A stretch of DNA of 64,000 nucleotides from Leuconostoc citreum. GTDB taxonomy: Bacteria; Bacillota; Bacilli; Lactobacillales; Lactobacillaceae. The notes beneath the pieces are model-generated. The model made no database searches, was not told the DNA's origin, and saw nothing but the letters and a program-made list of their open reading frames with translations. Position numbers and translations under genes: made by a program. Of the stretch, positions 1 through 64,000 are shown piece after piece (position 1 is the stretch's first letter; each line of letters begins with the position of its first letter). The stretch spans positions 1 through 64,000 of the forward strand of contig NZ_PUFH01000004.1 of assembly GCF_004354555.1 (NCBI RefSeq). The letters are read 5' to 3'.

Positions 1-18
1 TCCCTTCCTCTCCATTAT

Positions 19-91
19 GGACGCTTAGCTCAGCTGGGAGAGCACCTGCCTTACAAGCAGGGGGTCACAGGTTCGATCCCTGTAGCGTCCA
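19..91 (+). tRNA. tRNA-Val (UAC)
   Basis: Cloverleaf with acceptor GGACGCT/AGCGTCC and anticodon loop CTTACAA, anticodon TAC, which reads GUN valine codons. First gene of the array; discriminator A and no encoded CCA. The 18 bases before it hold nothing recognisable, so the array may continue upstream (often a 5S rRNA gene in this order, not visible here). Confidence 0.95.
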
Positions 92-132
92 TTGGCGAAA
101 GTCAAGAAACCGGCACGTCGGGATAAAGCGAT

Positions 133-205
133 GCCGACTTAGCTCAGTTGGTAGAGCACCGCTCTTGTAAAGCGGGGGTCGAAGGTTCGAGTCCTTTAGT
201 CGGCA
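133..205 (+). tRNA. tRNA-Thr (UGU)
   Basis: Acceptor GCCGACT/AGTCGGC, anticodon loop CTTGTAA with anticodon TGT. No CCA encoded. Second in the array, after tRNA-Val as in B. subtilis trnB; the tRNA-Lys that follows there is absent here. Confidence 0.95.
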
Positions 206-212
206 TGATTCT

Positions 213-284
213 GCGGAAGTAGTTCAGTGGTAGAACATCACCTTGCCATGGTGGGGGTCGCGGGTTCGAATCCCGTCTTCCGCT
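213..284 (+). tRNA. tRNA-Gly (GCC)
   Basis: Acceptor GCGGAAG/CTTCCGC, anticodon loop TTGCCAT with anticodon GCC, short D-loop typical of tRNA-Gly. Discriminator T, no CCA encoded. Confidence 0.95.
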
Positions 285-289
285 TGTAT

Positions 290-373
290 GCCGGCGTGGC
301 GGAATAGGCAGACGCACAGGACTTAAAATCCTGCGATAGAGATATCGTACCGGTTCGATCCCGGTCGCCGGCA
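290..373 (+). tRNA. tRNA-Leu (UAA)
   Basis: Class II tRNA of 84 nt with a long variable arm, acceptor GCCGGCG/CGCCGGC and anticodon loop CTTAAAA (TAA). No CCA encoded. Confidence 0.95.
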
Positions 374-378
374 TATAT

Positions 379-452
379 GCACCTATAGCGCAATTGGATA
401 GAGCGTCTGACTACGAATCAGGAGGTTGCAGGTTCGACTCCTGCTAGGTGCA
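379..452 (+). tRNA. tRNA-Arg (ACG)
   Basis: Acceptor GCACCTA/TAGGTGC, anticodon loop CTACGAA, anticodon ACG (A34 is normally deaminated to inosine). Last tRNA before the internal hairpin terminator at 455-483. Confidence 0.95.
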
Positions 453-454
453 TA

Positions 455-483
455 GAGGTTGAAGGAATTCAAACTCTTTTTTT
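455..483 (+). terminator. Terminator-like hairpin inside the tRNA array
   Basis: GAG-G-TTGAA, loop GGAA, TTCAA-A-CTC, then seven T. Eight base pairs with one G/A mismatch followed by a U-tract, between tRNA-Arg and tRNA-Pro. It has the form of an intrinsic terminator but lies inside an array of same-strand tRNA genes, so it is either partial or a processing signal. No convincing promoter was seen before tRNA-Pro. Confidence 0.6.
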
Positions 484-518
484 AAGTTTAAAGGGGCAGA
501 AGCTCTCGTAGAACTTTT

Positions 519-592
519 CGGGACGTAGCTCAGCTTGGTAGAGCACCTGGTTTGGGACCAGGGGGTCGCAGGTTCGAATCCTGTCGTCCCGA
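519..592 (+). tRNA. tRNA-Pro (UGG)
   Basis: Acceptor CGGGACG/CGTCCCG, anticodon loop TTTGGGA, anticodon TGG. First gene after the internal hairpin. A second proline tRNA (CGG) is at 40379-40452. Confidence 0.95.
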
Positions 593-619
593 TTGGCAAG
601 GAAAATTGTCAAAGACGAT

Positions 620-693
620 CGCGGTGTAGCTCAGCTGGCTAGAGCGTCCGGTTCATACCCGGGAGGTCGAGGGTTCGATCCCCCCTGCCGCGA
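620..693 (+). tRNA. tRNA-Met (CAU), elongator
   Basis: Anticodon loop TTCATAC. C1 pairs with G72, so it is not an initiator. Its sequence and its place after tRNA-Pro and before a second CAU tRNA match the elongator Met in the B. subtilis trnB order. The T-stem has an A50-C64 mismatch. No CCA encoded. Confidence 0.85.
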
Positions 694-708
694 TAGGCTC
701 GAGATATA

Positions 709-782
709 GGACCTTTAGCTCAGTTGGTTAGAGCAGACGGCTCATAACCGTCCGGTCGTTGGTTCGAGTCCAACAAGGTCCA
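709..782 (+). tRNA. tRNA-Ile2 (CAU, read as lysidine)
   Basis: Acceptor GGACCTT/AAGGTCC with anticodon loop CTCATAA. A CAU tRNA between elongator Met and Ser is Ile2 in trnB-type arrays; C34 would be converted to lysidine by TilS so that it reads AUA. The identity rests on synteny and similarity; annotation software may label it Met. Confidence 0.75.
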
Positions 783-811
783 TGCAGGACGAGAGTCAAG
801 CAAGAGATGAT

Positions 812-901
812 GGAGAATTACCCAAGTCTGGCTGAAGGGAACGGTCTTGAAAACCGTCAGGTCGAGAAATCGGCGCGTGGGTTCGAATCCCACATTCTCC
901 T
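812..901 (+). tRNA. tRNA-Ser (UGA)
   Basis: Class II tRNA of 90 nt, acceptor GGAGAAT/ATTCTCC, anticodon loop CTTGAAA (TGA), long variable arm. Discriminator T, no CCA encoded. Confidence 0.95.
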
Positions 902-928
902 TAGGTAGAGATACCAAAATAATATTAT

Positions 929-1002
<74 letters not shown>

Positions 1003-1004
1003 TT

Positions 1005-1078
1005 GGTCGCATGGTCTAGCTGGTTAGGACGCCTGCCTGTCACGCAGGAGATCGCGGGTTCGAGCCCCGCTGTGACCG
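1005..1078 (+). tRNA. tRNA-Asp (GUC)
   Basis: Acceptor GGTCGCA/TGTGACC, anticodon loop CTGTCAC, discriminator G as expected for Asp. Only two bases separate it from tRNA-fMet. Confidence 0.95.
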
Positions 1079-1102
1079 TTTAGTATGGGGACATACTAAG
1101 AT

Positions 1103-1175
1103 GGCTCTGTAGCTCAGTTGGTAGAGCATACGATTGAAGCTCGTAGTGTCGGCGGTTCGATTCCGTCCAGCGCCA
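1103..1175 (+). tRNA. tRNA-Phe (GAA)
   Basis: Anticodon loop TTGAAGC with anticodon GAA and G37. Acceptor GGCTCTG/CAGCGCC contains a U4-C69 mismatch where a Watson-Crick pair is expected; otherwise a normal cloverleaf. Confidence 0.92.
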
Positions 1176-1204
1176 TAGATGTCTCAGGGCATCCAGTAAG
1201 AGAT

Positions 1205-1275
<71 letters not shown>

Positions 1276-1297
1276 TTTATGTTGAGAAGCATAAGAA

Positions 1298-1371
1298 GGG
1301 CCTGTAGCTCAGTTGGTTAGAGCACTGTGTTGATAACGCAGGGGTCACAGGTTCGAGTCCTGTCAGGCCCA
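1298..1371 (+). tRNA. tRNA-Ile (GAU)
   Basis: Acceptor GGGCCTG/CAGGCCC, anticodon loop TTGATAA (GAT). Last gene of the array, followed at once by an intrinsic terminator. Confidence 0.95.
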
Positions 1372-1378
1372 TGATGAA

Positions 1379-1406
1379 GGATGTTTCAATGGAAACATCC
1401 TTTTTT
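1379..1406 (+). terminator. Terminator of the tRNA array
   Basis: Nine-bp perfect stem GGATGTTTC/GAAACATCC with loop AATG and six T. Eight bases downstream of tRNA-Ile. Confidence 0.92.
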
Positions 1407-1408
1407 GT

Positions 1409-1437
1409 TTGCCTTTTCTTACTGTTTCCGTTACAAT
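1409..1437 (+). promoter_or_regulatory. Sigma-A promoter of serS
   Basis: TTGCCT, 17-bp spacer, TACAAT. Places the transcript start near 1444, just before the T-box leader. Confidence 0.65.
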
Positions 1438-1443
1438 TAATAC

Positions 1444-1680
1444 ATAATTTAACTTACCATAAGTAGACTATTCTAGAAAGTTGTTGGGTGATGAAAAACA
1501 ACCAGTTGAAATTCCAGTAAGTTCCAATAGTGGGTAATGCCACTCGGTTAGCTCCGTTATCAGGTGATAATAAGTGTTATTTGCTTTGGCATTAAAGTAG
1601 ATAAAAACTGGGTGGTACCACGGAAGCGCGTTTTCGTCCCTATTCCTACAAGGTTTAGAGGGGAAACGCGTTTTTGTATA
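1444..1680 (+). promoter_or_regulatory. T-box leader (tRNA-Ser responsive) of serS
   Basis: Contains the hallmark T-box GGTGGTACCACGG (1611-1623) that pairs with the uncharged tRNA acceptor end. The terminator CGCGTTT.../AAACGCG plus T-run (1627-1675) competes with the antiterminator. The base of Stem I is ACTATT (about 1468) with AATAGT (about 1527). The codon TCC at 1523-1525, just above that helix, is the best specifier candidate and reads serine, matching the gene. Together with the promoter and array terminator this fills the 334-bp gap before serS. Confidence 0.88.
1627..1675 (+). terminator. T-box attenuator terminator before serS
   Basis: CGCGTTT at 1627-1633 pairs with AAACGCG ending at 1670, and CCC of the T-box side pairs with the following GGGG; five T follow. 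Formed when tRNA-Ser is charged. Confidence 0.8.
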
Positions 1681-1705
1681 CTATAGATATTATGGAGGAT
1701 AAACT

Positions 1706-3016
1706 ATGTTAGATATAAAATATTTACGGAAAAATGTGGCAGAGGCAACTCGCCGTTTACAGGATCGAGGCATCGAATCTGAGAAGTTAACGACATTATT
1801 AAGTTTGGATAAAGCGCGTCGTGAGGCGATACAACAGGTAGAAAGCCTAAAAGCTCAAAGAAATGAAGTCTCTGATAAAATTGCTTACGCGAAGCGTAAT
1901 AAAACTGATGCTAGTGAGGCTATTCTTGCAATGCAAGAAGTCGGATCAAAGATCAAAGCACTGGATGCAAGACAAGCAAGTCTTGATATGGAAGTTAAAA
2001 ATTTAGCAGCTCATCTTCCTAACTTAGCTGCGTCTGATGTGCCGGTAGGACCTGATGAAGCAGCAAATGTTGAACAACGTGTTTGGGAACCTAAGACATA
2101 TGGCCAAAGATTGAAAGCACACCAAGAGGCACCAGAATGGTTAAAAGCACATTATGAGGTGGGCGAGACGCTTGGTATTTTAGATTTTGAAAGGGGTGCT
2201 AAGGTATCAGGTGCACGTTTTCTTTATTATGTGGGTGATGGCGCACGACTTGAGCGAGCTGTGTATAATTTCATGTTAGATGAGCACCGTCAAGAAGGCT
2301 ACACTGAAATGATTACGCCAATTGTGGTTAATGATGCTGCGATGTTTGGCACCGGTCAATATCCTAAATTTCAAGACGATGCATATCGTGTTGAGGGACT
2401 TGAACAGACTTATATTCCGACTGCTGAAGTGCCATTAACTAATTATTATTCAGGGGAAACACTACCAGCTGAAGACTTGCCGATTAAATTTACAGCGTTA
2501 TCACCATCATTTCGTAAAGAGGCAGGTGCTGCTGGTAAAGATACGCGTGGCTTAATTCGGTTACATCAATTCAATAAAGTTGAAATGGTGAAGTTTACTA
2601 AGCCTGAACAATCATATGAAGAGCTTGAAAGTATGACGGCCAATGCAGAAAATATTCTGCAGAAACTTGGGTTACCATATCATGTCATTCTGCTGTCAAC
2701 CGGCGATATGGGATTTTCAGCAGCTAAAACATATGACGTTGAAGTTTGGATGCCACAACAACAAGTTTACCGAGAAATATCTTCTGTCTCAAATACGGAG
2801 GACTTTCAAGCGCGTCGCATGCATATCACATATCGCAATGAAGCAGGACAACTAGCTCTGGTTCATACGCTTAATGGTTCTGGCCTTGCTGTGGGAAGAA
2901 CAGTAGCTGCTATATTAGAGAATTACCAAAATCCCGATGGTAGTGTGACAGTGCCTGAGGTGCTACGCCCTTATTTGGGTGGCCAAGATAAATTGATGGC
3001 AACGCCACATCATTAA
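1706..3016 (+). CDS. serS: Seryl-tRNA synthetase
   Basis: Charges tRNA-Ser with serine in the cytosol. The 436-aa length is typical of bacterial SerRS. The N-terminal third (about residues 30-105) is the long antiparallel coiled-coil arm that contacts the tRNA variable arm. Class II motif 2 is visible as FRKE (about 269-272), motif 3 as [10 protein letters not shown] near 389. The ATG has a GGAGG ribosome binding site. It is transcribed alone behind a T-box leader whose proposed specifier is a serine codon, so expression should rise when tRNA-Ser is uncharged. A terminator follows. Confidence 0.97.
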
Positions 3017-3024
3017 TGTACTAA

Positions 3025-3050
3025 AAGTCTGTATTTATCAGGCTTTTTTT
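3025..3050 (+). terminator. Terminator of serS
   Basis: AAGTCTG / CAGGCTT stem (one G-T pair) with a 7-nt loop and a run of seven T. Confidence 0.8.
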
Positions 3051-3112
3051 GCTACAATTGACAGTAGACTATTGTGCGCTAAAACACACAAATTTATATT
3101 TCAGAGGAGAAA

Positions 3113-3136
3113 CACACAACCTACTAGCGTTGTGTG
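3113..3136 (+). promoter_or_regulatory. Hairpin between the Shine-Dalgarno and start codon of secA
   Basis: CACACAAC (3113-3120) and GTTGTGTG (3129-3136) form a perfect 8-bp stem with an 8-nt loop. The only good Shine-Dalgarno, AGAGGAGA (about 3103-3110), is 36 nt from the ATG at 3146; folding would bring them within normal spacing. CACACAA at 3085-3091 could pair with TTGTGTG instead and enclose the Shine-Dalgarno. TTGACA at 3058-3063 is a possible -35 but no good -10 follows. Confidence 0.55.
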
Positions 3137-3145
3137 CTAAAAATA

Positions 3146-5560
3146 ATGGCAAATCCAATACGAAAACTAGTTGATAATTCAAAAAAACAACTAAAAAAAT
3201 TAAATCATATTGCTGATAAAGTTGAGGACTACGCTGACGAGATGGCGGCTTTGTCTGATGAAGCACTTCAGGCCAAAACGCCGGTATTTAAAGAAAAAAT
3301 TGCTGATGCTTTGCGTGATGTGACAGAGACAGATAAACAAAATAAAGTACTAGCAAAAACATTAGATGCACTCTTGCCGGAAGCATTTGCGGTTGCACGT
3401 GAAGCAGCAAAACGCGTGTTGGGATTGTATCCATTTCGCGTGCAGATCATGGGTGCTGCTGTTTTAAATGACGGTAACTTGGCTGAAATGCGAACGGGTG
3501 AAGGAAAAACATTGACGGCCACTATGGCGGTCTATTTGAACGCGCTAACAGGCCGTGGCGTACATGTAGTCACTGTAAACGACTATCTTTCCGCACGAGA
3601 TGCCGAGCAAATGGGGCAGTTATATAATTGGTTAGGTCTATCTGTTGGGGTCAACGTAGGTGACGCGCCAGCTGAGGAAAAACGTGCTGCTTATGATGCA
3701 GATATCACGTACTCAACGAACTTTAATATTGGTTTTGATTATCTACGTGATAACATGGTGAGACGTGCTGAAGAACGTGTCATGCAGCGAGGTTTGAATT
3801 TTGCGTTAATTGATGAAGCTGATTCTATCTTGATTGATACAGCACGTACACCGTTGATTATTTCGGGACCAGGATCAGGTGTTTCTCAGTTGTATGGGCG
3901 TGCAGATCGTTTTGTAAAAACATTACAACAAGATGAAGACTACAAGATTGACGAAGAAGCAAAAACGACAATGCTCACCAACGATGGCATCCATAAAGGC
4001 GAAATTTTCTTTAATCTAGATAACCTTTATGATGCTGGAGATACAGCTTTAACACATCATATTGACCAAGCGTTACGTGCGAATTTCAATTATATCAATG
4101 ATAAAGACTACGTTGTACAAGATGGTGAGGTCAAGTTAATTGACCAATCTACTGGACGTATTTCTGAAGGCACACGCCTATCTGACGGCTTGCATCAAGC
4201 AATTGAGGCTAAAGAGGGTGTTGAAATTCAAGAAGAAAACAAATCTATGGCACAAATCACGTACCAAAACTTGTTTAGAATGTATAAAAAGCTGTCTGGT
4301 ATGACAGGAACAGCTAAGACTGAAGAAGAAGAGTTACGCGAAATTTATAATATGGAAGTCATTACTATTCCAACCAATCGGCCAATCAAACGAGTTGATT
4401 ACCCTGATTTGCTATATCCATCTATTCGTGCTAAATATAATGCCGTTGTCAAATTAATCCAAGAATTACATGAAAAGGGTCAACCTATTCTTATTGGTAC
4501 GGGATCAGTTGAGTCGTCAGAATTACTATCAAAAATTTTGATGGCACAAAATGTACCGCATAACGTACTTAACGCTAAAAATAATGCCAAAGAAGCTGAA
4601 ATTATTGCTAACGCGGGGCAACGCGGGGCCGTGACAGTAGCGACGAACATGGCGGGTCGAGGCACTGATATTAAGCTTGGCCCTGGTGTAGCTGATTTGG
4701 GTGGTTTGGCAGTTATTGCTACAGAACGTCATGAGTCACGACGTATTGATAATCAATTGCGTGGTCGTGCAGGTCGTCAAGGTGATGATGGCTTCTCACA
4801 GTTTTTCTTATCACTAGAAGATGACTTGATGATTCGTTTTGGTGCGGAACGTATTAGAGCTGTTTGGGAACGGATGAATCTGGATGAAGAAGAGACGGTT
4901 ATTAAAAATCGGTTAATTACACGTTCAGTTGAATCGGCTCAAAAGCGTGTGGAAGGCAATAACTATGATACACGTAAAAACGTTTTGCAATATGATGATG
5001 TGGTACGAGAACAACGTGAATTAATTTATCATCAACGAGATATCATCATTGATGAGTCACAATCATTGGATTGGGTTTTGATGCCAATGGTTTCACGTAC
5101 GATCAATCGCGTAGTGACAGCACAAACAAAAAGTAAAAAGCCTTCAGAATGGCAGTTACAACAAATCATTGTCTTTGCGGAAAATGTGCTTGTCAACGAA
5201 GATGCGCTGACTGAAAATGATTTGTCTGGCTTTTCACGAGAAGATATTGAAGCGAAGTTATATGCCCTGGCAAAGGAAAACTACGCTAACAAAAAGCGGC
5301 AATTATATGAACCGGAGCAAATGTTAGAATTTGAGAAGGTTGTGATTTTGCGTGCTGTAGACCAACATTGGACAGATCATATTGACGCACTGGATCGTTT
5401 GCGTCAAGGGGTTGGTTTACGCGGCTACGGCCAGCTGAATCCGTTAATCGAATATCAGAATGAAGCTTTTGAAAACTTTAATAAGATGATTGCTGATGTG
5501 GAATATGATGCGACGCGTACATTTATGAAAGCTGAAATTCGTCAGAACTTGAAGGCGTAG
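3146..5560 (+). CDS. secA: Preprotein translocase ATPase SecA
   Basis: Motor that pushes unfolded preproteins through SecYEG at the membrane. The 804-aa protein shows the DEAD-type motor: Walker A in MRTGEGKT (about 115-122), Walker [12 protein letters not shown] (about 221-231), the helicase signature GRAGRQGD, and a preprotein crosslinking domain between. I chose ATG 3146 (MANPIRK) because SecA proteins begin this way; GTG 3134 is the only other in-frame option, since a stop lies at 3125. The C-terminal cysteine-rich zinc motif found in B. subtilis SecA is absent; the protein ends at EIRQNLKA, as I recall for lactobacilli. Next to prfB, the housekeeping SecA1 position. Confidence 0.97.
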
Positions 5561-5595
5561 TTTTTAGATTCCTTTATAGATAATGCAATAACAGG

Positions 5596-5620
5596 AGCGA
5601 GCCAAAGTGTTCGCTTTTAT
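5596..5620 (+). terminator. Weak hairpin terminator between secA and prfB
   Basis: AGCGAGC / GTTCGCT, 7 bp with one G-T pair, followed by TTTAT. The T-tract is short, so read-through into prfB is likely. Confidence 0.45.
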
Positions 5621-5637
5621 TTTGAGAGGGTAAAGAC

Positions 5638-6756
5638 ATGGAAATTATTGATGCTAAGCATGCGTTAGCAGACATACAAGAAAATATTGCGCGTTTTCAA
5701 GGCACTTTAGATCTAGAAGCGTTAACGGAAGAAATTGCCGATTTTGAAAACCGTATGACAGAACCTGGATTTTGGGATGATAATACAAAAGCGCAAAAAG
5801 TTATCGAAGAAAACAATGTGCTAAAGAATCGGCGCGACTCATTTTTGAATTTAACGAATCAGGCTGAAGAAATTGAAGTCTTAATTGATATGCTCGCTGA
5901 AGATCCTGGAGATGTTGATACAGCTACTGAATTGGCAGACAGCATTGCACAAGCCCAAAAAGATGTTGAGGCTTACAATCTGGAACAGTTACTAACGGAA
6001 CCATACGACGCTAATAATGCCATTTTAGAAGTTCATCCTGGCTCGGGGGGAACAGAATCAACGGACTGGGGTGCAAACTTATATCGGATGTATACGCGTT
6101 GGGCTCAACAGCATGGCTTCCAAGTTGATGTGTTAGACTACCATGCTGGAGATGAAGCCGGCATTGATAGTGCGACAATAAAAATTACTGGGCATAATGC
6201 GTTTGGCTTTTTACGAAGTGAAAAAGGCGTACATCGTTTTGTTCGTATCTCACCTTTTGATTCAGCAGGCCGCCGTCATACTAGTTTTGTCAGTGTTGAT
6301 GTGATGCCAGAGTTAGATGACACTATTGAAGTTGAAGTCCGCGACGATGATATTAAGATGGATGTCTTTCGTTCTGGTGGTGCTGGTGGGCAGAACGTCA
6401 ATAAAGTTTCAACTGGTGTGCGCCTAACCCACGAACCAACAGGGATTGTTGTGTCATCAACAGTGGAACGAACACAGTACGGTAACCGTGATTACGCCAT
6501 GAAGCTCTTGAAAAGTAAATTATACCAGCTCGAACTTGAGAAACAAGAGGCTGAGCGGGCTGCTTTAACTGGTGAAAAAATGGAAAATGGTTGGGGATCA
6601 CAAATTCGTTCATACGTATTGCATCCTTACCAGATGGTTAAAGATCACCGAACAAATTATGAAACAAATCAACCACAGCAAGTATTAGATGGTGATTTGG
6701 ACCCGTTCATTAATGCTTATTTACAATGGCAATTAAGCTTAAAAAATCCAAATTAA
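5638..6756 (+). CDS. prfB: Peptide chain release factor 2
   Basis: Recognises UGA and UAA stop codons and triggers peptidyl-tRNA hydrolysis. The 372-aa protein shows the SPF codon-recognition tripeptide (205-207) and the catalytic GGQ (250-252, in GGQNVN). In most bacteria the gene has an in-frame UGA at about codon 25 read by +1 frameshifting. Here codons 22-25 are GGC ACT TTA GAT and the frame is open throughout, so autoregulatory frameshifting is absent. The ATG has a GAGAGGG ribosome binding site. Downstream of secA as in other Firmicutes. Confidence 0.97.
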
Positions 6757-6757
6757 G

Positions 6758-6783
6758 GTCGAAACAATATGTTTCGGCTTTTT
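6758..6783 (+). terminator. Terminator of prfB
   Basis: GTCGAAAC / GTTTCGGC stem with loop AATAT and five T. Confidence 0.88.
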
Positions 6784-6802
6784 CCATTATCAAACATATT
6801 AG

Positions 6803-6848
6803 TTTCTAACAATAGTCTAATGCGTTATAATATAAGTCAACATTAGAC
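6803..6848 (+). promoter_or_regulatory. clpC promoter with flanking inverted repeat
   Basis: TTTCTA, 17 bp, TATAAT (6826-6831). GTCTAATG at 6815-6822 and CATTAGAC at 6841-6848 are perfect 8-bp inverted repeats around the -10 and start point. I could not find a convincing CtsR heptad repeat. Confidence 0.55.
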
Positions 6849-6878
6849 ATTAACTGCCTAAAAAATGGAGGGCATAAC

Positions 6879-9344
6879 ATGGATAACAAATATACATCAA
6901 GTGCACAGAATGTGCTGGTTTTGGCTCAAGAACAAGCAAAATATTTTAAACACCAGGCTGTAGGAACAGAGCACCTATTGTTAGCCTTAGCAATTGAAAA
7001 AGAAGGCATTGCAAGCAAAATTCTTGGCCAATTCAACGTGACCGATGATGATATTCGCGAGGAAATTGAACATTTTACCGGTTATGGCATGACATCGCGC
7101 TATGATAAAAATGTCTATTTACCCTATTCGCCAAAAGCTGGCGACATACTTCGTCAATCAGGCGAAGAATCACGCGCGCTAGCACAGACCCAAGTTGGTA
7201 CAGAGCATGTGCTGTTAGCCTTATTACAGGATGAGAGTATCTTATCATCGCGTATTTTATTAGCGTTGGATGCCAATTTACAAGAAATGCGCCGAGCAAT
7301 TTTGCGGAAACTTGGTGTCACCGATGTACGCAAGCAAATGAAGCAACGTGACAAACAGCAATCACAAGGGACACCAACCCTGGATAGTTTGGCACGTAAC
7401 TTAACACAACGTGCTAAAGATAATAAAATGGATCCCATTATTGGGCGCTCAAAAGAGGTGCGTCGTGTTGTACAAATTTTGTCACGACGTACAAAAAATA
7501 ATCCGGTATTGATTGGTGAACCAGGTGTTGGTAAAACAGCTATAGCTGAAGGTTTAGCGCAAAGAATTATTGCTAATGATGTTCCAGACACATTGAAAAA
7601 TAAGCGATTGATGGCATTAGATATGGGCTCTCTGGTCGCTGGCACAAAGTACCGTGGTGAATTTGAAGATCGCTTGAAGAAAATTATTGAAGAGATTTAT
7701 CAAGATGGACAGGTGATTCTGTTTATCGATGAGCTACATACTTTAATTGGTGCTGGCGGGGCTGAAGGGGCTATCGACGCTTCAAACATTTTAAAGCCAG
7801 CTTTAGCAAGAGGTGAATTACAGACCTTGGGCGCAACGACTTTTGATGAATATCAAAAATATGTCGAGTCGGATGCAGCCTTGGAGCGACGATTTGCGCC
7901 GGTGACGGTGGATGAGCCATCACAAGAAGATGCCATCAGTATTTTGAAGGGTATTCGTTCTAAATTTGAAAGTCATCATCAAGTAGCGATTGATGATGCT
8001 GCGATTATTGCTGCAGTAAAACTATCATCGCGGTATATTACAGACCGTTTTTTGCCTGATAAGGCGATTGATTTAATGGACGAAGCTGGTGCGAAGGTTC
8101 GTATTGATGCGATTAATCGGCCAAACCCAGTGAATAAAAACAAAGCCAAATTGGCTGAGACAGTTGCGGCTAAAGAAGCAGCAATTACTGCGCTTGATTT
8201 TGAAGGTGCAGCTAAATTGCGCACCGAAGAAGTACGCTTAAAAAAGCGTATCAATAAAGCTGAAGCAAAGTTGGCGGATGATACACAACAAAATTACCAT
8301 CTTCACGTGACTGAAGAAGATATTGCAGAAGTAATTTCACAGCAAACGGGTGTACCGTTAACGCAACTGGAGAAAAATGAACAGCAGCGTTTAGTCAATT
8401 TAGAAGCTGTCCTTGGTCGACGTGTCATTGGTCAGAAAGCAGCGATTTCTGCTGTGGCACGTGCAATTCGTCGTGCACGTTCAGGCTTGAAAGACCCTAA
8501 TCGGCCAATTGGTACTTTTATGTTTTTGGGTCCAACAGGTGTCGGTAAAACAGAGCTTGCTAAGGCATTAGCGGAAGCCATGTTTGGTAGTCAAGAAAAT
8601 ATGATTCGTATTGATATGTCGGAATATCAAGAACGTTGGTCAGCTTCTCGACTTGTAGGCTCAGCACCAGGTTACGTAGGATATGATGAAGGTGGACAGC
8701 TAACCGAACAAGTGAGAAACCATCCTTATTCCGTGGTGTTACTGGATGAAGCAGAAAAAGCGCACCAAGATATTTTTAATTTGATGCTACAAGTGTTTGA
8801 CGATGGTTTTTTGACGGATTCAAAAGGTCGTAAAGTTGATTTTCGTAATACAATTATCATCATGACTTCTAACTTGGGGGCAACACGTTTGCGTGATGAA
8901 AAATCAGTTGGTTTTGGCGCAGTTGATTTGAAAAATAATCATGCTGCGATGGCTGAAAAAATTCGTGAGACGCTAAAAGAAACATTCCGTCCAGAATTTA
9001 TTAATCGCTTGGATGAAGCGGTCGTATTTGAACCACTAACAAAAGATGAGTTACATCAAATTGTTAAATTAATGAGCCGCACAGTACTACAGCGCGTAGC
9101 AGAGCAAGGTATATCTGTTAAAATAACGCCTGCAGCGATTGATGTCGTTGCTAGTGCCGGATTTGATCCAGAGTATGGTGCACGACCAATTCGACGGGCT
9201 TTGCAGACAAAGATTGAAGACGTTTTGAGTGAAGAATTGTTGCGTGGTCAGATTACCACTGATACGACTGTGACGATTGGTGCGAAAAACGGGGATATTA
9301 GACTAAGCATTAAACCTATCGATAAAGTAGCAGCTAAAGCTTAA
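6879..9344 (+). CDS. clpC: ATP-dependent Clp protease ATP-binding subunit ClpC
   Basis: AAA+ unfoldase that feeds proteins to ClpP. The 821-aa protein has the ClpC architecture: two Clp N repeats (about 1-145), first AAA domain with GEPGVGKT (about 213-220), a UVR/M-type coiled-coil insert (about 400-470), and second AAA domain with GPTGVGKT (about 551-558). Length and the insert fit ClpC better than ClpE (no zinc finger) or ClpB (short insert). The ATG follows GGAGGG. It stands alone here; the ctsR-mcsA-mcsB genes that precede clpC in B. subtilis are absent. Convergent with comC. Confidence 0.95.
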
Positions 9345-9379
9345 AAGCCATCACTTAACAAAATAAGTGATGGCTTTTT
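9343..9379. terminator. Bidirectional terminator between clpC and comC
   Basis: AAAAGCCATCACTTA / TAAGTGATGGCTTTTT, about 15 bp with a 6-nt loop. It overlaps the 3' ends of both convergent genes and has A/T tails on both sides. Confidence 0.93.
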
Positions 9380-10028
9380 CACCGAGATTAGCAATGAGCC
9401 AGCCGGCTAATAAATAAGGCACAAAAGGCAGACGTGCTTGATTGACAAAGAGTAAGCCAGTAAGACCTAGTATTGTGGCAATTAACAATGTGTAAGCGAA
9501 AATCAGACTATCATTAATTAAGATAAAGCACAGCAGGATGGGGATGTCACCAAAACCAAGCTTGTGGCGATAAACTAAACAGAGACACACAGGGATGACG
9601 AGGCAAAAAACTGTTATTTTGTCCTCGAACTGATTGAAATGGCTGGTCATAAACAAATAAATGAGCCAAGGGTATAAAACGCCTATGTGTATCGTGTGGC
9701 TGTAGATATCTTCACACGATAGAAAAAATAGTAATACCGCAGTTATCCATACTGTAATATCAGAAAAAAGTGACCAACCAATTATTGCGCCAAGTAGTTC
9801 GATATGTGCATAGTGCATACCAAATTTAAATTGACAATGACGACAATGGCCATGTAACAAAATAGCAGATATAACCGGGATTAAGTCATACCAAGATAAC
9901 TGATGTTGGCATCTAAAACAAAAGGAACGTTTAATACCTAGGGGTATGTTGTGATTTAAGCGCTCGGCAAGGCATAATATTGTAGAAGTTAGCACTGCGT
10001 TAAATAGAATAATTAATAGTGTTTGCAT
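9351..10028 (-). CDS. comC: Type IV prepilin peptidase ComC
   Basis: Membrane aspartyl protease that would cleave and methylate ComG-type pseudopilins for DNA uptake. The 225-aa protein has the N-terminal zinc-type tetracysteine motif (C37, C40, C62, C65) and the two catalytic aspartates, D107 in CEDIYS and D161 in GFGD, in a polytopic membrane protein. All key residues are present, so it looks functional. The window also has a SigH/ComX-like sigma factor at 61548. I did not see a TACGAATA-type competence box upstream. Confidence 0.88.
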   Translation of the reverse strand: MQTLLIILFNAVLTSTILCLAERLNHNIPLGIKRSFCFRCQHQLSWYDLIPVISAILLHGHCRHCQFKFGMHYAHIELLGAIIGWSLFSDITVWITAVLLFFLSCEDIYSHTIHIGVLYPWLIYLFMTSHFNQFEDKITVFCLVIPVCLCLVYRHKLGFGDIPILLCFILINDSLIFAYTLLIATILGLTGLLFVNQARLPFVPYLLAGWLIANLGEKAITYFVK

Positions 10029-10099
10029 AAGGGATTAGACGGAAAAATAAGCGATGACTCATACAAAAGGATATAATCATTTGATGTGCTGATTCACTC

Positions 10100-10127
10100 T
10101 TGACATTAGTCTATAATCTGGTATTAT
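10100..10127 (+). promoter_or_regulatory. str operon promoter (rpsL)
   Basis: TTGACA (10100-10105), 16 bp, TATTAT (10122-10127). A second possible -10, TATAAT, lies inside at 10112-10117 as part of AGTCTATAAT. Confidence 0.7.
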
Positions 10128-10133
10128 ATTGAA

Positions 10134-10290
10134 CGTGCTTTTAAGTAATCTGTTCTGTGAAATCATCACAACGTGCTGAACGGCGCTGTAAAGGCAATTG
10201 TCAGCAGATTCCCAGTAAGCATTTTTGTTTAATTACAAAAATGACACACCTGGAACTGTGTAATTAATAAAAAATTTAAGGAGACCGTAG
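10134..10290 (+). promoter_or_regulatory. Structured leader of rpsL-rpsG
   Basis: About 155-nt untranslated leader. It contains a 9-bp perfect hairpin CATTTTTGT/ACAAAAATG (10220-10228/10235-10243). S7 autoregulates the str operon in E. coli through a different, intercistronic site; any such role here is inference. Confidence 0.4.
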
Positions 10291-10291
10291 C

Positions 10292-10705
10292 ATGCCTACA
10301 ATTAACCAATTGGTTCGCAAGCCCCGTAAGTCAAATGCGACTAAGTCAAAGTCACCAGCTTTGAACTTCGGCTATAACTCAATGAAGAAGAAAGCAACAA
10401 ATAACGTTGCACCACAAAAGCGTGGTGTTGCCACACGTGTTGGTACAATGACACCAAAGAAGCCTAACTCAGCTTTGCGTAAGTACGCTCGTGTGCGTCT
10501 TTCAAACTTGTATGAAGTTACTGCTTATATTCCAGGTATTGGTCACAACTTGCAAGAACACTCTGTTGTTTTGATTCGCGGTGGTCGTGTGAAGGATTTG
10601 CCTGGTGTGCGTTACCACATTATTCGTGGTGCATTGGATACAGCTGGTGTTGACGGACGTATGACATCACGTTCAAAGTACGGCACAAAGGCGCCAAAGA
10701 AGTAA
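10292..10705 (+). CDS. rpsL: 30S ribosomal protein S12
   Basis: Decoding-centre protein of the 30S subunit. 137 aa. The streptomycin-determining loop reads [11 protein letters not shown] with both lysines (K56, K57, equivalent to E. coli K42/K43) intact, so no classical resistance change is present. The ATG has a strong AAGGAGA site. First gene of the str operon, 15 bases ahead of rpsG. Confidence 0.98.
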
Positions 10706-10720
10706 GAAGGAGACTGACAA

Positions 10721-11191
10721 ATGCCACGTAAAGGTTATACTAAGCGTCAGGAAGTTTTGCCTGACCCAATTTACAATTCAAAGCTCGTTTCACGTTTGAT
10801 CAACAAGTTGATGCTTGATGGTAAGCGTGGAACTGCTTCAACAATCTTGTATGATGCTTTTGATCGTATCAAGGAAGCTACTGGTAACGAACCATTGGAA
10901 GTTTTCGAACAAGCCATGGAAAACATCATGCCTGTATTGGAAGTTAAGGCTCGCCGTGTTGGTGGATCTAACTATCAGGTGCCAATCGAAGTACGTCCTG
11001 ACCGTCGTACAACATTGGGATTGCGTTGGTTAGTAAACTACTCACGTTTGCGTAACGAACACACAATGGATGAACGTTTAGCTAAAGAAATCATGGATGC
11101 AGCTAATGATACTGGTGCATCTGTTAAGAAGCGTGAAGATACGCATAAGATGGCTGAAGCTAACCGTGCATTCGCGCACTATCGTTGGTAA
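10721..11191 (+). CDS. rpsG: 30S ribosomal protein S7
   Basis: Primary assembly protein for the 30S head that binds 16S rRNA and contacts E-site tRNA. 156 aa, the usual length, with the conserved start [18 protein letters not shown] ribosome binding site. Cotranscribed with rpsL; a hairpin and a separate leader divide it from fusA. Confidence 0.98.
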
Positions 11192-11199
11192 GGTTTTTG

Positions 11200-11225
11200 G
11201 CACAACCTTGTGTGTTGTGCTTAAA
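11200..11225 (+). terminator. Weak hairpin after rpsG
   Basis: GCACAAC / GTTGTGC, 7 bp with a 7-nt loop, followed by TTAAATT. No real T-tract, so partial at best. Confidence 0.4.
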
Positions 11226-11282
11226 TTAAACCATCATTTATTGGGATGCTAAATTTAATCGTTCACATCGCAATAAATAGTG

Positions 11283-11356
11283 TAAAATGACAGTAGATGG
11301 TAAAGCACTATTGGCTTTTACCATCAAAAAGCGAACACAATTCTGTGTCGCTTTTT
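11283..11356 (+). promoter_or_regulatory. fusA promoter region and tandem-hairpin attenuator
   Basis: A possible -10 TAAAAT (11283-11288) is followed by a hairpin GATGGTAAA/TTTACCATC (11296-11325). Directly after comes an intrinsic terminator, AAAAAGCGA-CACA/TGTG-TCGCTTTTT (11326-11356). Both lie between the promoter and fusA. The -35 (TTCACA with 15-bp spacing) is poor. Confidence 0.5.
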
Positions 11357-11391
11357 GTTGCATATAGAACAAAACCAGGAGATAACTCACA

Positions 11392-13503
11392 ATGGCAAAA
11401 CGTGAATACCCACTAGAACGTACACGTAATATTGGTATCATGGCCCACATCGATGCGGGTAAGACAACAACCACGGAACGTATCTTGTATTACACAGGTA
11501 AAATTCACAAAATTGGTGAAACACACGATGGTGCTTCACAAATGGATTTCATGGAACAAGAAAAGGAACGTGGAATCACAATCCAATCAGCTGCCACAAC
11601 AGCCGTATGGCACGGTTTCTTTGACCAATTCGTAAAGACGCCCTACCGTGTTAACATCATCGATACACCAGGTCACGTTGACTTTACAATTGAAGTTGAA
11701 CGTGCTTTGCGTGTTTTGGATGGCGCTGTAGCTGTCTTGGATGGTGCTGCTGGTGTTGAACCACAAACTGAAACAGTTTGGCGTCAGGCAACGACTTATG
11801 ACGTGCCACGTATCGTATTCGTCAACAAGATGGATAAGTTGGGTGCTGATTTTGCTATGTCAGTTGAATCAATGCATGAACGTTTGCAAGTTAATGCTGA
11901 AGCCATTCAATGGCCTATTGGCGCTGAAGATGAATTCGAAGCAGTAATTGATTTGATCACACAAGAAGCTTATTACCCAGTTGATGATTTGGGTGAAAAG
12001 TGGGAACCACGTGAAATTCCTGCGGAATTAAAAGAATTAGCGGAAGAAAAGCGTAATACTTTGATTGAAGCTGTTGCTGATGTTGATGATGATTTGATGG
12101 AAAAGTACCTTGAAGGTGAAGACATTTCTGTTGAAGAATTAAAGGCCGCAATTCGTCGCGCAACTTTGGCATTACAATTCTACCCAGTTCTTGCAGGTTC
12201 TGCCTATAAAGATAAGGGTGTTCAAATGATGTTGGATGCCGTTGTTGACTATTTGCCAGGACCTTTGGATGTTAAGCCATATGTTGCTAATGATCCAAAA
12301 ACAGGTGAAGAAATTGACTTGATTGCTGATGATAGCAAGTCATTTGCTGCGTTGGCCTTTAAGATTATGACTGATCCATTCGTTGGTCGTTTGACATTTA
12401 TGCGTGTTTATACTGGTACTTTGCAATCAGGTTCATACGTACAAAACACATCTTCTGACACGCGTGAACGTGTTGGTCGTTTGCTACAAATGCACGCCAC
12501 ATCACGTACAGAAATTGATGAAGTTTTCTCAGGTGATATTGCAGCAGCTATCGGTTTGAAGAATACAACAACTGGTGATTCTTTGACAGCCGTTGATCAT
12601 CAATTGATTCTTGAATCAATGGAATTCCCAGAACCAGTTATTGAATTGGCTATCGAACCAAAGACGAAGGCTGATCAAGACAAATTGTCTAATGCTATTC
12701 AAAAGTTAGCCGAAGAAGATCCATCATTCCGTGCGACAACAAACCCTGAAACTGGTGATACATTAATCGCTGGAATGGGTGAATTGCAATTGGATATCAT
12801 GGTTGATCGTATGCGCCGTGAATTTAACGTTGAAGCAACAGTCGGTGCACCTCAAGTTGCCTACCGTGAAGCCTTTACACAAACAGTGCAGGCGCGTGGT
12901 TACTTCAAGCGCCAATCTGGTGGTAAGGGACAATATGGTGATGTTTACATCGAATTCTCACCAAACGAAGAAGGCGCTGGATTTGAATTCGAAGACGCTA
13001 TCGTTGGTGGCGTTGTGCCACGTGAATATATCCCATCAGTTGAAGCAGGTTTGAAGGATGCTTTGAACGCTGGCCCATTGGCTGGCTTCCCATTAGTTGA
13101 TTTGAAGGCTAAGTTGTATGATGGTTCATACCACGATGTCGATTCATCTGAAGCTGCCTTTAAGATTGCTGCGTCATTAGCTTTGAAAGAGGCTGCCAAG
13201 ACTGCCGGTGCAGTTATTCTTGAACCAATCATGGCGGTTGATATTGTTGCACCTGAAGACAATCTTGGTGATGTTATGGGACACGTCTCAGCACGCCGTG
13301 GTATGATTGAAGGTCAAGAATCTCGTGGACCTGTTTTGGCTGTTAAGGCTAAGGTGCCTTTGTCAGAAATGTTTGGTTATGCAACAACTTTGCGTTCTGC
13401 AACACAAGGTCGTGGTACATTCCAAATGGTATTTGATCACTATGAAGCTGTTCCTAAGAACATTCAAGAAGAAATTATCAAAAACAGCGGTAAAGAAGCT
13501 TAA
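11392..13503 (+). CDS. fusA: Elongation factor G
   Basis: Translocation GTPase of the ribosome. 703 aa. GTP-binding motifs: [10 protein letters not shown] (about 18-27), DTPGHVD (from residue 91), NKMDK (from 145); domains II-V follow in normal order. CCAGGAGA ribosome binding site. In the str locus after rpsG, but separated by 200 bp with its own terminator-containing leader. No tuf gene follows. Confidence 0.98.
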
Positions 13504-13552
13504 TTCTCAACTTCTTAAAACCAATGTGATTAACTGACAGATGGTTCAGTAT

Positions 13553-13590
13553 AAACGGCGTCACTCTACTCAGAGTGGTGCCGTTTTATT
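13553..13590 (+). terminator. Terminator of fusA
   Basis: AAACGGC + CACTCT / AGAGTG + GCCGTTT with a 2x2 internal GT/GT bulge, loop ACTC, then TTATTTT. Confidence 0.9.
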
Positions 13591-13611
13591 TTAAGTATAT
13601 TGAGGCTTAAT

Positions 13612-14802
13612 ATGAAAAAAGAATATAGTCATTATTTAGTACCAGGAATTATTGTTGTTGGCATGGTATTACGGCTCCCATTTACTTCAATACCGCCTAT
13701 TATAAGCAATATTGCTAAAGCACAACATGTGCCTGTTGGACAATTAGGTATTTTAACGACCATTCCACTTCTAGCATTTGCATTATTTTCATCTATAGCA
13801 CCTAAAGTAGCACAAAAATTAGGTTTGGAAAGAGCTTTCTCACTAATGCTCTGTGTCATGATTGTTGGCTCAGTACTTAGGATTATTGATACTACCTTTC
13901 TTTACATTGGAACATTGATTGTTGGTATTGGTATTGCACACATGAATGTTTTATTGCCAAGCGTTGTGCGAACTTATTTTCCAACACGTCTTGGATCGAT
14001 GACTTCCCTATTTACGTTTAGTATGATGTTGGCGACAGCCGTTGGCGCCGGATTAGCGGCACCAATTACTATGGCAACTAATTGGCGCATATTTATTTTG
14101 CTACTCACTGTATTGCTCGTGATAGCATTGCTGATATGGTTGCCAAATGATTACTTTGCGGCAAAACAAAGAATAATGAATAAATTAACAGTACCGGTGG
14201 ACATAAAAGATGAGCAACCATCAGTTTGGCGTAATAAATATGCTTGGCTCTTACTTTTTTTTGCTGGTATGCAATCTGCGATGTTTTATATATTAATGGC
14301 TTGGGGACCAACGATGGCGGTGCAAACAGGTATATCAACAGCCGTAGCTGGTATATTTGCTGGAATTAATGCTTTAATTGGATTACCCTTTGCGTTAACA
14401 GTACCAACAATTGTTTCGCGATTAAATGGCAAGCAGCGCCAGTTATTAGTTGGCATGACATCGCTTGTTGGCATCTTGGGTTATCTATTATTGCTTCACC
14501 CTGTAGGAAATTTTTGGTACTGGCTAATCGTTAACCTGATGATTGGTGGGAGCACATCCGTACTTTTTCCTTATCTAATGACGACGTTAAGCTTGAAGAC
14601 GAGCTCACCAAAAGCAACAGCAGTATTATCTGGTATGACACAGAGTGGCGGCTATTTATTGGCAGCTTTGGGACCAGTTTTATTTGGTTATGCATATAAT
14701 TGGTTTAAGAGTTGGCAACCACAATTAGTGGTTGTATTGTTCTTATTTATCTTGATGACTATTGCAATTATTACGGTTGAGAAACAAAATAAAATATTGT
14801 GA
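13612..14802 (+). CDS. MFS transporter, CynX/NimT-like
   Basis: Polytopic membrane protein of 396 aa with about 12 hydrophobic segments and a charged central loop (about residues 180-205). The overall pattern resembles the CynX/NimT (cyanate/nitroimidazole transport) branch of the major facilitator superfamily, but the substrate cannot be told from sequence. I chose ATG 13612 rather than TTG 13600 because TGAGG at 13601-13605 is well spaced for the ATG. Monocistronic between two strong terminators. Codon use is more A/T-rich than in the surrounding ribosomal genes. Confidence 0.8.
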   Translation: MKKEYSHYLVPGIIVVGMVLRLPFTSIPPIISNIAKAQHVPVGQLGILTTIPLLAFALFSSIAPKVAQKLGLERAFSLMLCVMIVGSVLRIIDTTFLYIGTLIVGIGIAHMNVLLPSVVRTYFPTRLGSMTSLFTFSMMLATAVGAGLAAPITMATNWRIFILLLTVLLVIALLIWLPNDYFAAKQRIMNKLTVPVDIKDEQPSVWRNKYAWLLLFFAGMQSAMFYILMAWGPTMAVQTGISTAVAGIFAGINALIGLPFALTVPTIVSRLNGKQRQLLVGMTSLVGILGYLLLLHPVGNFWYWLIVNLMIGGSTSVLFPYLMTTLSLKTSSPKATAVLSGMTQSGGYLLAALGPVLFGYAYNWFKSWQPQLVVVLFLFILMTIAIITVEKQNKIL

Positions 14803-14805
14803 GAA

Positions 14806-14838
14806 AAAAGCATGTCACGCGTGAAGTGGCATGCTTTT
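14806..14838 (+). terminator. Terminator of the MFS gene
   Basis: AAAAGCATG-T-CAC / GTG-G-CATGCTTTT stem with a 7-nt loop and T-rich tail. Confidence 0.88.
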
Positions 14839-14880
14839 CTTGTTACAATATATCTATTGACTAAAAGTGAGGGTTGGGAA

Positions 14881-15996
14881 TTGACTAACACATCAACACC
14901 AATTATTGAATTTAAAAATGTTGGCTTATCATATGATGATAACGAGGTACTTAAGAATATTGATTTGTCTTTGGAAGCAGGCAAATTTTATACGTTATTA
15001 GGACCATCGGGATCGGGAAAGACAACCATATTAAACTTAATCTCTGGGCAATTAACCGCGACACATGGTGACATTTTATTTGAAGGCAACATTATTAATG
15101 ATGTGCCTGTCGAAAAACGTAATATGAATACGGTATTTCAAGATTACGGCTTATTTCCAAATATGAATGTTTTTGATAACGTGGCATTTGGTCCGACAAT
15201 TAAGCGTATGAGCAAGACCGACATCAATGCAAAAGTTACCGAAATGCTGGATTTGGTTAAATTAAGCGACTATGCTGATCGAGAAATTAACGAGCTGTCG
15301 GGCGGACAACGCCAACGTGTGGCTATTGCAAGAGCGTTAGCAAACGATCCAGAGGTATTGCTCTTAGATGAACCATTGTCAGCTTTAGATTATAAATTGC
15401 GCAAGGACATGCAATATGAATTACGGGAAATCCAACAACGTTTGGGCATTACTTTTGTCTTTGTGACACACGATCAAGAAGAAGCACTGGCTATGTCTGA
15501 TTGGATTTTTGTGATGAATGATGGGGTTATTCAACAGAATGGATCACCAGAAGATATTTATGATGAACCAATTAATCATTTTGTTGCTGATTTTATAGGC
15601 GAATCTAATATACTAGATGGCATCATGAAGACCGATTATTTAGTGCACTTTACCGGTAAAGATTTTGAGAACGTTGATGCGGGGATGCGGCCTAACGAAC
15701 GTGTCGAAGTTGTTTTGCGACCGGAAGACTTAGATCTTACAACCATTGAGAATGGCAAACTAGTCGTCACAATTGATGACCAATCGTTCCGAGGGGATTA
15801 CTACGAAATTACTGCGTTAGATGATGATGGGAATGAGTGGCAGGTACAGGCAACCAACAAAGCGGAAATTGGGGAACGCGTAGGGTTAACGTTCGATCCT
15901 GAAGATATTCATATTATGCGATTTAATGAGTCGGAAGATGATTTTGATGCCCGTCTGGAAAGTTATGAGGATGATGCTGATGATGCCAAAGAGTAA
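14881..15996 (+). CDS. potA: Spermidine/putrescine ABC transporter ATPase
   Basis: ATP-binding subunit of the polyamine importer. From the TTG at 14881 it is 371 aa: Walker A GPSGSGKT (41-48), signature LSGGQ (139-143), Walker B LLLDEP, and a C-terminal TOBE-type regulatory domain. The TTG start is chosen because GAGGG lies 7 bases upstream; a longer in-frame extension to 14812 would run through the preceding terminator. The tail is very acidic. First gene of potABCD; its 3' end overlaps potB. Confidence 0.93.
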
Positions 15997-16810
15997 GCGT
16001 CAACGACAATTCTTTTATATTATTCCCTATGGGATATGGTTAGTTCTGTTCGTTATTGCTCCATTAGTGTTGTTAGTGTTTCAATCTTTAACAACACCAA
16101 CAGGTCACTTTACATTGCATAACTATGCGATTTATTTTGCTAGTGGTACTTACTTGCGGATGACATTTAATTCGGTGTGGTATGCGTTTTTGATTACAGT
16201 AGTGACCTTAATTGTGAGTTATCCAATGGCTTATTTGCTAAATCAATTAAAACAAAAACAATTTTGGCTGCTGCTCATTATTTTACCAACGTGGATTAAT
16301 TTACTGTTGAAAACATATGCGTTTATTGGTTTGTTATCCAAATCAGGCACGGTTAATAATTTTATTGGTTTGTGGGGGGTTGTACCACAGCAACTCTTAT
16401 TTTCGGATTGGAGTTTCTTATTAGTCGCAGCATATATTGAGATACCGTTTATGATTTTACCTATCTTTAACTCATTGGCTGAAATCAATCCACGATTAGA
16501 ACAAGCTAGCCGAGATTTAGGTGCTAATCGCTGGCAAACGTTGCGACGTGTGATTGTGCCATTATCGATGCCGGGGGTCAAAGCCGGTATTCAAGCGGTA
16601 TTTATCCCGAGTTTGTCACTATTTATGATTACGCGTTTGATTGGTGGTAATCGTGTTATTACTTTAGGAACAGCCATCGAAGAACACTTTTTAGTGACGC
16701 AGAACTGGCAACTGGGCTCTACAATTGGCGTTGTGTTAATTGTGGCAATGGTTATCACAATGATTTTGACACGTGATCGTGCACGCCGCTCTGCTAGAAA
16801 GGGAAGATAA
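15980..16810 (+). CDS. potB: Spermidine/putrescine ABC transporter permease
   Basis: Inner-membrane permease subunit, 276 aa, about six transmembrane segments and an EAA-type cytoplasmic loop ([15 protein letters not shown]) that docks to PotA. The start is ATG 15980 or 15983; both overlap the end of potA by about 15 bases and are served by GAGG at 15967-15970. Confidence 0.93.
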
Positions 16811-16814
16811 ACCA

Positions 16815-17642
16815 ATGATGAAAAAAATCAAATGGGGTAATTTATATCTTTGGCTGATGTTTGTTGTGTTATATTTACCCATCATATTTTTAATTACTTA
16901 TTCTTTTAATGCCGGCAAAGTTATGCAAGGGTGGTCGGGTTTTTCGCTGAAACACTATGGTGAGTTATTTGCAGATACGCGTATTTTGGAAATTGTTGTG
17001 AATACTTTTTTAGTTGCTTTATTGTCGTCATTGCTATCTAGTGTTATTGGGACAGCAGGGGCATTGTACATTTATAATATTAAGCATGCACTGACTAAAA
17101 ATGTCTTCTTATCTTTGAATAATATCTTATTAGTTTCACCGGATGTGATTATCGGTGCAGCGTTTTTAATTCTTTTCACGGTTATGGGTTTCTCACTGGG
17201 CTTTACTTCGGTACTTTTGTCACACATTGCGTTTAGCATTCCGATTGTCGTCTTGATGGTATTACCACGGCTGCAAGAAATGAATCGCTCGCTAGTTGCC
17301 TCAGCTAAGGATTTAGGTGCTAATAATTGGCAAATGTTAACACGTGTGATATTACCAGTTATTTCACCAGGCATTTTTGCCGGTTTCTTTATGGCTTTTA
17401 CCTATTCCTTGGATGATTTTGCTGTGACTTTCTTTGTGACTGGCAATGGGTTCTCGACGCTTTCTGTAGAAATCTATTCGCGTGCACGTCAAGGTGTTAG
17501 TCTAGAAATCAACGCTTTATCGGCGATGATGTTTATGGTGTCGTTAGCACTGGTGTTAATTTATTATGTGATTTCAACACGTGCCGCTAAAAGCAAAAAA
17601 CAAGGCACTAGATTAGTTTTACCGGCATCGGAGGGGTTATAG
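16815..17642 (+). CDS. potC: Spermidine/putrescine ABC transporter permease
   Basis: Second permease subunit, 275 aa, with about six transmembrane segments and the EAA loop SAKDLGANNWQMLTR. ATG 16815 (or 16818) follows GGGAAG and lies 4 bases after the potB stop. Pairs with PotB to form the channel. Confidence 0.93.
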   Translation: MMKKIKWGNLYLWLMFVVLYLPIIFLITYSFNAGKVMQGWSGFSLKHYGELFADTRILEIVVNTFLVALLSSLLSSVIGTAGALYIYNIKHALTKNVFLSLNNILLVSPDVIIGAAFLILFTVMGFSLGFTSVLLSHIAFSIPIVVLMVLPRLQEMNRSLVASAKDLGANNWQMLTRVILPVISPGIFAGFFMAFTYSLDDFAVTFFVTGNGFSTLSVEIYSRARQGVSLEINALSAMMFMVSLALVLIYYVISTRAAKSKKQGTRLVLPASEGL

Positions 17643-17643
17643 T

Positions 17644-18723
17644 ATGAAAAAGCTTATCACAGGTATTTCAGCTATTTTAGTACTTGTTGTCCTGCTGTTT
17701 GGAACGCAACGTTATTTGGCGTCTCAGACAGGTACCGGAGAATCTTCTGATAAAGTGTTAAATTTATACAATTGGGGCGATTACCTTGATCCTGATTTGA
17801 TTACTAAATTTACTAAAGAAACTGGTTACAAGGTCAGCTATGAAACTTTTGATTCAAACGAAGCGATGTACACGAAGATTAAGCAAGGGGGGACGTCATA
17901 CGATTTAACAGTACCTTCTGACTACATGATCAAAAAAATGAAGCGTGAGAACTTATTGTTGCCTTTAGACCATAGTAAGCTGACAGGTATCAATAATTAC
18001 GATACGCGTTTCATGAATCAAACATTTGATAAAAATAACAAGTATTCATTACCGTATTTCTGGGGTACTTTAGGCATTATTTATAATGATAAATATGTCA
18101 AGCCTCAGGATGTTCAACACTGGGACGATTTGTGGGCGCCTAAATTCAAAAACCAAATCATGCTAGTTGATTCGGCCAGAGATGCTTTGGCTATGGCTTT
18201 AATTACACAGAATAAATCAGTCAATGATAAGTCAACAGCCGACTTGGCTGCAGCCCAAGCTAAATTGACCACGCTAATGCCTAATATAAAAGCAATTATA
18301 GCTGATGAGATTAAAATGTATATGGCGCAAAATGAAGCTGCTATTGCTGTAACCTATTCAGGGGAAGCTTCTCAAGCAATGGGCAACAATAGTCATTTGC
18401 ACTATGTTGTGCCCAGTGAAGGTTCTAACCTATGGTTTGATAATATCGTGATGCCAAAAACAGCAAAACATAAAGCAGCCGCCTATGCGTTTCTTAATTT
18501 TATGAGTGAACCGAAAAACGCTGCCCAAAATGCAACGTATGTTGGATATGCTACACCGAATAAGCGTGCGATGCCATTCTTATCGGAAGCAGTTCGTCAT
18601 GATAAACAGTTCTATCCTGATAAGAAAACATTAGATAATCTTCAGGTATATGATGACTTAGGTCAACGATGGACCGAAAAATATAATGATGCCTTCTTAG
18701 AATTTAAAATGTCGCAGAGATAA
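17644..18723 (+). CDS. potD: Spermidine/putrescine-binding protein
   Basis: Extracellular substrate-binding subunit, 359 aa. A hydrophobic N-terminal segment (about residues 4-22) precedes the mature fold beginning LNLYNWGDYLDP, typical of PotD. There is no cysteine in the signal region, so it lacks a lipobox and would be held by an uncleaved anchor or secreted. The start is one base after the potC stop, with GAGGGG upstream. Last gene of the operon. Confidence 0.93.
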   Translation: MKKLITGISAILVLVVLLFGTQRYLASQTGTGESSDKVLNLYNWGDYLDPDLITKFTKETGYKVSYETFDSNEAMYTKIKQGGTSYDLTVPSDYMIKKMKRENLLLPLDHSKLTGINNYDTRFMNQTFDKNNKYSLPYFWGTLGIIYNDKYVKPQDVQHWDDLWAPKFKNQIMLVDSARDALAMALITQNKSVNDKSTADLAAAQAKLTTLMPNIKAIIADEIKMYMAQNEAAIAVTYSGEASQAMGNNSHLHYVVPSEGSNLWFDNIVMPKTAKHKAAAYAFLNFMSEPKNAAQNATYVGYATPNKRAMPFLSEAVRHDKQFYPDKKTLDNLQVYDDLGQRWTEKYNDAFLEFKMSQR

Positions 18724-18727
18724 CCTT

Positions 18728-18760
18728 AAAAAACCAATGATGATTGATTGGTTTTTTTTT
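18728..18760 (+). terminator. Terminator of potABCD
   Basis: AAAACCAAT / ATTGGTTTT stem with a run of nine or more T. Confidence 0.9.
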
Positions 18761-18795
18761 TATTGCCCAACAGCACAAATTAATTTAAAAAAGGG

Positions 18796-18824
18796 TTGCT
18801 ATGGCGCTGTTAATCTGTTAATAT
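18796..18824 (+). promoter_or_regulatory. S10 operon promoter
   Basis: TTGCTA, 17-bp spacer, TAATAT. Transcript start near 18831. Confidence 0.7.
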
Positions 18825-18830
18825 AGTTAA

Positions 18831-19005
18831 GTACGCTTTTGGAACGGTAGTCACATAAACCTACCGAAAGCCTGGTGTATCAATATTTAGCGATGATGAT
18901 TAAGGTTGCGACACGCGCGGCCGCGTTGCCATGGGCGCGCAAAACACAAGCAGTGTTGTCGGTTTTTAATCGGAGTTAGCTGATTTACAAAATCAACGAG
19001 GAGGC
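18831..19005 (+). promoter_or_regulatory. Structured leader of the S10 operon
   Basis: About 180-nt leader, locally GC-rich (18910-18945). It holds a CGGTAG/CTACCG hairpin (about 18845-18867). A larger possible fold closes CGACAC (about 18909) with GTGTTGTCG (about 18952) around GCGCG/CGCGC. It could be an r-protein (L4-type) binding leader, but I cannot match it to a named family. Confidence 0.4.
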
Positions 19006-19013
19006 ACGAAATA

Positions 19014-19322
19014 ATGGCACAAAAGAAGATCCGTATCCGTTTGAAGGCATACGAACACCGTATCTTAGACCAATCAGCAGAAAAGATTGTTGAGACAGCT
19101 AAGCGCACAGGTGCAGAAATTGCTGGTCCTATCCCATTGCCAACAGAACGTACATTGTACACAATTCTACGTTCACCACATAAGCATAAGGATAGCCGTG
19201 AGCAATTCGAAATGCGTACGCACAAGCGATTGATCGACATTGTGAACCCTACTGACAAGACAGTTGACGCATTGCGTAAGCTTGAATTGCCATCAGGTGT
19301 TGCAATCGAAATTAAGTTGTAA
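19014..19322 (+). CDS. rpsJ: 30S ribosomal protein S10
   Basis: 30S head protein, also NusE in antitermination. 102 aa, conserved start [21 protein letters not shown] ribosome binding site. First gene of the S10 operon, behind a 180-nt structured leader. Confidence 0.98.
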
Positions 19323-19390
19323 TTCATCGGATTACACTTCGCGCCTCATCGAGGCAAAATAAAGTCAAGAAAAAATTAAGGAGATTAGTC

Positions 19391-20074
19391 ATGACTAAAG
19401 GTATCTTAGGCCGCAAAGTCGGTATGACTCAGGTTTTCACAGAATCTGGTGAATTGATCGCCGTAACTGCTGTTGAAGCTACACCAAACGTTGTATTACA
19501 AGTTAAAAATATTGCAACTGATGGTTATAATGCTATCCAACTTGGTTACCAAGACAAGCGCACAGTTTTGTCAAACAAACCTGAACAAGGTCACGCTTCT
19601 AAAGCAAACACGACCCCTAAGCGCTACGTTCGTGAAGTCCGCGATGCGGAAGGCGAATTTAACGCAGGGGATGAAATTAAGGTTGACACATTCCAAGCAG
19701 GTGATTACGTCGACGTAACCGGTATCACAAAGGGACATGGCTTCCAAGGTGCTATCAAAAAGCTTGGACAATCACGTGGTCCTATGGCCCACGGTTCTCG
19801 CTACCACCGTCGTCCTGGTTCAATGGGTGCAATCATTAACCGTGTATTTAAGGGTAAGCTATTGCCTGGTCGCATGGGTAACAACAAGCGTACTATGCAA
19901 AATGTTGCTATTGTTCACGTTGATGTTGAAAACAACTTGTTGTTGTTGAAGGGTAATGTCCCTGGTGCCAACAAGTCACTATTGACTATCAAGTCAACAG
20001 TTAAAGTTAACGCAAAGCATCCTGAAGTTAAGATGGCCGGTGTATCTGCATCTGCTACAACTGAAGAAGCTTAA
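19391..20074 (+). CDS. rplC: 50S ribosomal protein L3
   Basis: Early-assembly 50S protein near the peptidyl transferase centre. 227 aa with the conserved [15 protein letters not shown] start and the GRMGN loop region; the C-terminal tail after AKHPEVK is somewhat extended. TTAAGGAGA ribosome binding site. Confidence 0.97.
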
Positions 20075-20106
20075 TATAAAATATATAGAAAGGAGAACAA
20101 TCAATC

Positions 20107-20730
20107 ATGACTAAAGTTGCTGTATTAAAGCAAGATGGTAGTCAAGCTGCTGAACTCGAATTGAATGACGCAGTTTTCGCCATCGAACCTAACAACGCCG
20201 TTATCACTGATGCAGTTTTGATGCAACGCGCATCAATGCGTCAAGGGACACACGCTGTCAAGAACCGTTCAGCGGTATCTGGTGGTGGACGTAAGCCTTG
20301 GAAGCAAAAGGGTACTGGTCGTGCACGTGCCGGTTCAATCCGCGAACCACAATTCCGTGGCGGTGGTATTGTTTTTGGACCTACACCACGTTCATACGCA
20401 TACCGTATCAACCGTAAGGCATACCAATTGGCTTTGAAGTCAGTTTTGTCACAAAAAGTTGCTGAAGGTAAGTTAGTAGTTGTTGATGCTTTGTCATTTG
20501 AAGCACCAAAGACACAAGACTTCAAGAAGGTTTTGGCTAACTTGTCAGTTGACACAAAGACATTAGTAGTTGTTGATGAAGACAACGAAAACGCAATCTT
20601 GTCAGCACGTAACTTGACTAACGTTCAAGTTATGACAACAAAGGGTATCAACGTACTCGACGTTGTTAATGCAGATAAGCTGGTGATTGTTCAATCATCA
20701 ATCGAAGAAATCCAAGGAGGTCTTGCCTAA
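20107..20730 (+). CDS. rplD: 50S ribosomal protein L4
   Basis: 50S protein lining the exit tunnel. 207 aa with the tunnel-loop motif [19 protein letters not shown]. In E. coli L4 represses the S10 operon; whether it does so here is unknown. The stop overlaps the rplW start (TAATG). Confidence 0.98.
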
Positions 20731-21017
20731 TGGATGCACGCGATATTATCCGTCGCCCGATTATCACTGAAGCCTCAATGGCACAAACAGAACGCAAGCG
20801 TTATGTTTTTGAAGTTGATACTCGCGCAACAAAGCCTGAAATTAAGAAGGCAATTGAAGAGATCTTCGACGTTCAAGTAAGTGGTTTGAACACAGCTAAC
20901 GTTCGCGGTAAGAAAAAGCGCCAAGGTCGTTATGTTGGTTACACACGCAAGTTGAAGAAGGCAACAGTAACGTTGTCTAAAGATTCAAAAGATATTCAGA
21001 TCTTTAACGAAGGTTAA
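20730..21017 (+). CDS. rplW: 50S ribosomal protein L23
   Basis: 50S protein at the tunnel exit, docking site for trigger factor and SRP. 95 aa. ATG overlaps the rplD stop by one base; AAGGAGG lies inside the end of rplD, implying coupled translation. Confidence 0.98.
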
Positions 21018-21039
21018 TTCTAAATAGGAGGAAAAGACA

Positions 21040-21873
21040 TTGGCTATCAAGAAGTATAAGCCAACCTCAAACGGACGTCGTAACATGACGGCTTCAGATT
21101 TCGCTGAAATCACGAAGTCAACGCCCGAAAAGAGTTTGTTGGCAAAGAAGTCAAAGACTGGTGCACGTAATAACTCTGGTCGTATGACTGTTCGTCATCA
21201 CGCTGGCGGACATAAGCAAGCCTACCGTTTGGTAGACTTCAAGCGTATTAAAGATAACACGACAGCTACTGTAAAAGCTATCGAATACGATCCAAATCGT
21301 ACAGCAAACATTGCTTTGCTTGTCTATGAAGATGGTATTAAGTCATATATCTTGGCGCCAAAGGGATTGAAGGTTGGCGATAAAGTACAATCTGGTCCTG
21401 ATGCCGACATCAAGGTCGGCAATGCCTTGCCATTGAGCAACATTCCTGAAGGTACTTTGATTCACAACATCGAATTAAAGCCTGGTAAGGGTGGTCAATT
21501 GGCACGTTCAGCTGGTACATCAGCACAAATTTTGGGTAAGGATGGCAAGTATGTCATCGTGCGCCTAACATCAGGTGAAGTACGTTTGGTTCTTGCAACT
21601 AACCGTGCAACTATTGGTGAAGTTGGTAACGCTGAACACTCATTGATTAACTGGGGTAAAGCTGGTCGTAACCGTTGGCGTGGAAAGCGTCCACACGTTC
21701 GTGGATCAGTTATGAACCCTAACGACCACCCACACGGTGGTGGTGAAGGTAAAGCCCCTGTCGGTCGTCCAAGTCCTATGTCACCATGGGGTAAGAAGAC
21801 TGCTGGTAAGAAGACTCGCGATAAGAAGAAGGCTTCAACAAAGTTTATCGTTCGCGGTCGCAAGAGTAAGTAA
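21040..21873 (+). CDS. rplB: 50S ribosomal protein L2
   Basis: rRNA-binding protein required for subunit joining and peptidyl transfer. 277 aa. Starts at TTG (21040), the first residues being [21 protein letters not shown] precedes it. The conserved histidine-rich loop [13 protein letters not shown] is present. Confidence 0.98.
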
Positions 21874-21889
21874 GGGAAGGAGACAACTA

Positions 21890-22171
21890 ATGGCTCGTAG
21901 TTTAAAAAAGGGACCATTTGCGGACCCACACTTGCTTAAGAAGATTGAAGCGCAAGCTGATTCTGAAAAGAAGTCAGTGATCAAGACTTGGTCACGTCGT
22001 TCAACAATCTTCCCAAGCTTTATCGGCTTTACAATTGCCGTTTATGATGGTCGCAAGCACGTTCCAGTTTTTGTGCAAGAAGACATGGTTGGACACAAGT
22101 TGGGTGAATTCGTACCAACTCGTACGTTCAAAGGCCACAAGGCTGATGACAAAAAGACTGGTAAAAAATAA
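21890..22171 (+). CDS. rpsS: 30S ribosomal protein S19
   Basis: 30S head protein that works with S13. 93 aa from ATG 21890 (ARSLKKGPF start). A longer open frame runs upstream into rplB but S19 length and the GAAGGAGA site set the start. Confidence 0.97.
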
Positions 22172-22187
22172 AGGAGGAAATTGAAAA

Positions 22188-22544
22188 ATGGCTGAACAAA
22201 TTACTTCAGCTCGTGCGACAGCCAAGATTGTTCGCGTTGCCCCACGTAAGGCACGTCTAGTTCTTGACACAATTCGTCGTAAGAGCGTTAACGAAGCATA
22301 CGCAATTTTGAAGTTCCTACCTAACACTTCTACTGAAGATATTTACAAGGTTTTGAACTCAGCAGTTGCTAATGCTGAAAACAACTTCTCATTAGACAGA
22401 GAAGATCTTATTGTGAAGGAAGCCTTTGCTAACGAAGGACCTACGCTTAAGCGTTTCCGTCCTCGTGCCAAGGGTTCTGCTTCACCTATCAACAAGCGCA
22501 CAAGCCACATCACAATTGTGGTTGCTGAGAAGGAGGCAAAGTAA
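22188..22544 (+). CDS. rplV: 50S ribosomal protein L22
   Basis: Tunnel-constriction protein of the 50S subunit. 118 aa, with [15 protein letters not shown] near the N-terminus and a beta-hairpin tip [16 protein letters not shown]. No macrolide-type insertion or deletion is apparent. AAAGGAGG ribosome binding site. Overlaps rpsC by one base. Confidence 0.98.
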
Positions 22545-23215
22545 TGGGTCAAAAGATTAACCCTACTGGATTCCGTGTCGGCGTTATTCGCGACTGGGAT
22601 GCAAAGTGGTTTGCTGACAAGGCTGATTATGCTAACCAACTTCACGAAGACTTGCGTATTCGTAAGTATATCGAAAAGAACTTAGCGGACGCCGCAGTTG
22701 ATCGCATCGAAATTGAACGCAGCACAAAATCACGTGTTGACGTTTCTGTCCACACTGCTAAGCCAGGAATGGTTATTGGTAAGGGTGGCTCTGAAGTTGA
22801 AAAGCTTCGTACACAATTAGCAAAATTGACAGATAGAGATGAAAAGGGTCGTTCAAAGCGCGTTTTCATTAACATTGTTGAAATCAAGAAGCCTGATTTG
22901 TCTGCTCATTTAGTTGGACAACAAATTGCTGGTGACTTAGAACGTCGTGTGGCTTTCCGCCGCGCAATGCGTGGTGCTATTCAACGTGCCACACGTTCAG
23001 GTGCTAAGGGTATTAAAGTTATGGTTTCAGGTCGTTTGAATGGTGCTGATATTGCTCGTATTGAACAATACACTGAAGGCACAGTGCCTTTGCACACATT
23101 GCGTGCCGACATCGATTACTCATGGGACGAAGCAATGACTGCTTATGGTAACTTGGGTATTAAGACTTGGATCTACCGTGGTGATATTTTGCCACAAAAA
23201 AAGAACAGTAAGTAA
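22544..23215 (+). CDS. rpsC: 30S ribosomal protein S3
   Basis: 30S protein at the mRNA entry site. 223 aa with the KH-domain GxxG ([13 protein letters not shown]). Translation coupled to rplV through TAATG. Confidence 0.98.
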
Positions 23216-23229
23216 GGAGGGAAGCAAAC

Positions 23230-23643
23230 ATGTTAGTACCAAAGCGTGTTAAATTCCGTCGTGTACACCGTGGTCACATGCGTGGCGAAGCAAAAGGTGG
23301 AAAGACGGTTGCGTTCGGTGAATTTGGCTTGCAAGCAACAACTTCAAGCTGGATTACCAATCGTCAAATTGAGGCTGCCCGTATTGCAATGACACGTTAT
23401 ATGAAGCGTGGTGGTAAGGTTTGGATTAAAATCTTCCCTCACAAGTCATATACATCTAAAGGTGTCGGTGTTCGAATGGGTAACGGTAAGGGTGCACCCG
23501 AAGGTTGGGTTGAACCTGTTAAGCGTGGCAAAGTAATGTTTGAAGTTGGTGGCGTTCCTGAAGCTACTGCACGTGAAGCATTGCGTTTGGCACAGCACAA
23601 GTTGCCTGTACGTACAAAGATTATTGCTCGGGAGGCTGAATAA
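23230..23643 (+). CDS. rplP: 50S ribosomal protein L16
   Basis: 50S protein near the A-site tRNA elbow. 137 aa with start [27 protein letters not shown] ribosome binding site; stop overlaps the rpmC start. Confidence 0.98.
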
Positions 23644-23849
23644 TGGCTAAAGCAAGTGAATTGAAAGAATTGTCACTTGCGGATTTGCAAAAGCGCGAAG
23701 CCGAATTCAAGGAAGAATTATTCAACCTGCGTTTCCAATTGGCTACTGGCCAACTTGAAAACACGGCGCGTATTGCACAAGTTCGTAAGGACATTGCACG
23801 AGTTAAGACAGTTATTCGTGCGCAAGAATTGGCAAACGCCAACAAATAA
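23643..23849 (+). CDS. rpmC: 50S ribosomal protein L29
   Basis: Small helical 50S protein beside L23 at the tunnel exit. 68 aa, conserved [16 protein letters not shown] core. Start overlaps the rplP stop; GGGAGG lies just inside rplP. Confidence 0.98.
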
Positions 23850-23871
23850 GACGAAAGGAAGAAGCTGAAAA

Positions 23872-24138
23872 ATGAGTGAAGAACGTAATGCTCGTAAGGT
23901 TTATCAAGGCCGTGTTGTTTCAGATAAGATGGACAAGACAATCACTGTCGCTGTTGATACTTATGTGACACACCCTGTCTATGGTAAGCGTGTTAAGTAC
24001 ACAAAGAAGTTTAAAGCCCATGATGAGAACAATACTGCTAAGATGAATGATATTGTTCAAATTATGGAAACACGTCCTTTGTCTGCAACTAAGCACTTCC
24101 GTTTGGTTAAAATCGTTGAAGAGGCTGTTGTTCTCTAA
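23872..24138 (+). CDS. rpsQ: 30S ribosomal protein S17
   Basis: Primary 16S-binding 30S protein with OB fold. 88 aa; contains [16 protein letters not shown] and the HDE motif. Ribosome binding site GAAAGGAAG. Confidence 0.98.
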
Positions 24139-24190
24139 TTCGATTGATATCAAATCGTCGTAATTAATTGCTAACTAAGGAGGAAGAACC

Positions 24191-24559
24191 ATGATTCAAC
24201 AAGAGAGTCGTTTAAAAGTGGCTGACAACTCTGGCGCACGTGAAATCTTAACGATTAAAGTGCTCGGTGGTTCAGGCCGTAAGTTTGCTGGTGTGGGTGA
24301 CATGATTGTTGCTACAGTTAAGCAAGCTATCCCTGGTGGTAACGTAAAGAAGGGTGACGTCGTAAAGGCTGTTATCGTTCGTACTGTTTCTGACGTTCGT
24401 CGTGCAGACGGTTCATACATCAACTTTGATGAAAACGCCGCTGTTATCGTTAAGGACGACAAGTCACCAGTTGGTACGCGTATTTTTGGACCTGTTGCAC
24501 GTGAATTGCGTGACAGCGACTACATGCGTATTGTTTCATTGGCACCAGAAGTGCTCTAA
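24191..24559 (+). CDS. rplN: 50S ribosomal protein L14
   Basis: 50S interface protein. 122 aa, starts [29 protein letters not shown] ribosome binding site after a 52-base gap. Confidence 0.98.
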
Positions 24560-24582
24560 TACTGACAAGGAGGAGCCAAATC

Positions 24583-24891
24583 ATGTTTGTAAAAACAGGT
24601 GATAAGGTTCGCGTCATTGCCGGCAAAGATAAGGGAAAAGAAGGCACAATCACTAAGACTGTTGCTGGAAAAGATCGCGTAGTTGTCGAAGGCGTGAACA
24701 TCGTTAAGAAGCATCAAAAGCCTTCTAACGAATATCCACAAGGTGGTGTTATCGATATCGAAGCACCTATCCATGTATCAAACGTGCAATTGCTTGACCC
24801 TTCAACTAACGAACCAACAAAAGTTGCGTTCAAGATTGAAGATGGCAAGAAAGTTCGCGTATCTAAAAAGTCTGGTAACGTACTAGGCTAA
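24583..24891 (+). CDS. rplX: 50S ribosomal protein L24
   Basis: Assembly initiator protein with an N-terminal KOW motif ([16 protein letters not shown]). 102 aa. AAGGAGG ribosome binding site. Confidence 0.98.
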
Positions 24892-24914
24892 TATTGAAAG
24901 GTGAAATCATTTTC

Positions 24915-25457
24915 ATGGCTAACGCACTAAAAGAAAAATATGTTAATGAAGTTCAACCTGCTTTGATCGAAAAGTTTAACTTTACATCACCAATGCAAGC
25001 CCCAAAGATCGACAAAATCGTTCTTAACATGGGTGTTGGTGATGCAGTTTCAAACTCAAAGAACTTGGATGAAGCGGTTGAAGAATTGAAGCTAATTGCT
25101 GGACAACAACCAGTAATTACAAAGGCAAAGAAATCAATCGCTGGTTTCCGTTTGCGTGAAGGTATGTCAATCGGAACTAAGGTTACATTGCGTGGTGCAC
25201 GTATGTATGAATTCTTAGACAAGTTGATCAACATTTCATTGCCTCGTGTCCGCGATTTCCGCGGTGTATCATCAAAGGCCTTTGATGGTCGTGGTAACTA
25301 CACACTTGGAATTCGTGAGCAATTGATCTTCCCAGAAATCGATTTTGACCAAGTTAACCGTGTTCGCGGCTTGGATATTGTTGTTGTTACAACAGCTCAA
25401 AACGATGAAGAGGGTCGCGAATTGTTGACACTCTTGGGCATGCCATTTGCTAAGTAA
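24915..25457 (+). CDS. rplE: 50S ribosomal protein L5
   Basis: Central-protuberance protein that binds 5S rRNA. 180 aa from ATG 24915, which has AAAGGTGA ten bases upstream; a TTG at 24894 is in frame but would add seven residues not found in L5. A terminator follows directly: the usual next gene rpsN is absent. Confidence 0.96.
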
Positions 25458-25468
25458 TTAGGCATTTT

Positions 25469-25510
25469 AAAAACGTTTGTTACTCTTAAAAAAGAGTGAC
25501 ACGTTTTTAA
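25469..25510 (+). terminator. Terminator splitting the spc operon after rplE
   Basis: AAAAACGT...ACTCTT / AAGAGT...ACGTTTTT, about 16 bp with a small bulge and a T-run. It sits where rpsN would be expected. Confidence 0.85.
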
Positions 25511-25514
25511 CTGT

Positions 25515-25537
25515 TATAGACCAAAATAGTCTATAAT
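25515..25537 (+). promoter_or_regulatory. rpsH promoter with overlapping palindrome
   Basis: TATAAT at 25532-25537 without a good -35. TATAGAC (25515-25521) and GTCTATA (25529-25535) form a perfect 7-bp inverted repeat covering the -10. Restarts transcription of the rest of the spc operon. Confidence 0.6.
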
Positions 25538-25595
25538 AGTTAAGAGCGTGTCATTTCATTATGTCCGTTCAAAAATAAAAGGAGGATATCGATAG

Positions 25596-25994
25596 ATGTC
25601 TATGACTGATCCAATTGCTGATTTATTGACACGTATTCGTAACGCCAATTTGGCACATCACGAAGTCGTTGAAATTCCAGCATCAAAAATTAAAAAGAGC
25701 ATCGCTGAAATCTTGAAATCAGAAGGTTTCATCCGCGACGTAGAGTACATTGAGGATAACAAGCAAGGTGTTATTCGTGTATTTCTTAAGTATGGGGAAG
25801 ACCGTAACCGCGTGATTACAGGAATTAAGCGTATCTCAAAGCCAGGTTTGCGTAAGTATGCCAAAGCTGATTCATTACCAAAGGTTTTGAATGGTTTGGG
25901 TATCGCAATTATCTCAACTTCTGCCGGTGTTATCACTGACAAAGAAGCGCGATCAAAGCAAGTTGGTGGCGAAGTAATCGCTTACGTTTGGTAA
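25596..25994 (+). CDS. rpsH: 30S ribosomal protein S8
   Basis: Central-domain 30S protein. 132 aa. ATG 25596 ([11 protein letters not shown]) has AAGGAGG ten bases upstream; the ATG at 25602 would give the commonest S8 N-terminus and is an alternative. In E. coli S8 represses the spc operon. First gene after the operon break. Confidence 0.97.
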
Positions 25995-26018
25995 TATATC
26001 TAAGAAAGGAGACTTACC

Positions 26019-26555
26019 ATGAGCCGTATTGGAAATAAAGTAATTACACTTCCTGCTGGTGTTGAAGTATCTCAAGAAGGTACAGTTGTTACTGTTAAAG
26101 GCCCTAAAGGCACATTGTCACGTGAAATTGCTTCACAAATTTCAATGTCTGTCGAAGGTACTGAAGTAGCATTCACTCGCGAAAGTGACGACAACAAAAC
26201 AAAAGCTTTGCACGGTACAACACGTGCTAACGTTGCGAACATGGTCGAAGGTGTTTCAGAAGGATTCACTAAGACATTGAAGCTTGTTGGTGTTGGTTAC
26301 CGTGCTGCAAAGTCAGGTTCAAAATTGACTTTGTCAGTTGGTTATTCACACCCTGTTGATTTTGAAGACCGTGAAGACTTAACTGTTGAAGTACCAGATG
26401 CTTTGACTGTTAAAGTTTCAGGTATTTCAAAGCAACGTGTTGGTGACTTAGCCGCTGAAATTCGTGCCGTTCGTTCACCTGAACCATATAAGGGCAAGGG
26501 TATTCGTTACGAAGGCGAAGTTGTTCGTCGTAAGGAAGGTAAGACTGGTAAGTAA
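26019..26555 (+). CDS. rplF: 50S ribosomal protein L6
   Basis: 50S protein near the sarcin-ricin loop. 178 aa, start [16 protein letters not shown] and the [14 protein letters not shown] signature near the C-terminus. AAAGGAGA ribosome binding site. An 83-bp gap with short hairpins follows. Confidence 0.98.
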
Positions 26556-26638
26556 AAGTAATTTACTTAGCACGACTATCTTAACTCTCAAAATAAATTT
26601 TAAATGGCATATAGCCATCAGAAAAGGAAAGCACAGCT

Positions 26639-26992
26639 ATGATTTCAAAACCAGATAAAAACAAGCTCCGCGTTAAGCGTCACAAGCGCGTTCGTGGAAA
26701 GATTTCTGGTACTGCTGCTCGCCCACGTTTGAACGTTTTTCGTTCTAATGCAAACATCTACGCGCAATTAATTGATGACGTAGCGGGTGTAACGCTAGCA
26801 AGTGCCTCAAGCCATGATGCAGAAGTATCAGGTACAAAAACAGAACAAGCTACTAAAGTTGGTGAATTGATCGCAACACGTGGTAAGGCTGCAGGATTCG
26901 AAGATGTTATCTTTGATCGTGGTGGTTACCTATATCACGGCCGTGTTCAAGCATTGGCAGAATCAGCCCGTGAAAACGGATTGAAGTTCTAA
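26639..26992 (+). CDS. rplR: 50S ribosomal protein L18
   Basis: 5S rRNA-binding protein. 117 aa, with [20 protein letters not shown] and the [17 protein letters not shown] end. Ribosome binding site AAAAGGAAAG. Confidence 0.98.
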
Positions 26993-27012
26993 GGAAAGGA
27001 GGAATATAAAAA

Positions 27013-27519
27013 ATGGTTGAATTCGTTAACCCTAAGTCACTTGGTGAATTAGAAGAAAACGTTGTTGCTATTAACCGTGTCACAAAGGTTGTCAAGGGTG
27101 GTCGTCGTTTGCGTTTTGCTGCGTTGGTTGTCGTTGGTGATAAGCAAGGACATGTTGGTTTTGGTACAGGAAAAGCACAAGAAGTGCCTGAAGCTATCCG
27201 CAAGGCTATCGAAGACGCTAAGCGTAAGTTGATTACTGTTCCTACAGTTTCAACGACTATTCCTCACGACGTCCTTGGCGTATGGGGCGGCGGTAAGATC
27301 TTGATCAAGCCAGCCGAAGAAGGATCTGGTGTTGCAGCCGGTGGTGCCGCACGTTCTGTTATGGAACTAGCAGGTATTGCTGATGTGACTGCGAAGTCAC
27401 TTGGCTCAGCTACACCAGTTAACGTTGTTCGCGCAACTTTTGATGCTTTGACAAGTTTGAAAGATGCAGAACAAGTAGCAGCTTTGCGTGGTGTTTCTTT
27501 GGAACACTTGGCTGAATAA
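27013..27519 (+). CDS. rpsE: 30S ribosomal protein S5
   Basis: 30S protein affecting fidelity and mRNA unwinding. 168 aa with the S5 double-stranded RNA-binding start ([19 protein letters not shown]). AAAGGAGG ribosome binding site. Confidence 0.98.
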
Positions 27520-27530
27520 GGAGCGATAAA

Positions 27531-27713
27531 ATGGCTGATTTGAAAATCACTTTGATTAAAAGTGCGGCTCATCGCTTACCTAAGCAACGTGCGATTGTTA
27601 AGTCTTTGGGGCTTGGTCGTGTGTCTAGCTCAGTGGTGAAGCCTAACAACGAAGCTACTCGTGGCGCAATTTTCCACATTGCACACTTAGTAAGCGTCGA
27701 AGAAGTAAAGTAA
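27531..27713 (+). CDS. rpmD: 50S ribosomal protein L30
   Basis: Small 50S protein, 60 aa, the usual length; typical [18 protein letters not shown] segment. AAGGAGCG ribosome binding site in the rpsE end. Confidence 0.97.
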
Positions 27714-27742
27714 TAAACTATTAAAATAGGAGGTACCGAAAG

Positions 27743-28177
27743 ATGAACTTGAACGAATTACAACCTGCTGCCGGTTCACGCAAGTTGCGTAACCGTGTAG
27801 GTCGCGGTACGTCATCAGGAAATGGTAAGACATCCGGACGTGGTCAAAAGGGTCAAAAGGCTCGTGGCAAAGTGCGTTTGGGGTTTGAAGGTGGACAAAT
27901 GCCTTTGTACCGTCGTATTCCAAAGCGTGGATTTACTAACATTTCACGTAAGGAATTCGCTGTGGTTAACTTGGAAAAGTTGAACACATTTGCTGATGGT
28001 ACAGAAGTGACGCCAGCACTTTTGATTGAAAACGGTATTGTTAAAAATCAAAAGTCAGGTATCAAAGTTTTGGCTGTCGGTCAACTTGAAAAGAAGTTGA
28101 CTGTTAAGGCACATAAGTTTTCTGGCGCTGCTAAGGCTGCTATTGAACAAGCCGGTGGAACAACTGAGGTACTTTAA
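27743..28177 (+). CDS. rplO: 50S ribosomal protein L15
   Basis: Late-assembly 50S protein. 144 aa with the glycine/arginine-rich N-terminus ([20 protein letters not shown]). TAGGAGG ribosome binding site; its stop overlaps the secY start (TAATG). Confidence 0.98.
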
Positions 28178-29511
28178 TGCTACGCACGTTATTTAATGCA
28201 GTACGTGAAAAAGATATTCGTAAAAAGTTGGGATGGACGTTTTTAATTCTGTTTATTTACAGAATTGGCACACATATTACGGTGCCAGGTGTCAACCCTT
28301 CAGCTATGGCGAATATGGCTAACTCAGGATTAATGAACATTTTGAACATTTTTTCTGGTGGTGGCTTGATGAACTATTCATTGTTTGCAATGGGTGTTTC
28401 ACCATACGTGACGGCACAAATTGTTGTGCAACTTTTGCAATTAGATATCGTGCCTCGCTTTGTTGAATGGAGTAAGCAGGGTGAAGTTGGTCGGCGAAAG
28501 TTGAACAATGCCACACGTTGGTTAACCCTTGTACTTGCCTTTGTTCAATCCGTTGGTATTACAGCAGGGTTTAACTCGCTGTCTGCCTATGGGTTAGTTA
28601 GTCAAACAAACAATGTCATGTCATTTATCGTCATTGGTTCAGTAATGACGATTGGGACATTTTTTGCGATGTGGCTAGGTGAAATGATAACTGAAAAGGG
28701 ACTTGGAAACGGTGTTTCTATGATCATCTTTGCTGGCATCATTGCACAGGCACCTGAAGGTTTGTATGAAATTTTCAAAGAAAATATTTTACAAGCAAAT
28801 TCAAATGATTTAACAAACGGTATTGTCTTTATGGCTGTGTTGATAACAGCAATGATCTTGATTATTGGTATTACAACATGGTTCTATGAAGCTACTCGTC
28901 GTTTGCAAATGCAGTACACGCGTTCTGCAGTATCATATGGTAGTGAAGCTTATTTGCCACTTAAAGTTAACGTTTCTGGCGTTATTCCGGTTATCTTTGC
29001 TTCGTCGTTTATTAGTACACCACAGACAATTTTGTTTGCATTCCAAGATAAATTTGCTTCGGCACAATGGTATCAAGTGATGCAACAGATTTTCAGTATG
29101 ACGACACTACCAGGTGCAATTCTTTATACCGTATTAATCATTGTCTTTACATACTTTTATGCTTTTGTGCAAGTTAACCCAGAAAAGTTAGCTGAAAATT
29201 TGCAAAAGCAGGGGGCTTACATCGTTGGTGTACGTCCTGGTGATGAGACAAAAGCATTTGTGTCACAGTTACTTTTGAGCTTGAGCTTTGTTGGCTCTAT
29301 CTTTTTAGGTTTCGTGGCACTAGTGCCACTCATCGCGTCAGATGTATGGAGTTTGAACGAAAAAATTGGTCTAGGGGGCACCAGCTTATTAATTGCTATT
29401 GGTGTTGCACTTGACTTAATACGTCAAATTGATGGTTTGATGCAAAAGAGAAATTATATTGGGTTTATTACGAAAAAACAGTTAGCAACTCGGGAGGCAA
29501 CTAATGGCTAA
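28177..29511 (+). CDS. secY: Preprotein translocase channel subunit SecY
   Basis: Membrane channel that takes substrates from SecA and from SRP. 444 aa, ten hydrophobic segments; the plug/second segment region contains [20 protein letters not shown] and the cytosolic loop VRPGDET is recognisable. Translationally coupled to rplO and overlapping adk by 8 bases. Confidence 0.98.
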
Positions 29512-30067
29512 TAATTTGATTTTGTTGGGTTTGCCAGGTGCTGGTAAAGGCACACAGGCAGAATTTATTGTGAAGGACTACCCTACTGTTCATATTTCTA
29601 CAGGAGATATTTTCCGTGCCAATTTAGCTAATGATACATCATTAGGTAAGCAGGCGCGTGAATACATGGACGCTGGGAACTTGGTCCCTGACGAAATCAC
29701 AAATGCGATGGTTGCCGATCGTTTGAATCAAGATGATGTTCAGGCTAATGGGTTTATGTTAGATGGCTATCCCAGAAATGAAGCACAAGCTGAGTTTTTA
29801 GATCACTATTTAGCTGAAAACAACTCTGCCGTTTCTGCAACACTTTATTTTGAAGTTTCTGATTCATTACTGCGTGAACGTCTGTTAGGGCGTGGTCGCG
29901 CAGACGATACACCTGAAGTTATTGATAACCGTTTGGAAGTTAATAAAGCCGCTAATTTGCCACTTGTAGATTATTACAAGCGTGCAGGTGTGCTTCACAC
30001 AATCGATGGCGGACGTGAACTGGCCGAGGTGTATCATGATGTGAAAGCAGTTTTGGACAACTTATAA
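29504..30067 (+). CDS. adk: Adenylate kinase, short-LID type
   Basis: Interconverts 2 ADP with ATP and AMP. P-loop [10 protein letters not shown] (9-18), AMP-binding STGDIFR and LDGYPRN. Only 187 aa: the LID is the short form ([15 protein letters not shown]) instead of the about 30-residue longer, often zinc-binding LID of B. subtilis Adk (217 aa). Conserved position after secY, 8-base overlap, GGGAGG upstream. Confidence 0.96.
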
Positions 30068-30084
30068 AAGTTTCTAAAATCACA

Positions 30085-30113
30085 TTGAGAAATGCCAGTA
30101 TTTCTGGTATAAT
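30085..30113 (+). promoter_or_regulatory. infA promoter
   Basis: TTGAGA, 17 bp, perfect TATAAT. An internal promoter for infA-rpmJ-rpsM-rpsK-rpoA-rplQ. Confidence 0.85.
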
Positions 30114-30172
30114 TTGATAGGTTAAGCACTTATCAGCAATGTTGAACATGATTAATACAGGAGGTTAAGTGC

Positions 30173-30388
30173 ATGGCCAATGATGTCATCGAAATTGAAG
30201 GTAAAGTTAAAGAAACTTTACCAAATGCGATGTTCCAAGTAGAACTCGAAAATGGCGCTGTAATTTTGGCACACGTTTCGGGTAAAATTCGTAAGAATTT
30301 TATTCGAATCTTGCCAGGTGATCGTGTCACAGTCGAAATGTCACCATACGACTTAACAAAGGGTCGTATTACTTATCGTTTCCGTTAA
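30173..30388 (+). CDS. infA: Translation initiation factor IF-1
   Basis: Occupies the A site during initiation. 71 aa OB-fold protein; contains [19 protein letters not shown] and ends [16 protein letters not shown] ribosome binding site. Head of the alpha-operon segment. Confidence 0.98.
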
Positions 30389-30433
30389 GAAGTGATTTGG
30401 AATAATCAGTTAACCGAATAGGAGGAATAGATT

Positions 30434-30553
30434 ATGAAGGTACGCCCATCAGTTAAGAAGATGTGTGATGCTTGCCGCGTTATCAAGCGTAATGGTCGGA
30501 CAATGATCATATGCTCAGCTAACCCTAAGCATAAGCAACGCGCTGGAAAGTAA
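30434..30553 (+). CDS. rpmJ: 50S ribosomal protein L36
   Basis: Smallest 50S protein, 39 aa (start [14 protein letters not shown]). It is the zinc-ribbon (C+) form: C11, C14, C27 and H33 are all present. TAGGAGG ribosome binding site. Lies between infA and rpsM as in other Firmicutes. Confidence 0.97.
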
Positions 30554-30635
30554 TTTTCAGAACTACGCAGAATAAATAGTTATTGTAAATAGACATAATC
30601 GTCGTTTTCAAAATATAAATAGGAGGTAATTTGTT

Positions 30636-31007
30636 ATGGCTCGTATAGCAGGTATTGATTTGCCACGTGACAAGCGTATTGTCATTGGCTTAACATACAT
30701 CTACGGAATCGGTAATACTACTGCACAAAAGATTTTGGCTGAAGCTGGCGTATCTGAAGACGTCCGTGTTCGTGATCTCTCTGCAGATCAAGAAGACGCC
30801 ATCCGTGCAACAGTTGACAAGTTAAACTTGCAACTTGAAGGAGACTTGCGTCGTAAGGTATCTTTGGATATCAAATCATTGCAAGAAATCGCTTCATACC
30901 GTGGCATTCGTCATCGTAAGGGCTTGCCCGTTCGTGGACAAAACACGAAGAACAACGCTCGTACACGTAAAGGCCCAGCTAAGGCAATTGCTGGCAAGAA
31001 AAAGTAA
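30636..31007 (+). CDS. rpsM: 30S ribosomal protein S13
   Basis: 30S head protein contacting the P-site tRNA and the 50S. 123 aa, start [13 protein letters not shown] and C-terminal [21 protein letters not shown] ribosome binding site. Confidence 0.98.
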
Positions 31008-31031
31008 TCTAAGATTATCTTTTTCTGTTGT

Positions 31032-31074
31032 ATCCTAATCGATACGGCACATGATTATCGCAACCATAGTTGCG
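31032..31074 (+). promoter_or_regulatory. Two small hairpins between rpsM and rpsK
   Basis: GTATC/GATAC (about 31030-31045) and CGCAAC/GTTGCG with loop CATA (31059-31074) lie in the 131-bp gap. They may be RNA processing or stability elements; no T-tract follows. Confidence 0.35.
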
Positions 31075-31138
31075 TAATGTTGGTTATTAAGTTAACCCGA
31101 GAAATTATACGAAAAGTATTGAAAAGGAGGCAAACATT

Positions 31139-31525
31139 ATGGCAGGTCGTACAACGCGTAAGCGTCGTGTGAAAAAGAATATTGAAGCTGGTGTGGCTCA
31201 CATCCATTCAACATTCAACAACACTATCGTCATGATTACTGATGTTCAAGGTAACGCAGTTGCTTGGTCATCAGCCGGTGCACTTGGCTTCAAAGGAAGT
31301 CGTAAGTCAACACCATTCGCTGCTCAAATGGCAGCGGAAGCAGCAGCAAAGGGTGCCATGGAAATGAACATGCGCACTGTTGCGGTTACTGTTAAGGGGC
31401 CAGGTTCTGGTCGCGAATCAGCTATCCGTGCTTTGGCAGCAGCTGGCTTGGAAGTAACATCAATCAAAGATGTTACACCAGTTCCCCACAACGGATCACG
31501 CCCACCAAAGCGTCGTCGTGTTTAA
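31139..31525 (+). CDS. rpsK: 30S ribosomal protein S11
   Basis: 30S platform protein. 128 aa with [16 protein letters not shown] and the [13 protein letters not shown] motif. AAAGGAGG ribosome binding site. Confidence 0.98.
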
Positions 31526-31571
31526 TTGATTTTCATTGCTCTTGCTTTGAAAGAAGGGGTAAGAATTACAG

Positions 31572-32516
31572 ATGATTGAATTTGAAAAGCCAAATATTCA
31601 TAACATCGAAGAGGATGCGCACTATGGCAAGTTTGTCGTAGAACCTCTTGAGCGTGGATACGGTACAACGCTAGGTAACTCATTGCGTCGTATCTTACTT
31701 TCATCGCTTCCGGGCGCAGCCGTTAATACGGTTCAAATTGACGGCGTTGTCCACGAATTTTCAACAGTGGATGGCGTTGTTGAAGATGTCACACAAATTA
31801 TCTTAAACCTTAAGAAAGTTGTGTTGGCGATTGATTCAGATGATGAACGTAGCCTTGAAATTGATGTTCAAGGTCCTGCAGATGTTACTGCTGCTGATTT
31901 GCAAGCAGGAGCTGATGTAGAAGTTTTGAATCCTGATTTGCATATCGCTACTGTGGCAGCAGGTAAGTCATTGCATATGACGGTCACGGCAGTTAAAGGT
32001 CGTGGTTATTCATCGGCTGACGAGAATAAGCAATTGCGCGACGAAATGCCTATCGGCGTGTTGGCAGTTGACTCAATTTATACGCCTATCGAACGTGTGA
32101 ACTATCATGTTGAAAACACACGTGTTGGATCACGTGATGATTATGATAAGCTCACTTTTGATATTTGGACAAATGGTTCAATCAAGCCAAGTGATGCTTT
32201 GAGCCTCGGTTCAAAGATTTTGGCCGAACATTTGAACTTGTTCATGGACATATCTCCAGTGGCAGCTGAAGCCAATGTTATGGTAGAAGCAGAACCTGTT
32301 GCAGCTAGTGCGTCAGATTCAGCGCCAATTGAAGATTTGGACTTATCAGTTCGTTCTTATAATTGTCTCAAACGGGCCGGTATCAACACCATTGTGGAGT
32401 TGACAGATCGCACTGAAGCCGACATGATGAAGGTGCGTAATCTCGGTCGGAAATCACTTGACGAAATCCAAGAAAAGCTAACAGAAATGGGCTTAGGATT
32501 CCGCAAGGAAGATTAA
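31572..32516 (+). CDS. rpoA: RNA polymerase subunit alpha
   Basis: Assembles beta and beta prime and contacts promoters and activators. 314 aa: N-terminal dimerisation domain (about 1-230, starting MIEFEKPNI with [15 protein letters not shown]), linker, and C-terminal helix-hairpin-helix domain ([14 protein letters not shown] to the end). GAAGGGGT ribosome binding site. Confidence 0.98.
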
Positions 32517-32553
32517 CACATGTCTTTAAACTACTAAAAAGGAGGATTCACCA

Positions 32554-32937
32554 ATGCCATATCGTAAGTTGGGTCGTACATCTTCACAACGTAAAGCGAT
32601 GTTACGTGATTTAACCACTGATCTTTTGATTAATGGTCGTATCACAACAACTGAAGCTCGCGCCAAAGAAGTTCGTAAGACTACTGATAAGATGATTACA
32701 TTAGGTAAGCGTGGTGACTTGGCGGCTCGCCGTCAAGCTGCTGCCTTTGTCCGCAACGAAGTTGCTGACGTTATCGAAGACGGCGACAACGTGAAAGTCC
32801 AATCAGCTTTGCAAAAGTTGTTTGATGACGTTGCACCTCGCTTTGCTGAACGTAATGGTGGTTATACACGAATTCTCAAGACTGTCCAACGTCGTGGCGA
32901 TGCCGCTCAATTGGTCATCTTGGAACTTGTTGATTAA
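32554..32937 (+). CDS. rplQ: 50S ribosomal protein L17
   Basis: 50S protein near the tunnel exit. 127 aa, start [24 protein letters not shown] ribosome binding site. Last gene of the superoperon. Confidence 0.98.
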
Positions 32938-32954
32938 TAATTATCATCACATCT

Positions 32955-32993
32955 AAAAATCCTTGAAGTTATAAAAACTTCAAGGATTTTTTA
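32955..32993. terminator. Terminator of the ribosomal superoperon
   Basis: AAAAATCCTTGAAGTT / AACTTCAAGGATTTTTT, 15-16 bp with a 5-nt loop. It also lies just past the 3' end of the minus-strand prenyl synthase gene and can act both ways. Confidence 0.93.
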
Positions 32994-33002
32994 TATGTTC
33001 TA

Positions 33003-34001
33003 TTAATATTTACGGTTGAGTAAAATACCGCTTAGCTGTTCGAGCTGTAATCGAATGCCTTCATCAGGTAATGACTGAATCATCTGCTTTAAGGATTCAG
33101 TATAGTTAGTCAATAAATCTGATAATTTCACCATGGCATTACTTTCAGTAATCAAGGTATGCAAAGTCATCATTTCTATGTCGCTAATATCATCACGCTT
33201 GGCTAATAAAGGTATTATTTTGTCAGAAATTACCGGATCTGCTAGCGCAAAGAGTATGGGGGCTGTATAGATGCCGTTACGGATATCTTGGCCCACTGGC
33301 TTGCCAAGTGATAAATCTTGTGTGATTGACTCAAAATCCAAATAATCATCTAGTAATTGGAAGGTGACACCAATATTTTCTCCGAGATGACTGACCGTTT
33401 CTAGTAAAGGTTCACTGTAATTGTCTCCACTAATGACACCAAAACTAACGCTCAATCTAAACAATGCTGCTGTTTTACCTTTAATTTGAGTTAAATAAGA
33501 GTTAAAATCAGCAGACAAATTATATCTATTTTGCTTTTGAACAAGCTCGCCAAACAGTATTTCTTGTAAGGCTTTTAGAGCGAGTTTATTAGCAGCGGGT
33601 TTGTCGGCGCGCTCCAAAAGTGAAAACATACCAGTCAATAGATAGTCGCCGGCGTAGACGGCAGTATCTTTGCCAAATTGACTTTGAATACTTTCATGGC
33701 CGCGACGTAATTTAGATTCATCAATAATGTCATCATGAATCAACGTTGCTAGATGGAGTAATTCAAGGCTAGCACCAAGTGAAATAGCCTTAGCGTTGTA
33801 AGGGTTATCACTTAATCTAGAAAATAATAGGGTGAGTGCTGGTCTAATAAGTTTTCCAGCATTGAGCTGGGATCGAATGGCAGTGTCGATTTCTTCAAAA
33901 CCAATGTGCCAACTTGCAGACATATCTTCTAAGACAGCCTGCAAAGGTGCAGATAATTCAGGAAAATCTTCCCAAAATTTGGGTAAAGTAGGCGTAGACA
34001 T
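33003..34001 (-). CDS. Trans-polyprenyl diphosphate synthase
   Basis: Elongates allylic diphosphates with isopentenyl diphosphate to an all-trans polyprenyl chain. 332 aa; both aspartate-rich motifs are present, DDIID (within LIHDDIIDESKLRRG) and DDYLD. This fits HepT/IspB-type synthases that supply the menaquinone side chain. Next to an NADH:quinone oxidoreductase gene on the same strand, which supports a quinone role (inference). The chain length cannot be read from sequence. The ribosome binding site is weak (AGAG). Confidence 0.88.
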   Translation of the reverse strand: MSTPTLPKFWEDFPELSAPLQAVLEDMSASWHIGFEEIDTAIRSQLNAGKLIRPALTLLFSRLSDNPYNAKAISLGASLELLHLATLIHDDIIDESKLRRGHESIQSQFGKDTAVYAGDYLLTGMFSLLERADKPAANKLALKALQEILFGELVQKQNRYNLSADFNSYLTQIKGKTAALFRLSVSFGVISGDNYSEPLLETVSHLGENIGVTFQLLDDYLDFESITQDLSLGKPVGQDIRNGIYTAPILFALADPVISDKIIPLLAKRDDISDIEMMTLHTLITESNAMVKLSDLLTNYTESLKQMIQSLPDEGIRLQLEQLSGILLNRKY

Positions 34002-34026
34002 GTTAATTTTTCTCTATTTCTCTCAA

Positions 34027-34048
34027 GTATACTTACTGATAAGTATAC
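34027..34048. promoter_or_regulatory. Candidate operator upstream of the prenyl synthase gene
   Basis: GTATACTT (34027-34034) and AAGTATAC (34041-34048) are a perfect 8-bp inverted repeat; AAGTATAC also recurs as a direct repeat 16 bp apart (34025 and 34041). On the minus strand a -10-like TATACT lies inside it. Confidence 0.45.
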
Positions 34049-34061
34049 AGGTATTATGTAC

Positions 34062-34090
34062 AAAGTGCGAGAAACTAAGTATCGCACTTT
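34062..34090. terminator. Hairpin downstream of ndh
   Basis: AAAGTGCGA / TCGCACTTT, 9 bp with an 11-nt loop, just past the ndh stop codon. There is no T-run in either direction, so termination strength is uncertain. Confidence 0.4.
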
Positions 34091-34101
34091 ATTATTATAA
34101 C

Positions 34102-35772
34102 TTACTTATCTAAATCATCATAAATTGACTTAGCTTTACCATACCAAAGTCCACCGAATAGCTTTTGAAGTAATGGCACAACATAGAAATCCAATCCAAA
34201 TCCACGGCCAGAACCATTCATAATAGCAATGCTTGAAAGCAAAATGAACCAGTGTGTCATATCAAAGCCATTAGTAGCCCACGCTGTGATTGTTAAAATA
34301 ATTGAAACAACAGCAAGTGGCCAAGTGAAGAGACCAAGTAAAATACCTGCACCAGTCACAATTTCAATGAAACTAGCTAGACCATGCTGCCAGAAGAGCA
34401 TGTTGAGGTCGCCGAGTCCACCAACTGCAGCTAAAATCCAAAAGATACCTAGAAACAGACGTAATGGTGTAGACCATAACACGTTACCGAGACGTGAAAT
34501 CGTACCCTGGAAAGGATTACGGCCATTTTCTGTCCGGAAAAACTCATCCATCATATAGTGGAAAATTGAGTACATTGAACGAATTTGAGAGTAAAAGAAT
34601 AGGTTGATGCCATGTTTTGCCAAGCTAGCGAAGAAACCAGAGAAATTTAAGCCCATCAGACTAGCTACGGTGTAATGTGAGCCAATAGATACAGCGAAGC
34701 CATGATACTTAACCAACTCAGAAAATGTCTTAGCTTGACCAAAGCCAAGATCAGCTAACAGATTATGAGATGCCGTACGAGCAGCACTTTCAGCACCTTC
34801 TACGGTTTGTGGGACAGGGCCTGTCTTTTCATCAACATATGATAAGGTATCGCCAGCAACATAAATATCTGTTGCTGATTCATCATTATCTAATTTGGCA
34901 CGCATATAATCATCAGCTTCAATACGACCGCCTCGTCCATATTTGAAGCCCCAGTCAGAAATAAATGACTTAGCTTTAACACCTGCTGTCCAGATTAACG
35001 ACTTTGTAGGTAATGTTGATTCATCAGCAAAGATGACACCGTCTTCATTGACACCAGTGACACGTGAGTTGAGACGAATATCAACACCGTTGCTAGTCAT
35101 ATATTTGAAAGCCTTATCAGCCAAATGACGGTCTTTTAGCATGTTTAGAATTGAAGGTGATGCTTCCAACAAAACCAGCTTAATTTCACTTTCATCTAGC
35201 TTATAGTTTTGGGCCAAGACACGTCGTTGCTCAATAAATTCGCCCATCAATTCAGCACCTGTGAAGCCAGAGCCAACAACTGCAATCGTTAGTAATTGGG
35301 CACGTTTTACAGGGTCTAATTCAGCAGCACCTTGACCAATAATGTTTTCCACGTGATTACGAATCTTCAAGGATTCTTCCATCGACCACATTTCAAAACC
35401 ATGTTCTTTAACACCGGGGGTTCCAAAGTCATTTGATTGACCACCAATAGCTAGAATAAGCTTTTCGTAATTAATATCCCCATGTGTTGTTTTAATAATT
35501 TTATCATTTTTGTTAATACCATTGACCTCAGCAGTCAACAATTTAACATTTTTATTCTGATAGAAGAGATGTTCTAAATCTTCTTGTACGTGTTTAGGTG
35601 CAACACGTTGTGAAGCCACTTCGTGCAATTCTGTCATGTACGTGAAGTAAGAATGCTTATCAATCAAAATGATATTATATTCTTTATGTGATTTTAACTT
35701 CTTTGACAAAGTTTTTGCTGCAAATACACCACCAAATCCAGCACCAACAATGACAATGTTTTTTTCTGCCAT
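34102..35772 (-). CDS. ndh: Type II NADH:quinone oxidoreductase fused to a DoxX-like membrane domain
   Basis: Single-subunit, non-pumping NADH dehydrogenase that passes electrons to quinone. 556 aa against about 400 for a plain NDH-2. Residues 1 to about 410 hold the two dinucleotide folds (VIVGAGFGG at 7-15; second NAD motif AVVGSGFTGAELMGE) and the FAD-binding VAGDTLSYV. Residues about 430-550 hold about four hydrophobic segments resembling DoxX/SURF4-type membrane domains (RLFLGIFWILAAVGGLGDLN start). AAGGAAG ribosome binding site. Followed by the prenyl synthase, suggesting a small respiratory module. Confidence 0.9.
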   Translation of the reverse strand: MAEKNIVIVGAGFGGVFAAKTLSKKLKSHKEYNIILIDKHSYFTYMTELHEVASQRVAPKHVQEDLEHLFYQNKNVKLLTAEVNGINKNDKIIKTTHGDINYEKLILAIGGQSNDFGTPGVKEHGFEMWSMEESLKIRNHVENIIGQGAAELDPVKRAQLLTIAVVGSGFTGAELMGEFIEQRRVLAQNYKLDESEIKLVLLEASPSILNMLKDRHLADKAFKYMTSNGVDIRLNSRVTGVNEDGVIFADESTLPTKSLIWTAGVKAKSFISDWGFKYGRGGRIEADDYMRAKLDNDESATDIYVAGDTLSYVDEKTGPVPQTVEGAESAARTASHNLLADLGFGQAKTFSELVKYHGFAVSIGSHYTVASLMGLNFSGFFASLAKHGINLFFYSQIRSMYSIFHYMMDEFFRTENGRNPFQGTISRLGNVLWSTPLRLFLGIFWILAAVGGLGDLNMLFWQHGLASFIEIVTGAGILLGLFTWPLAVVSIILTITAWATNGFDMTHWFILLSSIAIMNGSGRGFGLDFYVVPLLQKLFGGLWYGKAKSIYDDLDK

Positions 35773-35789
35773 GACTATTTTCTTCCTTA

Positions 35790-35837
35790 TTGTGAATTGT
35801 CTAATATTCTTGTGAAATATCTATTTTATTATAGACT
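35790..35837 (-). promoter_or_regulatory. ndh promoter and leader repeats
   Basis: Minus-strand -10 TATAAT (plus ATTATA, 35828-35833) inside AGTCTATAAT; the -35 is poor. Downstream of the start point, plus-strand TTGTGAATT (35790-35798) and TTGTGAAAT (35810-35818) are exactly 20 bp apart. These resemble Rex half-sites (TTGTGAA) but as direct, not inverted, repeats. Confidence 0.5.
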
Positions 35838-35925
35838 AATTTCCGTTATTTTAAAAGAGTTTACCTGAAAATAAGTTTGTGAAGTAACGTGTCTGTTAAT
35901 AACATATGGCATAAACTAATAATAG

Positions 35926-35931
35926 TATAAT
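35926..35931 (+). promoter_or_regulatory. Possible -10 for ecfA1
   Basis: TATAAT 30 bases before the ecfA1 start, without a clear -35. Confidence 0.4.
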
Positions 35932-35960
35932 ACGAGCAACCTATGATAAAATAAGGTCTA

Positions 35961-36782
35961 ATGACAAAAGCAATTAAAATTAACAATTTAAAATACAGTT
36001 ATGATTCTGATCAGAATTTATTCGATGATTTTAATCTCGATATTGAAACTGGTGAATGGGTAGCATTAGTTGGGCATAATGGTTCAGGTAAATCAACATT
36101 AGCTAAACTGATATTAGGACTAATTGCCGCGACTGGCGGAACCATTAGTGTTTTTGATGATATATTAAGTCCCGAAACGGTTTACCGTATTCGAGAACAG
36201 ATTGGCATGGTTTTCCAAAATCCAGATAATCAGTTTGTCGGTGCAACAGTGGCTGATGATGTCGCCTTTGGCTTAGAAAATAAGCAAGTTGCTAGTATCG
36301 AGATGCCAAGATTAATTGAGGAAGCACTCACGATTGTCGATATGCAGGCGTTTAAAGATCGCGAGCCGCATATGCTTTCTGGTGGTCAAAAACAGCGTGT
36401 AGCGCTCGCTAGTGTGCTTGCTTTAAAGCCTAAAATTATTATTTTAGATGAAGCAACTGCAATGCTGGATCCAGCGGGTAGACAAATGGTCATGGCGACT
36501 TTAACGTCACTTAGAGAGCGATTTGGCAAAGCATTGACGTTAATAACGATTACACATGATATGGATGAGGCTGCATTAGCGGATCGTGTCGTAGTTATTA
36601 ATGATGGGCAACTCATTTTGGACGGCACACCGCATCAAGTGTTTAGCCAACAGACTATGCTACGTGACAGCGGCTTAGAATTACCTTTTTCAGGAGAGTT
36701 GGCCTCACAGTTGCACAATCATCCTGAAAAATACTTAGACGAAAGAGAATTAATTCAGTGGCTATCAGATTTGAGCAAGTAA
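35961..36782 (+). CDS. ecfA1: ECF transporter ATPase A1
   Basis: One of two ATPases energising group II energy-coupling-factor vitamin/metal importers. 273 aa: Walker A GHNGSGKS (38-45), Q-loop FQNPDNQF, signature LSGGQKQR, Walker B IIILDEATAMLD. Ribosome binding site AAGG is modest. Overlaps ecfA2 by 25 bases; operon ecfA1-ecfA2-ecfT-truA. No S component gene is present here, as expected for the shared group II module. Confidence 0.96.
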   Translation: MTKAIKINNLKYSYDSDQNLFDDFNLDIETGEWVALVGHNGSGKSTLAKLILGLIAATGGTISVFDDILSPETVYRIREQIGMVFQNPDNQFVGATVADDVAFGLENKQVASIEMPRLIEEALTIVDMQAFKDREPHMLSGGQKQRVALASVLALKPKIIILDEATAMLDPAGRQMVMATLTSLRERFGKALTLITITHDMDEAALADRVVVINDGQLILDGTPHQVFSQQTMLRDSGLELPFSGELASQLHNHPEKYLDERELIQWLSDLSK

Positions 36783-37615
36783 ACTTTACTTATGGGGCTG
36801 GGACAACATTATCACAAGATGTATTACATGATATTAATGTGAACATGCCAACTGGTGAAATAACAGCGATTATTGGACAAACTGGTTCAGGTAAATCAAC
36901 ACTTATTCAACATATTAATGGGCTATTAAAGCCAACAACAGGGCAAGTTTTGATTGATGATTTTAAACTCACATCAGGTACCAAGGAAAAGCAACTTATC
37001 CAATTGCGACAAAAAGTGGGTATTGTTTTTCAATTTCCGGAAAATCAATTGTTTGCTAATACGGTAATTGAAGATGTGATGTATGGGCCATTAAATTTTG
37101 GTATGACGAAAGCGGCAGCCAAAATAGCCGCTGAGCAAGCATTAACGCGTATCGGCGTGTCAGAAAATCTATGGTCGAAATCACCATTTGATCTTTCTGG
37201 TGGGCAAATGCGTCGCGTGGCAATGGCAGGCACTTTAGCTAGTGATCCTTCGGTGATTGTTTTAGATGAACCAGCAGCCGGTCTTGACCCGCGTGGGCAA
37301 GCTGAATTACTGGCACTTGTTTTAGAGTTGAAAAAAATGGGCAAGACTGTTGTATTTATTTCCCATCAGATGGAACATGTAGTCACCGTTGCTGACCAAG
37401 TTATTGTGATGCATGAGGGCAGAATCGTAGCGCAAGAAGCACCAAAAGTTTTGTTTAATCGTGATTTATCTTGGTTTCAAGACTTGATGCTAGATTTACC
37501 CAAAGCAGGCCAATTTGCTGAAAAAATGAAGGCGGCTGGGCTTATTTTGCCACGCAGACCACTTAATTTACAAGATTTAGCTTCATTAATCAATAAGGGG
37601 GCGCAACATGAATAA
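36758..37615 (+). CDS. ecfA2: ECF transporter ATPase A2
   Basis: Partner ATPase, 285 aa, starting at GTG 36758 within the end of ecfA1. Walker [11 protein letters not shown]-loop FQFPENQLF, signature LSGGQMRR, Walker [15 protein letters not shown]-loop ISHQMEH. Overlaps ecfT by 8 bases. Confidence 0.96.
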
Positions 37616-38414
37616 TATTATGATTGGTCGCTTTGTGCCCGGCGAGTCGCTCATTCACCGTCTTGACCCACGTACTAAAATGATTGGGACATTTATCTAC
37701 ATTTTTGTGATGCTGTGGGCGAACAATTGGCAAACCTATCTTTGGTCAGCTGTCTTTGTTGTTGGTTTAATTAAATTTACTGGCCAACCATTTAAATTAT
37801 ATTGGGATGGCTTGAAGCCCATTTTTTGGTTAATTTTATTCACTGTTATTTTACAGTTACTATTTACTCCAGGTTCGCCAGTATTATGGCATTTAGGACC
37901 GCTAAGTGTGACTGTGCCAGGGGTAGTGAACGCGATTTATGTGATGGTGCGCTTTGTTTTAATTATTTTAATGTCAACCATTCTAACTTTGACAACACCC
38001 CCCACGAGCATAGCTAATGCTATTGAATCCTTGTTGGGACCTCTAAAAAAAATCAAAGTGCCGGTTGCCGAATTGGCGCTGATGCTATCAATTGCGTTAC
38101 GCTTTGTACCTTTACTCATGGATGAGACGCAAAAAATTATGAATGCCCAGAAATCACGAGGCATGAGCTTTTCAACTGGTGGCCCAATTAAGCGGGCTAA
38201 AGCAATTATTCCATTACTTATTCCGTTGTTTGTTGGTGCACTACAGCGCGCGCTAGATCTAGCCAACGCAATGGAAGTCAGAGGCTTTAAAGATGCAGTT
38301 CAGCGCACACGCTATCGTATACTGCATTATGACCGGAATGATTATATTGCTTTTTTTACCATTGTTTTTTTTGTGATTATCTTTTTTGGTATCAAAATAG
38401 TCACAGGATTTTAG
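37608..38414 (+). CDS. ecfT: ECF transporter transmembrane subunit T
   Basis: Membrane scaffold joining the two ATPases to exchangeable substrate-binding S components. 268 aa, about five to six hydrophobic segments, N-terminus with [12 protein letters not shown] and the coupling-helix motifs AQKSRG and AMEVRGF. GGGG ribosome binding site inside ecfA2. Confidence 0.96.
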
Positions 38415-38449
38415 AAAATTAAGGAGTGCATCAATGAGGTGCAATAGTC

Positions 38450-39232
38450 ATGACACGATATAAAGCAATAGTCGCATATGATGGCAGCAATTTTTTTGGT
38501 TTTCAAGTACAAACTAAAAGTGGTGTTGAAGTCCAACGCACGGTACAAGGTGAACTTAATAAAGCCGTCAATCAAATGGCTAAGCAACCTGTCACACCCA
38601 TTAAAGTAGTCGGGGCTTCCCGAACAGACACTGGCGTGCATGCTTTTGGGCAGGTGGTGCATTTTGATTTACCATTCGATATTAATCCTGTCGGCGTGAG
38701 CAAGGGATTGAATACACTCTTACCAAGAGATATTCTTATCAAAGCAGTTACGAAAGTTTCTGATGATTTTCATGCTAGATTCAGTACACATGCCAAACGT
38801 TATTTTTATCGTGTGTCTACGACAGCATTTACGGACCCGTTTAAACGCCATTACACCGGCCACTTTCATTGGCATTTAGACACAAGTCGAATTCAGGAAG
38901 CACTACCTGATTTAATAGGCGAACATGATTTTGCTAGTTTTGCTGCTTCGGGTAATCAAACGGCATCGACAGTTCGCACGATTACTTCAGCACAATTGAT
39001 TGAGAAGCCAGACGAGCAAGAATTGGTATTTGTTTTTGAGGGAAATGCTTTTTTATATAATCAAATTCGAATCATGGTAGGCGTGTTGCTAGAAATTGGC
39101 AATGGTCGCCGTGAAATACACGATATTCAACGTTTAATTGCAGTCAAGGACCGTGAGCAGGCCCGTTTTACTGCACCAGCGAGCGGCTTGTACTTGGACG
39201 AAATTGACTATGGTGAGAACCCTGCCAATTAA
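38450..39232 (+). CDS. truA: tRNA pseudouridine(38-40) synthase
   Basis: Makes pseudouridine at positions 38-40 of the anticodon stem-loop. 260 aa; the catalytic aspartate is D60 in GASRTDTGVHAFGQ. Between ecfT and rplM, the normal Firmicute order. GAGGTG ribosome binding site. Confidence 0.96.
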   Translation: MTRYKAIVAYDGSNFFGFQVQTKSGVEVQRTVQGELNKAVNQMAKQPVTPIKVVGASRTDTGVHAFGQVVHFDLPFDINPVGVSKGLNTLLPRDILIKAVTKVSDDFHARFSTHAKRYFYRVSTTAFTDPFKRHYTGHFHWHLDTSRIQEALPDLIGEHDFASFAASGNQTASTVRTITSAQLIEKPDEQELVFVFEGNAFLYNQIRIMVGVLLEIGNGRREIHDIQRLIAVKDREQARFTAPASGLYLDEIDYGENPAN

Positions 39233-39264
39233 GCACGATTTGTGAATGGATTTTGCCAAAACCA

Positions 39265-39293
39265 TTGACAATAACCCTTATTTTAGGTAAGAT
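39265..39293 (+). promoter_or_regulatory. rplM promoter
   Basis: Perfect TTGACA, 17 bp, TAAGAT. Start point near 39300. Confidence 0.8.
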
Positions 39294-39306
39294 AGAACAC
39301 GGTATT

Positions 39307-39374
39307 GTTTACCTCACGATAAGCCCCGGAAACTTATTGTAATTGCGTAGCAAGGAACGGCTACGCCTGTAAAC
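39307..39374 (+). promoter_or_regulatory. L13-type ribosomal leader before rplM
   Basis: GTTTAC (39307-39312) pairs with GTAAAC (39369-39374) to close a domain containing a 7-bp hairpin GCGTAGC/GCTACGC (39345-39351/39360-39366). Position upstream of rplM-rpsI and the overall fold match the L13 leader known from Firmicutes; the match is by eye. Confidence 0.65.
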
Positions 39375-39396
39375 AACTAATCAAAGGAGCGCAAAC

Positions 39397-39840
39397 ATGC
39401 GTACAACATTTTTAGCAAAACCAGGTGAAATCGAAAAGAAGTGGTATATTATTGATGCCAAAGACGTCGTTTTGGGACGTTTGTCAACAGTAGTTGCTTC
39501 AATTTTGCGTGGTAAGAACAAGCCAACGTTTACACCAAACGTTGACATGGGTGACCATGTAATCATTATCAATGCAGCCGAAGTAAAGTTGACTGGTAAG
39601 AAAGCCACAGATAAGGTTTACTACCACCACTCAAACCACCCAGGTGGTTTGAAGGCTCGCACAGCTGGAAACTATCGTGAATTCAACCCTGAAAAGTTGC
39701 TTGAATTGTCAATCCACGGTATGTTGCCAAAGAACACTTTGGGACGTAAGCAAGGCTTGAACTTGCACGTGTATGCTGGTGCAGAACATGCCCATGCAGC
39801 ACAACAACCTGAAGCACTTGACATCAACAAGTTGGTTTAA
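39397..39840 (+). CDS. rplM: 50S ribosomal protein L13
   Basis: Early-assembly 50S protein. 147 aa; contains [17 protein letters not shown] and the [10 protein letters not shown] motif. AAAGGAGCG ribosome binding site. Probably feeds back on its own structured leader. Confidence 0.98.
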
Positions 39841-39858
39841 GAAAGGAGAATTTAAATT

Positions 39859-40254
39859 ATGGCTACAGCAGTACAATATGCCGGCACAGGCCGTCGTAAG
39901 AACTCAGTTGCTCGTGTGCGTTTGGTTCCAGGTAATGGCCAAATCACAATGAACGGCAAGTCAATCGAAGAATATATTCCTTTCGCTAACTTGCGTGAAG
40001 TTGTTTTGCAACCATTCAACGCTACTGAAACATTGGGTAACTACGATGTATTGGTTAACGTTATTGGTGGTGGTTATTCTGGTCAAGCTGGTGCAACACG
40101 TCACGGTATCGCCCGCGCGTTGTTGACAGTTGATCCTGATTTCCGTGCAGCATTGAAGTCAGCAGGTTTGTTGACACGTGACTCACGAATGAAGGAACGT
40201 AAGAAGCCAGGTTTGAAGAAAGCCCGTAAGGCATCACAATTCTCAAAGCGTTAA
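39859..40254 (+). CDS. rpsI: 30S ribosomal protein S9
   Basis: 30S head protein whose C-terminal tail touches the P-site tRNA. 131 aa ending [12 protein letters not shown], the conserved tail. GAAAGGAGA ribosome binding site, 18 bases after rplM. Confidence 0.98.
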
Positions 40255-40292
40255 TATTTTATTTGCGTTATTCAATTGGGAACTATATCAAG

Positions 40293-40327
40293 CACCATCT
40301 ATTAACGATAGTAGATGGTGTTTTTTT
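40293..40327 (+). terminator. Terminator of rplM-rpsI
   Basis: CACCATCTA / TAGATGGTG, 9 bp (more with inner CTA/TAG), then seven T. Confidence 0.92.
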
Positions 40328-40339
40328 GTGGCGATTTTT

Positions 40340-40368
40340 TTGCATTTATTGTTTTTTTGTAATAGAAT
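40340..40368 (+). promoter_or_regulatory. tRNA-Pro promoter
   Basis: TTGCAT, 17 bp, TAGAAT, ending 11 bases before the tRNA. Confidence 0.75.
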
Positions 40369-40378
40369 AATCTCGTTA

Positions 40379-40452
40379 CGGGATGTAGCTCAGTTTGGTA
40401 GAGCGCTGTGTTCGGGGCACAGAGGCCGTGAGTTCAAATCTCGTCATCCCGA
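40379..40452 (+). tRNA. tRNA-Pro (CGG)
   Basis: Acceptor CGGGATG/CATCCCG, anticodon loop TTCGGGG, anticodon CGG. Single-gene transcript between its own promoter and terminator. No CCA encoded. Confidence 0.95.
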
Positions 40453-40453
40453 T

Positions 40454-40486
40454 AAAAAAACACCAACAAAAAGTTGATGTTTTTTA
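40454..40486. terminator. Bidirectional terminator between tRNA-Pro and hflX
   Basis: AACA-C-CAAC / GTTG-A-TGTT stem with one mismatch, A-run before and T-run after. Confidence 0.8.
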
Positions 40487-40487
40487 A

Positions 40488-41786
40488 TCAAATAATATAT
40501 TTTTTAAATTGTTCAAGCTCTAATTGTGATAGTTCGACTGTCAACAACGTACCTGAATCATCATAATTTTCCGCAATAAAAGTATGATTGGCTGCTAATT
40601 TTGCTTGTACGGCCCCTTGATCAAATGGTATATGTAACGTCACAGTTTCGTTATCTTTAAAGACATGTTTTTGAATTAACGTAATGAGCGCATCCTGAGA
40701 TGCTGCTTCAAGTGCTGATAAGGTAATTGCGTTTTCGCCCGAAACATCTGGATAATTGAGCGTTGTCTTATCGGCTTTATTGTAAACAGTCACCATTGGT
40801 ATGTTAGTAACACCAACTTCGCGTAAGGTGTTTTCTGTCGTAGTCATCATATCTTTATAATGTGGGTCCGAGATATCTACAACTTGTAAGAGTAAATCAG
40901 CTTGCGCAGCTTCTTGTAATGTTGATTTGAAAGCTGCAACAAGGTTATGTGGCAGTTTAGAAACAAAGCCAACTGTATCACTGAGTAAAAATTGTGTCTT
41001 ATCTGGTAAGGTGAGTTGCCGTACAGTTGTATTTAATGTGGCAAATAGCATATCCTTTTCAAAAACTTGTTTGGTGTCATCAGATTCGGCTCCGATACCA
41101 AAACGAGCCAATAAGCGGTTCATTAACGTTGATTTGCCGGCGTTGGTGTAACCAACCAATGCGACATTAGGCAGATTATTAGCCGTTCGCCGTGCCGAAC
41201 GTGTATCTTCACCCTTCGATAAATCAGCTAATTCTTGTCTAATATGAACCATTTGCGACGTAATACGACGACGCGACTCTTCGAGTTTTGTTTCACCAGA
41301 ACCTCGCGATGTAAAGCCACCACCACCGGCACCTGTTTGTTGATCGAGACTAACCGACATACTGGTCCGCAAGCGGGGAAGTTGATATTGCAGACGCGCT
41401 AATTGGACCTGCAATTTTGCTGCTTTCGTTTGTGCGCGTTGTGCAAAAATGTCTAAAATTAAACCTGTCCTATCCAAAACAGTTGCTTGCGTTACTTTTT
41501 CTAGGTTGCGAATTTGGGATGGGGATAATTCGTCGTTGGCGACAATCATATCCACATCATATGTTTTAACCGCTTCAGCAAGTTCATCAACCTTACCTTT
41601 ACCAAAGTAAGTTGCTGGGTTTGGTCGTTCAAGCTTTTGTGAAAAAATGATTTCGGGGATGAGTTGATTAGCTTTGGCTAAATTAGCTAATTCTTCTAAT
41701 TCGTAGTCAATATTACTTGCATTAGTCGATAAACCAATTAAAAAGACGCGGCGTTGTCCTTGATTAGTGACATGTTGTTCAGTCAT
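40488..41786 (-). CDS. hflX: GTPase HflX
   Basis: Ribosome-associated GTPase that splits stalled 70S ribosomes under stress. 432 aa from ATG 41786, chosen because TGGAGGT lies just upstream; 14 further in-frame residues precede it. N-terminal glycine-rich domain (QQTGAGGGGFTSRGSGETK linker), G domain with GYTNAGKST and NKADKT, and DTVGFVSKLPH. It has its own distant promoter and a long leader. Confidence 0.95.
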   Translation of the reverse strand: MTEQHVTNQGQRRVFLIGLSTNASNIDYELEELANLAKANQLIPEIIFSQKLERPNPATYFGKGKVDELAEAVKTYDVDMIVANDELSPSQIRNLEKVTQATVLDRTGLILDIFAQRAQTKAAKLQVQLARLQYQLPRLRTSMSVSLDQQTGAGGGGFTSRGSGETKLEESRRRITSQMVHIRQELADLSKGEDTRSARRTANNLPNVALVGYTNAGKSTLMNRLLARFGIGAESDDTKQVFEKDMLFATLNTTVRQLTLPDKTQFLLSDTVGFVSKLPHNLVAAFKSTLQEAAQADLLLQVVDISDPHYKDMMTTTENTLREVGVTNIPMVTVYNKADKTTLNYPDVSGENAITLSALEAASQDALITLIQKHVFKDNETVTLHIPFDQGAVQAKLAANHTFIAENYDDSGTLLTVELSQLELEQFKKYII

Positions 41787-41962
41787 AAAAAAATACCTCC
41801 AGTAACTTATAAACGAGACTGGGGGCATTTTGACGTGTTAAGGGCAAAGCTGCAAACCAATCTCAAGAAATGCACACAAAAATAGACAATCTATTTTGAT
41901 ATGCGGAATCTTAAAATTTGTTCAACAATGTGCTTTACTTCCTTCATTAATATGATGTTTAA

Positions 41963-41991
41963 AGTGTAACAGTTTTCAAGTGACTTGTCCA
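41963..41991 (-). promoter_or_regulatory. hflX promoter
   Basis: On the minus strand TGGACA, 17 bp, TACACT with an extended TGT. It predicts a leader of about 170 nt, which includes an A/T hairpin AAAATAGA/TCTATTTT (41879-41897). Confidence 0.6.
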
Positions 41992-42001
41992 CGAAAACGG
42001 G

Positions 42002-42667
42002 TTAAAAAACGGTGCTATCATCATTAAAACGAATAATGTCAGCATGATCTACTGATAGCGCAATTTGCATTACTGCACCGTTTTTAACGGGTTCGCCAGC
42101 TAAATCATGGCGTCCTAACTTTTCAGCAATACCGCGGATGGTGGTGCCGTGGGATACAATTAATACATTATCACCATCTGAATGGCGTGATTGAATATCT
42201 GCAAAACCGTGAGATACGCGATGCCACCATTTTTGATCATTCTCAGCAAAATGATAAGGATCAGCTAATGCAACAGTGTCCATTGCATCAGCCATACCAT
42301 ATTTTGCAACGAGATTGGCGTAGGTGCCAAAGTTCTCTGTTTTATAGGCTTGTAGTGTTGTGGTGACAGTTTCACCATTAATACCTTCAAATGAGCCAAA
42401 GAATTGTTCGCGGAAATCAAAAAGTTGGGTAGGCTCTTTGGGTGATTGCGTCGTGTTGTGTTGTAGAATATAGCGTGCTGTGTGGATTGCACGGGTTAAG
42501 TCAGATGAATAGGCACCATCAAAGTGGATATTGTTAAGGCGCTCACCTGCATCAATGCCGTGTTGGATACCCTTAGGCGTTAGTGGTGCATCAGACCAAC
42601 CCTGAAAACGATGTAAGAAGTTAAAGTAAGTTTCGCCGTGGCGAACAATATAAAGATTAATAGCCAT
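42002..42667 (-). CDS. Histidine phosphatase superfamily protein (phosphoglycerate-mutase-like)
   Basis: 221 aa with the phosphohistidine motif YIVRHGET (H10) and a second histidine in LIVSHGTTIRG. This branch usually contains broad-specificity phosphatases rather than glycolytic mutase; the true GpmA is at 49875. The ATG at 42667 has no ribosome binding site of its own; the only AGGAGG lies 54 bases upstream, ahead of a micro-ORF. An in-frame TAA 15 bases upstream excludes a longer protein. Confidence 0.85.
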   Translation of the reverse strand: MAINLYIVRHGETYFNFLHRFQGWSDAPLTPKGIQHGIDAGERLNNIHFDGAYSSDLTRAIHTARYILQHNTTQSPKEPTQLFDFREQFFGSFEGINGETVTTTLQAYKTENFGTYANLVAKYGMADAMDTVALADPYHFAENDQKWWHRVSHGFADIQSRHSDGDNVLIVSHGTTIRGIAEKLGRHDLAGEPVKNGAVMQIALSVDHADIIRFNDDSTVF

Positions 42668-42686
42668 AATATGGTGTGCTTATTGT

Positions 42687-42726
42687 TTAATCATTAATAT
42701 TGATTAGCAACAAGTACAAACCTCCT
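42687..42726 (-). other. Micro-ORF with strong ribosome binding site upstream of the phosphatase gene
   Basis: Minus strand: AGGAGG (plus 42721-42726), 7 bases, TTG (42711-42713), then eight sense codons encoding MLLININD and TAA at 42687-42689. The downstream ATG follows 19 bases later. It looks like a translated leader peptide, or the remnant of an altered start. Confidence 0.45.
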
Positions 42727-42769
42727 AATAATAGATTACTTTTATTTTATCATTTGTATGTAAAAGCTT

Positions 42770-42798
42770 GTAAAAAAAAACCACATTTGTGGTTTTAG
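42770..42798 (-). terminator. Terminator of the CNNM/CBS gene
   Basis: On the minus strand AAAACCAC / GTGGTTTT with a 4-nt loop and about ten T, overlapping the stop codon. Confidence 0.9.
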
Positions 42799-44201
42799 TT
42801 CGTGGCAGCTTTTTCAGATGGTTGCTCGTTATTTTTATTAGTCATTTCATCTTCATCAAAAATACCATTATTGTTACGATCTTGTCGTGGTGTTGGAGAC
42901 ACCTGAACAATAAATTCGGAAATATAGGCATTGTCGTAATCTAAAGCTGTGAATTGGAAGTTAGCCACTTTCATGGTATCGCCAGCTCTGAATTCTGGAT
43001 CGTGATTTAAAACGTAACCAGTTAATGTGACGGCATCATCTTCTTCTAATTCTTTAATCGTTTGACTAAAGTATCTTTCAAAATCATAAAGCGTCATTTT
43101 ACCTGACACCTTGTAGCGATGATCACCGAGCTTTTCAATGTAGTCGTCTGAAACATCATCAATTTCGTCACGTACCGTACCAAATAATTCTTCATAAATA
43201 TCTTTATCGGTAATTAGACCACTAGTGCCACCATATTCATCGACTACGATGGCAATTGGTGAGCGCTTAATAATCATTTCATCCATGACATCATGAAGAT
43301 CCATATTTTCAGGTACCGCTGGGATATCACGCATGATTTTTGATACGGGGTCTTTGTCATTAATTCGTGCTTGTCTGACGAGGTCATAGTTAAAGACGTA
43401 GCCAAGCACCTTGTCTTTGTCGTTATCAGCAATCACGGGGAAGCGAGAATAGCGTTCTTGTAAGTACAAATTGAGGGCATCAGCAATTGGCGTTTTCACA
43501 TCAATTGCTGTCATAGAAGTACGATCAATCATAATATCAACCGCAACTTTATCATTCATTTCAAATGCGCGCTGCATAAAGGTTAAATCTTCTTCGTCCA
43601 ACTCACCAGCCGCAGCAGCATTTTTAGACAATGATAGAATTTCAGTTTGAGAATAGATATCCTCCTCACCATCAGTTCTAAAGCCTAACAAATGTGTGAT
43701 GACGTTGGATAAGTGGTCTAACGCCCAAATCATTGGGAAGAGTGCGATATGGAAAAAGCGCACGGGACGAACAATGAAAAGTAGTACCTTGACAGGAGAC
43801 TCAATCGCGATGTTTTTTGGTACCAAGTCGGTAAATACAGCGTGAACAATGGTAAAAATAATCATTGCTGATACAGAAGAAACAATGGCTGAGTACTCAA
43901 CTGGTAAAAGTCCAGTGCCGAGGATAATTTTTGCAACAGTCGCTTCACCAACCCAACCCAAAATCAGACTGGTTAGCGTAATACCAACTTGTGCAGTGGA
44001 AAGATATTCAGTTAAATGTGTTACCATGTGGATGGCATTTGCTATATTTCGTGAAGGCTTTTCTCGATTTTCCTGTAAATCACGAAGTGCACTGAGACGC
44101 ACCTTAACCAAAGAATATTCAGTCAGTGTGAACAAAATAGCTAGCAACAGCACCAAAACAATAATGAAAAAGTTAAGGAGCATAGACGGACCAGAATCCA
44201 A
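42795..44201 (-). CDS. CNNM/CorC-type membrane protein with CBS domains (hemolysin-like)
   Basis: 468 aa. DUF21/CNNM membrane domain with about four hydrophobic segments (1 to about 190), paired CBS domains (about 215-330), and a C-terminal CorC/HlyC domain (about 345-430) followed by an acidic tail. The family includes Mg2+ and Co2+ exporters; the hemolysin name is historical. I took TTG 44201 as start because AGAGG is 9 bases upstream; the ATG at 44183 has no ribosome binding site. Confidence 0.88.
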   Translation of the reverse strand: MDSGPSMLLNFFIIVLVLLLAILFTLTEYSLVKVRLSALRDLQENREKPSRNIANAIHMVTHLTEYLSTAQVGITLTSLILGWVGEATVAKIILGTGLLPVEYSAIVSSVSAMIIFTIVHAVFTDLVPKNIAIESPVKVLLFIVRPVRFFHIALFPMIWALDHLSNVITHLLGFRTDGEEDIYSQTEILSLSKNAAAAGELDEEDLTFMQRAFEMNDKVAVDIMIDRTSMTAIDVKTPIADALNLYLQERYSRFPVIADNDKDKVLGYVFNYDLVRQARINDKDPVSKIMRDIPAVPENMDLHDVMDEMIIKRSPIAIVVDEYGGTSGLITDKDIYEELFGTVRDEIDDVSDDYIEKLGDHRYKVSGKMTLYDFERYFSQTIKELEEDDAVTLTGYVLNHDPEFRAGDTMKVANFQFTALDYDNAYISEFIVQVSPTPRQDRNNNGIFDEDEMTNKNNEQPSEKAATN

Positions 44202-44237
44202 ATTCGTAAACCTCTTTTCTTATTATAACTACCGGCT

Positions 44238-44246
44238 ATTATACCA
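44238..44246 (-). promoter_or_regulatory. CNNM gene promoter (extended -10)
   Basis: Minus strand TGG-TATAAT, an extended -10, about 40 bases before the TTG start. Confidence 0.6.
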
Positions 44247-44596
44247 GAAAATCAGACTGAATATTGTAAAATTATTAAAATTATAACTTTTTCAAATAAG
44301 ACGAACAATGTACCTTAATAAAATGCTAAATGGATATAAAAGCGAACATATTTTCGCAACATGAAAACTAATTTTATGAATGATAGTCGGTAAAAATTTG
44401 GTAGACTAGGTATACTGCCTGTTTTATGATAAAAAATTAGATATTTCATTTGTGAACAAATGCGCTAAACGCTTGATATGGCAATGTTTTCAACAAGCAT
44501 TTCTTGACATTGTGAATTTTTCGCCTGTTTGAATCAGAGATATGTTGGTTTCATTGACTTGTGTCGAACAACTGTTTGTGAACACACATATTGTCC

Positions 44597-44624
44597 TTGT
44601 TTATTTTTGAAAAATAGGTAAACT
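44597..44624 (+). promoter_or_regulatory. nrdH promoter
   Basis: TTGTTT, 16 bp, TAAACT. Start near 44631. Confidence 0.45.
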
Positions 44625-44686
44625 AACTAGTACATAGTTCTTTGAATTTAATTGATTAAATATTTTAAAAAGTGGGTGTTAACATT

Positions 44687-44917
44687 ATGGAGAAAGTAAC
44701 CGTTTATACAAAATATGATTGTGTACAGTGCAAGATGACTAAAAAGTTTCTGGAAACACAGGGTATTCCATTTCGAGAAATAAATATTGAAGAAGAGATT
44801 GAGTATGTTGATGAATTAAAAGCTGATGGTTTCCGTCAGACGCCGGTTGTATCAATTGAAGGAATGCCTAAGTTTTCTGGATTCCGTCCAGATGTATTAA
44901 AAAAGATTTCGGCTTAA
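44687..44917 (+). CDS. nrdH: Glutaredoxin-like protein NrdH
   Basis: Electron donor for class Ib ribonucleotide reductase. 76 aa with the CVQC redox motif (12-15). I chose ATG 44687 over GTG 44672; the GTGGGTG around 44672 then serves as ribosome binding site. First gene of nrdHEIF; a hairpin terminator separates it from nrdE. Confidence 0.94.
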   Translation: MEKVTVYTKYDCVQCKMTKKFLETQGIPFREINIEEEIEYVDELKADGFRQTPVVSIEGMPKFSGFRPDVLKKISA

Positions 44918-44933
44918 TCTTAAAGTGATTGAT

Positions 44934-44963
44934 AACATCGAGCGACCAATCGATGTTTTTTTA
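44934..44963 (+). terminator. Terminator-like hairpin between nrdH and nrdE
   Basis: AACATCGA / TCGATGTT, 8 bp with an 8-nt loop and T-run. It would make nrdH mRNA more abundant than nrdEIF. Confidence 0.8.
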
Positions 44964-45000
44964 TTTGCCAAGTGATTAGCCAATCGGAAGGATAAGTGTA

Positions 45001-47172
45001 ATGCCGTTAAAAGAGATTAACATAGATGAAGTAACATATTTTGACCTAAATAATCAGGTTAATATACCCAAGAATAATCAAATACAGTTAGATAAAGATC
45101 AAGAGGCGCTAGATGCCTTTTTGAAAGAAAATGTCTGGCCAAATGTTTTGAAATTTGATTCATTAGCTCAACGATTTGATTGGCTGTTTGATAATCAATT
45201 CATTGAACGAGAATTTATCGCACAATATGATTTGTCATTTATTGAAAAATTATATGCTTATCTTGAAGGTGAACATTTTAATTTCAAGTCTTTTATGGCT
45301 GCTTTTAAGTTTTATAATCAGTATGCACTAAAAACAAATGATGGCCAATACTATGTCGAAACATATGTAGACCGTGTGGCTATGAATGCTTTGTATTATG
45401 CTAACGGTCAAGAGTCATTGGCACTTAAGTTGGCTGATGAAATGATTCATCAACGTTATCAACCAGCAACCCCTAGCTTTTTAAATGCTGGTCGTGCACG
45501 GCGAGGTGAGTTGGTATCTTGCTTTATCATTCAAACATCTGATGATATGAATTCAATTGGACGTACAATTAATTCAGCATTGCAGTTATCTAAGATGGGT
45601 GGCGGGGTTGGTATTAATGTTTCCAATGTTCGCGAGGCTGGGGCACCTGTTATGGGCATTGCTAATTCAGCTGGTGGTGTTGTACCCATTATGAAATTGT
45701 TAGAAGATTCATTTACATTTTCATCGCAGGTTGGTGCTCGTCAAGGTGCTGGTGTTGTCTACTTATCTATTTTCCACCCAGACATTATGGCCTTTTTGTC
45801 AACAAAAAAAGAAAATGCTGATGAAAAAGTGCGTGTGAAGACACTATCTTTGGGGCTTACGGTACCAGATAAATTCTACGAATTAGTTCGCCAAAATAAG
45901 ACAATGTACTTGTTTAGCCCAGTTGATGTGGAAAAAGTGTATGGCCAATCATTCAATTATGTTGATATAACAGCGGAATACGATAATATGGTTGAAAATG
46001 ATGCAATTACCAAGTATCGTGTTGATGCACGCATGTTAGAAGAAGAAATTTCAAAACTTCAGCAAGAGTCTGGGTATCCTTATATTATCAACATTGATGT
46101 AGCTAATAGAGAAAACCCAATTGCAGGTAAAATTGTCTCTTCTAACCTCTGTTCTGAAATTTTACAAGTGCAAAGACCTTCAGACATTGATAATGGGCAG
46201 CAGTATACGCGTTTAGGGTCAGATGTCAGTTGTAACTTGGGATCCATCAATATCGTTAATATGATGGCAACGCAAGATTTTGATACATCTGTTGATACAA
46301 TGGTGCGTGCCTTGACATTTGTATCAGACACATCTAATCTTGATGTGGTACCTTCAATTGATAAAGGTAATAAAGAAAAGCATGCTATTGGGCTTGGCGC
46401 AATGGGATTAGCAGCTTATTTTGCACAAAATCAAATGTACTATGGTGATGAAGAAGCGCTGGACTTTACAACAACTTTCTTTATGACCCTGAATTATTAT
46501 TCTATTAAGTCATCTATGCGCATTGCAAAAGAGCGTCACGAAACATTTTATGAGTTTGAGAAGTCAACGTATGCAAACGGTGCCTACTTTGATAAGTATA
46601 TTAACAATGATTGGCAGCCTAAAACGCAAAAGGTTGCGCAAGCTTTTGCGCCACACCATCTGCCAACTAAAAATGATTGGTTGACATTGAAAGACGACGT
46701 TGCAAAATATGGTATGTATCATGCATACCGCCATGCGATTGCACCAACAGGTTCTATTTCATACGTTAACGACACAACGGCAACGTTATTACCTATTGTG
46801 AATAAGATCGAAGAACGTCAAGAAGGGATGATTGGTAAGGTATATTATCCAGCGCCTGGTTTAAGTGATGAAACTATGCCATATTACGTATCGGCCTATG
46901 ACACGGATATGCGTAAAGTAATAGATGTCTATGCTGCTGCACAAGAGCATATTGATCAAGGAATGGCGTTGACATTATTTATGCGTTCAACACTTTCTGA
47001 TAAGCTTTACGAATGGAAAAAAGGTAGAACGAATAAAATGACAACGCGCGATTTAACTATTTTGCGTCACTATGCCTTTAATAAGGGTATCAAGTCGTTA
47101 TATTATGTACGTACTTTTACAGACGACAACCAAGAGTCTGGTGTTAATGAATGTGAAAGTTGCTCAATCTAA
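45001..47172 (+). CDS. nrdE: Class Ib ribonucleotide reductase, large subunit
   Basis: Reduces ribonucleoside diphosphates to deoxy forms. 723 aa; active-site cysteines appear in LVSCFI and the SNLCSEI region, and the C-terminal redox pair is CESC. It lacks the longer ATP-cone N-terminus of class Ia enzymes, as expected for NrdE. GGAAGGA ribosome binding site. Confidence 0.97.
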   Translation: MPLKEINIDEVTYFDLNNQVNIPKNNQIQLDKDQEALDAFLKENVWPNVLKFDSLAQRFDWLFDNQFIEREFIAQYDLSFIEKLYAYLEGEHFNFKSFMAAFKFYNQYALKTNDGQYYVETYVDRVAMNALYYANGQESLALKLADEMIHQRYQPATPSFLNAGRARRGELVSCFIIQTSDDMNSIGRTINSALQLSKMGGGVGINVSNVREAGAPVMGIANSAGGVVPIMKLLEDSFTFSSQVGARQGAGVVYLSIFHPDIMAFLSTKKENADEKVRVKTLSLGLTVPDKFYELVRQNKTMYLFSPVDVEKVYGQSFNYVDITAEYDNMVENDAITKYRVDARMLEEEISKLQQESGYPYIINIDVANRENPIAGKIVSSNLCSEILQVQRPSDIDNGQQYTRLGSDVSCNLGSINIVNMMATQDFDTSVDTMVRALTFVSDTSNLDVVPSIDKGNKEKHAIGLGAMGLAAYFAQNQMYYGDEEALDFTTTFFMTLNYYSIKSSMRIAKERHETFYEFEKSTYANGAYFDKYINNDWQPKTQKVAQAFAPHHLPTKNDWLTLKDDVAKYGMYHAYRHAIAPTGSISYVNDTTATLLPIVNKIEERQEGMIGKVYYPAPGLSDETMPYYVSAYDTDMRKVIDVYAAAQEHIDQGMALTLFMRSTLSDKLYEWKKGRTNKMTTRDLTILRHYAFNKGIKSLYYVRTFTDDNQESGVNECESCSI

Positions 47173-47252
47173 TCTGAGTTAAAAGATAAATGCTAAGTAG
47201 GTGTTTATCTGTACATAAGATATGAATATTTGATTAAGGAGACAGGGGACCT

Positions 47253-47693
47253 ATGGTAAAAATGACAGTCTTGTATGCTTCAACAGAGGGTAATACCAAG
47301 TCCTTTGTTGAAAAATTACAACGGGTTGCGGCGCAGTATGGTGATAAAGTAGACGCCCGAATGATTGGGGAAGAAACGGACTATGCTAATGAAACAGCGC
47401 CTTTTATCGCTATTGTCCCCACCTACTTAACGGGTGGGACCGGGACTGGACCAGAAGTGACAGAAATATTTACGAATGCGCTGGGAGAATATATTGCCTT
47501 TGGCAATAATCGACGTTATTTAAGGGGAATCGTTGGATCCGGTAATCGAAATTTCAATGTGCAATTTAATCTTACTGGGAAACGTTACGCCGAACAATTT
47601 GATGTGCCAATGTTGTTTGCTTACGAACTGAGAGGCAGCAAATTTGATGCCGAAAAAGTGTATAATTTAATGAAACCATTATTTGGAGAATAA
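47253..47693 (+). CDS. nrdI: Flavodoxin-like protein NrdI
   Basis: Supplies oxidant for assembling the manganese-tyrosyl radical cofactor of NrdF. 146 aa with flavodoxin FMN loop YASTEGNTKSF. Lies between nrdE and nrdF; AAGGAGA ribosome binding site. Confidence 0.95.
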   Translation: MVKMTVLYASTEGNTKSFVEKLQRVAAQYGDKVDARMIGEETDYANETAPFIAIVPTYLTGGTGTGPEVTEIFTNALGEYIAFGNNRRYLRGIVGSGNRNFNVQFNLTGKRYAEQFDVPMLFAYELRGSKFDAEKVYNLMKPLFGE

Positions 47694-47695
47694 CT

Positions 47696-48670
47696 GTGAA
47701 ACATATAAAAGATAATTCATATACAGCAATTAACTGGAATAATATTGAAGATGAGTTAGACAAGGCAACTTGGGAAAAGCTAACACAGCAATTCTGGCTT
47801 GATACACGTATTCCGATTTCTAATGATTTGAGGACATGGCGTGGTAATATGTCTGATCAAGAGCGGCAAACCTTGAATTTAGTTTTTGGTGGTTTAACAA
47901 CGCTTGATACATTACAATCACAAGATGGTATGGCCTCCCTGAAGTTAGACGTTGTGAATCAAAAAGAGGAAGCCGTTTTAAACAATATACAATTTATGGA
48001 ATCTGTGCATGCTAAGTCATATTCTTCTATTTTTGAAACATTAAACGAAAAATCAGAAATTGAAGCGATATTTGCTTGGGCAGATTCTAACGAATTTTTA
48101 CAGTACAAAGCTAATCGTATCAATGATATTTACCAAACAGGTACGCCATTAGAAAAGAAAATAGCTTCAGTATTTCTTGAAACATTTTTGTTCTATTCTG
48201 GTTTCTATACACCGTTGTATTTCTTGGGACATAATAAAATGTTAAATGTTGCTGAAATTATTAAATTAATTATTCGTGACGAGTCTGTTCATGGAACGTA
48301 TATCGGTTATAAGTTTCAAATAGGCTTTAATAAGTTGCCTGAATCAGAAGCAACAGCACTTCAAAGCTGGATGTATGATTTACTTTATGAATTATACGAA
48401 AACGAAGAAAAGTATACACACGAATTGTATGATGATTTAGGTTGGACAGAACAAGTATTAACATTTTTGCGCTACAATGCCAATAAGGCACTCATGAATC
48501 TAGGGCAAGAGCCAATGTTCCCAGATGGTGCAGAGGATGTGAATCCGGTTGTCATGAATGGTATTTCAACATCTACAGCTAATCATGATTTCTTCTCTGG
48601 TGTAGGTAATGGCTATTTGCTGGGTGCGGTTGAAGCGATGGATGATTCAGATTACACCATTGGACAATGA
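47696..48670 (+). CDS. nrdF: Class Ib ribonucleotide reductase, small subunit
   Basis: Houses the dimetal centre and tyrosyl radical. 324 aa from GTG 47696, two bases after the nrdI stop, with GGAGA upstream. Metal ligands and radical tyrosine are visible: QFMESVHAKSYS (E, H, Y), the glutamate of ETFLFYSGFY and RDESVHG. Confidence 0.96.
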   Translation: MKHIKDNSYTAINWNNIEDELDKATWEKLTQQFWLDTRIPISNDLRTWRGNMSDQERQTLNLVFGGLTTLDTLQSQDGMASLKLDVVNQKEEAVLNNIQFMESVHAKSYSSIFETLNEKSEIEAIFAWADSNEFLQYKANRINDIYQTGTPLEKKIASVFLETFLFYSGFYTPLYFLGHNKMLNVAEIIKLIIRDESVHGTYIGYKFQIGFNKLPESEATALQSWMYDLLYELYENEEKYTHELYDDLGWTEQVLTFLRYNANKALMNLGQEPMFPDGAEDVNPVVMNGISTSTANHDFFSGVGNGYLLGAVEAMDDSDYTIGQ

Positions 48671-48692
48671 TAGATTAATAAACTATGATATG

Positions 48693-48727
48693 AAAAAGGA
48701 CATGATAATAACATCATGTCCTTTTTA
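48693..48727. terminator. Bidirectional terminator between nrdF and the PAP2 gene
   Basis: AAAAAGGACATGAT / ATCATGTCCTTTTT, 14 bp with a 6-nt loop. Confidence 0.93.
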
Positions 48728-48729
48728 AA

Positions 48730-49398
48730 TTAAATTTCGTCGTATTTGAAAAACGGAATACGTGCTTTCAAATATTTGGCCAATTTAGCATAACAGGTTG
48801 CCGCGAAAACAACCCAAGCATAAGCAAATAGTATAGCAGCAATGGTATCACTGAAGAAATTGGCATTGAAGTAGATACGGCTCATCAAGGTTAGTCCGCC
48901 AATCAAGAAGGCAGCCCATTGTATGGTGAATTGTATAGCAATATTGTTAATGTTTGGGATAATAAGGATACTAACTATGAATATAACCACGAATAGTCCG
49001 AATACGTGACCACTTGGGAAGGCTGGTGAGCTATCCCCGATTAAATGCCCAACAGGACGTGATCGCTGGATTAAAAACTGTATTATTTTTAAGACGATAT
49101 CACCTGTTAATAGTGTGATAATTGCCCAAACGGCTGGAATACGCAATCTAGCAAGAATTAATACGCCAGCTAAAATTAGTGTATAAACGATATCAACAAC
49201 AGGGTTGCCTAAAAAAGTAGCTATAGTCATAATAACGTCGCCAAAGTTACTCTGGAAGCTATTAAACCAGCTATGCATCCAACCATCTAGTGCGACGGGG
49301 ATTATGAAATTGAGTTTAACGAGAATAGCTAACAATAAGGCAATAGCTAGTACGAGCACTGCTTGCCGACGTTGCTTGTTTGTCACAGCAATAATCAT
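48730..49398 (-). CDS. PAP2-family membrane protein, catalytic residues replaced
   Basis: 222 aa, about six transmembrane segments, resembling PAP2 phosphatases (BcrC/PgpB/YodM type). Motif 2 PSGH (128-131) is intact. In motif 1 (QFLIQRSRP) the usual Lys is Q107, and in motif 3 (SRIYFNANFFSD) the usual nucleophile His is N180. Both are needed for catalysis in known family members, so it is probably not an active phosphatase. The open frame is otherwise undamaged, with GGAGTG 9 bases before ATG. Confidence 0.85.
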   Translation of the reverse strand: MIIAVTNKQRRQAVLVLAIALLLAILVKLNFIIPVALDGWMHSWFNSFQSNFGDVIMTIATFLGNPVVDIVYTLILAGVLILARLRIPAVWAIITLLTGDIVLKIIQFLIQRSRPVGHLIGDSSPAFPSGHVFGLFVVIFIVSILIIPNINNIAIQFTIQWAAFLIGGLTLMSRIYFNANFFSDTIAAILFAYAWVVFAATCYAKLAKYLKARIPFFKYDEI

Positions 49399-49435
49399 AT
49401 AATATCACTCCAGATGAAGAATTTTATCTTATTCT

Positions 49436-49464
49436 AGTATAATGAATGGCGTACATATAAACAA
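49436..49464 (-). promoter_or_regulatory. PAP2 gene promoter
   Basis: Minus strand TTGTTT, 17 bp, TATACT, about 38 bases before the start codon. Confidence 0.65.
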
Positions 49465-49535
49465 GGCTATTCGGCCACGAATATAAAATTACTGACGCTT
49501 GGTTGTGGGTGTTTTAATTAAAACATTAAAAAGAC

Positions 49536-49564
49536 TTGTCAATAGTTCCATAATTTGTTATGAT
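49536..49564 (+). promoter_or_regulatory. tRNA-Tyr/Gln promoter
   Basis: TTGTCA, 17 bp, TATGAT, 20 bases before tRNA-Tyr. Confidence 0.75.
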
Positions 49565-49584
49565 AGTATAGTTGTTTGAGACAT

Positions 49585-49667
49585 GGGAGTGTAGCGAAGT
49601 CTGGCTAAACGCGACGGACTGTAACTCCGTTCCTTCGGGTTCGTAGGTTCGAATCCTACCGCTCCCA
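49585..49667 (+). tRNA. tRNA-Tyr (GUA)
   Basis: Class II tRNA of 83 nt, acceptor GGGAGTG/CGCTCCC, anticodon loop CTGTAAC (GTA), long variable arm. No CCA encoded. Confidence 0.95.
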
Positions 49668-49706
49668 TAGCCGATTTAATAGTTAGCGGCTAAAAAGATT
49701 AACTAT

Positions 49707-49778
49707 TGCCCCTTCGCCAAGTGGTAAGGCATCGGTTTTTGGTACCGACATGCGCTGGTTCGAATCCAGCAGGGGCAA
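49707..49778 (+). tRNA. tRNA-Gln (UUG)
   Basis: Acceptor TGCCCCT/AGGGGCA, anticodon loop TTTTGGT (TTG). Cotranscribed with tRNA-Tyr. Confidence 0.95.
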
Positions 49779-49782
49779 TTTT

Positions 49783-49813
49783 AAAAGACTAACCATTTGT
49801 GGTTGGTCTTTTA
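49783..49813 (+). terminator. Terminator of tRNA-Tyr/Gln
   Basis: AAAAGACTAACCA / TGGTTGGTCTTTT with one G-T pair and loop TTTG. Confidence 0.9.
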
Positions 49814-49835
49814 TTTTCTTAATTGTAGACGACAT

Positions 49836-49873
49836 AAAAAAGCCAACACATTGATTAGTGTGTTGGCTTTTTT
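49836..49873. terminator. Terminator of gpmA (bidirectional)
   Basis: AAAAAAGCCAACACA / TGTGTTGGCTTTTTT, 15 bp with an 8-nt loop. Confidence 0.93.
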
Positions 49874-49874
49874 A

Positions 49875-50588
49875 TTACTTGCTCAAAGTCTTCTTAGAAA
49901 CAACTGACAAATCATCAGCTAAATCGTAAACCAATGGTTGGCCATTGGCAATTTCAACATTTAAGATGTCATCATCAGAGATGTTTTCCAAATGCTTAAC
50001 CAAAGCACGCAATGAGTTACCATGGGCAGCAATAACAACGTTCTTACCAGCTTGCAATTGTGGGGCAATATCTGATTCCCAGAAAGGCAAAACGCGTTCC
50101 AAAGTAATCTTCAAGTTTTCGCCTAATGGCAATTCGCCTTCAGGGACATCTGCGTAGCGACGATCAAAGGCGGGGTATGTCTTTCCTTGAACAGTCATTT
50201 CTTTATCGTAACCGTCCAACAATGGTGGCAACACATCATATGAACGGCGCCAAATGTGCACTTGTTCGTCGCCCCACTTTTCTGCAGCCTCAGCTTTATT
50301 TTGGCCTTGTAAAGCACCGTAATGACGTTCATTTAAACGCCATGACTTAGCTTCCGGAATGAACAATTGTCCAGCTTCTTCCAATGCATAATGCAATGTT
50401 GTGATGGCACGTGTCAAAACTGATGTGTAAGCTTGATCGAATTGGATGCCTTCAGTGGCCAATAATTCGCCGGCTTCCTTAGCTTGTGCGATACCTTTGT
50501 CTGACAACTTTGTGTCGATCCAACCGTTAAATAAGTTCAATGCGTTCCATTCACTTTGACCGTGACGGATTAATACTAACTTAGCCAT
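49875..50588 (-). CDS. gpmA: 2,3-bisphosphoglycerate-dependent phosphoglycerate mutase
   Basis: Interconverts 3- and 2-phosphoglycerate in lower glycolysis. 237 aa with [10 protein letters not shown] (phosphohistidine H9), LNERHYG and [10 protein letters not shown], the dPGM signatures. AAGGAG ten bases before ATG. Monocistronic with an extended -10 promoter. Confidence 0.96.
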
Positions 50589-50629
50589 GTGTGCTAAACT
50601 CCTTAATTTGTGTTTAATATAACATATCC

Positions 50630-50638
50630 ATTATACCA
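50630..50638 (-). promoter_or_regulatory. gpmA promoter (extended -10)
   Basis: Minus strand TGG-TATAAT, about 42 bases before the ATG; no clear -35. Confidence 0.6.
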
Positions 50639-50651
50639 CGATTTTTCGACA

Positions 50652-50680
50652 CAAAAAAACTCGCCTAAGCGAGTTTTGAA
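50652..50680 (-). terminator. Terminator of the cold-shock gene
   Basis: On the minus strand AAAACTCGC / GCGAGTTTT with loop TTAG and seven T. Confidence 0.92.
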
Positions 50681-50697
50681 AGTATCAGAACTTAATC

Positions 50698-50898
50698 TTA
50701 CAACTTTACGATGTTTGCAGCTTGCAAACCACGATCTGATGATTCAACTTCGAATTCAACAGCTTGACCTTCTTCAAGAGTCTTGAAGCCGTCACCTTGG
50801 ATAGCTGAGAAGTGTGCGAACACATCTTCACCGTTTTCGCGAGTCACGAAACCGTAACCCTTTTCGCCGTTAAACCACTTTACTGTGCCTTTTTCCAT
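50698..50898 (-). CDS. Cold-shock protein (CspA family)
   Basis: 66-aa single-strand nucleic-acid chaperone. Both RNA-binding motifs are present: KGYGFV (RNP1) and VFAHF (RNP2). AAGGAG ribosome binding site. Preceded by a leader of about 110 nt with a hairpin next to the ribosome binding site. Confidence 0.96.
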
Positions 50899-50912
50899 GA
50901 TATGTTTCTCCT

Positions 50913-50929
50913 TTGGTGTGCTCCACCAA
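50913..50929 (-). promoter_or_regulatory. Hairpin abutting the csp ribosome binding site
   Basis: TTGGTG / CACCAA with a 5-nt loop, directly upstream of the AAGGAG in the csp mRNA. Cold-shock leaders often control translation by temperature-dependent folding; this role is inferred. Confidence 0.45.
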
Positions 50930-51015
50930 TGATTTTATTTTGTAACTTAAATAATTGGTACTTGAGCGCCTTCCGAGAAAAACAAATCAAAATCAATAAC
51001 TTTTATTACAAACAC

Positions 51016-51043
51016 AGTGTAACATACTGGTGAGAATAATCAA
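51016..51043 (-). promoter_or_regulatory. csp promoter
   Basis: Minus strand TTGATT, 16 bp, TACACT with extended TGT. Confidence 0.65.
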
Positions 51044-51101
51044 GTATAATATGAATTGATAAGCGCTTGATAATGCAATAGTGCGCTAGGGGTGTGTTAT
51101 C

Positions 51102-51130
51102 TTGACATTTTCATTGGGCTGGGTTAGAAT
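51102..51130 (+). promoter_or_regulatory. tRNA-Leu promoter
   Basis: Perfect TTGACA, 17 bp, TAGAAT, 27 bases before the tRNA. Confidence 0.85.
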
Positions 51131-51157
51131 AATATGGTTGTCAATACAAACGACATC

Positions 51158-51242
51158 GCAGCCGTGGCGGAATTGGCAGACGCGCAGGATTAAGGATCCT
51201 GTGCCCGTTTAGGGCGTGCGGGTTCGACTCCCGCCGGCTGCA
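51158..51242 (+). tRNA. tRNA-Leu (AAG)
   Basis: Class II tRNA of 85 nt, acceptor GCAGCCG/CGGCTGC, anticodon loop TTAAGGA, anticodon AAG. A34 in a leucine tRNA implies inosine or unmodified A decoding of CUN codons. Confidence 0.93.
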
Positions 51243-51247
51243 TAATC

Positions 51248-51285
51248 AAGGCACTTCCCATTACTAAAATGGGAGGTGCCTTTTA
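51248..51285 (+). terminator. Terminator of tRNA-Leu
   Basis: AAGGCAC-T-TCCCATT / AATGGGA-G-GTGCCTT with a 5-nt loop and TTTTA tail. Confidence 0.9.
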
Positions 51286-51313
51286 CTTTTAAAAGCTATT
51301 CAGTTTTTCCTTG

Positions 51314-51322
51314 TGGTAAAAT
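51314..51322 (+). promoter_or_regulatory. Extended -10 promoter of the small membrane-protein gene and tpiA
   Basis: TGG-TAAAAT, an extended -10, 21 bases before the next start codon. Confidence 0.5.
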
Positions 51323-51342
51323 AGAAGCAATGGAGAACAACG

Positions 51343-51684
51343 ATGCTACTTTTTAAACGAACAAAGCGAGATGAAAAGGCAGAAGACGTTATACCACAAT
51401 CTGCTTTAGAAAATATGCAACAAGAAAATGATCAATTATTAGATCAAATAGAAGCATTGAAGTTAGATGTATCAGAATTAAGGTCTGAAAATGACCGATT
51501 AGTTGAACAGCTAAATCAAAGCAAGTATCAACGTAAATTGATTAAAACAAGTATGGGGCTTGGCGTGTTAGTTGTGAGTTACGTTTTGCTCCACCTTGTT
51601 AATGAAGACGTGCAATATACAGCAATGTTACTATTAATTGAGGCAGCATTTATGTTTATGATGTTACAAGGAGATGATAAATAA
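51343..51684 (+). CDS. Small coiled-coil membrane protein, function unknown
   Basis: 113 aa, not recognised. Residues about 20-62 are a strongly charged heptad-like segment (ENMQQENDQLLDQIEALK and onward) predicted to be a coiled coil; two hydrophobic segments follow at about 69-86 and 92-108. GGAGA ribosome binding site. Two bases upstream of tpiA and apparently cotranscribed with it. No function can be inferred from the sequence. Confidence 0.75.
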   Translation: MLLFKRTKRDEKAEDVIPQSALENMQQENDQLLDQIEALKLDVSELRSENDRLVEQLNQSKYQRKLIKTSMGLGVLVVSYVLLHLVNEDVQYTAMLLLIEAAFMFMMLQGDDK

Positions 51685-51686
51685 TC

Positions 51687-52499
51687 ATGTCAAAGATGCA
51701 TAAAGAACAGCGTGTGCCATTTGTCGTTGCTAATTGGAAAATTAATAAATTGCAAGCTGATGTCATGGATTTTTTGTCACAAGTCAATGATAAGGTGCCC
51801 GACCAAAAAGTTGTTGAAACAGGAATTGCGGCACAGGATTTGTTTTTAGCTGACATGGTTCGGACGACGGCGGGCACACCTATACATGTGGTCGCTGAAA
51901 ATGTACATTGGGAAGACGGTGGTGCTTATACAGGGGAGACTTCTCCTAAGGCTTTGAAAGACATTGGCGCAACCTATGTTTTAATTGGCCACTTTGAGCG
52001 CCGTAAATTTTTTAACGAAACGGATTCGACTGTGAATTTGAAAGTAACCGCTGCATTACGTAACGGCTTACGCCCGATTATTGATGTTGATGAAGATATG
52101 AGTACTTATGCACAGTTTATGGATGCAGAACCGTCTGTTGCACAAGTTGCAGCAGCATTAGCAGGTGTGTCAGTAGATCAGATTCGTAATGTGACGATTG
52201 CTTATGAGCCAACTTGGGCTATTGGTTCCGGCGAAGCGGCAAGTGCTGATCAAGCGCAAAAAGCAGCACATTTAATTCGTCAAACATTAGCAAAGCTTTA
52301 TTCACCGGTTATCGCCGAACAGGTTAGGGTGTTGTATGGTGGGTCGGTAACACCGGATAATGCGCGTGAGATTATGTCACAAAATGATATTGATGGTGTT
52401 TTGGTAGGAACGGCTGCATTAGATCCTAAAAAGTTTTTACAATTAATTGAAATTGCTCGGGACCCAACTGTTCCAGAATTTGATATTGATCACATTTAA
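51687..52499 (+). CDS. tpiA: Triosephosphate isomerase, divergent
   Basis: Interconverts glyceraldehyde-3-phosphate and dihydroxyacetone phosphate. 270 aa, longer than the usual about 250. Catalytic residues are kept: N16 and K18 (ANWKINK), H102 (IGHFERR) and E174 (AYEPTWAIGSG). Two normally invariant positions differ: the Ser after the catalytic His is F103, and the CVGE segment reads DVDED, so the conserved Cys is D133. Heterofermenters need this enzyme little for glycolysis, which may relax constraint. No terminator seen after it. Confidence 0.9.
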   Translation: MSKMHKEQRVPFVVANWKINKLQADVMDFLSQVNDKVPDQKVVETGIAAQDLFLADMVRTTAGTPIHVVAENVHWEDGGAYTGETSPKALKDIGATYVLIGHFERRKFFNETDSTVNLKVTAALRNGLRPIIDVDEDMSTYAQFMDAEPSVAQVAAALAGVSVDQIRNVTIAYEPTWAIGSGEAASADQAQKAAHLIRQTLAKLYSPVIAEQVRVLYGGSVTPDNAREIMSQNDIDGVLVGTAALDPKKFLQLIEIARDPTVPEFDIDHI

Positions 52500-52505
52500 T
52501 TGGAC

Positions 52506-52533
52506 TTGCAAATTAGTGGTAAAAGCGTATAAT
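52506..52533 (+). promoter_or_regulatory. rpoBC promoter
   Basis: TTGCAA, 16 bp, perfect TATAAT. Start near 52540, giving a leader of about 195 nt. Confidence 0.75.
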
Positions 52534-52567
52534 TATTGATAGTAGTACTGTGAATAAATACGGAATT

Positions 52568-52642
52568 TTGCGAAATATTGTCCGCAATGCCTTTATATTG
52601 AAGCAAACGTTGTCTGCGGAAACAGCGGCGATTGCTTTTTTT
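52568..52642 (+). promoter_or_regulatory. Attenuator-like leader of rpoB
   Basis: An intrinsic terminator (AGCAA-A-CGTTGT / GCGGCG-A-TTGCT plus seven T, 52602-52642) lies inside the leader. TCCGCA (52581-52586) is complementary to TGCGGA (52615-52620) in the terminator loop region. TTGCG/CGCAA (52568-52572/52583-52587) offers a third, competing pairing. Confidence 0.6.
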
Positions 52643-52734
52643 GTGCCTATGCGGGAACAAAAATAGTCTAAAAGACCGTTTTGTAACCAAATTGTAATAA
52701 CAAAACGCAGCAAAAAACAAACGAGGTGATAAAT

Positions 52735-55700
52735 GTGGCAGGACATTTAGTAAAGTACGGTAAGCACCGTACCCGTCGTTCATATGCTAGCATCAAAGAA
52801 GTACTTGATGTGCCGAATTTGATTGAGATTCAAACGGCATCTTACCAATGGTTCTTAGATGAAGGTATCAAAGAAATGTTTGGTGACATCATGCCAATCG
52901 ATGACTTCCAAGGGACATTGTCTTTGGAATATGTTGATTATCAATTGATGGAACCAAAGTATAATATTGATGAGGCGCGTGAACACGACGCCAATTATTC
53001 AGCACCATTACATGTGACTTTACGCTTGACGAACCATGAAACCGGTGAAATTAAGTCTCAGGATGTATTCTTTGGTGAGTTCCCATTAATGACAGAACAA
53101 GGAACGTTCATTATTAATGGTGCGGAACGTGTTATTGTATCCCAATTAGTACGTTCTCCGGGTATCTACTATAACCAAGAAAATGATAAAAATGGTCGCC
53201 CACGTTATGGAACAACAGTTATTCCTAACCGTGGTGCTTGGTTGGAATACGAAACAGATGCTAAGGGCATTGCTAACGTCCGTATTGATCGTACACGTAA
53301 GCTGTTGATGACAGAACTAGTACGTGCATTAGGCTTTGGATCAGATTCTGACATCATTGATATTTTCTCTGACCAATATGATGCTTTGAACATGACGCTT
53401 GAAAAAGATGTGCATAAAGACATGTCGGATTCACGTGTTGAGGAAGCCTTGAAAGATGTTTACGAACGTCTGCGTCCAGGAGAACCCAAGACAGCTGATT
53501 CATCACGTGCTTTATTGGTCGCACGCTTCTTTGACCCAAAGCGTTATGATTTAGCTTCAGTTGGACGTTATAAGATTAACAAGAAGTTGTCATTAAAAAC
53601 ACGCTTGCTTAATCAAACATTAGCTGAAACATTAGCTGATCCGGATTCTGGTGAAGTCATTGCTGAAAAAGGCACATTAGTTGATAAGACTGTGATGTCT
53701 AAATTGAGTCCGTTCTTGGATCGTGAAGACTTCAAGACAACAACTTATACACCATCAGGAGACGCAGTACTTGAAGAACCTGTAACACTCCAAAAAATTA
53801 AAATTGAATCACCTGAGAATCCTGAAAAAACATTACTATTAATTGGTAATGGACACATTGATGAAAATGACCGGACAGTGCGTCCAGCAGATATCTTAGC
53901 TGGTATGAACTACTTCTTGAATTTACAAGAAGGCATTGGAAACGTGGATGATATTGATCATCTTGGTAACCGTCGTATTCGCTCGGTTGGTGAGCTACTA
54001 CAAAATCAATTCCGTATTGGTTTGACACGTATGGAACGTGTTGTGCGTGAACGTATGTCAATTCAAGATGCAAATACAGTTACACCACAACAATTAATCA
54101 ACATTCGACCTGTTGTGGCAGCTGTTAAAGAATTCTTTGGTTCATCGCAACTTTCACAGTTCATGGACCAAACAAATCCATTGGGCGAAATGAACCACAA
54201 GCGTCGTCTTTCAGCCCTTGGACCTGGTGGTTTGACACGTGATCGTGCTGGTGTTGAAGTGCGAGATGTGCACTATACACACTATGGTCGAATTGATCCA
54301 ATCGAAACACCAGAAGGTCCAAACATTGGTTTGATTAACTCATTAGCTACTTATGGTCGCATTAACAAGTATGGCTTCATTGAGACACCTTATCGTCGTG
54401 TTGATTGGACAACCCATATGGTTACTGACAAAATCGACTATTTAACTGCTGATGAAGAAGATAACTATATTGTCGCACAGGCGAACTCACCGTTGAACGA
54501 TGATGGTAGTTTCGTTCACGATACAGTTATGGCACGTTTTGGTGAAGAAAACATCGAAACACCAATAGATCGCATTGATTACATGGACGTTTCGCCTAAG
54601 CAAGTTGTTTCTGTTGGTACAGCAGCGATTCCTTTCTTAGAAAATGATGATTCTAACCGTGCCTTGATGGGTGCCAACATGCAACGTCAGGCCGTACCTT
54701 TGCTTGACCCACATGCACCACTTGTTGGTACAGGTATCGAATATAAGGCTGCCCACGATTCTGGTGTTGCCATGATTTCTCGTGCTGCTGGTGTTGTTGA
54801 ATATGTTGATGGGCGTCAAATTCGTGTGCGTCGTGAAGATGGTCAACTTGATACGTACGAACTAATGAAGTTCCGCCGCTCAAACGGTGGTAAAAATTAT
54901 AACCAAAAGCCAATTGTCCATGAAGGTGAGCATGTTGAAGCCGATGAAGTTTTGGCTGATGGCCCATCAATGGAAAAAGGTGAACTTGCTTTGGGACAAA
55001 ACCCATTGATTGCCTTTATGACTTGGCAGGGTTATAACTTCGAAGATGCCATTGTTTTGAACGAGCGCCTAGTTCGTGAAGATGTTTATACATCAATTCA
55101 TATTGAAGAATATGATTCAGAGGCCCGCGATACAAAACTTGGACCGGAAGAAATGACTCGCGAAATTCCTAATACTGGCGAAGACCAATTGAAGGATTTG
55201 GATGCTGATGGCATCATTCGTGTGGGAGCAGAAGTTCATGATGGCGACATCTTGGTAGGTAAGGTGACACCAAAGGGTGTGACTGAATTATCAGCTGAAG
55301 AACGTTTGTTACATGCTATCTTTGGTGAAAAGGCACGTGAAGTACGTGATACATCTTTGCGTGTTCCTCATGGTGGTGGCGGCGTTGTGCAAAATGTCCG
55401 TATCTATACGCCTGAAAACGGGGATGAATTAGCACCAGGTGTTAACATGATGGTTCGTGTTTATATTGCACAAAAACGTAAGATTCAAGTTGGTGATAAG
55501 ATGGCCGGCCGTCATGGAAACAAGGGAACAGTCTCTGTTGTTGTTCCTGAAGAAGATATGCCATATATGCCAGATGGTACACCAATTGATATCTTGTTGT
55601 CACCCATGGGTGTGCCTTCACGTATGAACATTGGTCAAGTTCTTGAATTGCATCTTGGTTTTGCGGCTAAGAAGCTTGGTATTCATGTTGCCTCACCTGT

Positions 55701-56349
55701 CTTTGACGGTGCAAGTGATGATGAAATTGAAGCAGCTTTACGCGAAGCTGGGTTGCCACAAGACGGTAAGTCAGTTGTCTATGACGGCCGTACTGGTGAA
55801 GCCTTTGATAAACGTGTCGGCGTTGGTGTCATGCACTATATGAAGCTTGCCCACATGGTCGATGATAAGATTCATGCGCGTTCAATCGGACCATATTCAT
55901 TAGTAACGCAACAACCTTTGGGTGGTAAAGCACAATTTGGTGGTCAGCGTTTCGGTGAAATGGAAGTTTGGGCCCTTGAGGCTTATGGCGCTGCATACAC
56001 TTTGCAAGAAATTTTGACTTATAAGTCAGATGATGTTGCTGGTCGTGTTAAGGTTTATGAATCAATCATCAAGGGTGAACCAATTCCACGTCCAGGTGTG
56101 CCTGAATCATTCCGTGTGCTTGTAAAAGAATTGCAAGCACTTGGCTTGGATATGCAAGTCTTGGATAATGCAGGTGATGAAGTTGAATTACGTCAAATGG
56201 ATGAAGATGATTCAATTTTGCCAGTTGATGCACTTGAAAAGTTGGTTCGTTCTAACCCTGATTTGTTAAATAAAGAAGATGAAGAAGTTGCTGCAGCATT
56301 CTCTAAGGTAGAATCTCGCGATAATACTGAAGTAACCGACGAAAATTAA
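52735..56349 (+). CDS. rpoB: RNA polymerase subunit beta
   Basis: Catalytic core subunit of RNA polymerase. 1204 aa from GTG 52735, with GAGG 7 bases upstream and the family-typical start [16 protein letters not shown]. Contains the rifampicin region ([20 protein letters not shown], about residue 470), the GRHGNKG active-site segment and the C-terminal clamp contact. The rifampicin cluster differs from the usual Firmicute form at three positions (LGEMN instead of LAELT). Followed by a long hairpin and rpoC. Confidence 0.98.
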
Positions 56350-56377
56350 AATATAAATACAATGTGTCATTGTCATG

Positions 56378-56437
56378 GCACGTTTGTTATAAGTTATTTT
56401 TAATCGCGTGATTAAGAGTAACTTATAGCAAACGTGC
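56378..56437 (+). repeat. 28-bp hairpin between rpoB and rpoC
   Basis: Positions 56378-56405 pair without interruption with 56410-56437 around the tetraloop GCGT. There are 28 pairs, of which three are G-U. No T-tract follows, so it is not a terminator. Likely a double-stranded RNA processing site in the rpoBC message (inference). Confidence 0.85.
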
Positions 56438-56490
56438 AGTGATTGCGAGACATGTTGATATCATAAATAATGAAAGGTAACAGCAAATAG

Positions 56491-59400
56491 ATGGCAATCG
56501 ATGTTAACAAGTTCGAAAGCATGCAAATCGGTTTGGCTTCTCCTGATAAGATCCGTTCATGGTCTTATGGTGAAGTAAAGAAGCCTGAAACGATTAACTA
56601 TCGAACACTTAAGCCAGAAAAAGATGGCCTGTTTGATGAACGCATCTTCGGACCTACAAAGGATTATGAATGCGCCTGCGGTAAATATAAGCGAATCCGA
56701 TACAAGGGAATCGTTTGTGATCGCTGTGGCGTTGAAGTCACATCATCAAAAGTTCGTCGTGAACGTATGGGGCACATCGAATTAGCTGCACCTGTTACAC
56801 ATATTTGGTACTTCAAAGGTATCCCGTCACGTATGGGACTTGTCTTAGACATGTCACCACGCTCACTTGAAGAAATTATTTACTTTGCGTCATATGTTGT
56901 CATTGAACCTGGTGATGCACCAGTTGAAAAGAAGCAATTGATGACAGAACGTGAGTACCGTGAACTGAAGCGCGAATATGGTGCTAGTTTTAAGGCTGGC
57001 ATGGGTGCTGAAGCAATTAAAGATTTGTTGGCAAGTGTTGATTTAGCTGCCGAAGCAGATCAGTTGAAGCGCGAATTACAAGAAGCAACAGGTCAAAAAC
57101 GTGTACGTGCCGTACGTCGTTTAGATATTATCGAAGCCTTCTTGCAGTCAGATAATAAGCCGCAATGGATGGTTATGGATGTGATTCCAGTTATTCCACC
57201 AGACTTGCGTCCAATGGTTCAATTAGAGGGTGGTCGTTTCGCCACATCTGATTTGAATGATTTGTATCGTCGTGTCATCAACCGTAACAATCGTTTGAAG
57301 CGTTTGCTTGATTTGAATGCCCCAGGCATTATCGTGCAAAATGAAAAGCGTATGTTGCAAGAAGCCGTTGATGCATTAATTGATAATGGTCGTCGTGGCC
57401 GTCCTGTAGCTGGACCAGGTAATCGACCATTGAAGTCGCTATCTCACATGTTAAAGGGTAAGCAAGGTCGCTTCCGTCAAAACTTGTTGGGTAAGCGTGT
57501 TGATTACTCAGGTCGTTCAGTTATTGACGTTGGACCATTCTTAAAAATGAACCAAATGGGATTGCCACGTCCAATGGCAATTGAATTGTTCCGTCCGTTC
57601 ATCATGAAAGAATTGACCACACGTAAGTTGGCTGGCAATGTTAAGTCAGCTAAGCGTAAGATTGACAAAGCTGATGAAGATGTGATGGATGTATTGGAAG
57701 ACGTTATCAAAGAACACCCAGTTCTTTTGAACCGCGCACCTACACTGCATCGTTTGGGAATCCAAGCTTTTGAGCCAGTATTGGTTTCAGGTAAGGCGAT
57801 GCGTTTGCATCCACTGGTTACCGAAGCCTATAACGCCGATTTTGATGGCGATCAGATGGCTATTCACGTACCATTATCTGATGAAGCACAAGCTGAAGCA
57901 CGTTTGCTGATGCTTGCTGCAGGTCATATTTTGGCACCTAAAGATGGAAAGCCAATTGTGGCACCATCTCAGGATATGGTTATTGGAAACTATTACTTAA
58001 CGACCGAAGAAGCTGGTCGTGAAGGTGAAGGTATGATTTTCTCTTCAGTTGAAGAAGCAAAAATTGCCTTTGCAAGTAAGGTAGTCCATTACCACACACG
58101 TATTGGTATCCAGACGTCTTCATTCCCAGAAGCAAAACCATTTACTGATGAACAACGTTCAAAGATTATGGTGACGTCTGTTGGTAAATTGATTTTTAAT
58201 GAAATTTTGCCAGTTGATTTTCCATATATTAATGAACCATCTGAAGATAACTTCAAGGGTATTAGTGATCAATTCTTCATCGAAGCCGGTGAAGATATTC
58301 ATGACTATTTGGCTGACACAGCAGTTATTGGCGCTTTCAAAAAAGGCTTCTTATCAGATGTTATTGCTGAAGTCTATAAGCGTTACAAGGTAACCGAAAC
58401 ATCATTGCTTTTGGATCGTATGAAAGATCTTGGTTATGAAAAGTCAACTGAATCTGGTTTGACTGTTTCGATGAATGATGTGACAGAATTGACTGAAAAG
58501 CCAGCTATTCTGGAAGATGCACACAAGCAAGTTGCAACAGTGACCAAGCAGTTCCGTCGTGGTTTGATTACTGATAGTGAGCGTTATCAACGTGTTACTG
58601 AAATCTGGACAAAAGCCAAAGATGTTATCCAAGATAAGTTGATTGCGTCGTTTGAACCAACTAACCCAATCTTCATGATGCAAGATTCAGGTGCGCGTGG
58701 TAACATTTCGAACTTCGTTCAATTAGCTGGTATGCGTGGCTTGATGGCTGGTCCTGGTGGTAAGATTATTGAATTGCCGGTTACTGCCAACTTCCGTGAA
58801 GGCTTAACTGTGATGGAAATGTTTATTTCAACTCACGGTGCGCGTAAGGGAATGTCAGATACGGCCTTGAAGACTGCCAACTCTGGTTACTTGACACGTC
58901 GATTAGTTGATGTTGCGCAAGACGTTATCGTTCGTGAATGGAATAATAACGCTGACCGTGGTGTTGCTGTTAAAGCAATCATGGATGGTACATCTGTTGT
59001 TGAACCATTGTACGATCGTATCTTGGGTCGTTACGCAATGAAATCAGTCTTTAATCCAGAAACGGGTGATAAGTTAGTTTCACGTAACGAAATGATTGAT
59101 GAAGATGTTGCTAAAGCAATCGTTGCAGCTGGCATTGAAGAAGTAACCATTCGTTCCGTCTTTACTTCAACAACAGAACACGGTGTGTCAGTGTTAGACT
59201 ACGGTCGCAACTTGGCTACTGGTGAAGAAGTTGAAGTTGGTGAAGCAGTTGGAACCGTTGCAGCACAGTCAATCGGTGAACCAGGTACACAATTGACCAT
59301 GCGTAACTTCCATACAGGTGGTGTTGCTGGTGGAAACGATATTACCCAAGGTTTGCCTCGTGTGCAAGAAATTGTTGAAGCACGTATTCCTAAGGGACGC

Positions 59401-60153
59401 GCCGAAATTTCTGAAGTAACGGGTACAGTGGTTGCCATCGAAGAAAATCCAGCTGAACGTACAAAGGCTGTAACGATTGAAGGCGAAACTGATACACGTA
59501 CGTACACACTACCATTGGCAGCGCGTATGCGTTTTGCTGAAGGGGATGACATTCAACGTGGTGATGCCATTAATGAAGGACCAATTGATCCTAAGGAATT
59601 GCTTGCGGTCACTGATACATTAACGACAGAATCATACATGTTGACGGAAATCCAAAAGGTTTACCGTTTGCAAGGTATTGAAGTGTCTGATAAGCATATT
59701 GAAGTTATGATTCGTCAAATGTTGCGTAAGGTACGCGTCATGGATCCAGGTGAAACTAGTCTTTTGCCAGGTATGTTAATGGATATTGCCGATTTCCAAC
59801 GAGCCAACGAACCAGCTTTGTTTGATGGCTTAGTACCTGCAACAGCACGTCCTGTTTTGCTTGGTATTACGAAAGCTGCTTTGGAAACGAATTCATTCTT
59901 GTCTGCTGCATCATTCCAAGAAACAACGCGTGTCTTGACTGATGCTGCTATCAGAGGAAAGAACGATCCATTGGTAGGTTTGAAAGAAAACGTTATTATT
60001 GGTAAGATTATTCCTGCTGGAACAGGTATGGCAGAGTATCGTAAAATTAAGAGTAAAGTCGTTGGGGAAGTTGTTGCGCAACCAGAAGTTGAGCAAGAAC
60101 CAACGCCTGATATTCCTAAGTTAGATGATGTTGCTAAGTCTTTTGAAGAATAG
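56491..60153 (+). CDS. rpoC: RNA polymerase subunit beta prime
   Basis: Completes the active site with beta. 1220 aa; N-terminal zinc ribbon (CACGKYK ... CDRCGVE), the Mg-binding NADFDGD, bridge-helix region ([14 protein letters not shown] nearby) and trigger loop. AAAGG ribosome binding site 11 bases upstream is moderate. The C-terminus is slightly acidic. Confidence 0.98.
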
Positions 60154-60181
60154 ACTTTCAACCACATAGCACTTAAATATT

Positions 60182-60220
60182 AAAAAACCAGTCACTGTTA
60201 TATGTGGCTGGTTTTTTTTT
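60182..60220 (+). terminator. Terminator of rpoBC
   Basis: AAAAAACCAG-T-CAC / GTG-G-CTGGTTTTTT with an 8-nt loop and nine T. Confidence 0.92.
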
Positions 60221-60231
60221 AACAATAATCT

Positions 60232-60264
60232 AATTAGGCCAAAATATGTCCAATTAGGCCAAAA
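60232..60264 (+). repeat. 13-bp direct repeat upstream of mrnC
   Basis: AATTAGGCCAAAA occurs at 60232-60244 and 60252-60264, exactly 20 bp apart (two helical turns) on the same face of DNA. Confidence 0.7.
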
Positions 60265-60325
60265 AGATGGGCAACAAATGTTTTATTCGCTAAACTAAAA
60301 TAGTTCTGCAGAACATTTATCAAAC

Positions 60326-60356
60326 TTGTACGCGTTGTGAAAATCTCGCGTATAAT
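60326..60356 (+). promoter_or_regulatory. mrnC promoter
   Basis: TATAAT at 60351-60356 with a distant TTGTAC (19-bp spacing). The predicted start point falls at or next to the mrnC ATG. Confidence 0.5.
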
Positions 60357-60362
60357 ATAATT

Positions 60363-60770
60363 ATGCATAATTTACAATACGAACAAATGAATGGGTTGTC
60401 GTTGGCTTATATCGGTGATGCAATATACGAACTTGAAGTGCGCCAACATTTATTATCATTAGGAATAACTAAAGTGAATGCGTTACAGAAACAAAGTAAG
60501 TTCTACGTTTCTGCCAAAGCACACGCGGCTTTATTTAATCATATGACAACAGATAACATACTGACTGAACAAGAACTTGTGTATTTTAAGCGCGGACGTA
60601 ATGCCAAATCACATACAAAGGCAAAAAATACTGATGTGGTAACGTATCGCATTTCAACGGGTGTAGAAGCCTTGTTCGGTTATCTTTATTTATCTGAACA
60701 ACATGAACGCATTAGTCAATTGATGCGCTGGATTTTTGAACAAGTTGAGACAGGGAGAACAAGTGAATGA
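60363..60770 (+). CDS. mrnC: Mini-ribonuclease 3
   Basis: RNase III-like enzyme without an RNA-binding domain that matures 23S rRNA. 135 aa with LAYIGDAIYELEVR, the KRGRNAKS segment and STGVEALFGYLYL. The ATG lies 6 bases after a perfect -10 and has no ribosome binding site, so the mRNA may be leaderless. Starts the mrnC-rlmB-sigma operon; the cysS gene that precedes mrnC in B. subtilis is absent. Confidence 0.94.
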   Translation: MHNLQYEQMNGLSLAYIGDAIYELEVRQHLLSLGITKVNALQKQSKFYVSAKAHAALFNHMTTDNILTEQELVYFKRGRNAKSHTKAKNTDVVTYRISTGVEALFGYLYLSEQHERISQLMRWIFEQVETGRTSE

Positions 60771-61528
60771 AACGTGAACAGGGAACAGCAGATCAAGCAG
60801 AATTTGTTTATGGGCATTATGCCAGTGTCGAATCTCTTAAAGGAACACAAGAGATAAACAAAGTATGGTTGCAGACAGGTTTGCAGGACAAAATTAGAAA
60901 TGAAATAACGCAATTGGCTAAAAAAAGGGGTTTGGTTATTCAGCAAGCACCTAAATCCAAATTGGATGAATTGACTGATGGCGGTAATCATCAGGGGGTT
61001 GTTCTAAGCGTAGCTGCATTTGCATATGCAACTGTTGATGATTTGTTTGACTTTGCCGACGCACACCATGAAGCCCCTTTCTTTCTCATTCTTGATGGTA
61101 TTGAGGATCCACATAATTTAGGCTCCATTTTGAGAACTGCTGATGCAGCTGGGGTTCATGGCATTATTATTCCTAAGCGACGTGCTGTTCAGTTGACGGC
61201 AACGGTTGCTAAGATTTCTACAGGTGCCATTGAGCATGTGCCTGTTGCGCGTGTCACGAACTTAGTTAATGTAGTGGGTGAATTAAAAGATCGTGGTGTG
61301 TGGGTTTTTGGAACTGACATGTCGGGTGATGATTATCGTCGTTGGGATGCTAAGGGACCCACTGCCTTAGTGATTGGTAATGAAGGGAAAGGCATATCAC
61401 CACTTTTGAAAAAGAAAGTTGATAGTATGCTTACAATTCCGATGGTTGGTCATGTTCAAAGTTTAAATGCGAGCGTTGCAGCGAGTTTGTTAATTTATCA
61501 AGGATTTAATTCACGTCACCCACTATAA
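60767..61528 (+). CDS. rlmB: 23S rRNA 2'-O-methyltransferase (RlmB/TrmH family)
   Basis: SPOUT methyltransferase expected to methylate G2251-equivalent of 23S rRNA. 253 aa: N-terminal substrate-binding domain (FVYGHYASVESL) and knotted catalytic domain with ILDGIEDPHNLGSILRTADA, VIGNEGKGIS and MVGHVQSLNASVAAS. Overlaps mrnC by 4 bases (ATGA). AGGGAG ribosome binding site. Confidence 0.93.
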   Translation: MKREQGTADQAEFVYGHYASVESLKGTQEINKVWLQTGLQDKIRNEITQLAKKRGLVIQQAPKSKLDELTDGGNHQGVVLSVAAFAYATVDDLFDFADAHHEAPFFLILDGIEDPHNLGSILRTADAAGVHGIIIPKRRAVQLTATVAKISTGAIEHVPVARVTNLVNVVGELKDRGVWVFGTDMSGDDYRRWDAKGPTALVIGNEGKGISPLLKKKVDSMLTIPMVGHVQSLNASVAASLLIYQGFNSRHPL

Positions 61529-61547
61529 AATAGTGAGGATAATATAT

Positions 61548-62108
61548 TTGGGTAAGGACAAATTAGTTCCAGTTGTACATGCAGCACAAAGAGGACATGA
61601 TTTTGCTTATCATGTTTTAATAAAACATTTAAAGGGTGCTGTATTTGATGTCCATCGTCGTAAAATAAGTGGTAGAATGACGGCCGATGATTGGTATGCT
61701 GATGGATTGGAAGTATTGATTAAATGTGTTAATAAATTTGATACACGACAACCACGTGCTAAATTTTCCACTTATTTTATTACGGCATTATCAAATCATG
61801 CAACAGATTTAGTTAGAGCACATTATACTGCTAAATCCGATTTTGAAAAAACAATAATGTCAGACAGTGCTGAAGCGGATGGTTACTGTTTCGAACAAGG
61901 AACAGATACTTATAATCCAGAAAAGTTAGTTATTTTAAAAGATATGTTGCAGCATACTGAACTAGCGCAAACAGCCGAATTTAAAAAAGCAGCATTACAT
62001 TTTTTAGGCGTAAAAGCAATGACTACTTCAAGTAGCGGGCGCCGCTTGGAGCAAATGCAATATCGCCTAAAAAAGGCGATTAATCATGCGATTGAAGCCC
62101 CATTGTGA
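61548..62108 (+). CDS. SigH/ComX-like alternative sigma factor
   Basis: 186 aa from TTG 61548, chosen because GTGAGGA is 7 bases upstream; GTG 61533 is part of that site. Sigma region 2 is recognisable (DDWYADGLEVLIKCVNKFDT and RAKFSTYFITALSNHATDLVR, about residues 45-95). Region 4 is weakly conserved, with a short basic C-terminus. It lies after mrnC-rlmB, the locus of sigH in B. subtilis, supporting orthology with SigH/ComX competence sigma factors. Could control comC-type genes; not shown. Confidence 0.78.
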   Translation: MGKDKLVPVVHAAQRGHDFAYHVLIKHLKGAVFDVHRRKISGRMTADDWYADGLEVLIKCVNKFDTRQPRAKFSTYFITALSNHATDLVRAHYTAKSDFEKTIMSDSAEADGYCFEQGTDTYNPEKLVILKDMLQHTELAQTAEFKKAALHFLGVKAMTTSSSGRRLEQMQYRLKKAINHAIEAPL

Positions 62109-62147
62109 AATAATTATGCGACAACGTGTGTTTCAAGGAGCTCTCTG

Positions 62148-63523
<1,376 letters not shown>

Positions 63524-63536
63524 TAATTTAATGCCG

Positions 63537-63564
63537 AAATCATACCTTTGGGTATGATTTTTTT
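63537..63564 (+). terminator. Terminator of eno
   Basis: AAATCATACC / GGTATGATTT with loop TTTG and seven T. Confidence 0.92.
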
Positions 63565-63636
63565 GTACATATAATTAACAATGAATGGTATGATTAATTT
63601 TAACAAGAGTAAAAATTATAATGGTAGGTTAAGAGC

Positions 63637-63786
63637 ATGAAACAGAAACCACTTGTGATAACAATAACTGCCGGAATTACTCTAGCAACTATTGCACATA
63701 TTATTTATTGGCAAACTCGTGATGCAAGGACTAGAGAGAAAGAACCAATCAGTAGGATATTACGATGGCTAATACAACAAAAATAG
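63637..63786 (+). CDS. Small membrane protein, function unknown
   Basis: 49 aa (start MKQKPLVITITAGITLATIA) with one hydrophobic segment (about 5-24) and a basic C-terminal tail. The ribosome binding site is weak. It overlaps the 5' end of tag by 22 bases in another frame, which suggests coupling, but coding status is uncertain. Confidence 0.45.
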   Translation: MKQKPLVITITAGITLATIAHIIYWQTRDARTREKEPISRILRWLIQQK

Positions 63787-64000
63787 CGCGGTGTGCATGG
63801 GCCTCTGGTAGTAAAACGACGCCTTTAATGATGACATATCACGATCTGGAGTGGGGACATCCCCTAAAAGATAATGATAGCTTGTTATTTGAGCTATTAA
63901 CATTAGAAATATTTCAAGCTGGTCTGAGCTGGGAGATTGTATTAAAAAAGCGTCATCACTTAAAAAAAGCCTTTTGGGCGTTTGATCTCGAATCTGTGGC
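63765..64000 (+). CDS. tag: DNA-3-methyladenine glycosylase I (partial)
   Basis: Removes 3-methyladenine from alkylated DNA. The first 78 codons are in the window and run off its end. Family features visible: RCAWASG with the zinc-site Cys, MTYHDLEWGHPL and the LTLEIFQAGLSWEIVLKKR helix-hairpin region. Start ATG 63765 with GGAT upstream. Confidence 0.9.
   Translation, partial: MANTTKIARCAWASGSKTTPLMMTYHDLEWGHPLKDNDSLLFELLTLEIFQAGLSWEIVLKKRHHLKKAFWAFDLESV

What the first reader, a model, noticed from the sequence alone, without database searches (positions are those of the whole stretch)
56378..56437. Uninterrupted 28-bp hairpin between rpoB and rpoC
The 60-base stretch folds into 28 consecutive pairs (three of them G-U) around a GCGT tetraloop. 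It sits in the 141-bp gap between two genes made in equal amounts, with no U-tract. A stem this long is a natural RNase III substrate and could uncouple rpoB and rpoC mRNA decay or translation. RNase III-type sites are known upstream of rpoB in E. coli; I know of none described at this spot.
Basis: partly seen in the sequence, partly recalled or inferred. Interest (0 to 1): 0.65.

Follow-up and report, generated by a model that had tools for sequence, protein, structure and literature searches.

The report
Conserved RNA hairpin between rpoB and rpoC
A long RNA hairpin lies between the two big RNA polymerase genes of this Leuconostoc bacterium; related species have kept its shape while its letters changed, so it probably does something in the messenger RNA, most likely as a cutting site that separates the two messages.

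Summary
56378-56437 forms 28 uninterrupted pairs around GCGT. The stem really runs on to about 56362-56453, 39-42 pairs. Of 18 same-strand gaps of 70-330 nt in the window it folds best (z -9.0).

The genus is Leuconostoc. A homologous hairpin sits at rpoB-rpoC in 13 of 19 held Leuconostoc genomes, which form one clade. The other 6 have a 19-23 nt gap and no hairpin. Pairing is kept through two-sided changes (8 of 26 pairs, 96.7% of cells paired). G.U mismatches far exceed A.C (66:11; 41:1), which points to selection on the mRNA strand. A 15-bp core with an invariant U.G pair is 92% identical, the stem tip 60%.

Long rpoB-rpoC gaps across Lactobacillales often fold stably too (70 of 84 genomes). 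That is weaker evidence, because long gaps of this window also often fold (12 of 18).

Cleavage by an RNase III-type enzyme is the best explanation but untested. The E. coli RNase III consensus is not met. No Rfam family reaches its threshold.

The parts
52726..56349 (+). rpoB, RNA polymerase beta subunit
   Evidence: ORF, translation, NCBIfam rpoB
56350..56490 (+). rpoB-rpoC gap, 141 nt, largely filled by the stem
56362..56453 (+). full stem-loop (outer variable stem, core, apical stem)
   Evidence: the repeat finder arms 56362-56405 / 56410-56453; folds
56378..56437 (+). 28 uninterrupted pairs around a tetraloop, the finding as given
56379..56393 (+). left arm of the near-invariant 15-bp core
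   Evidence: alignment A2 columns 1-15; 92% mean identity over the core arms
56422..56436 (+). right arm of the core
   Evidence: alignment A2 columns 53-67
56387..56387 (+). U of the invariant U.G pair (partner G at 56428), 12 of 12 sequences
   Evidence: pair 9-59
56428..56428 (+). G of the invariant U.G pair
   Evidence: pair 9-59
56406..56409 (+). apical loop; loop and tip vary between species
56472..56477 (+). Shine-Dalgarno-like GAAAGG of rpoC, outside the stem; conserved
   Evidence: sequence; alignment
56491..60153 (+). rpoC, RNA polymerase beta' subunit
   Evidence: ORF, translation, NCBIfam rpoC

Best explanation
This is a cis-acting structured RNA element of the rpoBC mRNA. When the gap is transcribed, the RNA between the rpoB stop and the rpoC ribosome site folds into a helix of about 40 bp. 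SHOWN by comparison: the helix is kept by selection on the mRNA strand in one clade of Leuconostoc, with a near-invariant 15-bp core inside variable outer and apical helices. INFERRED: the helix is bound and cut by a double-strand-specific RNase III-type enzyme (RNase III, or a sequence-choosy relative such as Mini-III). That splits the message into an rpoB piece and an rpoC piece whose decay and translation can then be set separately. The stem sits 0-12 nt after the rpoB stop and 6-18 nt before the rpoC ribosome site, so it also breaks the short 19-23 nt spacing seen in species without it. The enzyme, the cut sites and the effect on protein ratio are not shown.
For: The orthologous hairpin is in 13 of 19 genomes and one clade. 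Covariation: 96.7% of 306 cells paired, 8 of 26 pairs changed on both sides, against a shuffle mean of 4.4 and 0 of 500 shuffles as high; the weaker count of pair types is reached by 9 of 500; slid structures pair 36-48% of cells. G.U 66 vs A.C 11 cells under Watson-Crick-only arm alignment of 12 sequences (with 469 Watson-Crick, 55 other mismatch and 31 indel cells); 41 vs 1 in core plus tip; p 1.3e-8 to 0.005 against composition, relatedness not corrected. The 12 gaps fold with z -5.7 to -9.9, and the reverse complement is weaker in 12 of 12. The covariance model scores the mRNA strand above its complement in 13 of 13 genomes, partly by construction, since it was built on that strand from these sequences. 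No U-run, no terminator site listed in the gap. Two RNase III-domain proteins are encoded in 19 of 19 genomes. B. subtilis RNase III cuts paired sites in intramolecular duplexes of 10-36 bp (PMC11780869, section 24 read).
Against: No RNA-end or cleavage data exist here. The E. coli RNase III consensus is not matched above random (best 9-12 of 16 specified positions; random 140-mers average 10.8, 95th percentile 12.0), and the top windows differ between species (four per sequence listed). RNase III normally needs little sequence, so it does not by itself explain a 15-bp near-invariant core. The Mini-III-like gene has its own promoter-like region behind a terminator-like stem in the loci read (by eye), so its neighbourhood to rpoC is no operon link. 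Six Leuconostoc species do without the element. RNase III target papers in B. subtilis and S. aureus do not name rpoB or rpoC in their main text (word finds).
Confidence: 0.5

Rival explanations
1. Binding site without cutting: a protein (RNA polymerase itself, an assembly factor or another regulator) reads the invariant core with its U.G pair in double-stranded RNA and represses or times rpoC translation, an autoregulatory switch.
For: The core is 92% identical while the tip is 60% and rpoC fourfold sites 77%; the U.G pair is 12 of 12. A sequence-reading partner explains this better than RNase III alone.
Against: In the folds the stem leaves the ribosome site of rpoC outside. No second place in 19 genomes scores near the rpoB-rpoC element (next best 31.4 bits against 60-82), so there is no sign of a regulon. 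No candidate protein was identified.
Confidence: 0.2
2. Stability barrier: the stem is not cut but blocks 3'-5' or 5'-3' exonucleases after cleavage elsewhere, so it protects the rpoB 3' end or the rpoC 5' end.
For: A more stable stem between two reporter genes raised expression of the upstream gene in E. coli when an RNase E site was present (PMC10667835, passages). Stable folds at this junction in other families fit a pure stability role.
Against: Does not need the invariant core or the U.G pair.
Confidence: 0.15
3. Translational spacer: the stem separates rpoB termination from rpoC initiation, or brings the rpoB stop and the rpoC ribosome site together across its foot, tuning reinitiation.
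For: The stem fills the gap: 0-12 nt from the stop to the stem and 6-18 nt from the stem to the Shine-Dalgarno-like site in 12 sequences. The 6 Leuconostoc species without it have 19-23 nt between genes.
Against: Any stable stem would do; the core sequence would be free to change.
Confidence: 0.1
4. DNA-level palindrome (protein-binding site, cruciform, or a remnant of a mobile inverted repeat), with arms kept alike by template switching rather than by RNA function.
For: Long inverted repeats are typical of mobile elements, and template switching can mimic compensatory change (recalled knowledge, not tested).
Against: G.U far exceeds A.C, which a DNA palindrome does not predict. The span of the two core arms varies from 53 to 67 nt in 12 sequences. 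It is single-copy in its own genome, and no match was found in the plasmid, phage and viral collections.
Confidence: 0.04

Closest known systems
RNA processing in the E. coli rplJL-rpoBC transcription unit (Barry, Squires and Squires 1980; only its title seen, in the reference list of PMC5371410; that the site is an RNase III site between rplL and rpoB is recalled)
   Same: A processing site inside an operon that makes RNA polymerase subunits.
   Different: There it lies upstream of rpoB, here between rpoB and rpoC; no sequence relation was tested; cleavage is not shown here.
Mini-III RNase substrates (B. subtilis 23S precursor stem; ACC^U or generally WSSW; PMC4357697 and PMC5141509, passages)
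   Same: Sequence-preferring cleavage of double-stranded RNA; a small PF00636 gene lies about 4 kb past the junction, just after rpoC, in 19 of 19 Leuconostoc genomes (coordinates).
   Different: The conserved core holds WSSW tetranucleotides (ACGU, AGCA; by eye) but such four-letter matches are expected by chance; core pieces are absent from the 16S flanks, 16S and 23S start searched.
Intercistronic stem-loops of selective RNA processing and stabilisation in E. coli (PMC10667835, passages)
   Same: Stable stem between co-transcribed genes that can set the ratio of their messages.
   Different: Those work as exonuclease stops with RNase E cuts; no invariant sequence core is described in the passages seen.
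Lacto-rpoB RNA (listed as a 5' UTR element in a passage of PMC6431027; the rest recalled)
   Same: Structured RNA of the rpoB operon in lactic acid bacteria.
   Different: It is a 5' UTR element; no Rfam gathering-level match lies upstream of this window's rpoB or in the rpoB-rpoC gap.

Membership tests
RNase III processing stem | Extended RNA duplex of at least about 20 bp on the transcribed strand | tested here: met
   39-42 pairs, + strand selection
RNase III processing stem | Match to the weak E. coli consensus (proximal and distal boxes) | tested here: not met
   Best 9-12 of 16 positions, random mean 10.8; the consensus is weak in any case (PMC5141509, passages)
RNase III processing stem | Enzyme present in the organism | tested here: met
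   PF00636 in 19 of 19 Leuconostoc genomes, two matches each
RNase III processing stem | Cleavage with 2-nt 3' overhang, lost in an rnc mutant | not testable with these tools
   needs RNA-end data
Mini-III substrate | Preferred ACCU / WSSW at the cut | tested here: inconclusive
   WSSW tetranucleotides are present in the core by eye (alignment) but are uninformative; preference from PMC4357697 and PMC5141509 (passages)
Intrinsic terminator | GC-rich stem followed by a run of U | tested here: not met
   no U-run, no terminator-like site listed in the gap
Known Rfam family | Score at or above the gathering threshold | tested here: not met
   none in the gap; at E up to 10 in 56300-56520, 40 sub-threshold hits, mostly microRNA hairpin shapes
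Mobile or repeated palindromic element | Several dispersed copies or presence in mobile DNA | tested here: not met
   one full copy in its own genome, three short weak matches besides; none found in plasmids, phages, viral contigs

The most novel reading that the evidence does not exclude
The rpoB-rpoC junction is a place where double-stranded RNA elements have arisen again and again in Bacilli to uncouple the two polymerase subunits, and in Leuconostoc the element has become sequence-specific: its invariant 15-bp core with a fixed U.G pair is read by a dedicated double-strand RNA reader (Mini-III or an unknown protein) that adjusts RpoB to RpoC.
Probability: 0.2. Interest if true: 0.75.

Novelty: new member of a known kind. 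Interest (0 to 1): 0.5.

Why it matters
rpoB and rpoC products are needed in equal amounts and are usually assumed to be made from one continuous message. A conserved, covarying RNA element exactly between them, gained in one clade and absent in its sister clade, gives a natural comparison for asking whether and why bacteria split this message. The wider survey suggests that stable stems recur at this junction in other Bacilli, so the question may be general.

Tried and rejected
Intrinsic terminator: no U-run and no hit in the gap. Repeat family or mobile element: no second full copy in its own genome, no match in plasmids, phages or viral contigs. Copy of an rRNA processing stem: six core fragments are absent from the rRNA stretch searched; the far end of that stretch read N, so the 23S ends were then looked at by eye in a second stretch, with no resemblance beyond a few letters. 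Rfam: only sub-threshold matches. E. coli RNase III consensus: not met. Mini-III autoregulation in the same operon: weakened. In the window and in the 8 other Leuconostoc loci read, a stem with a T-run follows rpoC (by eye; the scan does not list the window's one) and the Mini-III-like gene has its own promoter-like region. A ninth locus, of another genus, had no such gene after rpoC in the 2.4 kb read. Other sites in the genus by covariance model: only weak hits; the one above 30 bits is the rplE-rpsH hairpin of one species; six of the other weak hits (18-23 bits) were fetched and folded with their flanks and looked like chance or lay in or beside other genes; the remaining ones were not inspected. 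Four weak hits in other genera of the family (26-34 bits) were not inspected. A promoter-like reading of the core (TGnTATAAG) was dropped by eye, because those letters vary between species.

Survey caveats: the rpoB coding control (19 of 79 with z below -2) is not an intergenic control. Of the window's 18 same-strand gaps, this one included, 12 fold with z below -2 (terminators and leaders not removed), so the survey trend is suggestive only. Genomes in the survey are related and some gaps identical; by genus, 26 of 31 with median gap of at least 70 nt have median z below -2. In one search, identical gaps, second loci of the same genome, a 460-nt gap and three loci with too little upstream sequence were dropped (82 distinct long gaps, 79 used). 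G058 and G371 stayed unresolved; G037 failed at its first locus and was resolved with its second, the 460-nt gap. Of the 148 genomes, 120 were used and 28 left out by hand before folding, mostly close relatives; 4 further genomes came. Outside the order, 40 of the 63 class genomes with a match were fetched. The two-sided changes in other genera have no shuffle control. That the stems of other families are unrelated in sequence to the Leuconostoc one was judged by eye; the covariance model was run on the family, not on the order.

Literature: searches found no paper; only chloroplast papers; some searches gave listings from which I opened only those cited, so an unread paper may mention the junction. 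Papers were seen as passages, except section 24 of PMC11780869, which was read.

Full report
What is there. The 60 bases at 56378-56437 pair without interruption over 28 positions, three of them U.G, around a GCGT loop. The gap between the rpoB stop (56349) and the rpoC start (56491) is 141 nt (names by NCBIfam). The arms continue outward to 56362-56453, giving 39 pairs in the fold of the gap and 42 in the wider fold. No T-run follows, and the scan lists no terminator there. The fold beats all 200 dinucleotide shuffles. Among 18 same-strand gaps of 70-330 nt in the window it has the lowest z (-9.0); 12 of the 18, this one included, are below -2.

Relatives. Named hits put the genome in Leuconostoc (the species of the window was not established). 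A pattern of the core with a free tip matched 9 stretches, all Leuconostoc, in a collection of one genome for each of 84,980 species (the window's own genome may be left out there). A covariance model built from 12 distinct sequences (a thirteenth is identical to one of them) finds the element in 13 of 19 held Leuconostoc genomes. In each it is at the rpoB-rpoC place, and one genome has a further weak hit (31.4 against 60-82 bits) elsewhere. The 6 others have gaps of 19 or 23 nt with no stem (genomes G001, G013-G017). Eleven loci of other genera (L022, L025-L034) have 12-55 nt gaps and no such stem. On a tree of rpoB and rpoC ends the 13 bearers are one clade (support 97/98), so one gain suffices.

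RNA, not DNA. In the core plus tip alignment, 96.7% of 306 cells pair and 8 of 26 pairs show two-sided change; shuffles average 4.4 and none of 500 reaches 8, while slid structures pair only 36-48%. With arms aligned by Watson-Crick matches only, mismatches are G.U in 66 cells, A.C in 11 and others in 55, with 31 indels. In core plus tip, G.U is 41 and A.C 1, in 13 and 1 columns. A DNA palindrome or an RNA from the other strand does not predict this; base composition predicts a G.U share of 0.55 (binomial p 1.3e-8 for cells and 0.003 for columns; cells of related species are not independent). The model also scores the mRNA strand higher in 13 of 13 genomes, but it was built on that strand.

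Anatomy. The core CACGUUUGUUAUAAG / CUUAUAGCAAACGUG is 92% identical on average, against 60% for the tip and 77% for fourfold sites in the first 100 codons of rpoC. One U.G pair (56387.56428) is present in 12 of 12 sequences. In 11 of 12 the core ends at a purine-G mismatch; the window's sequence has a U-A pair there, which is why its stem looks so perfect (read from the alignment). The stem starts 0-12 nt after the stop and ends 6-18 nt before the GAAAGG of rpoC in the 12 sequences.

Mechanism. A duplex this long in an mRNA is a natural RNase III-type substrate. B. subtilis RNase III cuts duplexes of 10-36 bp, with sites 2 bp apart on opposite strands (PMC11780869, section 24 read; its main text has no rpoB or rpoC by word find). 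Two RNase III-domain proteins are encoded in 19 of 19 genomes. But the E. coli consensus is not met above random, and the best windows differ between species, so RNase III alone does not explain the near-invariant core. Mini-III prefers certain tetranucleotides (PMC4357697, PMC5141509, passages). Its likely gene (60363-60770; PF00636, 135 aa, followed by rlmB, not named by NCBIfam) follows rpoC in the window and in the 8 other Leuconostoc loci read, and by coordinates in 19 of 19 genomes. However, a stem with a T-run and a separate promoter-like region lie between them, judged by eye. I therefore give RNase III-type cutting 0.5, a non-cutting reader 0.2, an exonuclease barrier 0.15, a translation spacer 0.1 and a DNA role 0.04.

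Beyond Leuconostoc. I folded rpoB-rpoC gaps of 124 Lactobacillales genomes (122 resolved, the window's own included). Of 84 with gaps of at least 70 nt, 70 have z below -2; of 38 shorter ones, 1 does; 8 families are involved; by genus, 26 of 31 with long gaps. Against equal lengths of rpoB coding sequence upstream, 70 of 79 distinct gaps and 19 of 79 controls are below -2, and the mRNA strand folds better than its complement (mean z -3.5 against -2.2). In the five genera that the script printed, pairs with two-sided change were 9 of 36, 8 of 23, 5 of 37, 2 of 22 and 2 of 15, without a shuffle control. In 40 other Bacilli genomes, 8 of 15 long gaps and none of 25 shorter ones are below -2. No Rfam gathering-level match was found in 20 of the surveyed loci. 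Since long gaps in this window also fold well, recurrence at this junction is a lead, not a result.

Novelty. No Rfam family reached its threshold, and none of the papers I opened describes this element in what I saw of them; searches are, most of their listed papers were not opened, and the library lacks most subscription papers. I file it as a new member of a known kind: an intercistronic structured RNA, likely a processing stem, unusual for its invariant core.

Noticed in passing
window 25458-25595: Between rplE and rpsH (the 138-nt gap leaves no room for rpsN) lies another 28-pair hairpin (25494-25556). The gap is highly conserved in 19 of 19 Leuconostoc genomes, and its middle segment can pair either with the upstream or with the downstream segment (by eye), like a two-state switch. 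No Rfam family reaches its threshold.
   Followed up: partly
window 60220-60362: Upstream of the Mini-III-like gene: repeated AATTAGGCCAAAA-type boxes, a GTTCTGCAGAAC palindrome (window and 6 of 8 other Leuconostoc loci, by eye), and a promoter-like TATAAT within a few bases of the ATG; possibly a leaderless message.
   Followed up: no
rpoC leaders of other Bacilli, e.g. L091, L098, L119: In many of the other loci printed, the rpoC ribosome site reads GGGAGG...CCCC or GGAGGGAACCCC and could fold on itself; Leuconostoc has GAAAGG without this.
   Followed up: no
G094 against G035 (loci L112, L106): Two genomes of one genus in the same family: one has a 137-nt rpoB-rpoC gap with a 41-pair stem that looks unrelated in sequence, the other 56 nt without one; fast gain or loss.
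   Followed up: no
G000 contig C10, 66105-67500 (loci L048, L049): 16S rRNA is matched there by two adjacent partial pieces (model 9-873 and 875-1387) instead of one; cause not examined.
   Followed up: no
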